NCBI GenBank assembly: GCA_027310365.1
Contig: DAIDAY010000007.1
Coordinates: forward strand, 1 to 36,852
Direction: 5' to 3'
Source: a bacterium
Lineage (GTDB): Bacteria; Patescibacteriota; Minisyncoccia; UBA6257; GWB1-50-10
Length of the DNA stretch: 36,852 bases
The position numbers and the translations under genes are program-made. Shown piece by piece: positions 1 to 36,852 of this stretch. The first letter of the stretch is position 1. Each line of letters starts with the position of its first letter. The notes under the pieces are model-generated. The model made no database searches and was not told where the DNA came from. It saw only the letters and a program-made list of their open reading frames with translations.

Positions 1-470
1 GCCCGCAGATGATTACGACGTTCGAGCAAGCCTCGACCGTTCTTCGCCCGCTCCTCGGAAATGGGGCATTTGTCGTCTTCAGTTTGGGGATCATCGGGAC
101 CGGTCTTCTCGCCATTCCCGTTTTGGCGGGCAGCATCGGCTATATGCTTTCGGAAATTTTCGGCTGGGTGGAAGGAATGAATAAAACGTGGCGGGAAGCA
201 AAAAACTTTTACATCGTTATGGTGGCTTCCGCAGTTTCGGGCGTCGTCATGGTGCTCCTCGGGGTGAATCCGGTGACGGCCTTGATCTACACGGCCGTTT
301 TTTACTCCATCATTACGCCTCCGATCGTCTACGTGATCATGGACATCGCGAACAACAGAAAAATCATGGGGGAAAAAACGAACGGCCCGCTTGCCAATAT
401 ATTCGGTTGGCTCACGTTCTTCTTCTCCCTTCTCGTTGCCGCAGCTTCCGTTTACTTCCTCTTTTTTTGA
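1..470 (+). CDS. NRAMP-family divalent metal transporter, C-terminal part (5' end outside window)
   Basis: The reading frame is open from base 3 and ends at a TGA at 468-470, so only the last ~155 residues are present. It shows four or five hydrophobic segments. The stretch GIIGTGLLAIPVLAGSIGY followed by an acidic/aromatic EIFGW matches the late transmembrane region of NRAMP (Mn2+/Fe2+ proton symporters), as does the PVTALIYTAVFY helix. By family knowledge the protein imports divalent metals across the cytoplasmic membrane. The metal-binding DPGN motif of TM1 lies outside the window, so substrate cannot be judged. The ATG at 9 is internal, not a start. It is followed by 60-70 bp without a clear terminator and then hisS. 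Confidence 0.82.
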   Translation, partial: PQMITTFEQASTVLRPLLGNGAFVVFSLGIIGTGLLAIPVLAGSIGYMLSEIFGWVEGMNKTWREAKNFYIVMVASAVSGVVMVLLGVNPVTALIYTAVFYSIITPPIVYVIMDIANNRKIMGEKTNGPLANIFGWLTFFFSLLVAAASVYFLFF

Positions 471-504
471 GGCTGAGAGCGAGGCATGCACGAAACCTCT
501 CTGT

Positions 505-533
505 TTGCTCCGCGGTAGGCGCGGGAGTAAAAT
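505..533 (+). promoter_or_regulatory. Promoter for hisS (leaderless layout)
   Basis: TTGCTC (505-510), 17-nt spacer, TAAAAT (528-533). Transcription would start near 540, i.e. at the ATG at 541, giving an mRNA without a 5' leader. A GGGAG at 523-527 could instead serve as Shine-Dalgarno for the alternative ATG at 532. Confidence 0.5.
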
Positions 534-540
534 GGGTCCT

Positions 541-1842
541 ATGAGTGCGAAGTTCAAGCCACAACTGCCTTCCGGATTCAAGGATTATCCGCCGGAAGAA
601 GAAAAAGCAAGGAGCGAAATGCTCGAGACCATCAAGCGGAATTTCGAGCTTTTCGGGTTTTCGCCGATCGATACGCCAGCGATCGAGGAGGAAAAGACGC
701 TGACGGGCGGAGACAAAGAATTCAAAAAGCAAATTTTCCGCATCGGCAAGAAAAGGGCGGGGGAGGAACTTGCCTTGCGCTTCGATCTGACGGTTCCCTT
801 GGCGCGGTTTATGTCCATGAATGCAGGAACGCTCACCCTCCCCTTCAAACGGTACCAGGTGGGGAAAGTATGGCGCGGTGAACGGCCGCAAGCGGGGCGG
901 TTCCGGGAATTTTTGCAATTCGACGCCGATACGGTGGGATCGAAAAGTATCACGGCCGACGCGGAAATCGTCGCGCTGATCAATCAGGTTATGGTTTCTC
1001 TCGGCTTCCAGAATTTCCTCATCCGAGTGAACAACCGAAAAATCCTCGCAGGTTTGCCGAAATATGCCGGTTTTCCGAAAGATAAATTGGAAGATGTTCT
1101 CCGGGCGGCGGACAAACTCGACAAGATCGGCGCATCGGGCGTCCTCGCGAAGCTCTCATCCAAAGCAGTCGGCCTTTCCAAAAAGCAGGCCCGGCTCGCG
1201 ATGGATTTCTTCGCGGCGAAAGACAAGAAAAAAATTATGAACGGCGATTTGCAGAAAGGATTCGCGGAAATGGAAGAGCTGGGAACTCGGATAAAATCGT
1301 TCGGCGTTCCCGCCGACCGCTGGACATTCGATCTGGCGACAGTCCGCGGTCTCGCATACTACACCGGATTCGTTTTTGAAACGATCCTCCTCGATATGCC
1401 GGCCGTAGGAAGCGTTTTCTCCGGCGGGAGGTATGACAATCTCATCAAGAAACTCGGCGGCCCCGATCTTCCGGCGGTCGGCGTTTCGGTGGGTGTTGAC
1501 CGGCTCTTCTATGCGATGAAAGAACTGGGAAATTCCCCGGGCGGGAAGCGGCAGGCGCGGGTTCTCGTTCTGAATTTTGACGCCAAAGCGATCAAAGAAG
1601 CCGCAGCGGCAGTTTCATTGTTGCGAAAAAACGGCATCGCATCGGAGATTTACCTCGGGAACGAGAAAGGATTGCGCGATCAGGTTTCGTACGCCTTGAA
1701 GAATAATTATGAAATCGCCGTCATCGTGGGCGAACAAGAAGCGTCCCGCGGAGTCGTGGGCGTGAAAAATTTCACATCGTACAAGCAAATCGAAATCACA
1801 TCCGACAATCTCGTGAAAACCGTGCAGGATATGTTGGCTTAG
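541..1842 (+). CDS. hisS: Histidyl-tRNA synthetase
   Basis: Class II aminoacyl-tRNA synthetase that charges tRNA-His with histidine in the cytoplasm. Visible family marks: LPSGFKDYPPEE at the N-terminus; motif 2 region RYQVGKVWRGERPQAGRFREFLQFDAD; the histidine-binding RGLAYYTGFVFE; motif 3 GGRYDNL..GG..LPAVGVSVGVDRL; and a C-terminal anticodon-binding domain (VLVLNFD to EIAVIVGEQE). About 433 residues, the usual length. The open frame extends further upstream, but the family N-terminus starts at MSAKFKPQLPSG. ATG 541 lies 7 nt after a -10 box, and ATG 532 (nine bases earlier) is the alternative. The stop is 4 nt before the uracil-DNA glycosylase gene, suggesting co-transcription. Confidence 0.95.
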   Translation: MSAKFKPQLPSGFKDYPPEEEKARSEMLETIKRNFELFGFSPIDTPAIEEEKTLTGGDKEFKKQIFRIGKKRAGEELALRFDLTVPLARFMSMNAGTLTLPFKRYQVGKVWRGERPQAGRFREFLQFDADTVGSKSITADAEIVALINQVMVSLGFQNFLIRVNNRKILAGLPKYAGFPKDKLEDVLRAADKLDKIGASGVLAKLSSKAVGLSKKQARLAMDFFAAKDKKKIMNGDLQKGFAEMEELGTRIKSFGVPADRWTFDLATVRGLAYYTGFVFETILLDMPAVGSVFSGGRYDNLIKKLGGPDLPAVGVSVGVDRLFYAMKELGNSPGGKRQARVLVLNFDAKAIKEAAAAVSLLRKNGIASEIYLGNEKGLRDQVSYALKNNYEIAVIVGEQEASRGVVGVKNFTSYKQIEITSDNLVKTVQDMLA

Positions 1843-1846
1843 CGCT

Positions 1847-2482
1847 ATGGGGAAAGGAGAAATTTTGGCGGAGATCAAAAAAGAGCTTGAGGAAAATAAA
1901 TCTTTGCCGCTTTTCGGGGCGAATCTGGTTTTCGGGGAAGGCGATCCTTCGGCGGAAATCATGTTCATCGGCGAAGCGCCCGGTTTCTACGAAGACCGGG
2001 ACCAGAGGCCGTTCGTGGGGCGCGCGGGAAAACTTTTAGATCGTTTGATAGGGGAGATCGGGATGAAACGCGGCGATGTCTATATCACGAATATTGTAAA
2101 GCGCCGGCCGCCGGAAAACCGCGATCCGTTTCCCGAAGAGTTGAAAAGCTACAAGCCGTACCTGGCGCGCGAGATCGAAGCGGTCAATCCGAAGATCGTC
2201 GCAACCCTGGGCAGATTCTCCATGAACTATTTTTATCCCGAAGGGAAAATATCGCGCGACCAGGGGCGTGTCTTCTGGTGGAACGATAAGATCCTCGTGC
2301 CGCTGTACCATCCGGCCGCGGCGCTCCGCTCCACGTCCGTCCTCGGGGAACTGGAAAAGAGCTTCCAGAAACTCAAAGCAGTGGCGGCAAAATTCGACGA
2401 ATTGGTGAAGGAGCGGAAAGAAAAACCCGTGGCGGAACCCGTGGCACCCGCGGAAAAAAGCGAGCAAAAACCCTTGTTCTAG
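1847..2482 (+). CDS. Uracil-DNA glycosylase, family 4-like, without Fe-S cysteines
   Basis: Removes uracil from DNA as the first step of base-excision repair. Visible motifs: active-site motif A GEAPGFYEDRDQRPFVGRAG (about residues 43-62), YITNIVKRRPPENRDP, and motif B HPAAALR. Family 4 enzymes normally carry a 4Fe-4S cluster held by four cysteines: two near the N-terminus, one in the VKCRPP motif, one shortly after. This 211-residue protein has no cysteine at all, with VKRRPP and SYKPYL in place of the two later ligands. The last ~20 residues are a Lys/Glu/Pro-rich tail (KPVAEPVAPAEKSEQ). The ATG follows the hisS stop by 4 nt, so it probably shares the hisS transcript. Function as a glycosylase is likely; loss of the cluster is seen directly. 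Confidence 0.87.
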   Translation: MGKGEILAEIKKELEENKSLPLFGANLVFGEGDPSAEIMFIGEAPGFYEDRDQRPFVGRAGKLLDRLIGEIGMKRGDVYITNIVKRRPPENRDPFPEELKSYKPYLAREIEAVNPKIVATLGRFSMNYFYPEGKISRDQGRVFWWNDKILVPLYHPAAALRSTSVLGELEKSFQKLKAVAAKFDELVKERKEKPVAEPVAPAEKSEQKPLF

Positions 2483-2501
2483 ATTATTCGGAACTATTTT
2501 T

Positions 2502-2870
2502 CTACACTCCCTTCAGCATCGCGATAAGCTCGTTTTTTAATCTTTTATCCTTATAAAAACTTTTCTCTCTGTTGATAGCCGCAAGCGCTTTTTGGGAGTA
2601 CCACCTCGCCCTCCCTTTATTTTTTATATGATCGTACGCTAAGGCGATATTAGCCAGAATCACGCTTTTGTTTTCAGCATACTTGAATGATTTTCTATAA
2701 AAACTGATGGCCCTCTTGTAATTTTTGCGCCCGTAAAAAACGTTACCCAAAGAGTTATTCAACTTCTGTTTTATTCTGCCACTCGGGGCGGCGCTTATGG
2801 CTTTTTTATAGTACTTTTCGCTCAGAACAAAACTATGCTTATGGAGGTAGTAGGTTCCTCGGGTGTGGTA
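2502..2870 (-). pseudogene. TPR-repeat protein fragment
   Basis: The minus-strand frame is open from 2870 down to a stop at 2502 and reads as two to three tetratricopeptide repeats (YYKKAISAAPSGR, NVFYGRKNYKRAISFYRKS, ALAYDHIKNKGRARWYSQKA). A stop codon sits immediately upstream (2871-2873), and there is no ATG or GTG at a sensible position. The only candidates are TTG at 2762 or CTG further up, both of which would cut a repeat. The pattern fits the 3' end of a larger TPR gene whose 5' part was lost. TPR repeats mediate protein-protein contacts, and no specific partner can be inferred. Base composition is more AT-rich than the neighbouring genes. An 86-residue functional protein starting at TTG 2762 cannot be excluded. 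Confidence 0.55.
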
Positions 2871-2920
2871 TTAAATCCAAGATTCCTTTTTTCCCATGGC
2901 TGTAATAGAACGGTAACCCT

Positions 2921-2956
2921 CAAAAAAATCGGGTGCAAGCATTTCTCCTTGCACCC
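2921..2956 (-). terminator. Intrinsic terminator hairpin
   Basis: Perfect 9-bp stem gggtgcaag / cttgcaccc (2931-2939 with 2948-2956) with an 8-nt loop. Read on the minus strand it is followed by a run of seven T (complement of 2922-2928). On the plus strand only three T follow. It would stop minus-strand transcripts entering the TPR remnant. Confidence 0.6.
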
Positions 2957-2971
2957 TTTGGGTGGTGCAGG

Positions 2972-2988
2972 GCTATTGAACCATTACG
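2972..2988 (+). repeat. Solitary copy of the IS terminal sequence
   Basis: gctattgaaccattacg is identical over 17 nt to the outer end of the IS481-type element found at 26910-27851 and 36726 onward, but no IS body adjoins it. As at both IS copies, exactly 5 nt (gctca) separate it from a -35-like TTGACT (2994-2999). Confidence 0.6.
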
Positions 2989-3084
2989 GCTCATTGACTT
3001 GTCAAGGATAAACTGTCACGGCAAAAGACAGAAATTACTCACACTCACAGAACCTATCAGGAACGGGAGGCGCTCTATTTCGTA

Positions 3085-3090
3085 TATAAT
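3085..3090 (+). promoter_or_regulatory. -10 box of the DUF763 gene
   Basis: Perfect TATAAT, 7 nt before the ATG at 3098. No convincing -35 hexamer 16-18 nt upstream. It predicts a leaderless or nearly leaderless transcript. Confidence 0.5.
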
Positions 3091-3097
3091 GAAGAGC

Positions 3098-4249
3098 ATG
3101 AGGCGCGGTATAGCAACATTCACGCTCGACGAAGGGAAGTGTCCTCCGTGGCTTTTCCAACGAATGGTCGCGCTCGGCAGGGACATCGTAAAGATTTTGA
3201 TCGCCGAGTACGGGCCGGATGAATTCGTGAAGCGGATGGGCGATCCGGTATGGTTCCAGTCTTTGGGAACCGTTTTGGCGTTCGACTGGAATGCTTCAGG
3301 ACTTACAACCATTCTCACGGCGGCCTTGAAGGAAGCGATCCGTTTCGAAGAAAAAAACTTGGGCGTTTTCATCTGCGGCGGGAAAGGAAAAACATCGCGG
3401 AACACGCCGGACGAAATCCTGACGTGGGGAGATCGTCTGGGCTTGAGCGACAAAAAGACGCATGCGCTGATCTACAACTCAAAGATGAGCGCCAAGGTGG
3501 ACAGCGCGCTCGTCCAGGACGGATTTCAGCTCTACCACCATGCGTTCATCTTTTCCCAGAACGGCGCGTGGACGGTCGTCCAGCAGGGGATGAACACGGG
3601 AAACCAGACGGCGCGGCGATACCATTGGTCGTCGGATAAGGTGACGGACATGGTGTGCGAGCCGCACTCCGGCATTTCATCGAAACTCCTCGGCAAAAAC
3701 GTTTTGAATATGGTTTCGAAGGGAAGCTCGAAAAGCCGGGACCTGTCGGTGGAACTCGTCGAAGCCGGCTATCCGTCGCTCATGAAAGAAGTGAATATCC
3801 TGCGGCGGCATTTTTCGCGGTACTCGAACATGGTTTCCCTGAAAGCGGGGAAAGAACAACTGACGCTCCTTGATCTCGATCGGGGAGAGTTCAGATATCA
3901 CCCAATGGTCCACGAGAATTTCATCATGAACAAATATCTCGAAAAAATTCTGCAGGAAGTCGCGTACCAGAAGCCCGAAAATTACGAAAAGCTCACGGCC
4001 TTGAAAGGCGTGGGGCCGAAGACCGTGCGGGCGCTGGCTCTGGTCGGCGAAATCATCTACGGCGCGAAGCCCTCGTACGAAGATCCGGCGCGGTACAGTT
4101 TCGCCCACGGCGGGAAGGACGGAACGCCATTCCCCGTCGATGTGAAAACGTACGACGAAACCATCGAAATGCTCAAGAAAGCGGTTTCTAAGACTCGTTG
4201 GAATCAAGCAGAAAAACGAAAAGCGGTGACTCGGCTCGAGAAGTGGTAG
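3098..4249 (+). CDS. DUF763 family protein
   Basis: 383-residue protein starting MRRGIATFTLDEGKCPPWLF, which matches the start of DUF763 (G-I-A-x-x-x-L-x-x-G-K-x-P-x-W-L-F). Other family-like stretches are AFDWNASGLTTI, GVFICGGKGKTSR, and the C-terminal LTALKGVGPKTVRALALVGEIIYG, which resembles a helix-hairpin-helix DNA-binding motif, followed by FAHGGKDGTPFPVD. The family occurs in archaea and some bacteria and has no settled function; the HhH-like segment suggests nucleic-acid contact. The frame is open 55 codons further upstream, but homology begins at 3098 and a TATAAT box sits 7 nt before it. An ATG at 3089 overlaps the -10 box. It ends 11 nt before the helicase gene. Confidence 0.85.
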   Translation: MRRGIATFTLDEGKCPPWLFQRMVALGRDIVKILIAEYGPDEFVKRMGDPVWFQSLGTVLAFDWNASGLTTILTAALKEAIRFEEKNLGVFICGGKGKTSRNTPDEILTWGDRLGLSDKKTHALIYNSKMSAKVDSALVQDGFQLYHHAFIFSQNGAWTVVQQGMNTGNQTARRYHWSSDKVTDMVCEPHSGISSKLLGKNVLNMVSKGSSKSRDLSVELVEAGYPSLMKEVNILRRHFSRYSNMVSLKAGKEQLTLLDLDRGEFRYHPMVHENFIMNKYLEKILQEVAYQKPENYEKLTALKGVGPKTVRALALVGEIIYGAKPSYEDPARYSFAHGGKDGTPFPVDVKTYDETIEMLKKAVSKTRWNQAEKRKAVTRLEKW

Positions 4250-4252
4250 AAT
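4247..4252 (+). promoter_or_regulatory. -10 box before the helicase gene
   Basis: TAGAAT overlaps the TAG stop of the DUF763 gene and lies 8 nt before the ATG at 4261. A weak GTGACT is 15 nt upstream. Same short -10 to start distance as at several other genes here. Confidence 0.4.
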
Positions 4253-4260
4253 GTCTTTTT

Positions 4261-6222
4261 ATGGATGATGTGCAGAAGCATTTGAACGAGAGACAAAAAG
4301 AAGCGGTCGCGACGACCAGGGGCGCCGTTCTGGTCATCGCGGGGCCCGGTTCCGGAAAAACAAGGGTTATCGAATACCGGGTTCTCCGTTTGGTGCAGGA
4401 AGGCGTCGACCCGAAGAAAATTCTCCTCCTCACCTTCACGAAACACGCTGCGCGGGAAATGCTCAAGCGGGCGGCAAGCCACGATCCGCGGTGCGCGTCG
4501 ATCGAAGGGGGAACGTTTCACTCGTTTGCCTATAAGATTCTGCGCCAGTACGGAGGCAAGCTCGGCCTTTCCCGGAATCTTTCGGTTTTGGATGAAGGCG
4601 ATGCCGAGGAGCTGATCGGGAAAATCGTCGCAACGAGCGGCCTCAGCGCCAAGAGAGAATCGTTTCCGAAAAAAGATACGGTAAAAAAGATTTTCAGCCT
4701 CTCGATCAATAAAGGTCTGACGCTCCAAGAAACCGTCGAGCGGTATTTCTCGCACCTTTCCGATTTTCTCGGCGATTTCGAGAGCATCAAGCAGCGATAT
4801 GCAGAGCAGAAAAGAGAGAACGGCTATCTCGATTTCGACGACCTGCTCTTGTGTGCAAAAGACATTCTTTCTCTGGGCGATGTTGGGAAAAAAATTGCAT
4901 CGGCATACGAATTTATCATGGTTGATGAGTACCAGGATACGAACCCCATCCAAGGAGAAATCACGCGCCTTTTGGGGCAGGAGAGCGGCAATATCCTCGT
5001 CGTCGGCGACGATGCGCAGAGTATTTACGGCTTCCGGGGAGCGTCGCACAAAAACATCATGGAATTCCCGAAGATGTTCCCGGGAACGAAAATCATCAAG
5101 CTCGAGGAAAACTACCGTTCGACCCAGCCCATTCTCGATTTTTCTAATGAGATTCTCCTCAACATGGAAGAAAAGTTCCAGAAAAATCTTTTCTCGGCGA
5201 AGGGGAAGGAGGGCGATCGCCCGTCGCTCATCTATTTCAATGGGAGCGGGGACGCAGCGGAGTGGATGACGGAAAAAATCTTCCAGTCGCTCCGGGAAGG
5301 GGGGAAACTCAGGGATCACGCCGTCCTCTTCCGTTCGACGTACGTTTCCATTCCGCTCCAGGCCGAACTTGCGCGGATGAAAATCCCGTACCAGGTATTC
5401 GGCGGCATGCGGTTCTACGAAACGGCGCACGTGAAAGACCTTCTCGCTTATTTGAAAGTTGTTGCGAATCTCAAGGATGAAATCAGCTGGGGAAGGATTT
5501 TGACCATGCTTCCCGGCATCGGGAAAAAAACGGCCGAATCGGTATGGCTCGGCATCAAGGCGCGTGATGATTTCAAACAATCGCTCAATTTTCTGGAAGA
5601 AGTGGGCGTCTGGGGGAAGAGCACGGAAAATTTTTTACGCCTCAAGAAAACCCTGAGCGACATTGATGACTCCCGCGGGGACGTTTATGCGGCAATCGAC
5701 GCGATCCTCCGTTTTTATCTCCCGTTTTTCCAAGAAAAATTCGACGATTGGCCGGCGCGCTTGCCTGACTTGGAGGTTATGAAAGCATTAGCTTCGCATT
5801 ACGAAGACCTTGATTCGTTTTTGGCCGACGTTTCACTCGACATTCCGCACGAGGGACCCGATGGAGAAAAGGAATTCCTTACGCTCTCGACCATCCACTC
5901 GGCGAAAGGCCTCGAGTGGAAAACCGTGTACCTCCTGGGTGTTGCCGAGGGGATTTTGCCTTCGAAAAAATCGATGGATTTCCCCGAAGACATCGAAGAG
6001 GAAAGCCGCTTGCTCTACGTCGCGGTCACGAGAGCGAAGGAGCATTTGTATTTGTTCTTCCCGTGGGAAGAGGGAAGGGGAATGTATCTCGGGAATAGGA
6101 TTTCGCGTTTCCTGGAGCCGTCGAACGTCTTTTCGGTTCTGAATCACGAGGATTTGTCGGGGTATGGGTTAAAAGAGAAGGCAAAATACAGCGAGGAAAA
6201 CGAAGGTATTGAGTATGAGTAA
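4261..6222 (+). CDS. ATP-dependent DNA helicase, UvrD/PcrA/Rep type (SF1A)
   Basis: 653-residue superfamily 1A 3'-5' DNA helicase for repair or replication restart. Motifs in order: Q-motif LNERQKEAV; Walker A GPGSGKT (residues 28-34); LTFTKHAAREM (Ia); GTFHSFAYKIL; Walker B DEYQDTN (about 222-228); GDDAQSIYGFRGA (III); LEENYRST (IV); STIHSAKGLEW (V); and YVAVTRAKEHLYLF (VI). All core motifs are intact. The frame is open upstream of 4261, but LNERQKEAV is normally within a dozen residues of the start and there is a -10 box 8 nt before this ATG. It is slightly shorter than E. coli UvrD, with a reduced C-terminus. Which of UvrD, PcrA or Rep it replaces cannot be told. Confidence 0.93.
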   Translation: MDDVQKHLNERQKEAVATTRGAVLVIAGPGSGKTRVIEYRVLRLVQEGVDPKKILLLTFTKHAAREMLKRAASHDPRCASIEGGTFHSFAYKILRQYGGKLGLSRNLSVLDEGDAEELIGKIVATSGLSAKRESFPKKDTVKKIFSLSINKGLTLQETVERYFSHLSDFLGDFESIKQRYAEQKRENGYLDFDDLLLCAKDILSLGDVGKKIASAYEFIMVDEYQDTNPIQGEITRLLGQESGNILVVGDDAQSIYGFRGASHKNIMEFPKMFPGTKIIKLEENYRSTQPILDFSNEILLNMEEKFQKNLFSAKGKEGDRPSLIYFNGSGDAAEWMTEKIFQSLREGGKLRDHAVLFRSTYVSIPLQAELARMKIPYQVFGGMRFYETAHVKDLLAYLKVVANLKDEISWGRILTMLPGIGKKTAESVWLGIKARDDFKQSLNFLEEVGVWGKSTENFLRLKKTLSDIDDSRGDVYAAIDAILRFYLPFFQEKFDDWPARLPDLEVMKALASHYEDLDSFLADVSLDIPHEGPDGEKEFLTLSTIHSAKGLEWKTVYLLGVAEGILPSKKSMDFPEDIEEESRLLYVAVTRAKEHLYLFFPWEEGRGMYLGNRISRFLEPSNVFSVLNHEDLSGYGLKEKAKYSEENEGIEYE

Positions 6223-6246
6223 ATAAATTTCTTTTTGAGGTAGATG

Positions 6247-6255
6247 TGCTATACT
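6247..6255 (+). promoter_or_regulatory. Extended -10 promoter of the cas12a leader
   Basis: TGCTATACT is an extended -10 element (TG-n-TATACT, hexamer 6250-6255) with no good -35, which extended -10 promoters do not need. Predicted start near 6262, exactly at the 5' side of the long stem of the leader RNA. Confidence 0.6.
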
Positions 6256-6261
6256 ACCCAG

Positions 6262-6379
6262 TGTCGCTCAATAGTGCACAATCGCCCTTGAGATTAAAGA
6301 GGGGCGACGGTTCCAATAAGCTTAACCGTTTGGTAAGCACAACTATTGGGCGACGGCCGTCGTCCCTTTTTGATTTTTA
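6262..6379 (+). ncRNA. Structured leader RNA with intrinsic terminator upstream of cas12a (candidate riboswitch/attenuator)
   Basis: Four helices can be drawn. A closing stem pairs 6262-6275 with 6342-6355 (14 bp, two G-U). A hairpin pairs 6282-6289 with 6300-6307. A hairpin acggtt / aaccgt pairs 6307-6312 with 6324-6329. The loop of that hairpin (gctt, 6320-6323) pairs with aagc (6335-6338), making an H-type pseudoknot. A terminator pairs 6348-6354 with 6359-6365 (loop ggcc), followed by ttttt-ga-ttttt. The 5' arm of the terminator uses the same bases as the 3' arm of the closing stem, so the two are mutually exclusive. This is the geometry of a transcription-terminating riboswitch, or of a short terminated sRNA. 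It matches no riboswitch class I can recall. The cas12a start is 52 nt after the T-run. Confidence 0.6.
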
Positions 6380-6430
6380 AGGGCAAAATTAAAAAATCAC
6401 CCAAGGTCAATAAGTCCAGAAATTAAAACT

Positions 6431-9400
6431 ATGGAGGGAAACACAATAGCGAAAGGCATTTTTGATAGTTTTGTTCGGCAATACTCACTTTCCAAAACAG
6501 TGCGGTTTAAATTAAAACCCATTTGGAGTACCCAAAAAATGTTGGATGAAGAACATATTTTTGAAACGGACGAACTCCGTCACGAGAAATATGAACGGAC
6601 AAAACCTTGGATCGATCGTCTACATCGAGAATTCATTAAAGAAGCCCTATCCGACTTTAGCTTTAAAAGCCTTATACTCTACCGTAAAACGTTTGAGGTG
6701 TGGCAGAAAGACAAAAAATCGAAATCCGCAAAGGACAATTTGGCCAAGGAAGAAAATAAATTAAGGGAAGAAATAGTTGAGAAGTTTAATGCCACTGCAA
6801 AAGGGTGGGCAGGAAAGTACCCCGAGTTGAAGCTAAAAAAAGTTGATGTCGGCATTCTTTTCGAGGCGGGCATATTTCGAGTTCTTAAAGAGCGGTATGA
6901 AAACGAAAGCGGAACAGCGATAACCACAAATGGAGGAGATGGGGTAAACATATTTGACGACTGGAATGGGTGGACTGGCTATTTCAAGAAATTCTTTCAG
7001 ACCCGTAAGAATTTTTACTCCGCCGGGAATGAATCAACGTCGGTGGCGTATCGCATTGTTAACCAAAATCTGCGTCGGTTTATTCAAAACATTCAGCTTT
7101 TTGATCAAGCAAAACACAAAATTGATGTTACAAAAATAGAGAAAGATCTAGATATTTCCTGTGATAAAATATTCTCTTTAGAAAACTACAGTGTCTGCCT
7201 CTTGCAAAATGGCATTGACGCCTACAATCGCGCTATAGGTGGGGAAATAAAAGGAAGGGACAAGAAAATCCCAGGAATTAACCAAGCAATCAACGAATAT
7301 CGTCAGAAAAACAAGAATGATAAGATCCATTTTCTTACCATGCTTAACAAACAAATTCACAGCGAGAAAGAAAAATTTTTAGACGCGATTGAAGATGATA
7401 AGGAGCTTATCAGAGAACTAAGATTATTTGCTAAGGCCGCGAACACAAAACTTGGTGTCTTTAGAAAGTTGATTAGTGATTTTACATCAAACAACGACAG
7501 CTATATTTTGGATAAGGTTTATATATCCTCGGATGCTCTTGAACGAAACGCAAGTCGCTGGTTCGCAAACTACGAGAGCTTTGAACAAGCGTTACTGGAC
7601 ACTGTGAAAGAATATGAGGACGCATATAGCGTATTAGATCAAAAACCGCCCCACGAGAAAGACGGGCAGATAAAATATCCTGATTTTCTGATCTACACGC
7701 ATATAAAATCTGCATTGGATAAGGTGAGTATCCCTATCTTTAAAGAAAAGTACTACGAAGAAATTCCTCGTTTGGGAGAGTCACAATGCTTTGAGCAGTT
7801 TCTGCACATTCTGCAGTTTGAGGTTGAGCAACAATTTTCACATAAGGATCTAAACGGAAGAACGGCGGGGTATGAAATACACAGCAATAATATAAAGTCA
7901 TTACTTGGTTCTCTTGATTTTAAAATTGATAAAGATGCGAAAATCGCAATCAAGAATTTTGTCGATTCGACACTTGCTATTTATCAACTAGCAAAATATT
8001 TTGCCGTGGAAAAAAGACGACAGTGGTTGGATAACTTTGATCTAGATGATCGTTTTTACAATGACACCGATGTGGGGTATATGACATTTTATGGAGACGC
8101 AATGGGGCTGAAAAGTGCATACGAAGAAATCGTGCAGGGATACAATGCTTTGCGTAATTATCTTACCAGAAAACCTTACAGCACGGATAAATGGATACTT
8201 AACTTTAATATCCCAACTCTTGCCGATGGATTTGATAGAAATAAGGAAAAAGAAAACGGTGTTGTTGTGCTCCGAAAAAATGGACAATATTATCTCGGCG
8301 TAATGGATAGCGATCATATGAATCTTTTCGCCGAGGAAAAACAGAAAGAATTAGAAGGCGATGGATACGAGAAGATGAATTATAAGTATTTTCCAAATCC
8401 TTCACAGATGATTCCAAAATGCTCAACCCAACTATCTGAAGTCAAGAAACATTTTTCCAAGTCAACAGAAGATTACTACCTAAAAAGCGAAGCCTTTATT
8501 ATTCCGCTCCGCATCAGTAAGAAAATCTTTGACTTGAATAACTTCGAGTATCAAAAATCCTATTTAGAAACACTGAATGGTTCTGATCCTGATGAATCGC
8601 GAAGAGTAAGAGCGGATAGTCAGAAAAAAAACCAGGTAAAATTATTTCAGAAAGATGTTTTAGAGTTAAGCAAAAACGAGAGAGTGTACAAATCTGCGTT
8701 AAAAGAGTGGATTGATTTCTGCAAAGAATTCCTAAAATCATATGAAAGTACCACGAGGTCGGGGTTCGATTATTCCCACATAAGACCGACTGTGCAGTAT
8801 AGTTCTGTGGATCAGTTTTACCGCGATATTGAAAAAGGAAGTTATAAAGTTACATTTACGCCGATTTCTGAATCTTATCTACGTAGTAAAAACACCGGTG
8901 GAGAGCTGTTTGTTTTTGAAATTCATAACAAAGATTGGAATTTGAAAGATGGTAAGAGAAAAGAGGGGACCAAAAATCTCCATACTTTGTATTGGGAGCA
9001 ATTGTTTAGCAACGAAAACGCCACGCAGAACTTTGTTTTTAAATTAAACGGCGAAGCGGAATTGTTTTTCCGGCCTAAGACGGAAGAGAGTAAACTTGGC
9101 TATAAGAAGTGGGACGTGAAAGAGAAAAAATGGATGAAAGTGATTAAGAAAGAAAATGAGGCAGTTGTGGACAGAAAACGATATGCAGAAAGCACCATCT
9201 TGTTCCATTGCCTTATCACCATCAACCGTGTGTCGGAAAACAAAACGGACACACAAATGAACACCGATATAAGGAAAGTAGTCGCCGAGAAGAAGGAAAT
9301 ACGCATTATTGGTGTGGATCGTGGAGAAAAACATTTAGCGTATTATTCAGTTATTAATCAAAACGGAGAAATTATCTCGAATGGTTTGGGTTCATTGAAT

Positions 9401-10612
9401 ACGGTCGGAGTCGCAAATGGTAAGCCAGTGCCATATGCAGAGATATTAGAGAAACGCATGAAGGAACGCGAAACGGCTCGACGCGAGTGGCAGGAAATAG
9501 AGCAGATAAAAGATACGAAGAGAGGGTACGTGTCACAAGTCGTGCATAAATTAGTTGATCTTGCGATCGAACACAACGCAATCATTGTACTTGAGGATTT
9601 AAGCATGCGTTTTAAACAAGTGCGGAGCGGAATAGAAAAAAGCATTTACCAGCAATTTGAAAAACAGCTCATTGATAAATTAAGTTTCCTGGTGAATAAA
9701 AAGGAAACCAATCCAACAAAAGCGGGACACCCGCTCAGGGCGTATCAACTCACCTCGCCGATCACGGCGTTTAAGAAGATGGGTAAACAAACCGGCATGA
9801 TTTTCTACACTGCGGCAGGCTATACATCGCGCACTTGCCCAGTATGTGGCTATCGTCGTAACATACATTTTCGTTTTGAAAACGTCGATAAAGCGAAGGA
9901 AATTATTAGAAGTCTTGAGGGGTTTACATACAACGCTAAGAATGACTCATTTGTAATCAGTTATTCACTAAAAAAGTTCCTCAGTAAGGAACAGCAGAAA
10001 GAGAATAAGACGAAAAACAAATTGTACGAAAATAAACCTCGCAAAGACATATTTACCCTGTTTACTAAAGACGCCATCCGGTATAAATGGTTTCAACAAA
10101 CTTCGCCGAGATTGCGTGCGATTAAAGACGATGAGGGTATTAAAGATTATCAAGGAACTGATAAACAACAAACAAAACGAGGACTCGTAAAAGAATTCGA
10201 TATTAACAAATATCTCAAGGGTCTACTGAAAAATATTCTTCGGGTGGGGGATTTACGAGAGGTGATTATCTCGTATGAAGTCGGCAAAGAATTCTATGAG
10301 AAATTACTATTTGCCCTTTTTCTTCTGACGGAAACACGTCAAAGCGTTTCGGAGACTGATGTTGATTATATCCATTGCCCGGAGTGTGGATTCGACTCTC
10401 GCAAAGGATTTCAAGGCAATGAATTCAACGGAGACGCAAACGGAGCTTATAATATCGCCCGCAAGGGGATTATGATTCTGGAAAAAATAAAACAGTTTAA
10501 AGAAAAAGAAGATTTATCAAAAATGGGATGGAGTGAAATGTCTATCAGCATTGAGGAATGGGATAAATTCACTCAAAGCCAATGGAACCTTACATCCAAA
10601 TCTCAAAAATAA
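6431..10612 (+). CDS. cas12a: Cas12a (Cpf1) RNA-guided DNA endonuclease, type V-A effector
   Basis: 1393-residue single-effector nuclease that processes its own pre-crRNA and cuts crRNA-matched DNA next to a T-rich PAM. Family marks: N-terminal FVRQYSLSKTVRFKLKP; RuvC-I IIGVDRGEKHLAYYSV (Asp ~963); bridge-helix region; RuvC-II IIVLEDLSMRFKQVRSGIEKSIYQQFEKQLIDKL (Glu ~1055); RuvC-III GDANGAYNIARKG (Asp ~1335). All three catalytic acids are present. Two CxxC pairs (1136/1139 in TCPVCGYRRN, 1316/1319 in HCPECGFDSR) could form a zinc ribbon; the Acidaminococcus, Francisella and Lachnospiraceae proteins read K-x-D-P-x-T-G-F at the first site. Codon use is AT-rich compared with flanking housekeeping genes, suggesting horizontal origin. 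No Shine-Dalgarno precedes ATG 6431. A GGAGGG lies inside the first codons (6433-6438), 7 nt before an ATA codon at 6446. The 3' end overlaps cas4 by 31 nt. Confidence 0.97.
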   Translation: MEGNTIAKGIFDSFVRQYSLSKTVRFKLKPIWSTQKMLDEEHIFETDELRHEKYERTKPWIDRLHREFIKEALSDFSFKSLILYRKTFEVWQKDKKSKSAKDNLAKEENKLREEIVEKFNATAKGWAGKYPELKLKKVDVGILFEAGIFRVLKERYENESGTAITTNGGDGVNIFDDWNGWTGYFKKFFQTRKNFYSAGNESTSVAYRIVNQNLRRFIQNIQLFDQAKHKIDVTKIEKDLDISCDKIFSLENYSVCLLQNGIDAYNRAIGGEIKGRDKKIPGINQAINEYRQKNKNDKIHFLTMLNKQIHSEKEKFLDAIEDDKELIRELRLFAKAANTKLGVFRKLISDFTSNNDSYILDKVYISSDALERNASRWFANYESFEQALLDTVKEYEDAYSVLDQKPPHEKDGQIKYPDFLIYTHIKSALDKVSIPIFKEKYYEEIPRLGESQCFEQFLHILQFEVEQQFSHKDLNGRTAGYEIHSNNIKSLLGSLDFKIDKDAKIAIKNFVDSTLAIYQLAKYFAVEKRRQWLDNFDLDDRFYNDTDVGYMTFYGDAMGLKSAYEEIVQGYNALRNYLTRKPYSTDKWILNFNIPTLADGFDRNKEKENGVVVLRKNGQYYLGVMDSDHMNLFAEEKQKELEGDGYEKMNYKYFPNPSQMIPKCSTQLSEVKKHFSKSTEDYYLKSEAFIIPLRISKKIFDLNNFEYQKSYLETLNGSDPDESRRVRADSQKKNQVKLFQKDVLELSKNERVYKSALKEWIDFCKEFLKSYESTTRSGFDYSHIRPTVQYSSVDQFYRDIEKGSYKVTFTPISESYLRSKNTGGELFVFEIHNKDWNLKDGKRKEGTKNLHTLYWEQLFSNENATQNFVFKLNGEAELFFRPKTEESKLGYKKWDVKEKKWMKVIKKENEAVVDRKRYAESTILFHCLITINRVSENKTDTQMNTDIRKVVAEKKEIRIIGVDRGEKHLAYYSVINQNGEIISNGLGSLNTVGVANGKPVPYAEILEKRMKERETARREWQEIEQIKDTKRGYVSQVVHKLVDLAIEHNAIIVLEDLSMRFKQVRSGIEKSIYQQFEKQLIDKLSFLVNKKETNPTKAGHPLRAYQLTSPITAFKKMGKQTGMIFYTAAGYTSRTCPVCGYRRNIHFRFENVDKAKEIIRSLEGFTYNAKNDSFVISYSLKKFLSKEQQKENKTKNKLYENKPRKDIFTLFTKDAIRYKWFQQTSPRLRAIKDDEGIKDYQGTDKQQTKRGLVKEFDINKYLKGLLKNILRVGDLREVIISYEVGKEFYEKLLFALFLLTETRQSVSETDVDYIHCPECGFDSRKGFQGNEFNGDANGAYNIARKGIMILEKIKQFKEKEDLSKMGWSEMSISIEEWDKFTQSQWNLTSKSQK

Positions 10613-11121
10613 ACGATTTCACGTTCTGCCCGGCGACGCTGTACCTCCACAGCATGTACGAAGGATTTTCAACGGATAATTTCCATGAAACGCCGCAGGT
10701 TGTCGGCAGGTTGAAGCATGAAACGGTCGACAGAGGCGCTTATTCCACAGCCAAAAGGTTTTTGACCGGTTTATCGGTTTACAGCGAAAAGTACAACATC
10801 ATGGGCAGGATCGACATCTATGATCGGGAAACGCAAACGCTCATCGAGCGCAAAACGAAAATCAAGAAAATCTACGACGGTTACCGATATCAACTCTATG
10901 CCCAGTACTATTGCCTTACGGAAATGGATTATCCCGTGAAAAAAATGGTGCTCCGATCGCTCGACGATAATAAAAACTACACCATACCGCTCCCCGGTAA
11001 AAAAGAATGTTTGAAATTCGAAGGTGTCCTGAAAGCAATGAGAAACTTCGATCCTAGAGTGCTCCTTTCGCACCGTTGCCCGAAGTGTGCGATGAGCGTT
11101 TACGGCGCGCTCGGTTGGTAG
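10582..11121 (+). CDS. cas4: Cas4 exonuclease (type V-A adaptation), Fe-S ligands incomplete
   Basis: 179-residue RecB-like nuclease that trims prespacers and helps select PAM-proximal ends with Cas1-Cas2. Nuclease residues are visible: His in GRLKHETVD, Asp in GRIDIYD, E-x-K in LIERKTK, and the QLYAQYYCL helix. The N-terminal cluster cysteine is present (FTFCPATLYLH). At the C-terminus Cas4 normally has three more cysteines, but here only CPKC remains. The following residues read AMSVYGALGW and then stop, with Ser and Gly where cysteines are expected. Either the cluster is lost or altered, or there is a recent mutation at the 3' end. No alternative frame restores them. The start overlaps the cas12a 3' end. 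Codon use at the 5' end is GC-richer than in cas12a. Confidence 0.88.
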   Translation: MEPYIQISKINDFTFCPATLYLHSMYEGFSTDNFHETPQVVGRLKHETVDRGAYSTAKRFLTGLSVYSEKYNIMGRIDIYDRETQTLIERKTKIKKIYDGYRYQLYAQYYCLTEMDYPVKKMVLRSLDDNKNYTIPLPGKKECLKFEGVLKAMRNFDPRVLLSHRCPKCAMSVYGALGW

Positions 11122-11126
11122 TAAAT

Positions 11127-12089
11127 ATGATTACCGCTCCTGATTTTAAGCAAAAGCAGATCCTCTTTATCCAGGCGGAGCGTGGAGTAGAGAATAAGAT
11201 TAAGTTTCAGAACGACAATATCGTTTTTATGAAGGATGGCAAGGTAGCGAATCGCGCTTCGTGTCACCGCGTTTTTGTCGTGTTTATTGCTGGTGATATT
11301 GCAATCACCAGTGAACTGATGAAGTCTGGTTTACAGCACGGCATATCGTTTTTCTTCCTGAAAAACAATCTCGAGGCGTATGCGTCCATAGACGCCGCGG
11401 CGGAGGGCAATTATCTCTTGAGAATGCGTCAGTACGCCATGACTGATGCGGAAGAATTGTTTATTGCAAAACAGATACTGAAAAATAAAATCGACAATCA
11501 ACTGCGCCTCTTAAGATCAAGGAAACTGGGGAAAGAATTGACGGAAAACGAAGCGGCAATTATGCATTCGATCAACGAAGCAGATCAAAATGACTCGCTG
11601 CTTGGTATTGAAGGGAATATATCCAAAGAATTCTTCGGCGCTTATTTCAAACCGATTGGATGGTGGACGAGAATGCCTCGGGCGAAACCGGATATTCAAA
11701 ATTTTCTGCTCGATATAGGATATACGATGTTATTCAATTTCGTTGATTCGCTCTTGCGTCTTTACGGTTTTGATACTTATAAAGGAAACTACCATAAATT
11801 GTTTTTTCAACGCAAGTCGCTGTCTTGCGATATTGTGGAACCATTTCGTTCCGTTATAGATCGCGAGGTATTGAAAATATATACCCTGAAACAAATTGAG
11901 GAAAAGGATTTCAAGATCACGGACGGCAGGATAACGGCTCCGTTCGATAAGACCCAAAAATATGCGAAGGTTTTCCTCGAAGCGATCATGAAAAACCGAG
12001 AAGCTATTTATGCGTACGTACAAGGATTTTACCGCTTTCTTATGAACCACGATAAAAATCCATTCCCTGAATTCAAAATTTCTCGCTAA
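11127..12089 (+). CDS. cas1: Cas1 integrase (type V-A)
   Basis: 320-residue metal-dependent integrase that inserts prespacers into the array with Cas2. Active-site residues are seen as Glu in LGIEGNISKEFF, His in YKGNYHKLFFQRKSLSCDIVEPFR, and Asp/Glu in the same DIVEPFR segment. This is the usual Cas1 pattern with the helical C-terminal domain intact. The start ATG 11127 is five nt after the cas4 stop and gives the short N-terminus (MITAPDFKQKQILFI) expected for the beta-strand domain. The longer in-frame start at 11076 would run through cas4. It lies 1 nt before cas2. Confidence 0.94.
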   Translation: MITAPDFKQKQILFIQAERGVENKIKFQNDNIVFMKDGKVANRASCHRVFVVFIAGDIAITSELMKSGLQHGISFFFLKNNLEAYASIDAAAEGNYLLRMRQYAMTDAEELFIAKQILKNKIDNQLRLLRSRKLGKELTENEAAIMHSINEADQNDSLLGIEGNISKEFFGAYFKPIGWWTRMPRAKPDIQNFLLDIGYTMLFNFVDSLLRLYGFDTYKGNYHKLFFQRKSLSCDIVEPFRSVIDREVLKIYTLKQIEEKDFKITDGRITAPFDKTQKYAKVFLEAIMKNREAIYAYVQGFYRFLMNHDKNPFPEFKISR

Positions 12090-12090
12090 T

Positions 12091-12372
12091 ATGCTTGTTG
12101 TCTCCTACGATTTTGAAGAGAGCGGGCCGCGAACTAAATTTTCCAAGTTTCTCAAGAAATTCGGCAGAAAAATGCAGTATTCGGTGTTCGAAATTAAGAA
12201 CAGTCAGCGGGTATTGAAAAATATCTTAAGTGAGGTAGAATTAAAGTACAAAAAACAGTTTACCGGTTCCGACAGTATTGTCATTATTCCGATCTGCGAG
12301 GCGTGCGAAAAGAAGATGGTAAGATATGGATATGCCAAGAACGAAGAGGAAGATGTGATTGTCTTTAAGTGA
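12091..12372 (+). CDS. cas2: Cas2
   Basis: 93-residue ferredoxin-fold protein that bridges two Cas1 dimers in the spacer-integration complex. The N-terminal strand is LVVSYDFEESGPRTKFSKFLKKFG with the conserved Asp after the first strand. It continues with MQYSVFEIKNSQR (normally Q-x-S-V-F) and the second core strand DSIVIIPICEAC. The start codon follows the cas1 stop by one base (TAA-T-ATG), so translation is probably coupled. It is the last gene of the cas operon; the array leader begins right after its stop. Confidence 0.93.
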   Translation: MLVVSYDFEESGPRTKFSKFLKKFGRKMQYSVFEIKNSQRVLKNILSEVELKYKKQFTGSDSIVIIPICEACEKKMVRYGYAKNEEEDVIVFK

Positions 12373-12409
12373 AAGGATCGATCGTTGAAAGCTGAATAAG
12401 TCAAATGCG

Positions 12410-12433
12410 GAAATTGCTGTGTATAGATTAGAC
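12410..12433 (-). repeat. Inverted partial copy of the CRISPR repeat (anti-repeat-like)
   Basis: Read on the minus strand this is gtctaatc, 9 nt, caatttc. The repeat has gtctaatc, 8 nt, caatttc at its positions 1-8 and 17-23. Two exact blocks of 8 and 7 nt are in the same order with spacing differing by one. The plus-strand transcript of the leader could therefore pair with the 5' two thirds of any repeat, covering the segment cut by Cas12a. Confidence 0.5.
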
Positions 12434-12554
12434 CATAAAGACAGCGGGGGCTGGGTTGCAAAACCCTAGTCTTCATAAAATTTAAATATGAAAATAGCTA
12501 CATTTTCCAAGCAAAGTCGTAACTTAATATTTTGGTTATTTGTATCTTTCGCAA

Positions 12555-12570
12555 GGAATAGAGCTATTCC
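12555..12570. repeat. Perfect inverted repeat flanking the first CRISPR repeat
   Basis: ggaatag-ag-ctattcc: 7-bp arms, 2-bp spacer, ending 4 bp before the first repeat. Its position suits a leader-anchoring site read by the Cas1-Cas2 integration complex or by a host factor. Confidence 0.5.
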
Positions 12571-12574
12571 CGCT

Positions 12575-13041
12575 GTCTAATCCATATATTCAATTTCTAC
12601 TTTTGTAGATTTCTGGGAGTATCGACGCACGAAAAGTCTAATCCATATATTCAATTTCTACTTTTGTAGATGGGCGAGCCGACCTTTTGTCATCGGAGTC
12701 TAATCCATATATTCAATTTCTACTTTTGTAGATAAAGTGACCGTATGGGCGATTGGACAGTCTAATCCATATATTCAATTTCTACTTTTGTAGATTCCGA
12801 GTGTGTCGATACTCGGAAAAGTCTAATCCATATATTCAATTTCTACTTTTGTAGATCAACTTCTCGTCCACGGCGGGACTGGTCTAATCCATATATTCAA
12901 TTTCTACTTTTGTAGATCCTTAAACGATCTCTCTCTATTGCGAGTCTAATCCATATATTCAATTTCTACTTTTGTAGATTATCGACCGACCGTTCTGGGT
13001 CATACGTCTAATCCATATATTCAATTTCTACTTTTGTAGAT
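12575..13041 (+). CRISPR. Type V-A CRISPR array: 8 repeats, 7 spacers
   Basis: Eight identical 36-nt repeats start at 12575, 12636, 12698, 12760, 12821, 12882, 12944 and 13006. Each begins gtctaatcca and ends aatttctacttttgtagat, the Cas12a crRNA handle (stem TCTAC / GTAGA, loop TTTT). Spacers are 25, 26, 26, 25, 25, 26 and 26 nt, at or below the short end for Cas12a arrays. The handle lies directly 5' of each spacer on the plus strand, so the array is transcribed left to right from the cas2 side. The last repeat shows no decay, although arrays usually degenerate at the distal end. No spacer has an obvious full match elsewhere in the window by eye. Confidence 0.98.
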
Positions 13042-13086
13042 TAGGGAAATAATGTGGGGCAAGGAGGAGGCGATCCTTTCTTTGCT

Positions 13087-13114
13087 TTGACAAGAAAGAG
13101 GGGGCTGGTAAAAT
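13087..13114 (+). promoter_or_regulatory. Consensus promoter for the glutaredoxin-efflux operon
   Basis: TTGACA (13087-13092), 16-nt spacer, TAAAAT (13109-13114), then 6 nt to the ATG at 13121. The start of transcription would coincide with the start codon, giving a leaderless mRNA. Confidence 0.72.
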
Positions 13115-13120
13115 GGAAGC

Positions 13121-13357
13121 ATGCCAAAGGTTACTATCTATACGACGCCGACGTGTGTGTTTTGCCGAATGGCAAAGGCCTTTTTTCGCTCGCACAACGT
13201 GGCATACGACGAAAAGAACGTAGCAACCGATATGACGGCTCGCCAAGAGATGGTCGAGAAGTCGGGCCAGCTCGGCGTTCCGGTCATCGACATCGGGGGC
13301 GAAATCGTCGTCGGATTTGATCAAGCAGCGCTCACAAAACTTTTGAAAATCAAGTAG
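13121..13357 (+). CDS. Glutaredoxin-like thioredoxin-fold protein
   Basis: 78-residue thiol-disulfide oxidoreductase. It has the CVFC active site at residues 12-15 (TTPTCVFCRMAKAFF), the cis-proline segment LGVPVIDIGGEIVVGFD that binds glutathione or a protein substrate, and the usual glutaredoxin/NrdH length. The aromatic-free CVFC resembles the NrdH/YruB-type redoxins common in small-genome bacteria. It is the first gene behind a strong promoter and lies 9 nt before the efflux adaptor gene, so it is probably co-transcribed; no direct functional link to efflux is evident. Confidence 0.9.
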   Translation: MPKVTIYTTPTCVFCRMAKAFFRSHNVAYDEKNVATDMTARQEMVEKSGQLGVPVIDIGGEIVVGFDQAALTKLLKIK

Positions 13358-13366
13358 CATCCTCGC

Positions 13367-14920
13367 ATGAAAAACAAGGTGAAGAATGCGCTTCTGTTCT
13401 TCAGGCGGCCAAGAAGTTTCATTCTTGCCGCCGTTCTTCTCGTCGTCGCCCTCTTTTTCGTTTTCGGGAGCAAGAAGCAGACAGCGGCAAGCCTCGTCGC
13501 CATTCGGCGGGGTTCGATTACCCAGGAAGTCGTCGTGACGGGGGACATCACGTCATCCCAAAACGTCGATTTGTCGTTTTTAGAGAGTGGTACGGTAAAC
13601 CGGGTTGCCGTCGCGACCGGCGACAAGGTGACAACCGGGCAAATTCTTCTGACTGAAGATTCGAGTATTCTCCAGGCTCAGCTCCAACAAGCTGAGGCAG
13701 CCGTCGCGGCAGCAGAAGCGAACTTGGCTATTGTGAAAAACGGCGCAACGCCGGAAGATATCAGCGTTTCGGAAGCGCAAGTCGCGAGCGCGCAAAGCTC
13801 TCTGAACGATGCGGAGGCGAACGCCGTATCCGTCGTCAAGGATGCTTACACTAAAGCCGATGATGCGGTCCGCAATCAGACCGATCCGATCTTCGCGAAT
13901 CCCAGAAGCGCCAACCCGCAACTCGTTTTTACCATCCCCGATCAGCAGCTGAGCATCAACTTGGAAGGGGAGCGCGTTCGGAGGGAAAATGATTTCGCGG
14001 CGTGGAGCGCGATGATGGGGACACTGAACTCCGCGAGCGGTTTGGGCTCTGCAATCGATCAGATCAAGGCATATTTGAACGATATCCAGAAATTCTTGAG
14101 CGATGCGGCTTCTGCCCTGAACGTTGCGAGTCCTTCCGCGAGCATTATGGTCTGGAAAGGAACCGTCGCGGCGGGGAGGACGGAAGTCGGGACGGCAATA
14201 ACGGATGTTGCCGCCACCGCATCGGCGCTGAACTCCGCCGAGGCGACCCTGCAGGTTGCCCAAAAACAGCTTGCCTTGAAGCGGGCGCCGGCGACGCCGG
14301 ACCGAGTCGCCGCGAATGAAGCCGCCGTCGCGCAGGCGGAAGCCAATGTCTCGGTCATCGAAGCGCAGATCGGCCAGACAGTCTTGCGGTCGCCAGTAAA
14401 AGGAATCGTGACGAATGTCGTTCCCAAAAAGGGGGAGCTGGTAACACCCGGTAAAATCGTCGTTTCGATCATCGGCAGCAATAGTTTGCAGATCGAAGCG
14501 TATGTCGCCGAAGCCGATGTGGCGAAACTCGTGGTCGGCGACAAGGTGGATGTGACATTCGACGCTTTGCCGGGCGAAAACTTTACCGGCAGGCTTCTGA
14601 CAATCGATCCTGCTCAAACCATCGTCAACGGCGTCGCAAACTACAAAATTGAAACCGATTTCGATCAGATCGATCCGCGGTTCAAGAGCGGACTCACGGC
14701 GAATCTCGCCATAGAAACCAAGCGGAAGGACAATATCCTTGTGATTCCGCAATTCGCCATCGCGCAGAACGACCAGGGAACGTTTGCAACGAAGATGGAA
14801 AACGGCAAAGAAATTCAGGTGCCGATTACGCTGGGGATTCAGGATCAAAATGGAAACGCGGAAGTAACAAGCGGTCTGCAGGAAGGCGATCGGGTGGTGA
14901 ATATCGGACTCAAGCCGTAA
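13367..14920 (+). CDS. Efflux periplasmic adaptor protein (MacA/HlyD family, RND-type MFP)
   Basis: 517-residue membrane-fusion protein. An N-terminal hydrophobic anchor (about residues 17-34) is followed by a barrel-sandwich half (ITQEVVVTGDITSSQNVDLSFLESGTV). A long Ala/Gln/Glu-rich coiled-coil hairpin follows (about 105-330: repeated AEAAVAAAEANLA, QAEANVSVIEAQI). Then come the second lipoyl half (VLRSPVKGIVTNVVPKKGELVTPG) and the beta-barrel (YVAEADVAKLVVGDKVDVTFDALPG). This is the MacA type that couples a MacB-like ABC transporter to the envelope. In a monoderm CPR cell there is no outer membrane, so it may work with the ABC pair alone. Followed after 14 nt by the ABC ATPase and then the permease. 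Confidence 0.88.
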   Translation: MKNKVKNALLFFRRPRSFILAAVLLVVALFFVFGSKKQTAASLVAIRRGSITQEVVVTGDITSSQNVDLSFLESGTVNRVAVATGDKVTTGQILLTEDSSILQAQLQQAEAAVAAAEANLAIVKNGATPEDISVSEAQVASAQSSLNDAEANAVSVVKDAYTKADDAVRNQTDPIFANPRSANPQLVFTIPDQQLSINLEGERVRRENDFAAWSAMMGTLNSASGLGSAIDQIKAYLNDIQKFLSDAASALNVASPSASIMVWKGTVAAGRTEVGTAITDVAATASALNSAEATLQVAQKQLALKRAPATPDRVAANEAAVAQAEANVSVIEAQIGQTVLRSPVKGIVTNVVPKKGELVTPGKIVVSIIGSNSLQIEAYVAEADVAKLVVGDKVDVTFDALPGENFTGRLLTIDPAQTIVNGVANYKIETDFDQIDPRFKSGLTANLAIETKRKDNILVIPQFAIAQNDQGTFATKMENGKEIQVPITLGIQDQNGNAEVTSGLQEGDRVVNIGLKP

Positions 14921-14934
14921 ACCCGTCCTCTCCG

Positions 14935-15645
14935 ATGCTCGCGGCGAAGAATTTGAAAAAGAAGTACCAAGATGACGGCTCGGAGACGCAGGCGTTGTGC
15001 GGCATTTCTTTCGAGATCCGGAAGGGTGAATTCGTTGCCGTCATGGGGCCCTCGGGTTCCGGCAAATCAACGCTTCTCCACCTGATGGGATTTCTCGACC
15101 GGCCGACCGGCGGATCCTATTCTTTTTTCGGGAGAAACATCGACGACCTGACGGATGCGGAACTTGCGGCGATCAGGAATGACGAGATGGGATTCATTTT
15201 CCAGGATTTTAATCTCCTGGGAAAGTCGACTGTTTTTGAGAATGTCGAACTGCCGCTCTTGTACTGCGAGCGGACTCCTCCCCGGAAGAGGAAGGAAGCG
15301 GTGGAAAAGGCGATCGCTTCGGTGGGACTCGCCGAAAAAAGCAACGTCGAAGCCGGCAAGCTCTCCGGAGGACAGAAGCAGCGGGTGGCGATCGCGCGTG
15401 CGCTCGTCAATAATCCGAACGTCATTTTTGCCGACGAACCGACGGGCAATCTGGATTCCCTCTCCGGAGGCCAGGTGATGAATATTCTCCGGAAGTTGAA
15501 CGATGCGGGGCATACCGTCATCCTCGTGACTCACGAAACCTATACCGCCGAGTTCGCCGAGCGGCTGATTCGCTTGAAAGACGGCCGGCTCGAAAGCGAC
15601 GCGCCGGTCAAATATCGCCGGGGGACGGAACAATTTGTAAAATAA
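14935..15645 (+). CDS. ABC transporter ATP-binding protein (MacB/LolD type)
   Basis: 236-residue nucleotide-binding subunit. Walker [10 protein letters not shown] (about residues 41-49), Q-loop [24 protein letters not shown], signature [15 protein letters not shown], Walker [13 protein letters not shown] and switch His in ILVTHE are all intact. The ENVELPLLY stretch after the Q-loop is typical of the LolD/MacB/FtsE group, which powers FtsX-like permeases without itself forming a pore. It sits between the adaptor and the permease in one operon and most likely forms a tripartite exporter for a peptide, lipid or toxic compound; substrate unknown. Confidence 0.93.
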
Positions 15646-15652
15646 ATCAAAG

Positions 15653-16897
15653 ATGAGGTTTCACGATGCGTTCAAATCGGCAATAAAAAGCGTACAACAT
15701 TCCAAGATGCGCTCGTTTCTGACGATTCTCGGCATCGTGATCGGCGTCGCTTCCGTCATTATTCTGATGTCCGTCGGCCAGTCGGCGCAGGATTATATCC
15801 TGAACCAGGTGAAGGGAGTCGGTTCCAATTTGGTTTTCGTCATTCCCGGCGGCACCAGCGGATCGAAATTCGCCGCGCCGGCTTCTTCGCGCGGGGTAAT
15901 CATCAAAACCTTGACGTCGCTCGACGTCGATGCTTTGAAGCGCGAACCGACCATCGCCGCCGTGTCGCCTCTTGTGAACGGCCAGGCGACGATCGCCTAC
16001 GGCAATAACAACAACTCAATCCCGTATCAAGGAGTTGCGGCCGATTTCTTCCCCATGCGGGGCTTCGGCGTTTCTTCCGGAAGGATTTTCACCTCGTCGG
16101 ATGTCGGTTCGTCGAACCGGATAGTGCTCATCGGCCAGACCGTCGCGAAAACGCTCTTCGGCGATGTGACCCCGCTCGGGAAATTCGTGCGCCTCGGCAA
16201 CATCCCGTTCCAGGTGGTCGGCGTTCTCGAGAACAAGGGCGTCGGTCCTGGGGGGATCGATCAAAATAACATGGCCATCGTCCCGATTACCGTCGCTCAG
16301 AACCAGCTTCTCGGAATCACCTATTACAATTACCTTCTTGTCGAGGCGAACGACGCTTACAATATCGATTTCGTGACCTCGCGCGTTAAGACCGTTCTTC
16401 GGCAGAATCACCACATCACCGATCCGGCCAAAGACGACTTCACCGTGGAGACGCAAGCCGATATCCTTTCCATTTTGGGGAATATCACCTCCGTCATGAC
16501 GATTTTTCTTACGGCCATCGCGTCCATTTCGCTTCTGGTCGGCGGCATCGGCATCATGAATATCATGCTCGTATCGGTCATCGAGCGGACGAGGGAAATC
16601 GGCCTCCGGAAAGCCGTCGGGGCGACGACCGCCGACATCCTGAAACAGTTCTTGACGGAAGCGACGCTCCTCACGTTGATGGGCGGCGTGATCGGCATCG
16701 GGCTCGGAGCTTTGGTAACCTTCGGTGCATATCTCATCATCGCAAAAGGCCTGGCCGTCGATTGGACGTTCGTCCTACCCCTCGATGCCGTTCTCTTGGG
16801 CGCCGGCGTTTCCATCTTGACCGGCATCGTCTTCGGATTCTATCCGGCCCGCCAAGCGGCGAAGAAGAGCCCCATTGAAGCCCTTCACTATGAATGA
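15653..16897 (+). CDS. ABC transporter permease (MacB-like, FtsX domain)
   Basis: 414-residue permease. It has an N-terminal transmembrane helix (FLTILGIVIGVASVIILMSVG), a large extracytoplasmic MacB_PCD domain (about residues 50-260), then three C-terminal helices of the FtsX domain (about 285-400) with SLLVGGIGIMNIMLVSVIERTREIGLRKAVGA, the hallmark of MacB permeases. In E. coli MacB the ATPase is fused; here it is a separate gene 7 nt upstream. Last gene of the glutaredoxin-efflux operon. Confidence 0.93.
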   Translation: MRFHDAFKSAIKSVQHSKMRSFLTILGIVIGVASVIILMSVGQSAQDYILNQVKGVGSNLVFVIPGGTSGSKFAAPASSRGVIIKTLTSLDVDALKREPTIAAVSPLVNGQATIAYGNNNNSIPYQGVAADFFPMRGFGVSSGRIFTSSDVGSSNRIVLIGQTVAKTLFGDVTPLGKFVRLGNIPFQVVGVLENKGVGPGGIDQNNMAIVPITVAQNQLLGITYYNYLLVEANDAYNIDFVTSRVKTVLRQNHHITDPAKDDFTVETQADILSILGNITSVMTIFLTAIASISLLVGGIGIMNIMLVSVIERTREIGLRKAVGATTADILKQFLTEATLLTLMGGVIGIGLGALVTFGAYLIIAKGLAVDWTFVLPLDAVLLGAGVSILTGIVFGFYPARQAAKKSPIEALHYE

Positions 16898-16945
16898 CGA
16901 GTTTTGTGCTTTGATTTTTAAGTTTGGTATGCTACGGTAGATTCC

Positions 16946-17029
16946 ATGTGGTCTCGATTGGAATTTTGGATATTCGTTTTCGCGGGCGTCGCCTTGGCGT
17001 ACTACGGCTATACGCGGGTTATCAGTTAG
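16946..17029 (+). CDS. Putative 27-residue membrane protein
   Basis: Short frame MWSRLEFWIFVFAGVALAYY followed by GYTRVIS and a TAG. It reads as one transmembrane helix with a positively charged end. A TATGCT (16928-16933) with TTGTGC 18 nt upstream gives a possible promoter 12 nt before the ATG. Its stop overlaps by 4 nt the stop end of the convergent minus-strand gene. No homologue recognised. It could be a real small protein or chance. Confidence 0.4.
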   Translation: MWSRLEFWIFVFAGVALAYYGYTRVIS

Positions 17030-18546
17030 GCGGCAATTTTTTTCTCTTGCTCTTTTTTCCGCTCCCCGAGGTGAAGGGTTTTTTGAGGGCTCATGCGGCG
17101 TTCTTGCGTTGAAATTTTCAGCCACCGATCTTTCATGGTGCGCACCAGGTCGGCGTCATAATTGCCCTTCAGGGATATAAAAAGCTTCGTCCATCCGTCG
17201 ATGTCGTTTACTTGCGGACGGAGTCCCTTTCCCTCCGCTTCCGCGGTTACTGCGCCCAGTATTTTTTCGAAATCGCTTTTCCGGAGATAGCCCAGAAGGT
17301 GGGCTTTATTCGCCTCGAAATAGCCGTTCACTTTTTTCCACATCGGCTTGCCGTTTTTCCTCGGCGGTTCAGCGGCAATGGCCGGTAGCTGGCCGGGCAA
17401 TTTTTCGCTGAATCCGCGGCTGAATATTATCCTGCCGAAGCGGCTGTCAAACGAATTGAAGTCCGATGAAAGATATTCTTTCGTTTTTTCCACCTCGTAT
17501 TCCTGGCCCCTGACCAGGTATTCCAGCTTGTTCTTTTTGATGAATTCACCGCTCAAGGGCGCCGACCCTTTTCTTACCACTATTTCCTGAATCCTGCCGG
17601 CCATTGCCTTGAAGTCGTAAGAAGCGATATCCGTTTCGCCGGTCAGGAATTCATTGAATATCTTTTTAAATTGTTCCCCGGAGAGCTTGCGGCTTAGGGT
17701 AAAAAGATTGACTTCCCCTTTGAAGAACGTACCGCTGGAAAACGGCAGCCATTCGCCTTTCTCTATGATGTCGGCGAACATCGCCAAGGCCATCATCTCC
17801 CCTTTCTCTTTCGGCCTCAAATAGTCGAAAAAGCCTCCCTTCCAGAGCGTTTCAAAAAGTATCCACGTGGTGCCGGCCGAAATTCTCCGGGAGTGCTCTT
17901 TTTCGTACAGATCTCTTTCCCAGTCGTTCACGTAGACCTTCAGGGCGTTCTTCAGGTCGGCGCCCGGTATTTCGTCTTCCCTTCCGGCTTCGAAGAATTT
18001 GATCTTCTTGCGGGCGATGGTGAAACGTGCTTGTTCGATCATGATGCGTTGAATTTCGTAGCTCGCTCCGAGCGGTTTTCCCAGTTCATACCGATCGCGC
18101 CCCTCCTGATCTTCAAGGCGGTGGACGGCGCCGGCGAAATAAAATGTCTGGTAATGATCGCTGACGGCTTCGCGGACTTTTCTCATGATTTCTTCATGCG
18201 TCTTTCGCCATTCTTTGTCGTCGGCTGATTTCCCTCGCTCCAGTTTCAAGAGGGGGTCTATAATGTTGGTTCTTAAGCCTGAAAGGAGATGATGCGCCGC
18301 GAGCGCCTCCGGAATTTCCTCCGGCGGCTCCGCTTCAAGCTTGCGCTTGGCGTTTTCCACCATGATCGCCGCCGACATTTTATCGACGAGGCCTTCTATC
18401 CTGCTTTCTTCCTGTTTCCTTTCTTTGGCGTTCTTTATTTTGTCCCTTGCCGCAGTTTCTGCCTGATAGTTTTCGATTTCCGCTCGTTCGCGGGCGGGAT
18501 CCGGGTAAACGAAACGCTCTTTATTCATGTTTTCATCATAAAACAT
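17026..18546 (-). CDS. Large protein of unknown function
   Basis: 506 residues, not recognised. It is hydrophilic, with no signal peptide or transmembrane segment. The N-terminal ~60 residues are highly charged and probably coiled coil (ARERAEIENYQAETAARDK, KERKQEESRIEGLVDKM). The middle is predicted mainly helical with a few aromatic stretches (GGFFDYLRPKEKGEMMALAMFADII). The last ~20 residues are Lys/Glu-rich. Codon use matches the neighbours, and one uninterrupted frame of this length argues for a real gene. The start is ATG 18546 (MFYDENMNKE) or the internal ATG at 18528 (MNKERFVYPDP). Transcribed alone on the minus strand. Possibly a CPR-restricted cytoplasmic protein. Confidence 0.72.
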   Translation of the reverse strand: MFYDENMNKERFVYPDPARERAEIENYQAETAARDKIKNAKERKQEESRIEGLVDKMSAAIMVENAKRKLEAEPPEEIPEALAAHHLLSGLRTNIIDPLLKLERGKSADDKEWRKTHEEIMRKVREAVSDHYQTFYFAGAVHRLEDQEGRDRYELGKPLGASYEIQRIMIEQARFTIARKKIKFFEAGREDEIPGADLKNALKVYVNDWERDLYEKEHSRRISAGTTWILFETLWKGGFFDYLRPKEKGEMMALAMFADIIEKGEWLPFSSGTFFKGEVNLFTLSRKLSGEQFKKIFNEFLTGETDIASYDFKAMAGRIQEIVVRKGSAPLSGEFIKKNKLEYLVRGQEYEVEKTKEYLSSDFNSFDSRFGRIIFSRGFSEKLPGQLPAIAAEPPRKNGKPMWKKVNGYFEANKAHLLGYLRKSDFEKILGAVTAEAEGKGLRPQVNDIDGWTKLFISLKGNYDADLVRTMKDRWLKISTQERRMSPQKTLHLGERKKEQEKKIAA

Positions 18547-18559
18547 TCGCGGGTTTTGT

Positions 18560-18601
18560 AAAATCCCCGCCGCTGTCTCCGCCGTTTACGACGGGGGTTT
18601 T
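18560..18601. terminator. Terminator-like hairpin in divergent intergenic region
   Basis: aaaatccccg (18560-18569) pairs with cgggggtttt (18592-18601), 10 bp with one wobble; A-run on one side and T-run on the other make it look bidirectional. It lies between two divergent genes, so it is not an obvious 3' end and could instead be a regulatory hairpin. Confidence 0.35.
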
Positions 18602-18646
18602 CCGGCTGCTGGCGAAGGGGGGGGAGCGACGAATGAAAGGATATGG

Positions 18647-18652
18647 TATAAT
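18647..18652 (+). promoter_or_regulatory. -10 box of the DUF5652 gene
   Basis: Perfect TATAAT ending 6 nt before the ATG at 18659; no good -35. Predicts a leaderless transcript. Confidence 0.5.
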
Positions 18653-18658
18653 GGAACC

Positions 18659-18856
18659 ATGGTTAATTTCGCAAGCGGGTGGTGGATAATCATCGCCATC
18701 CTGTGGGTTCTGCCGTGGAAGGGGGTCGCTCTGTGGAAAGCGGCGAAACTTTCCCAAAAGTGGTGGTTTATCGCTCTCCTGGTTCTCAATACCTTGGCCG
18801 TTTTGGATATTCTCTACATCTTCATTTTCTTCAAAATAGGGAGGAAGGAAACGTAA
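18659..18856 (+). CDS. DUF5652-type small membrane protein
   Basis: 65 residues with two transmembrane helices (about 8-24 and 37-58) and a short charged tail (KIGRKET). The pattern WWIIIAILWVLPWKGVALWKAA, then WWFIALLVLNTLAVLDILYIF, fits the DUF5652 family common in Patescibacteria. Function unknown. TATAAT lies 6 nt before the start. bcp begins 45 nt after its stop, with a short open stretch encoding a few Lys/Glu residues in between. Confidence 0.75.
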   Translation: MVNFASGWWIIIAILWVLPWKGVALWKAAKLSQKWWFIALLVLNTLAVLDILYIFIFFKIGRKET

Positions 18857-18901
18857 TGACAGAAGAGAGGAAAAAGAAGAAATGAAATACGAGCTTCCTC
18901 T

Positions 18902-19366
18902 ATGATTGCCAAAAATAACAAAGCGCCGGATTTTGCGTTGCCGGATCAGGAGGGCAGGAAACATAAGCTTTCTGATTACCTCGGAAAGTGGGTCTTGGTG
19001 TATTTTTACCCGAAAGATGACACGCCGGGGTGCACAAAAGAGGCATGCATGATCCGCGATTACTTTCCGGATTTCAGCAAGCTCAAGGTGGTCGTTCTGG
19101 GTATCAGCGTCGATTCGGTGAAGAGCCACGAGAAGTTTGCGAAGAAGTACAAACTGCCTTTCACGCTCCTCGCGGACGAGAACAAAGAAGTCGTCAAACA
19201 ATACGGCGTGTGGGGAAAGAAAAAATTCATGGGCCGCGTCTCTGAAGGTACGCTCCGTGCATCGTTCCTCATCGACCCGCAAGGGAATATTTTCAAAGCG
19301 TATAAGAACGTGAAACCCGAAATCCACGCGAAAGAAGTTTTGGAAGATTTGAAAAAGGTGAAATGA
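18902..19366 (+). CDS. bcp: Thiol peroxidase, Bcp/PrxQ-type peroxiredoxin
   Basis: 154-residue thioredoxin-dependent peroxiredoxin that reduces hydrogen peroxide and organic hydroperoxides. The catalytic motif is YPKDDTPGCTKEAC, with peroxidatic Cys44 and the PrxQ-type resolving Cys49 five residues later. Further family marks are VVVLGISVDSVKSHEKFAKKYKLPFTLLAD and GRVSEGTLRASFLIDPQG. Full length. Its TGA overlaps the ATG of the FAD oxidase (ATGA), so the two are translationally coupled. Glutaredoxin at 13121 or a thioredoxin elsewhere could be the reductant (inference). Confidence 0.94.
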   Translation: MIAKNNKAPDFALPDQEGRKHKLSDYLGKWVLVYFYPKDDTPGCTKEACMIRDYFPDFSKLKVVVLGISVDSVKSHEKFAKKYKLPFTLLADENKEVVKQYGVWGKKKFMGRVSEGTLRASFLIDPQGNIFKAYKNVKPEIHAKEVLEDLKKVK

Positions 19367-21000
19367 GTGTGGTGGATGAACTGCGGAAAAAGGTGAAGGG
19401 GGATGTCGAGGACGACGCGCCTACGCTCGCGAAGTACAGCGAGGATTATTCCATTTTCACAGTACGGCCCCAAGCGGTCGTTTTTCCCAAGGATGCCGCG
19501 GATGTTGAGCATCTCGTCCAGTTCGCTGCCGAAAAAGAACAAAAGGGAGAAAGCATTTCCCTGACCGGCCGTTCCGCGGGGACCGATATGTCCGGTGGAC
19601 CCTTGAATGAATCCGTTATCGTCGAATTCGTAAAATACTTCAACCATGTTCGGGAAATCGGGCTGGATTACGCCGTCGTCGAGCCCGGCGTGTATTTCCG
19701 GGATTTTGAGAAACAATTGCAAGCGAAAGAATTGTTATATCCGGCATATCCGGCGTCGAAAGATCTGTGCGCACTGGGTGGAATGGTGAACAACAACTCC
19801 GGCGGCGAGCGGACGCTCCAATACGGCAAAACGGAAGATTACGTCGAGGAAGTGCGTATCGTGATGGCCGATGGCAAGGAACATACGCTTCGTCCGCTTG
19901 CGGGCGATGGTCTCAGGGAGAAGCTTGCGGAACAGAGTTTCGAGGGGGACGTGTACCGCAAGCTCTTCAAGCTTATCGAAGAGAACTATGAAACAATCAA
20001 AGCGGCGAAGCCGAAAGTTTCCAAAAACTCCGCCGGCTACTACCTGTGGAACGTATGGGACAAGAAAACGTTCGACATCACGAAGCTTATCGTGGGAAGC
20101 CAGGGGACGCTGGGACTGTTGACCGCGGTGAAGCTTCGGCTTGTCCCGGCGCCGAAGTATTCCCGCCTCATCGTCGTTTTCTCGAAACGCTTGGATCACA
20201 TTCCCGAACTCGTCGGCGACGTTTTGCGTTTTCAGCCGGAAAGCATCGAATCGTACGACGACAGGACGCTCAAGCTTGCCATGAAATTCTTTCCGGCGAT
20301 GCTCAAATTGATGAGGGGCAGTATCTGGCAGCTGTTTTTTAGATTTGTCCCGGAAATCGGCATGATGCTCAGGGGCGGGATTCCGAAAATGATTCTTTTG
20401 ATTTCCGTGACGAGCAGCGACCGGAACGATCTGGAACTCAAGGGAGAAAACATCATGGAAGAAATCAAAAAATATCCGGTCCTCGCAAGGAATGTCAGAA
20501 ATACAGCGGAGGCCGAGGAATATTGGACGATACGGCGGCAGAGCTTCAATCTGCTCCACAGCCGCGTGAAGGGCATGTACGCGGCGCCGTTCATCGACGA
20601 TATCGTCGTCGATCCGAAATATATGCCGGAACTTTTGCCGCAGGTAAACGCGATTCTCGACCAACACAAGGACAAATTGATTTACACGATCGCCGGCCAT
20701 CCAGGGAACGGCAATTTTCACATCATTCCGCTCGTGCATTTGAACGATCCGGAAACCCGGAAGATCATTCCCCAGGTCACCGAAGAAATCTATCGCTTGG
20801 TTTTCAAATACGGCGGGTCCATCACCGCCGAGCACAATGATGGTCTCATCCGGACGCCGTATCTCAGGGAAATGTACGGCGATAAAATCGTTGCGCTCTT
20901 CGCCGAGGTGAAGAGAATCTTCGATCCGCTGGGTATTTTCAATCCCGGCAAGAAAGTGGGCGCGACGCTTGAATACGCCGCCCAACACATGAAAGAATAG
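19363..21000 (+). CDS. FAD-linked oxidase (GlcD/D-lactate dehydrogenase type)
   Basis: 545-residue flavoprotein of the FAD-binding type 4/PCMH family. The FAD-binding domain shows VVFPKDAADVEHLVQFA, SLTGRSAGTDMSGGP, YPAYPASKDLCALGGMVNNNSGG and GSQGTLGLLTAVKLRL. The C-terminal cap has HPGNGNFHIIPLVHL and the end motif SITAEHNDGLIRTPYL..MYG, IKRIFDPLGIFNPGKKVG-like. By family it oxidises a 2-hydroxy acid such as D-lactate or glycolate and passes electrons to a quinone or other carrier. There is no C-terminal Fe-S domain (absent GlpC-like CxxC motifs). It overlaps bcp by 4 nt, so peroxide formed by the flavin could be removed by the co-expressed Bcp (inference). Confidence 0.88.
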   Translation: MSVVDELRKKVKGDVEDDAPTLAKYSEDYSIFTVRPQAVVFPKDAADVEHLVQFAAEKEQKGESISLTGRSAGTDMSGGPLNESVIVEFVKYFNHVREIGLDYAVVEPGVYFRDFEKQLQAKELLYPAYPASKDLCALGGMVNNNSGGERTLQYGKTEDYVEEVRIVMADGKEHTLRPLAGDGLREKLAEQSFEGDVYRKLFKLIEENYETIKAAKPKVSKNSAGYYLWNVWDKKTFDITKLIVGSQGTLGLLTAVKLRLVPAPKYSRLIVVFSKRLDHIPELVGDVLRFQPESIESYDDRTLKLAMKFFPAMLKLMRGSIWQLFFRFVPEIGMMLRGGIPKMILLISVTSSDRNDLELKGENIMEEIKKYPVLARNVRNTAEAEEYWTIRRQSFNLLHSRVKGMYAAPFIDDIVVDPKYMPELLPQVNAILDQHKDKLIYTIAGHPGNGNFHIIPLVHLNDPETRKIIPQVTEEIYRLVFKYGGSITAEHNDGLIRTPYLREMYGDKIVALFAEVKRIFDPLGIFNPGKKVGATLEYAAQHMKE

Positions 21001-21016
21001 GAGCAGAGCGCTCGGT

Positions 21017-21099
21017 TGGCGCCTTCCGCTCGGGCTGTCTCCGGGGCGGCCTGCCTGCGCAGGCAGGCGCCCCAGTCTTAGCCTTCGCGATAGGTGCCA
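21017..21099. repeat. Dispersed palindromic intergenic element, copy A
   Basis: An 83-bp imperfect inverted repeat with outer arms tggcgcc / ggtgcca. Inner arms contain ctgtctccggggcg and cgccccagtcttagcc. An 18-bp perfect palindrome cctgcctgcgcaggcagg (21050-21067) sits at the centre. The same unit occurs in reverse at 26832-26902 without the central palindrome. Confidence 0.6.
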
Positions 21100-21108
21100 C
21101 CTCGTCCT

Positions 21109-21114
21109 TATAAG
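21109..21114 (+). promoter_or_regulatory. -10 box of tgt
   Basis: TATAAG ends 5 nt before the ATG at 21120; -35 not evident, as the palindromic element ends just upstream. Confidence 0.35.
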
Positions 21115-21119
21115 TTTTC

Positions 21120-22406
21120 ATGCTTGAGTTTAAAATACTGAAAAAGGATTCCGATTCTCGCGCGAGGGTGGGTGTCATTGAGACTCCTCACGGTTTCGTT
21201 GAGACGCCGGCGTATACCATGGTCGGCACGAATGCCGCGGTCCGGACGCTTACGCCCGAAGATTTACGTGAAACGAAAACGCAAATCGTGATCGTGAACA
21301 CGTATCACCTATGGAAAGATTTAAACGGCACACTCGATGCGTTCGAGGGCCTTCACAAAAAAATGAGATGGGAGGGCCCCGTGATGACGGATAGCGGCGG
21401 CTTCCAAGTCTTCAGTTTCGGATTTGCGCGGGAGCATGGGGCGAGCAAGGTGGGGGGAAAACGATCTGAATTCTCGCAATCCTTCGGCGCCGGGCATTCG
21501 CCGTCTCCAGCGGATGGCGCTGCCCTGCGCTCTCGGCTCGCAATTCTCCCGGAAGCAAAGCGTGCTCGCCTCCGAGCGTTGCTTCGGGACGGCGAGGATT
21601 CATCTCGCAATGATAAAAATGTAGTAAAGGTGACGGAGGAGGGGGTTTTCTTCTCCGACGGAGAAGAGCGGTTTTTGGATCCCGAAACATCCATCCATAT
21701 CCAGGAGAAGTTGGGGGCCGACATTATATTTGCCTTCGATGAGTGCACGTCGCCGTTGAATGACTACGCATACACCAAGCAGAGCATGGATCGAACCCAT
21801 CGCTGGGCCCAGCGGTCGCTCGATGCGCGGACGAGAAACGATCAGGCGCTCTACGGCATTATCCAGGGAGGCAGATACGAAGATTTGCGGAAAGAAAGTT
21901 CCGGATTTATTGGTGGTCTGCCCTTTGACGGCTTTGGCATCGGCGGTTCTTTCGGCAAGAATGAAATGCGGGATATGTTACGGTGGACCATCCCGTTTTT
22001 TCCGGAAGGGAAGCCGCGGCATCTTCTTGGTATCGGAAGAATTGAGGATATCTTGAACGCTGTGGAATTGGGCGTCGACACCTTCGACTGCGTGATCCCG
22101 ACGCGCGAGGCGCGGCACGGCTCCGTTTGGACGGCGCGCGGCCGGTACGACGTTAAAAAGGGAATCTCTGCCGGAGATAAAAAGCCTCTCGAAAAAGGTT
22201 GCGGATGTCCGGCCTGCGCTGCGGGCGTGACGCGCGGAAAATTGCACGATCTTTTCAAAGAGCACAATTGGGAAGCTGGAAGGTTGGCTACGATCCATAA
22301 TGTTTGGTTCTTCAACGACTTCATGCGACAGGTCCGCGAGGCAATTCAACATGGACAGTTCACGAAGTTTAAAAGGAAAACGTTGGCGAAATTGACGGAC
22401 AAATAA
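21120..22406 (+). CDS. tgt: tRNA-guanine (queuine) transglycosylase with ~50-residue insertion
   Basis: 428-residue base-exchange enzyme for the wobble guanine of GUN-anticodon tRNAs. Marks: ETPAYTMVGTNAAVRTL; NTYHLW; nucleophile region MTDSGGFQVFSFG (Asp91); VTEEGVFF; FAFDECTSP; ALYGIIQGG; GGLPFDGFGIGG; DTFDCVIPTREARHG; zinc site CGCPAC...H in TIHNVWFF. Between GFAREHGASKVG and KNVVKVTEEGVFF lies an extra Ser/Arg/Ala-rich stretch, about residues 113-162 (21456-21605). It does not look like TGT, and its DNA is full of inverted repeats. Without it the length would be the usual ~375. The insertion keeps the frame, so the enzyme may still work. Confidence 0.92.
   Translation: MLEFKILKKDSDSRARVGVIETPHGFVETPAYTMVGTNAAVRTLTPEDLRETKTQIVIVNTYHLWKDLNGTLDAFEGLHKKMRWEGPVMTDSGGFQVFSFGFAREHGASKVGGKRSEFSQSFGAGHSPSPADGAALRSRLAILPEAKRARLRALLRDGEDSSRNDKNVVKVTEEGVFFSDGEERFLDPETSIHIQEKLGADIIFAFDECTSPLNDYAYTKQSMDRTHRWAQRSLDARTRNDQALYGIIQGGRYEDLRKESSGFIGGLPFDGFGIGGSFGKNEMRDMLRWTIPFFPEGKPRHLLGIGRIEDILNAVELGVDTFDCVIPTREARHGSVWTARGRYDVKKGISAGDKKPLEKGCGCPACAAGVTRGKLHDLFKEHNWEAGRLATIHNVWFFNDFMRQVREAIQHGQFTKFKRKTLAKLTDK
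21456..21605 (+). repeat. Hairpin-rich in-frame insertion within tgt
   Basis: About 150 bp with nested inverted repeats, for example ggaagcaa...ttgcttc with inner agcg / cgct-like arms (around 21550-21590), and three nearby versions of ctcgcaat. The 13-mer gccctgcgctctc also occurs in the intergenic DNA near 23470. It resembles a palindromic element inserted in frame. Boundaries are estimated from the protein. Confidence 0.45.
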
Positions 22407-22430
22407 GAGAGTTTCCTGGATTTGCTTTTT

Positions 22431-22468
22431 CATGAAGAACCCCGCCCATACGGGCGGGGTTCTTCATG
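22431..22468. terminator. Strong terminator-like hairpin after tgt
   Basis: 17-bp perfect stem catgaagaaccccgccc / gggcggggttcttcatg with a 4-nt loop, 24 nt after the tgt stop. There is no clean T-run beyond the stem; the T residues lie within the 3' arm. Confidence 0.6.
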
Positions 22469-22515
22469 TGTGGAGATTTGAAGGCGCGGGAACGCGGGAA
22501 AATGAACCATGGTTG

Positions 22516-22544
22516 TTATCAATTTCGCCATTCTACGTTAGAAT
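22516..22544 (+). promoter_or_regulatory. Promoter of the M23 peptidase gene
   Basis: TTATCA (22516-22521), 17-nt spacer, TAGAAT (22539-22544). Predicted start near 22551, leaving a 5' leader of about 7 nt before ATG 22558. Confidence 0.45.
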
Positions 22545-22557
22545 TGTTGAGCGGGGC

Positions 22558-23406
22558 ATGAAGAAAGCAATTTTTATTCCAATCCTGCTTTTCGGTTTTG
22601 GCGTTGCGGCGGCTTCTCCAGCGGCCGGCTTTTCCGTTCGGCTCTCCAATACCTATCCGACGCAGGGGGATACAGTCATGATCAGCGTTACGGGAAGTGC
22701 CAGCGCGCCGCTGACGGCAACACTCGGCGATCAGACGGCGAACTTCTTTTCCTTCGGCGGCAACTCTGTCGCCGTTTTAGGCCTGAAGGTTACAGCCCAG
22801 ACTGGCTGGCAAAGCATCACCGTCCGCTTCGCCGGCGGCCCGGCCATTATTAAACGGATAGATGTTTTCAAGAAACAGATTGTGACGGAAAAACTCGAAG
22901 TGCCACCTTCGCTCGGTGTTACGGCCCCGCAGCTGATCCAAGGCCTGAAGGACGAGAACGCCGTCATTGGTAATATCGTGGCCGCGGTAACGCCCCAGTC
23001 GTACGTCACCCGGAACTTCGGCCTGCCGCTTGCGGATAACAGGTATATCACCGACCGTTACGGCATCTTGCGCAAAACCGGCGACCAGGGAATCTGGCAC
23101 CTCGGCACCGATTTCGCAGCCGCCCCCAGCACTGCGGTCGGAGCGATGAACGCGGGCGTCGTGCGTTTCGCGACAAGCACCTTCTCTTACGGCAACATGG
23201 TCATCGTGGACCACGGAGAGGGAATTTATTCGATGTATCTCCACATGAACAAGATTCTCGTTACGGTGGGACAAGCCGTTCGACAAGGTCAGACGCTCGG
23301 GCTCGTGGGCGACACCGGTTTTTCGACGGGCGATCATTTGCATCTTTCGATCAAAATCAACGGCATTTCCGTGGATCCATTGCAGTTTGTACAGATATTC
23401 CGATAA
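22558..23406 (+). CDS. Secreted M23-family (LytM) peptidoglycan endopeptidase
   Basis: 282 residues. A signal peptide or anchor (MKKAIFIPILLFGFGVAAAS) is followed by an Ig-like/beta domain (about 25-110). The M23 domain has zinc ligands HLGTD (first His and Asp) and HLHLSIKING (second His), plus IVDHGEGIYSMYLHM and VGQAVRQGQTLGLVGDTG. It cuts peptide bridges in peptidoglycan during growth or division, acting outside the membrane. The N-terminal beta domain plus LytM arrangement is common in CPR and Firmicutes. An upstream in-frame ATG at 22432 lies inside the terminator hairpin and was rejected. Confidence 0.9.
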   Translation: MKKAIFIPILLFGFGVAAASPAAGFSVRLSNTYPTQGDTVMISVTGSASAPLTATLGDQTANFFSFGGNSVAVLGLKVTAQTGWQSITVRFAGGPAIIKRIDVFKKQIVTEKLEVPPSLGVTAPQLIQGLKDENAVIGNIVAAVTPQSYVTRNFGLPLADNRYITDRYGILRKTGDQGIWHLGTDFAAAPSTAVGAMNAGVVRFATSTFSYGNMVIVDHGEGIYSMYLHMNKILVTVGQAVRQGQTLGLVGDTGFSTGDHLHLSIKINGISVDPLQFVQIFR

Positions 23407-23589
23407 TCTTCGTCGGTGAATTTTCTCTCCTCTCGACACCGGTCGTTCAGCGACTCCTGCGGCCACTGCCGCCCTGCGCTCTCACCGCAGTCGATCCGAT
23501 TTCATCGGATACCAAGCCCATTGCGGTTCCGGCATTCCGAATCTCGTATTCCGCTTCCGGGAAGCTCCCGTGTTTGAGGGCGGAGAGCT

Positions 23590-24612
23590 TCACTTCGTGA
23601 AGTAGAGGAATTCAAGGATGATGAGAACAAACCAGCCGATTTGAAGAATGAACCACGCGATGATCTCGATCCATTCGGCTTTTTCTTTCCCGGAAACCGT
23701 GAAATTCTGGACGAAAGAAGCGTAAATGCCGTCCAAGGAGTCCAGTTTTTCCTTGATGGCCGTCCGCCATTCGCCGATCTTGAGTTTCTTGGTCGCCAAG
23801 TCGTAAAATCTCGCCGAATACCAATCGCCGATGAGTTTGATGTCCCGTTCAAGGGACTCGAAAGCCGAGATCCAGGTGATGCGCCGCTCCAAAATGTCCT
23901 TGGCGGTCGTCGCGACGGCTTTCCGTTTGGGAAACCACCGTTTCTTTTCCGGTTCCATGAGTTGTTTTGAAATGTTTTCAATCTGGCTGTCGAGGCGGCG
24001 GTCGAGAATCCGGTGGCGGAGAAGCTGAAGATTGGCGAGCGTTAAAAGTTCCACGGCCAGGCCGAAATCACCTTCGACGTCGAAGAGAAATGCGCCGTCC
24101 CAGTCGATAATCGAAAGATCGTGTCGCGCATATTTGATTTGGGTCGAAAGCGTATAATCGATTTCTTTCGGATCGAGTGTCAAATTTTCCGACTTGAGAA
24201 GCGATGCCATAGTCGACGAATGAACGAGGAATTGCTCCGGGTCGCCGACGTACCCCGAGATCTCGAAGATGGAATACATCTCGCTCATGTCGGCGCTCCC
24301 GCCCCACTTCTTGGCGATGTTAGAACTCTCGTCGTACAGTTTCTTTTCCCAATCGCTCGTTCGTTTTTGATCGAAGATGTTTTGGAGTTCAGTCGAGGCT
24401 TGGATGACCAAGACGTACGGAGCGTAGCCGAGGATGGAAAAAACGACTTCCCGCCCCTCCACCCTCTTCTTTTCTTCGCTCATCGTCATAAGGTGGGGAA
24501 CGGAAGAGGGAAAATAATGTGGACCGCTTTTCTGCGTTTCGGACTTAAACAACTTTCCCCGCACGGCTTTGGGGACTTCTGAGAGCATGAGGGTAACGAG
24601 TTGATTTTTCAT
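23590..24612 (-). CDS. Tail-anchored membrane protein, possibly RMD1/DUF155-like
   Basis: 340 residues, mostly soluble, ending in a single C-terminal transmembrane stretch (WIEIIAWFILQIGWFVLIILEFLYF). In the last half a helical bundle (LLTLANLQLLRHRILDRRLDSQI, then ITWISAFESLERDIKLIGDWYSARFYDLATKKLKI) leads to an acidic residue cluster and a hydrophobic tail. This is the layout of the RMD1/SIF2 (DUF155) family, whose members end in a similar E-W-I-I-x-L-I-x-E helix. The match is by pattern only. Divergent from secD with only ~25 bp between starts, so their promoters overlap. Confidence 0.6.
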   Translation of the reverse strand: MKNQLVTLMLSEVPKAVRGKLFKSETQKSGPHYFPSSVPHLMTMSEEKKRVEGREVVFSILGYAPYVLVIQASTELQNIFDQKRTSDWEKKLYDESSNIAKKWGGSADMSEMYSIFEISGYVGDPEQFLVHSSTMASLLKSENLTLDPKEIDYTLSTQIKYARHDLSIIDWDGAFLFDVEGDFGLAVELLTLANLQLLRHRILDRRLDSQIENISKQLMEPEKKRWFPKRKAVATTAKDILERRITWISAFESLERDIKLIGDWYSARFYDLATKKLKIGEWRTAIKEKLDSLDGIYASFVQNFTVSGKEKAEWIEIIAWFILQIGWFVLIILEFLYFTK

Positions 24613-24628
24613 TTATCTCCATTATAAT
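24601..24628 (+). promoter_or_regulatory. secDF promoter
   Basis: TTGATT (24601-24606), 16-nt spacer, TATAAT (24623-24628), 8 nt to the ATG at 24637. It overlaps the first codons of the divergent minus-strand gene. Confidence 0.65.
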
Positions 24629-24636
24629 CTATTCCA

Positions 24637-25917
24637 ATGTTCAGTAAAATCAGGCCGAAGAACCTGCTTTTCATTATTGCGGTGGTCGCCGTCGTTGCCG
24701 GCGTTTTTGATTATCAACCGCTCTGGGGCCGGATCTCCGATTTCCGCCCCTGGAATTTGGGATTGGATCTTGCCGGAGGAACGGTTCTCACCTACGACAT
24801 CGATGTATCCCAAGTGCCGGCGGCGGATCAGGCAAACGTCGTGAACGGCCTCCGCGATGTTATAGAAAAACGAGTCAACTTGTTCGGCGTCTCGGAGCCG
24901 AAGGTGTACCTTGAACAGAACGGTGCTCGTGAGCGGTTGGTCGCCGAACTCGCCGGAGTTCGGGACGTGAACCAGGCGATCCGGGAAATCGGGGCGACGC
25001 CCTTTCTGGATTTTCGGGAAGTTGTCACCTCGACTTCGTCCGGTATGGGCGCCTCAACCGCTTCGACTTCGCTTGTGGGGAACGAGGGTTACCGGTTCAT
25101 ACCGACGAACCTGACGGGGCGCTACGTCGTGGGAGCGCAGGTATCATTCAATTCGGTAACCCGCGAACCTCAGGTTGACATCCAATTTAATGCCGACGGC
25201 GCGAAAATGTTCGAAGCGTTGACGGCGAAGGACGTAGGAAAACCCGTTGCCATCTTTTTGGACAACCAATTGATAGAAATGCCGGTTGTCCAGGAGGTCA
25301 TTACCGGAGGCAAGGCGCAGATAACCGGCAACTTCACTCTTCAAGCCGCGCAAGCGCTCGCCGGACGGTTCAACGCCGGAGCTCTGCCGGCGCCGATAAC
25401 GCTGGTGAATCAGGAAACGGTGAGCCCCGATTTCGGGAAGAACGCCCTTGATGCCGCGATGCTTGCGGGCATCATAGGAACGGCGGCGGTCATGCTTTTT
25501 ATGCTGATATATTACCGGAAGCTCGGTGTTTACGCTTGTCTGGCTCTCCTCATTTACGTGGCTATCACCCTCGCCATATTCAAGATTGTTCCGGTTACGA
25601 TGACGCTGTCGGGAATCGCCGGTTTCATCTTGTCCATCGGGATAGCGGTGGACGCCAACATCCTCGTTTTCGAGAGGACGAGGGAAGAAGTGAAGAAGGG
25701 ATTGAGCCGCGCGTCGGCAATCGGAGAAGGATTCAAACGAGCCTGGACGTCCATCAAAGATTCCAACGTTTCCACCATCATCACCTCGGCCATCCTCTAT
25801 TACTTCACCTCGAGCTTTGTGAAAGGATTTGCCCTCTCGCTCCTCATCGGCGTTCTCGTAAGCTTATTTTCAGCCATAACGACCACGCGAACGCTCCTGA
25901 GAGTTTTTGAAAGATGA
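24637..25917 (+). CDS. secD: Protein translocase subunit SecD
   Basis: 426-residue RND-type subunit that uses the proton-motive force to help SecYEG-SecA export. First transmembrane helix LLFIIAVVAVVAGVF, then the hallmark LGLDLAGGTVLTYDID. A shortened periplasmic P1 domain follows (VIEKRVNLFGVSEPKVYLE, then NAGALPAPITLVNQETVSPDFGKNAL). Five C-terminal helices include GIAVDANILVFERTREEVKKG and a final TTTRTLLRVFER. About 426 residues is short compared with E. coli (615) but normal for gram-positive-like or CPR SecD. It overlaps secF by 4 nt (ATGA). Confidence 0.95.
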   Translation: MFSKIRPKNLLFIIAVVAVVAGVFDYQPLWGRISDFRPWNLGLDLAGGTVLTYDIDVSQVPAADQANVVNGLRDVIEKRVNLFGVSEPKVYLEQNGARERLVAELAGVRDVNQAIREIGATPFLDFREVVTSTSSGMGASTASTSLVGNEGYRFIPTNLTGRYVVGAQVSFNSVTREPQVDIQFNADGAKMFEALTAKDVGKPVAIFLDNQLIEMPVVQEVITGGKAQITGNFTLQAAQALAGRFNAGALPAPITLVNQETVSPDFGKNALDAAMLAGIIGTAAVMLFMLIYYRKLGVYACLALLIYVAITLAIFKIVPVTMTLSGIAGFILSIGIAVDANILVFERTREEVKKGLSRASAIGEGFKRAWTSIKDSNVSTIITSAILYYFTSSFVKGFALSLLIGVLVSLFSAITTTRTLLRVFER

Positions 25918-26813
25918 ATTTTTTGAACGTCATCGAAAACAGGAGGTATTACCTCTCATTCGCCGCCCTGATTGTTCTCGCGAGCTGGGTGTTCGTCGTC
26001 GCCTTCGGTTTGAGACCCGGCATTGATCTCGCGGGCGGTGCTGAATGGCAGATCTCCGTGAACAACAAGGATGTTTCCGCTTTCCAAATCCAATCCATTC
26101 TTTCGGCTGTGGGACAGCAGAAGATTGCGGTGGTATCGAACGGAGCGGGCGCTTTTACAATCAAGACGCCGGAGATGAACGTCGCCGATCGCGAGAAATA
26201 CGCCGCGTCGCTCAAATCGAATCTCGGCGGTTTCCAGGAGGAAAACTTTTCGAGCATCGGCCCGGTCATCGGAAGCGAACTCGCCAAGAAATCGATCACG
26301 GCGATCGTTCTTGCCTTGCTGGGTATTTCCCTCTACATCGCGTACGCTTTTCGGAAAGTTTCCGAGCCGGTTAAGTCATGGAAGTACGGCCTCATAACTC
26401 TCCTGACGCTCGTCCACGATGTTTCGATTCCGGCAGGATTCCTGGCGCTCCTTGGCCACTTCATGGGGATCGAGATGGATGCCAATTTCATCGTCGCGCT
26501 CCTCGTCATCATGGGATTTTCTGTTCACGACACAATCGTCGTCTTTGATCGGATCCGCGAGAACCTCCTCCTGAGGCAGGGAAAAGAAATCAAATTAGGA
26601 GCAGTGATCGATTATAGCGTCCGGGAAACGTTCGCCCGATCAGTCAATACTTCGTTTGCCCTCATTCTCGTTCTGGCCGCCCTCTTGGCATTCGGGCCGC
26701 AATCACTTTTCTATTTCATCCTTACCATGCTTATCGGAACCGTTTTCGGGACCTATTCATCGATTTTCGTTGCAAGCCCCTTGTTGTACCTCTGGCAAAA
26801 GAAGAGGGATTAA
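25914..26813 (+). CDS. secF: Protein translocase subunit SecF
   Basis: 299-residue partner of SecD. N-terminal helix (YLSFAALIVLASWVFVVAFGL), signature LRPGIDLAGGAEWQIS, small periplasmic domain, then helices with VHDVSIPAGFLALLGHFMGIEMDANFIVALLVIMGFSVHDTIVVFDRIREN and TSFALILVLAALLAFGPQSL. Translation is coupled to secD through the ATGA overlap. Full length. Confidence 0.95.
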   Translation: MNFLNVIENRRYYLSFAALIVLASWVFVVAFGLRPGIDLAGGAEWQISVNNKDVSAFQIQSILSAVGQQKIAVVSNGAGAFTIKTPEMNVADREKYAASLKSNLGGFQEENFSSIGPVIGSELAKKSITAIVLALLGISLYIAYAFRKVSEPVKSWKYGLITLLTLVHDVSIPAGFLALLGHFMGIEMDANFIVALLVIMGFSVHDTIVVFDRIRENLLLRQGKEIKLGAVIDYSVRETFARSVNTSFALILVLAALLAFGPQSLFYFILTMLIGTVFGTYSSIFVASPLLYLWQKKRD

Positions 26814-26831
26814 CCTCTTTTCTTAAGGCGA

Positions 26832-26902
26832 GCCAAGCACCCTCGCGAAGGCTAAGACTTGGGCGTCGCCCCGGAGACAGCCTGAGCGACGGGTGCTCTG
26901 GC
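26832..26902. repeat. Dispersed palindromic intergenic element, copy B
   Basis: Reverse-oriented relative of 21017-21099, sharing gtcttagccttcgcga and ggctgtctccggggcg on the complementary strand. It has outer arms gcaccc / gggtgc and no 18-bp central palindrome. It lies between the secF stop and the left end of the IS. Confidence 0.6.
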
Positions 26903-26909
26903 GAGCGAG

Positions 26910-27851
26910 CGTATAAAATTCAAGACCTTGGAAACAGTTTGATAATATCGATGGGCTTTTTCATCCCCAGTCCCATGTGCGGCCTTTCAAGATTGTAATA
27001 CCGGAGATACTCAGGAATCTCTTTCCTCCAAACCCTGATGTTCCTCGGGATGCGGACAATGCACTCCTCCTGGATCGTCCGATTGAACCGTTCGAGATGG
27101 GCATTGTCGTTGGGCGTTCTGATCCGGATATGCCGGTGGCCCATGCCTCGCTCCAAGATCCGCTTCGTGAACCAGCGGGAGAACTCCGAGCCATGGTCTG
27201 ACTGGATGGTTTCAAAATCAAAGGGGGCAGCATGTTGTGCTTCATCCACGAATCGCACACTCTTCCACGTATCGGCTCCCGAGGACGGGATTGCGTATGC
27301 CCATCGTGAGCAGACATCAATCAAGGTATATACATCCATCCGTTCTCTCGGATCGCCGTCCCGGATGGTGTCGATTTCAACGAGGGTTCCTGGGGTTTTG
27401 GGTATTGGTCGGGGAGGATATACGTGCCATTTCTTCAGGGGAGAGAATCTCGAAACCCCGCACCTCTTCAGGGTTCTCTTGACCGAGGAGAGGGAGACCA
27501 TGATGCCTTCCCCCGTCAATCGGTGGTGCAAGATCTCAGCACACTGGTTCCGTTCCTGTCTCATTTCGAGGATTCTCGATATGACCTCGTCCCTCAACTG
27601 GTTCGGATGACGGTACGGCCGTGAAGATCGGGTTGGAATGAGTTGCGCATTCGAGGGAAGACCTTCCGCCCTCCGGAGCCACTTGGAAACCGTTCCCGGA
27701 GTGTACCCGAAGTGTCTCGCGGTTTCCCTGACCCCGTACCCTGCCCGGACCATCCGGACCGCTTCCATCCGGAGGCGGAGCAACCTTTTGTTTGTTTCGT
27801 ACATACCCATATTCTAACCCTCTAGTGTTTCCAAGCTATTGAACCATTACG
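26910..27851 (-). mobile_element. IS481-type insertion sequence, copy 1
   Basis: About 942 bp bounded by imperfect terminal inverted repeats of 26-27 bp, 26910-26936 and 27826-27851. Both, read inward, start cgta and share ttcaa-n-a-n-cttggaaaca (cgtataaaattcaagacc... against cgtaatggttcaatagc...). It contains one transposase gene on the minus strand whose stop lies inside the left repeat. The visible part of a second copy at 36726 differs by a single base. No clear target duplication is visible: left flank gcgag, right flank tggta. Confidence 0.85.
26920..27810 (-). CDS. IS481-family DDE transposase
   Basis: 296 residues. An N-terminal helix-turn-helix (YGVRETARHFGYTPGTVSKWLRRAEG) for binding the terminal repeats is followed by a second helical segment. 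The rve/RNase H-like catalytic core has Asp in TLVEIDTIRD, Asp in ETIQSDHGSEF and Glu in NDNAHLERFNRTIQEE (DDE triad complete), then YNLERPHMGLGMKKP. A single frame without programmed frameshift separates it from typical IS3 elements. Intact and probably active, given the near-identical second copy. Confidence 0.88.
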   Translation of the reverse strand: MGMYETNKRLLRLRMEAVRMVRAGYGVRETARHFGYTPGTVSKWLRRAEGLPSNAQLIPTRSSRPYRHPNQLRDEVISRILEMRQERNQCAEILHHRLTGEGIMVSLSSVKRTLKRCGVSRFSPLKKWHVYPPRPIPKTPGTLVEIDTIRDGDPRERMDVYTLIDVCSRWAYAIPSSGADTWKSVRFVDEAQHAAPFDFETIQSDHGSEFSRWFTKRILERGMGHRHIRIRTPNDNAHLERFNRTIQEECIVRIPRNIRVWRKEIPEYLRYYNLERPHMGLGMKKPIDIIKLFPRS

Positions 27852-27856
27852 TGGTA

Positions 27857-27885
27857 TTGACATTTTGTGGGTTTTTATTTACTTT
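27857..27885 (+). promoter_or_regulatory. Promoter of the str operon
   Basis: TTGACA (27857-27862), 17-nt spacer, TACTTT (27880-27885). The -35 box starts 6 bp after the last base of the IS, so the promoter survived the insertion but anything upstream was displaced. Confidence 0.5.
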
Positions 27886-27910
27886 TAATGTTGCGTTCAA
27901 CAATCGCTCA

Positions 27911-28327
27911 ATGCCAACGGTAAACCAGCTTATCAAAAAGGGAAGGTCGGTGACCAAAAAGAAATCGAAAGCTCCCGCACTGGAGTTTTATTTTAATTAC
28001 TTGAAAAACCGTCCCGTCGACTCGCCGTCGCCCTTCAAGCGGGGAGTATGTTTGAAGGTTTTCACGACGACGCCGAAGAAGCCGAACTCGGCTTTGCGGA
28101 AAGTCGCGAGAGTACGGCTCACGAACGGCATGGAAGTTACGGCGTACATTCCGGGAGAAGGACACAATCTCCAGGAACACTCCGTGGTCGTGGTGCGCGG
28201 CGGCAGGGTAAAAGATCTGCCGGGCGTTCGTTACCATATTGTTAGGGGCATTTTGGATACGCAGGGCGTGAACACACGACACCAGCAACGATCAAAATAC
28301 GGCGCCAAGAGGCCCAAGGAGAATTGA
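27911..28327 (+). CDS. rpsL: 30S ribosomal protein S12
   Basis: 138-residue decoding-centre protein. Signature [21 protein letters not shown] is intact, as is [32 protein letters not shown] with the streptomycin-region lysines. Near the N-terminus, after [11 protein letters not shown], there are about 14 residues more than in E. coli ([17 protein letters not shown]) before the conserved KRGVC. Start ATG 27911 ([12 protein letters not shown]). A longer in-frame start at 27839 lies inside the IS end and was rejected. First gene of rpsL-rpsG-fusA-tuf-rpsJ. Confidence 0.95.
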
Positions 28328-28342
28328 GGTATTGAATTCATT

Positions 28343-28813
28343 ATGCGAAGAAAAGGATTCAAAAAAAGAGAGCACGCAGCGGACAATATCCACAGCCGGG
28401 TGGACGTGGGGAGGTTCATCAATTACCTCATGGTCGACGGCAAAAAAATCGCCGCCGAGAAGGTATTTTACGGCGCTTTGAAAGAAATCGAGAAAGCGAC
28501 CAAGGAAGACCCGGTGAAAATTTTTGAACGGGCTTTGGAAAACGCGACGCCGCTCCTCGAAGTCACCTCGAAGAGAATCGGCGGAGCGAATTACCAAATT
28601 CCGCGGGAAGTGAGGAGCGAACGGAAATTCTTCTTGGCGGCTCACTGGATCATCAAAGGCGCCCGAAACAAAAAGGGGAAACCCATGGCGCAAAAACTTG
28701 CGGAGGAAATCATCGCTGCCGCCAAGAATGAAGGAACGGCGATTAAGAAAAAACAAGACACTCACCGCATGGCTGAGGCAAACCGCGCGTTTGCGAGCTA
28801 CTTGAGAGGGTAA
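28343..28813 (+). CDS. rpsG: 30S ribosomal protein S7
   Basis: 156-residue primary 16S rRNA-binding protein of the small-subunit head. It starts MRRKGFKKREHAADNIHSRVDVGRFINYLMVDGKK. Central RIGGANYQIPREVRSERKFFLAAHWII and C-terminal DTHRMAEANRAFASYL follow the family. It begins 15 nt after rpsL. In E. coli S7 represses this operon by binding the rpsL-rpsG gap. That gap is too short here, and the long structured gap lies after rpsG instead. Confidence 0.95.
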   Translation: MRRKGFKKREHAADNIHSRVDVGRFINYLMVDGKKIAAEKVFYGALKEIEKATKEDPVKIFERALENATPLLEVTSKRIGGANYQIPREVRSERKFFLAAHWIIKGARNKKGKPMAQKLAEEIIAAAKNEGTAIKKKQDTHRMAEANRAFASYLRG

Positions 28814-28815
28814 TT

Positions 28816-29009
28816 CCTCACCCTTGAGTGATAAAACACTTATCCGAAACGGTGGAGGGACATTAATGATTGCATATGGAAATTTTATCAAACGGTAGTC
28901 GTCGCTTAAATGACCAGGGTTGCTTCTCGGCAATTCTTGAAGGGTGAAGGATGTCCCTAACACCTTGCGGTTTTAGTATTTTCACAACGGGAAAACTTCC
29001 GTTTTCCCG
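28816..29009 (+). promoter_or_regulatory. Structured RNA leader between rpsG and fusA
   Basis: Three pairings are visible. tcaccctt (28818-28825) pairs with aagggtga (28940-28947). ggtg-g-agggacat (28851-28863) pairs with atgtccct-aa-cacc (28951-28964). The two helices cross, so they form a large pseudoknot or exclude each other. A third hairpin cgggaaaac-ttcc-gttttcccg (28988-29009) is perfect, 9 bp, and ends 31 nt before the fusA start without a T-run. No ORF of note in the 227-nt gap. A regulatory or processing element for fusA-tuf expression is the likely role (inference). Confidence 0.5.
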
Positions 29010-29040
29010 ACTCTCTTCCCACATCGATTTTTAATTAGTT

Positions 29041-31146
29041 ATGCCAAGACAATATCCACTCGAAAAAGTTAGAGACATAGGCATCATCGCTCACATCGAT
29101 GCGGGGAAAACCACGACGTCGGAGCGTGTCCTTTTTTATACCGGCGTTTCCCACAAAATCGGTGAAGTCCACGAAGGAGACACTGTCATGGACTGGATGG
29201 AACAGGAGCGGGAACGCGGCATTACCATTACCTCTGCCGCAACGACTTGTTTCTGGATTCCGACGTACGCAAAAGGAGATAAATCCCATGAATACCGGAT
29301 CAACCTCATTGACACGCCGGGGCATATTGATTTCACCGTCGAAGTCAAACGCTCGCTTCGTGTTTTGGACGGCGCCGTCGTCGTATTCGACGGCGTTGCG
29401 GGCGTCGAGCCGCAATCGGAAACCAACTGGCACTATGCCGACGAATATCAAGTTCCCCGCATCTGTTTCGTTAACAAACTCGATCGCATGGGCGCGAGTT
29501 TCGATTACAGTTTCAATTCGATTTTGGAACGCTTGACGCCGAACGCCGTCGCGATGCAGATACCCATCGGCGCGGAATCCGCGTTCGAAGGCGTCATCGA
29601 TTTGCTGAACCGGAAGGCCGTCCGGTTTGAAGGCGAACATGGAGATCGGATCATCGAAGGAGAAATACCCGCCGACCTCGCGGAAGAAACAAAGAAAAAG
29701 CGGCATGAGCTTATCGAAAAAATCGTGGAGAAGGATGATGCTTTGATGGCTGAGTATCTCGAGGGAAAAGAACCGTCCATTGACGCTTTAAAAAAAGTTT
29801 TGAGAAAGGAAACCATCGCGAACCGCCTCGTTCCGGTTTTCTGCGGCTCGGCTTTGCAAAACAAGGGGGTTCAACTTGTCCTGGACGCTGTAATCGATTA
29901 CCTTCCGTCTCCGCTCGACATGCCGCCAACGAAAGGGATTGATCCGAAGTCCGGGGCAGAAATCGAGCGTCGTCCCTCCGACACGGAACCATTTGCCGGC
30001 CTCGCGTTCAAAATAGCCGCCGACCCGTTTGTCGGCTCTCTTACCTATTTCAGAATTTATTCCGGAACGGTAAAGCGGGGGAGCTACGTTTTGAATGCCG
30101 CCAAGAATTCCCAGGAACGCATCGGTCGCATGGTCCGCATGCACGCCAACCACCGGGAAGAGGCGGAAGAACTTTATGCGGGAGATTTAGGCGCCATTGT
30201 GGGGCTCAAGAATACCACAACCGGCGACAGTTTGACTGATCCCGACCACCCGATTATTCTGGAGAAAATCGTCTTCCCCGAACCCGTCATTTCCGTGAGA
30301 ATCGAGCCGAAAACGAAAGCCGACCAGGAGAAAATGGGTATTGCTCTGCACCGCCTCTCCGAGGAAGACCCGACATTCCGTGTTTCCGGCGATGAAGAAA
30401 CCGGAGAAACCATCATTTCGGGCATGGGAGAATTGCACTTGGAAATCATCGTTGACCGGATGAAGCGAGAATTCGGCGTTGAAGCAAGCGTTGGAAGGCC
30501 GCAGGTTGCATATAAAGAAACCATCAAGGGTAGCGCCGAAGCGGAAGGAAAATACATCAGGCAATCCGGCGGACGCGGACAATATGGCCACGTATGGGTC
30601 AAAGTTGAAACGATGGAACGAGGAAAAGGATTTGAATTTGTGGATGCCATCAAGGGAGGAGCCATTCCGCGGGAGTTCATTCCGGCTATCGAGAAAGGAA
30701 TTAAGGAAGCGCTCGGGAGAGGAATTCTCGCCGGATACCCTCTGATCGACTTGAAAGTTACGCTTTTCGACGGATCGTACCACGAAGTGGATTCATCGGA
30801 ATTCGCATTCAAGATCGCGGGTTCCATGGCGTTGCAGGACGCTTGCACCAAAGCGAAACTCGCCCTCTTGGAGCCGATCATGAAAGTCCAAATTATCGTC
30901 CCGCCTGATTTCTTGGGTGACGTGACGGGCGACTTGAGTTCTAAGCGCGGAAAGATCACGTCGATGGGCGAACGGGGAACGGTGCGCGTGATCGACGCGA
31001 ACGTGCCTTTGGCCGAAATGTTCGGTTATTCCACATCTCTCCGTTCTATGACCCAGGGCCGCGGATCGTTCAACATGGAATTCTCCCATTATGAAGAAAT
31101 TCCGGGAAACGTGGCGCAGGGCATCGTCGAAGGAAGAAAGAAATAA
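29041..31146 (+). CDS. fusA: Elongation factor G
   Basis: 701-residue translocation GTPase. G1 [10 protein letters not shown]2 region with [12 protein letters not shown]3 [10 protein letters not shown]4 NKLDRMGA and G5 GSAL are all present. Domain II has PFAGLAFKI, domain IV has GGRGQYGHV, and the C-terminal domain has [23 protein letters not shown]. Full-length bacterial EF-G in its standard str-operon place after rpsG. The start ATG 29041 has no evident Shine-Dalgarno (preceding ttttaattagtt). Confidence 0.97.
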
Positions 31147-31320
31147 CGACAACCAGCAAAAATGTTGACAAGTCTTGTTCCGTCACCAGATCCAGCGCTT
31201 CATTTTCGACGCATACGGCGGACCAACAAATCAAGAATATGGACAACATTTCGGGAAAGTATTACTCTAGGGGAATTCACGAGAATGGGGGGCGTTGTAG
31301 CGCGTGACCCGGTGCGGGGC

Positions 31321-31350
31321 TTGATAAAAAGATAAAAATTGTTTTACAAT
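31321..31350 (+). promoter_or_regulatory. tuf promoter
   Basis: TTGATA (31321-31326), 18-nt spacer, TACAAT (31345-31350) in a 242-bp gap after fusA, so tuf has its own promoter. A strong Shine-Dalgarno aaaggagg (31361-31368) follows but ends about 20 nt before the ATG at 31389. Confidence 0.6.
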
Positions 31351-31388
31351 AAAAAACACCAAAGGAGGTCGAAAACAAAAACAAAACT

Positions 31389-32588
31389 ATGGCGGAAAAA
31401 GAAAAATTTCAAAGGACCAAACCGCATGTGAACGTGGGCACGATCGGCCATGTCGATCATGGGAAGACCACCTTGACGGCGGCCATTACGCACGTCCTTC
31501 ACATGAAGGGTTTGGCCAAAAAGGAGGAAGCGGTCGATCAAATCGACAACGCTCCAGAAGAAAAAGCCCGCGGTATTACCATCGCTTTGCACCACTCGGA
31601 ATATGAGTCGGAAAAGCGCCACTATGCACACATTGACGCTCCGGGACACGCCGATTACATCAAGAACATGATTACCGGCGCCGCCCAGATGGATGGCGCA
31701 ATACTCGTTGTTTCGGCGGCCGACGGCCCAATGCCGCAAACGAGAGAACACATTCTCCTCGCGAGACAGGTCGGTGTACCAGCCATCATTGTCTTCCTGA
31801 ACAAAGTCGACATGGTGGACGATCCGGACCTGATTGATCTTGTCGAATCGGAAGTGAGGGAACTTTTGAAGAAGTATCAGTTTCCCGGCGACCAGACGCC
31901 GGTGATCCGCGGATCTGCGCTCAAGGCATTGGAATCGAAGTCGGCCGACGAAGAAGCGGCAAGGCCGATCCTCGAGTTGGTCAAGGCTCTCGACGAATAC
32001 ATCCCTGAGCCTGTGCGGGACACCGACAAACCGTTCTTGATGCCGATCGAAGACATCTTTTCCATTGAAGGCCGCGGAACAGTCGTTACGGGAAGGGTGG
32101 AACGGGGGAAGGTGAAGGTGAATGATGAAGTTGAAATTATCGGCCTGAAGCCAACGCAAAAAACCGTCGTCACGGGAATAGAAATGTTCCAAAAAATGCT
32201 TGACGAAGGTCAGGCGGGAGACAACGTGGGCGTTTTGCTCCGTGGTCTCAAGAAAGAAGACGTCGAACGCGGCCAGGTTATCGCCAAACCCGGCAGTGTC
32301 ACGCCGCACACTGAATTCTCGGCTGAAGTATACGTCCTTTCCAAAGAAGAGGGGGGCAGGCACACGCCGTTCTTCAAAGGATACAAGCCGCAGTTCTACA
32401 TCAGAACGACGGATGTGACCGGAGAAGTCACGCTTCCCGAAGGAACGGAAATGGTCATGCCGGGTGATACCGTCAGCATCACAATTAAGCTCATTGCCCC
32501 GGTTGCTCTGGAGGAGAAACAACGCTTTGCCATCCGCGAAGGGGGCAAGACGGTCGGCGCCGGTGCAGTCACCAAGATCATTAAATAA
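31389..32588 (+). CDS. tuf: Elongation factor Tu
   Basis: 399-residue GTPase that delivers aminoacyl-tRNA. G1 [10 protein letters not shown]2 [10 protein letters not shown]3 DAPGHADY (E. coli has DCPGHADY), G4 NKVDMVDD and G5 GSALK are intact. Domains 2 and 3 follow with [20 protein letters not shown] and [22 protein letters not shown]. In the switch I region the residues after GITI read ALHHSEYES instead of the common NTAHVEYET. Standard place after fusA, with its own promoter. Confidence 0.97.
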
Positions 32589-32625
32589 ACCTATTAGTCC
32601 AATAGTCCTATCGGACCTATCAGTC

Positions 32626-32958
32626 ATGGCTAAAAAAGATTCCGAATCGCAAAAAGGCAGGCTGAGAATCAAAATCAAAGCCTACGATTCCAAGCTCATC
32701 GACAATTCCGTAAAGCAAATTATCGAAACGGTGAAGCGGCAAGGAGGAGACGTGAGGGGCCCCATCCCGTTGCCGACGGAATTCAAGAAGTATACCGTGA
32801 ATCGTTCCACATTCGTACACAAGAAATCGGGTGAACAATTCGAACTCAGGATCCATAAGCGTCTCATGGACATCGTGAATCCGGAGCAGAAAATCATCGA
32901 ATCATTGACCGATTTGAACTTGCCATCGGGAGTGGATGTCGAGATTAAGATGGAATAG
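32626..32958 (+). CDS. rpsJ: 30S ribosomal protein S10
   Basis: 110-residue head protein of the small subunit, also NusE in antitermination. Marks: RLRIKIKAYDSKLIDNSVKQIIETVKRQGGDVRGPIPLPTEFKKYTVNRSTFVHKKSGEQFELRIHKRLMDI. The start is ATG 32626, 37 nt after tuf. No Shine-Dalgarno is evident; the gap is a run of related short units (ctattagtcc, aatagtcctat, cggacctat). It usually opens the S10 ribosomal operon, but here a strong terminator follows directly, so the other ribosomal genes are elsewhere. Confidence 0.93.
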   Translation: MAKKDSESQKGRLRIKIKAYDSKLIDNSVKQIIETVKRQGGDVRGPIPLPTEFKKYTVNRSTFVHKKSGEQFELRIHKRLMDIVNPEQKIIESLTDLNLPSGVDVEIKME

Positions 32959-32976
32959 GGATTCGATTGACCAGAG

Positions 32977-33013
32977 AACCCCCGCCAAGTTCCTGAACTG
33001 GCGGGGGTTTTGG
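32977..33013 (+). terminator. Intrinsic terminator after rpsJ
   Basis: aacccccgcc(a)agtt pairs with aactggcgggggtt (14 bp with one bulged A), loop cctg, followed by tttt. Confidence 0.85.
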
Positions 33014-33379
33014 CTTGCCCTGAGCCGCGTCGAAGAGTGTCTTCGTCCTCCCAGCTCTCGCCCGGAGAGGGGGTCGTCACGCAGCGATAAAAAACCCCGA
33101 TCCCCCGCAGAGACCTCCCTTCACCATCATGCATCCTCGCTCATCGTCATCCGCAGCGGAATATGCGGAGCTTCACCCCGTCGCCTCAAAAATCAGTAGG
33201 TACTGAATTTTGAGGCGAGTTCGGGATTCAAACACAGTCCCAGTCCCAGTTGTTTTCTCGCCTCTTCCTCTTCGCTCGCGAAACTCCGACCTCGCTGCGA
33301 GAGGTTTCGTCAGGGAGAAAGAGACGCTCTGGAGTATGAAAAACCCACCATTGAACCATTACGGTTTATCGCAGAGGAA
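33014..33379 (+). other. Gene-poor stretch with imperfect palindromes
   Basis: No convincing gene. Contents are an 18-bp hairpin (33181-33218, separate entry), then a C/T-rich segment tttctcgcctcttcctc (from 33254) whose complement-like partner agggagaaag (from 33312) and inner cgaaac / gtttcg arms make an imperfect inverted repeat, and the 14-mer attgaaccattacg (33350-33363) shared with the IS ends. A 25-codon frame at 33129-33206 is Ser-rich and runs into the hairpin; it is not supported. Confidence 0.4.
33181..33218. repeat. 18-bp inverted repeat
   Basis: tcgcctcaaaaatcagta and tactgaattttgaggcga flank a 2-nt centre, with one mismatch. No T-run follows, so it is not an obvious terminator. 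It could be a dispersed palindrome or a binding site. Confidence 0.5.
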
Positions 33380-33715
33380 GTGGACTTTGGGCAAATCGTG
33401 GGCGAGACAATCTATGTCGAAACTCACGAAAAAGACGACATCGTCTATGCTCAGAGGCCGAACCGATTTGGCCTGACGAGATTCGTAAGAAATCGTCAGG
33501 CCGAGCCGTGCAGTACGGTAACGGTGTGCCTCAACAAGGCGAGGAACGGCAAATACTATGTTCTAGCTACCGCCTTTGTGGGGCGCAGGGCTCCGGCAGA
33601 GCCGTGGGATACCGAATGCGCAACAGAGCAATCCGTACCATTCTGGAATACTCACGCACTTGTATGGGGCAAAGAAACGGTGATGCCCGGCACAACGAAT
33701 CGGTGTCCGTGGTAA
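33380..33715 (+). CDS. Conserved-looking small protein of unknown function
   Basis: 111 residues from GTG 33380, not recognised. No signal peptide or transmembrane helix. It has a charged first part (GETIYVETHEKDDIVYAQRP) and a core STVTVCLNKARNGKYYVLATAFVG, then RAPAEPWDTECA and FWNTHALVW. This strand-rich pattern ending in PEPWD-like and HALVW motifs reminds me of small CPR proteins with an RNase-toxin-like fold, but I cannot name a family. The frame stays open upstream with sensible sequence (YEKPTIEPLRFIAEEV), so the true start may be a CTG at 33329 after GGGAGA; no ATG is available. Followed by two small genes with good Shine-Dalgarno sites. Confidence 0.55.
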   Translation: MDFGQIVGETIYVETHEKDDIVYAQRPNRFGLTRFVRNRQAEPCSTVTVCLNKARNGKYYVLATAFVGRRAPAEPWDTECATEQSVPFWNTHALVWGKETVMPGTTNRCPW

Positions 33716-33766
33716 AACCTCAACCACGCCCAAGGGATAAACCCAGGGGCACGAAAGGAGAAAGAA

Positions 33767-33904
33767 ATGGAAAAGTACAATATCGCGCGGGACAACGGTC
33801 GCAACGGATCGGCAGCGACACTCCGGGCCGAGATCAACCTCGGTCTGAAGAAGGGATATGACGGCTTCTTGCAGGAGAAAGCGGAAGTCATCACCTTTCA
33901 CTAA
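33767..33904 (+). CDS. 45-residue protein of unknown function
   Basis: Begins MEKYNIARDNGRNGSAATLR and ends QEKAEVITFH. A strong Shine-Dalgarno aaaggag (33754-33760) is 6 nt before the ATG, better than for most genes here. Hydrophilic, no membrane segment. Lies between two other unknown small genes (51 nt after the first, 28 nt before the next), consistent with one transcript ending at the terminator at 34327. The RBS and context support a real gene; function unknown. Confidence 0.55.
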   Translation: MEKYNIARDNGRNGSAATLRAEINLGLKKGYDGFLQEKAEVITFH

Positions 33905-33932
33905 ACCAAAAACCAATCACCCTGGAGGTTTT

Positions 33933-34307
33933 ATGCAAAGAGAAGCAAAGGTTACGGCATATTCTCAGCCCCAAGTTCTCAGAAACGAGATGGAAGGCCA
34001 GAATATGACACACGGCAAGACGATCCGCGCTGATATTTCCAATGTAAGAGTCGGCGAATCAATAATTCAGTCCGGCAAAACACACACCAAGGAAACGACG
34101 GTGTTCTTCTGTGACATCGGAGAGATCGGCGTGAAGGAAACCATTCGGGACGGTGATGACGGCAGACTCCCTGATGACGTATCAGTACAGGGACTTGTCG
34201 TAGATCACTTCGGATTTTTCGATCTGAAGAACGTACTCATCTCGTCAAACGGGACAATTAATGTCACCGTCGACGAGAAATCCGAGCTCGTCCCCGTCGA
34301 AGCCTGA
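33933..34307 (+). CDS. 124-residue protein of unknown function
   Basis: Starts MQREAKVTAYSQPQVLRNEM with GGAGG (33924-33928) at proper distance. No signal peptide. Sequence is mixed polar with several predicted strands (TTVFFCDIGEIGVKETIRDGDD, VSVQGLVVDHFGFFDLKNVLISSNGTINVTVD) and one cysteine. It contains no recognisable motif. The longer in-frame start at 33858 would overlap the 45-residue gene and lacks an RBS. Last gene of the small cluster; an intrinsic terminator follows 20 nt after the stop. Confidence 0.65.
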   Translation: MQREAKVTAYSQPQVLRNEMEGQNMTHGKTIRADISNVRVGESIIQSGKTHTKETTVFFCDIGEIGVKETIRDGDDGRLPDDVSVQGLVVDHFGFFDLKNVLISSNGTINVTVDEKSELVPVEA

Positions 34308-34326
34308 AGCGTACTACTTATAGAGC

Positions 34327-34358
34327 GCCGGAGAGATCATTTCCTCTCCGGCCGTTTT
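34327..34358 (+). terminator. Intrinsic terminator of the small-gene cluster
   Basis: gccggagag (34327-34335) pairs with ctctccggc (34344-34352), followed by cgtttt. Confidence 0.8.
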
Positions 34359-34381
34359 CATTTGACTTACAGATGAAAAAG

Positions 34382-34416
34382 AATAAAAACGCCCGCTTCT
34401 GGCGGGTGTTTTTATT
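34382..34416. terminator. Bidirectional terminator
   Basis: aataaaaacgcccgc and gcgggtgtttttatt around ttctg, with A-run and T-run arms. It serves the minus-strand cold-shock gene that ends at 34431 and backs up the plus-strand terminator. Confidence 0.8.
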
Positions 34417-34430
34417 CAGAGAGATTGAGC

Positions 34431-34628
34431 TTAGGCGCGCTTTACATTAGTCGCAGCCGGGCCCTTGTCGGTGCTGATGACATCGAAGGTGACGGCATCG
34501 CCGACCCTCAAATCATCGAACATGACTCCCTGCAGCTCTTTGGAGTGGAAGAAAAGATCCTTCTGCTCGCCTTCGCGAGAGATGAAACCGAATCCTCGAT
34601 CCATAAGCTTAGCAATTTTTCCGTTCAT
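34431..34628 (-). CDS. Cold-shock domain protein (CspA family)
   Basis: 65-residue single-stranded nucleic-acid-binding OB-fold protein, RNA chaperone. The RNP1 motif is GFGFIS (K-x-x-D-RGFGFISREGEQKDLFFH), with RNP2 as DLFFHSKEL. The rest is VGDAVTFDVISTDKGPAATNVKRA, full family length. It has its own promoter and terminator. The ATG directly follows the stop of a 10-codon upstream ORF with a strong Shine-Dalgarno, while the Csp start itself has only a weak one, so translation is probably coupled. Confidence 0.95.
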   Translation of the reverse strand: MNGKIAKLMDRGFGFISREGEQKDLFFHSKELQGVMFDDLRVGDAVTFDVISTDKGPAATNVKRA

Positions 34629-34661
34629 TTATTTGCTTAACTTCTTCAGAAACTCGACCAT
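34629..34661 (-). CDS. 10-codon upstream ORF coupled to the cold-shock gene
   Basis: Reads MVEFLKKLSK and stops; the TAA abuts the Csp ATG (TAAATG). An AGGAGA just upstream is the best ribosome site in this transcript. It may be a leader peptide that loads ribosomes for Csp by termination-reinitiation. Confidence 0.5.
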   Translation of the reverse strand: MVEFLKKLSK

Positions 34662-34684
34662 GTCTCCTCATCGCATTGTATTGT

Positions 34685-34713
34685 AAGGTATCAGCTATAT
34701 AACTTTTTGTCAA
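34685..34713 (-). promoter_or_regulatory. Promoter of the cold-shock gene
   Basis: On the minus strand TTGACA (complement of 34708-34713), 17-nt spacer, TACCTT (complement of 34685-34690). Expected 5' leader of about 50 nt including the upstream ORF. Confidence 0.5.
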
Positions 34714-34723
34714 TAGCCGCGTA

Positions 34724-34984
34724 ATGGATGAGGGATGGTACGCTCCGGGAGGCCACACGGTCGTGCGGGCCGATCAAAAGATCAAAGCCGTCGTGGCAGT
34801 GTCGATTTTGGCAAAAGTGAGGCGGGACGGGTACATGAAAAAACTTTCCGTGGAGTATCCGGTCTACGGATTCGAGAAACATGTCGGCTACGGCACCCGC
34901 GCACACATCGCGGCAATCAAGAAGCACGGGTTGAGTCCCGTGCACCGGAAAACGTTCTGCAAGTTCGTGGCGGACCGGCAATAA
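34724..34984 (+). pseudogene. rnhB: Truncated ribonuclease HII (C-terminal ~86 residues)
   Basis: Shows the RNase HII C-terminus: ADQKIKAVVAVSILAKVRRDGYM, YPVYGFEKHVGYGTRAHIAAI, SPVHRKTFCKF. The N-terminal half with the first catalytic residues (DEAGRG motif) is missing. An in-frame stop lies at 34700-34702, so the gene cannot extend upstream, where the divergent cold-shock promoter now lies. RNase HII removes RNA from RNA-DNA hybrids; this piece alone cannot be active. A full copy should exist elsewhere if the function is retained. Confidence 0.8.
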
Positions 34985-35004
34985 ACTTTCCCGCCTCCTG
35001 CCTC

Positions 35005-35153
35005 GGAAACAGAAAAACACCTCCTCGCTCTTCGTCGGAATTAAGCCGCAAAATATCGAACTCAACCTCGGTTTCATTAATGAAACCATCGGGATTCACA
35101 CAGGCGATATTTTGTTCACTCCTTCCTCATCGCTCGGGTGTTTTTCTGTTTCC
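35005..35153. repeat. Nested perfect inverted repeats (149 bp)
   Basis: Three perfect pairs are nested about one centre. Outer: ggaaacagaaaaacacc (35005-35021) with ggtgtttttctgtttcc (35137-35153), 17 bp. Middle: caaaatatcg (35049-35058) with cgatattttg (35105-35114). Inner: an 18-bp palindrome ggtttcattaatgaaacc (35070-35087). The spacers between arms do not pair. No ORF is seen here. It may be a MITE-like element, or a structured RNA after the rnhB fragment. Confidence 0.65.
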
Positions 35154-35222
35154 TCAGAAGTCGGCTCGAGAGCTTATTGCCGGCCCTTGGTTTTACTGGG
35201 GTAGTGTTGCGAGGAGGGTTCT

Positions 35223-35252
35223 TTGCAGGAAGGGAGTTAGCGATGTTATGAT
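35223..35252 (+). promoter_or_regulatory. Promoter of the membrane-anchored protein gene
   Basis: TTGCAG (35223-35228), 18-nt spacer, TATGAT (35247-35252), then 9 nt to the GTG start at 35262, again leaderless or nearly so. Confidence 0.5.
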
Positions 35253-35261
35253 ACATTTACT

Positions 35262-36269
35262 GTGGAATGGAAAAAAGGATTTGCGAATCTGACAATCACC
35301 TTGATTATTTTAGGATTGATTTTTATCGGTGTTGGAGTTTTGTACTTAGTGCAAAAGCCATCTATTGCTCCGAGGCAGGGGATTACGAATTCAAAAACAC
35401 TAACTGAGTCGACAAGCGGGAATATGATTTTGAAGACGTACGCGAACACGCAGTATGGTTACACTTTTCAGTACCCTGCTTCCTGGGTATTGGTAGACAC
35501 TACTGCTCCAGATAAAATCACCGTGAGTTCTCATGGTTGTACCCTCTCTGTTTCCGTCTTGCCACTTCGGGTGCTGGGGACAATAGGAAATGGCTCAGGT
35601 ATTCAAATCCCAACGACCTGTGCCGTTTCTTCTACGGTGAATAGCTATGCTGCAAAGGTAATAAATTGTAATGAAAAGAACGTTGCATCCACCTGGGACG
35701 GTTATTATATTCAGAGAGAAGGCTACACATTAAAGATTTTCCCGTCGGATCAAAATTCTTTTAATACTACCGGTACGTCACCCATGGTGGGTTCTGTGGG
35801 TTGCGGTCCGACTTTTGATCAAATTATTTCTACACTCGCTTTCAATTCAGGGTTGAAAACTTATCGAGATGTTATCTACGGATTTGCTTTTGAGTACCCA
35901 ACGAATTTTACGCTGCAGAAGATCAGTACAAGTTCCATAATATTTTATCCTCAGCCTCAACCCATTGAGTTTGGGCCGTATCTCCGCGTCAGCGTAATGG
36001 GGGCAACTTCGAGTGATTTAACAAGTATCGCCAAAGATACTCTTGGTGATAGTTTGCTTTCTTACGATTATCAAATAATCAATGATAGAAACTGGCTTCA
36101 TCTAAGCGCGAGTGAGTATGGTGCTGACTTTAGTAGCAAAGTTGAAAACGAATACTATTGGACGCGGGTTGGTGGTTCAAATATTCTCACGATGCAATAT
36201 GGGAAATACGACGATCACGGCGGAGAATATATGGCAATTATCAATTCCCTGGTAACATCTGTACCGTAG
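35262..36269 (+). CDS. Membrane-anchored extracytoplasmic protein, two PsbP-like repeats
   Basis: 335 residues from a GTG start (no ATG fits). One N-terminal transmembrane anchor (LTITLIILGLIFIGVGVLYLV, about residues 10-30), then an outside domain. It has two related units, each opening with an aromatic motif (TQYGYTFQYPASWVLV at ~62 and VIYGFAFEYPTNFTLQ at ~208) followed by strands; this YGFxFEYP pattern is typical of PsbP/MOG1-like folds in CPR surface proteins. Four cysteines in the first unit could form disulfides. Codon use is AT-richer than the neighbours. Function unknown. Confidence 0.75.
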   Translation: MEWKKGFANLTITLIILGLIFIGVGVLYLVQKPSIAPRQGITNSKTLTESTSGNMILKTYANTQYGYTFQYPASWVLVDTTAPDKITVSSHGCTLSVSVLPLRVLGTIGNGSGIQIPTTCAVSSTVNSYAAKVINCNEKNVASTWDGYYIQREGYTLKIFPSDQNSFNTTGTSPMVGSVGCGPTFDQIISTLAFNSGLKTYRDVIYGFAFEYPTNFTLQKISTSSIIFYPQPQPIEFGPYLRVSVMGATSSDLTSIAKDTLGDSLLSYDYQIINDRNWLHLSASEYGADFSSKVENEYYWTRVGGSNILTMQYGKYDDHGGEYMAIINSLVTSVP

Positions 36270-36299
36270 GTTGTAGGAATTTGATTTTTGATACCAAAA

Positions 36300-36332
36300 C
36301 AGGAAACAAAAGCCGCAGCTTCCGCTGCGGCT
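36300..36332 (-). terminator. Intrinsic terminator of rnpB
   Basis: agccgcagc (36311-36319) and gctgcggct (36324-36332) with loop ttcc; on the minus strand followed by tttgttt. Confidence 0.8.
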
Positions 36333-36685
36333 GGAGTATTTCGTAAGCGGGATTCTGTTCCGCCTCGCGGCGGCGCGACAATCTGTCTGGGCCTTCGATT
36401 ACTCTCGGGCTCGTGCGGCGCTCCTCGGATTTCTCCAAGGCACGGCCTTGCACCCCGTAAGGATTTAGCCGTTTCACCTCCGCTTTTTTGTCCCTATGGC
36501 GGAGTTAAGCCAGCGAGCTTGGGATTGGGCTTTCCCGGACCTTTCAGCCCGAGACGTCACTGCTCGCACCTCTATTCTTTCGAACGACGGCTGTTAGCCG
36601 CTACGTTTGATCCGGCAACGCCAGATCAGGTGTCCCGACTTTCCTCCCCAATCTTGCCATTGGGGCTGTCGCTTGAAATACTCTA
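36333..36685 (-). ncRNA. rnpB: RNase P RNA
   Basis: Catalytic RNA that removes 5' leaders from pre-tRNAs. Read on the minus strand: the P1 stem gagtatttc / gaaatactc joins the two ends (36675-36683 and 36334-36342). The 5' conserved block is gGAGGAAAGTC, and near the 3' end come agacagat and ACAGAA followed by GCTTAC, which are universally conserved RNase P positions. Length about 350 nt, type A-like. It has a promoter upstream and a terminator right after the 3' end. Confidence 0.93.
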
Positions 36686-36691
36686 AGCAAT

Positions 36692-36720
36692 AAAATACCA
36701 CTTTTTACTTGTTTTATCAA
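36692..36720 (-). promoter_or_regulatory. rnpB promoter
   Basis: On the minus strand TTGATA (complement of 36715-36720), 17-nt spacer, TATTTT (complement of 36692-36697). Transcription would start about 7 nt later, at the 5' end of the RNA. The IS end is 5 bp upstream of the -35. Confidence 0.7.
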
Positions 36721-36725
36721 GAGTT

Positions 36726-36852
36726 CGTAATGGTTCAATAGCTTGGAAACACTGGAGGGTTAGAATATGGGTATGTACGAAACAAACAAAAGGTTGCTCC
36801 GCCTCCGGATGGAAGCGGTCCGGATGGTCCGGGCAGGGTACGGGGTCAGGGA
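36726..36852 (+). mobile_element. IS481-type insertion sequence, copy 2 (cut by window end)
   Basis: From cgtaatgg at 36726 onward, all 127 visible bases match the corresponding end of copy 1 (27851 downward) apart from one substitution in the untranslated part. The terminal repeat is 36726-36751. The near-identity points to recent transposition. Confidence 0.9.
36767..36852 (+). CDS. IS481-family transposase, N-terminal part (3' end outside window)
   Basis: Starts MGMYETNKRLLRLRMEAVRM, with the first 86 nt identical to the transposase gene of copy 1; the window ends within the helix-turn-helix region. The gene points away from rnpB. Confidence 0.9.
   Translation, partial: MGMYETNKRLLRLRMEAVRMVRAGYGVR

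What the first reader, a model, noticed from the sequence alone, without database searches (positions are those of the whole stretch)
6247..6430. Riboswitch- or attenuator-like RNA controlling cas12a
An extended -10 promoter fires into a ~115-nt RNA. It has a 14-bp closing stem (6262-6275 with 6342-6355), two hairpins and an H-type pseudoknot (gctt 6320-6323 with aagc 6335-6338), then an intrinsic terminator (6348-6365 plus T-runs). The terminator 5' arm and the closing-stem 3' arm use the same bases, so folding of the enclosed domain would prevent termination and allow cas12a transcription. The repeated gggcgacgg (6302-6310, 6348-6356) adds a further possible switch: both could pair with atcgccc (6281-6287). 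A ligand- or RNA-controlled switch on a CRISPR effector would be new. A stand-alone sRNA is the alternative.
Basis: partly seen in the sequence, partly recalled or inferred. Interest (0 to 1): 0.75.

Follow-up and report, generated by a model that had tools for sequence, protein, structure and literature searches.

The report
Two-fold RNA switch before cas12a
In front of this CRISPR cas12a gene lies a short RNA built to fold in either of two ways; it belongs to a family, absent from the RNA catalogue searched, that sits before DNA-cutting, DNA-recombining and DNA-methylating genes of mobile elements in tiny uncultured bacteria, probably as an on/off switch for them.

Summary
Covariance searches found the same element in dozens of Patescibacteria (CPR) genomes, nearly always directly upstream of a gene on the same strand. 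Of 54 other scanned copies, 43 precede large serine recombinases, 4 precede restriction-modification methyltransferases and 2 precede cas12a; two further cas12a loci (G155, G244) share it with the window. No Rfam family matches.

Covariation is heavy for two mutually exclusive folds: a closing stem P1 whose 5' strand begins at the predicted transcription start, and a long hairpin (R1:Y3 plus X:R2) ending in the U-run. One strand (R2) keeps complementarity to both partners by triple changes. This points to a cis-acting attenuator; the trigger is unknown. In this locus the computed equilibrium flips from P1 to the terminator hairpin as the U-run is made.

Its 'H-type pseudoknot' is an ordinary hairpin. 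The element is not CRISPR-specific. RNA-bearing Cas12a proteins are scattered on the Cas12a tree, so the RNA was gained or lost independently of the protein. Transcription, termination and regulation are inferred; nothing was measured.

The parts
6247..6255 (+). Extended -10 promoter element TGC-TATACT
   Evidence: Sequence. In 33 of 43 family copies a TATAAT-like hexamer ends 6-7 nt before the first P1 base; here 7 nt.
6262..6275 (+). P1 5' strand (Y1); predicted 5' end of the RNA
   Evidence: Pairs with 6342-6355; P1 supported in 44 loci, -19.1 kcal/mol on average against -9.8 in shuffles.
6282..6307 (+). P2 hairpin (6282-6289 with 6300-6307), holds R1 in fold 1
   Evidence: Predicted here with probability 1.0 until the U-run is made; weak support across the whole family.
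6302..6310 (+). R1 (gggcgacgg), switch strand: pairs with P2 5' strand in fold 1 or with Y3 in fold 2
   Evidence: R1:Y3 helix: 97% of cells paired, 12 of 15 pairs with double changes.
6313..6318 (+). X (ccaata), pairs with the inner part of R2 in fold 2
   Evidence: X:R2 helix 90% of cells paired; triple covariation Y1/R2/X.
6320..6338 (+).
   Evidence: Simple hairpin in all folds; pairs vary with compensation among cas12a copies.
6342..6355 (+). P1 3' strand (R2): pairs with Y1 in fold 1; its inner part (6344-6349) pairs with X in fold 2
6357..6371 (+). Y3 (6357-6366) and U-run (6367-6371): terminator 3' strand
   Evidence: Terminator-like scan hit; equilibrium switches to R1:Y3 between 6368 and 6372.
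6431..10612 (+). cas12a, the gene behind the switch
   Evidence: TIGR04330 735.7 bits.
10582..12372 (+). cas4 (10582-11121), cas1 (11076-12089), cas2 (12091-12372)
   Evidence: NCBIfam and Pfam matches.
12575..13041 (+). CRISPR array, 8 repeats of 36 nt

Best explanation
A cis-acting transcription attenuator of an RNA family not found in Rfam 15. RNA polymerase starts at the extended -10, and the first bases made are the 5' strand of P1. P2 and P3 form, then P1 closes when R2 emerges (fold 1), leaving Y3 without a free partner, so transcription can run on into cas12a. If P1 and P2 open, or are outcompeted as the U-run is made, R1 pairs with Y3 and X pairs with R2 (fold 2): one long hairpin with a 5-nt bulge ending in the U-run, and transcription stops before cas12a. 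Something not identified here (a protein, an RNA, a ligand, or the pace of transcription) sets the balance. In this and two other cas12a copies the computed balance tips toward termination; in most recombinase copies it rests on fold 1. Shown by sequence comparison: both folds, the promoter spacing and the gene association. Inferred: that R1:Y3 terminates, that fold 1 lets transcription through, and that the switch is regulated.
For: Covariation of R1:Y3 and X:R2 on 39 sequences: 94.2% paired, 174 double-change cells against 48.5 in shuffles, 0 of 500. P1 in 44 loci against shuffled and cross-locus controls, 3-4 Watson-Crick types per outer pair. Triple covariation of Y1/R2/X: 33 of 37 loci pair both ways at one column, C/G/C 19 and U/A/U 9. 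-10 to P1 spacing of 6-7 nt in 33 of 43. Gene on the same strand directly downstream in nearly all copies; in some copies the ATG lies within about 20 nt of the hairpin (L101, L107, L113), leaving no room for a separate promoter. Equilibrium flips in the U-run.
Against: No transcript, termination or regulation data. U-runs in recombinase copies are short (mean 4.7 T of 8), so R1:Y3 may be a weak terminator there. P2 (Y2:R1) is not well supported across the family. G155 downstream of the RNA has a promoter-like TTTACA-16-TATAAT just before cas12a (sequence), which would bypass the switch. G498 carries copies in series without obvious genes between them.
Confidence: 0.62

Rival explanations
1. 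A stable, trans-acting small RNA made from its own promoter and ended at the U-run; it merely sits next to mobile and defence genes, which have their own promoters.
For: Own promoter and terminator-like end; P1 seals the 5' end at the predicted start. G498 has copies in series, each with a TTGACA-TATACT-like promoter, with no clear gene between them. G155 has a promoter-like sequence right before cas12a.
Against: The gene follows on the same strand at short distance in almost all copies, sometimes within about 20 nt; unrelated protein families share the arrangement.
Confidence: 0.15
2. A metabolite- or ion-binding riboswitch: the same attenuator with fold 1 stabilised by a small molecule.
For: Fold 1 encloses junction loops and overlaps the terminator, as in transcriptional 'on' riboswitches.
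Against: Conserved positions are mostly explained by the two pairings; inner stems vary freely in sequence and length; the genes share no metabolic theme. No aptamer core was identified, though this was not tested rigorously.
Confidence: 0.12
3. A DNA-level feature, such as a recombination or insertion site of the serine recombinases, that travelled with their cargo genes.
For: P1 is almost purely Watson-Crick, 8 G-U of 420 pairs; most copies lie beside recombinase genes.
Against: R1:Y3 contains many G-U pairs, which would break a DNA palindrome; fixed orientation, promoter spacing and U-run; present at cas12a loci, and this genome's 8 resolvase-family genes have no copy.
Confidence: 0.06
4. 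A CreR-like crRNA mimic starting at the repeat-like sequence 6226-6245 represses cas12a.
For: aatttctttttgaggtagat resembles the repeat end AATTTCTACTTTTGTAGAT; local score 11 versus 7.3 in shuffles, 1% of shuffles as good. CreR is reported in type V-A (PMC12737573).
Against: The handle stem is not intact; the 'guide' would be the promoter itself; no such sequence was seen by eye upstream of the G155 and G244 copies. It does not explain the conserved RNA.
Confidence: 0.03

Closest known systems
Transcription attenuators with mutually exclusive antiterminator and terminator hairpins (for example trp and pyr leaders, ribosomal-protein leaders)
   Same: Leader RNA, shared strand between two exclusive folds, hairpin plus U-run before the gene.
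   Different: P1 starts at the first transcribed base; both folds covary over diverse genomes; the genes are recombinases, methyltransferases and Cas12a; no leader peptide or known binding site seen.
Transcriptional riboswitches (ON type)
   Same: Closing stem P1 competes with the terminator.
   Different: No ligand, and no conserved unpaired core identified.
CreR, crRNA-like autorepressor RNAs of type I and V-A systems (PMC12737573)
   Same: RNA-based control of cas genes.
   Different: No crRNA handle or guide in the element; found mostly without cas genes.
tracrRNA / scoutRNA of other type V systems
   Same: Small structured RNA beside a Cas12 gene.
   Different: No more complementarity to the CRISPR repeat than shuffled RNA has; Cas12a is known to need no tracrRNA (own knowledge); most copies lack CRISPR.
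Type III toxin-antitoxin leaders (ToxI array, terminator, toxin gene)
   Same: Promoter, structured RNA, partial terminator, effector gene in that order (own knowledge).
   Different: No toxin of that kind; usually a single RNA copy; controlled proteins are unrelated. Not tested further.

Membership tests
Transcription attenuator leader | Two mutually exclusive conserved folds sharing a strand | tested here: met
   Triple covariation Y1/R2/X and covariation of both helices.
Transcription attenuator leader | One fold is an intrinsic terminator (GC stem plus U-run) before the gene | tested here: inconclusive
   Met by sequence in cas12a copies; U-runs short in recombinase copies; no termination assay.
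Transcription attenuator leader | Gene expression changes with the fold | not testable with these tools
   Needs transcription or reporter assays.
Riboswitch | Conserved ligand-binding core | tested here: inconclusive
   Conserved bases are largely accounted for by pairing; inner stems vary; not analysed in depth.
Riboswitch | Ligand-dependent folding | not testable with these tools
   Needs probing with ligands.
Any Rfam 15 family | Score at or above the gathering threshold | tested here: not met
   No match for the window or for 20 loci; best sub-threshold match 18.3 bits against a threshold of 50.
CreR | Degenerate CRISPR repeat followed by a guide matching the cas promoter | tested here: inconclusive
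   Repeat-like stretch with 1% of shuffles as good; handle stem broken; guide target not searched beyond the locus.
tracrRNA/scoutRNA | Anti-repeat complementarity to the CRISPR repeat | tested here: not met
   Duplex -10.1 kcal/mol versus shuffled mean -10.7; 58% of shuffles are as good.

The most novel reading that the evidence does not exclude
A shared, transferable RNA regulon of Patescibacteria: one RNA switch design, answering one common trans-acting signal (for example entry into a new cell, host starvation or phage attack), gates the DNA-altering enzymes of mobile and defence islands (integrases, methyltransferases, Cas12a). The RNA module is gained, lost or swapped independently of the protein it controls.
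Probability: 0.25. Interest if true: 0.85.

Novelty: new variant of a known kind. Interest (0 to 1): 0.7.

Why it matters
It would be an undescribed, widespread regulatory RNA class in a large bacterial radiation whose gene regulation is almost unstudied. It also suggests RNA-level control of a native Cas12a together with integrases and restriction-modification genes. Very different enzymes that cut, join or mark DNA share the same switch, which points to a common need to keep them quiet until some event, and gives a concrete element that can be tested in vitro without culturing the host.

Tried and rejected
Pattern GTCGCN{0,2}CAATN{72,102}ATTGGGCGAC in viral contigs: 14 matches, all judged chance palindromes without the other helices. 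A stricter pattern in viral contigs: none. blastn to phages and plasmids: none. The search for related loci with Cas12a in genome and viral contigs: none. L073 (Planctomycetia contig) matched the pattern by chance inside a coding gene. Integron attC sites were considered (GTTRRRY-like P1 ends in some copies) and rejected by inspection: the cas12a copies lack the motif, and the promoter and terminator features do not fit. tracrRNA/anti-repeat role: no complementarity. CreR: weak. Antisense CM hits (for example L034 minus strand) are palindrome echoes and were dropped. L091, L116 and L171 are simple terminators, not members. Literature searches found no description, but the library lacks most subscription papers, and supplements were not readable.

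Full report
WHAT IS THERE. The window is one contig (C77) of a 747-kb genome whose relatives with the element are Patescibacteria (CPR). It carries a complete type V-A locus: cas12a 6431-10612, cas4, cas1, cas2, and an 8-repeat array at 12575-13041. Between a UvrD-like helicase gene and cas12a lies the element. It folds far better than shuffles (z -4.7 to -5.6). Two points need correction. The 'pseudoknot' is a plain hairpin (P3). The best partner of the terminator 3' strand (6357-6366) is the distant copy 6302-6310 (R1), not the adjacent one.

THE SAME RNA ELSEWHERE. Cas12a homologues in 380 genomes of the phylum showed the same RNA directly upstream of cas12a in G155 and G244, and a 3' remnant in G339. 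A covariance model of these (R1) gave strong hits only at cas12a loci, plus three weaker hits that turned out to lie before large serine recombinase genes. Models rebuilt from more copies matched 18 of 269 genomes of one class, 22 of 267 of another, and 18 of 182 across the phylum (a few of the weakest matches are simple terminators). In a control set of 109 genomes of a non-CPR phylum (reached through a Planctomycetia contig) there was one weak 27-bit match. A pattern scan of all GTDB r220 genomes found five real copies, all in Patescibacteria (Peregrinibacteria twice, Peribacteria, Falkowbacteria and an unclassified one), and one chance match. No Rfam family matches.

GENE CONTEXT. The next gene on the same strand was examined for 54 copies. 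43 match Resolvase, 4 are DNA methyltransferases of restriction-modification systems (PF01555 twice; HsdM; an N6_Mtase protein with a type ISP specificity domain), and 2 are cas12a; the window, G155 and G244 add three more cas12a. In G596, G564 and G560 a recombinase and a methyltransferase gene lie divergently 4-5 kb apart, each with its own copy. The G596 and G105 islands also carry primase-like genes. The 30 best PF07508 recombinase loci of one class carry no copy; RNA-bearing recombinases in that search are lower-scoring, more divergent members. This genome has 8 resolvase-family genes and only one RNA copy, at cas12a.

TWO FOLDS, BOTH SELECTED. Fold 1: P1 joins the first transcribed bases (Y1) to R2. 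In 44 loci the own-locus duplex averages -19.1 kcal/mol, against -10.1 with other loci's upstream DNA and -9.8 with shuffles; 0.08% of shuffles reach the own median. The five outer pairs each show 3-4 Watson-Crick types. In 33 of 43 loci a -10-like hexamer ends 6-7 nt before P1, so the RNA should begin with P1. Fold 2: R1 pairs with Y3, and X (CCARYA) with the inner part of R2, leaving a bulge of about 5 nt. On 39 sequences 94.2% of cells are paired, 22 of 27 pairs have double changes, and there are 174 double-change cells against 48.5 in shuffles (0 of 500 reach it); sliding the partners drops pairing to 37-53% (the alignment was fitted to this structure, which favours it somewhat). The shared strand R2 covaries with both partners at once: at one column Y1/R2/X is C/G/C in 19 loci and U/A/U in 9, and 33 of 37 loci pair both ways. 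Selection to keep two incompatible pairings is the signature of a switch. P2 (Y2:R1) is clear in this copy but only weakly supported across the family.

HOW IT MOST LIKELY WORKS. Equilibrium folding of growing transcripts gives P1 as soon as R2 is out (38 of 38 copies). In the window it stays at about 1.0 until 6365, then gives way to R1:Y3 between 6368 and 6372, exactly in the U-run. Two other cas12a copies (G244, G804) also end in R1:Y3, whereas 31 of 38 copies overall, G155 among them, stay in P1. U-runs are richer in cas12a copies than in the recombinase group (6.0 versus 4.7 T of 8). The simplest reading is an attenuator: fold 1 lets polymerase through to the gene and fold 2 stops it. Cas12a copies would mostly be set nearer to 'off', recombinase copies nearer to 'on', with an unknown factor moving the balance. 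What is shown is conservation of both folds, promoter spacing and gene placement. What is inferred is termination, read-through and regulation. The energies come from a standard model and ignore kinetics and proteins.

MOVEMENT OF THE MODULE. On a tree of 13 Cas12a N-termini the RNA-bearing ones are scattered: at least three changes are forced by well-supported branches, and G734 with the RNA is sister to G792 without it at 100/100. Yet the R1-to-Y3 stretches of the window and G734 align closely although the proteins are only about 32-39% identical. The RNA has been gained or lost independently of the protein.

COMPARISON AND NOVELTY. It works like a transcription attenuator. It cannot be filed as a riboswitch: no ligand and no conserved aptamer core were shown. 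It fails the anti-repeat test for tracrRNA/scoutRNA and shows only a weak repeat-like stretch relevant to CreR (PMC12737573). The published CRISPR-operon RNA survey reports a V-A candidate in Eubacterium near Uma2 genes that is something else (PMC9067536), but its supplement was not readable here. I therefore call it a new RNA family of a known mechanistic kind, with an unusual set of controlled genes.

LIMITS. The genomes are mostly unnamed draft assemblies. Covariance hits under about 33 bits are unsafe. Counts come from samples, not a census. No expression data exist here.

Noticed in passing
window 6226-6245: Repeat-like stretch aatttctttttgaggtagat resembling the Cas12a repeat end, just upstream of the extended -10; 1% of shuffles score as well. 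Possibly a decayed repeat or chance.
   Followed up: partly
L095, L096 (G498:C20) and L090 (G498:C5): Several copies of a distant form of the RNA in series (about 270-nt spacing), each with its own TTGACA/TATACT-like promoter and conserved ends but different inner stems, with no clear gene between them.
   Followed up: partly
L033:1227-1257 (G339): cas12a preceded by only the 3' end of the RNA (R2 plus Y3 and U-run), a natural truncation.
   Followed up: partly
L179 (G596), L180 (G564), L181 (G560), L182 (G105): Islands with a serine recombinase and a second gene (methyltransferase or membrane-like protein) pointing away from each other, each behind its own RNA copy; primase-like genes between them in G596 and G105.
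   Followed up: partly
L182:9979-12549 (G105): One 856-aa open frame runs from the serine recombinase into what looks like glutamate 5-kinase, followed by a ProC-like gene; the element may have inserted in front of proB (by eye).
   Followed up: no
L184:9767-14098 (G804): cas12a is split into two frames (723 and 718 aa) with an intact RNA upstream; pseudogene, sequencing error or real split not decided.
   Followed up: no
window 12611-12635 and 12796-12820: Spacers 1 and 4 of the CRISPR array are partly reverse complementary (GAGTATCGACGCAC and GTGTGTCGATACTC), as if taken from the two strands of related targets.
   Followed up: no
L085, L173, L174, L177: Copies before an S-layer-homology protein, membrane-like proteins and a frame resembling a nuclease: possible further members of the regulated set.
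   Followed up: no
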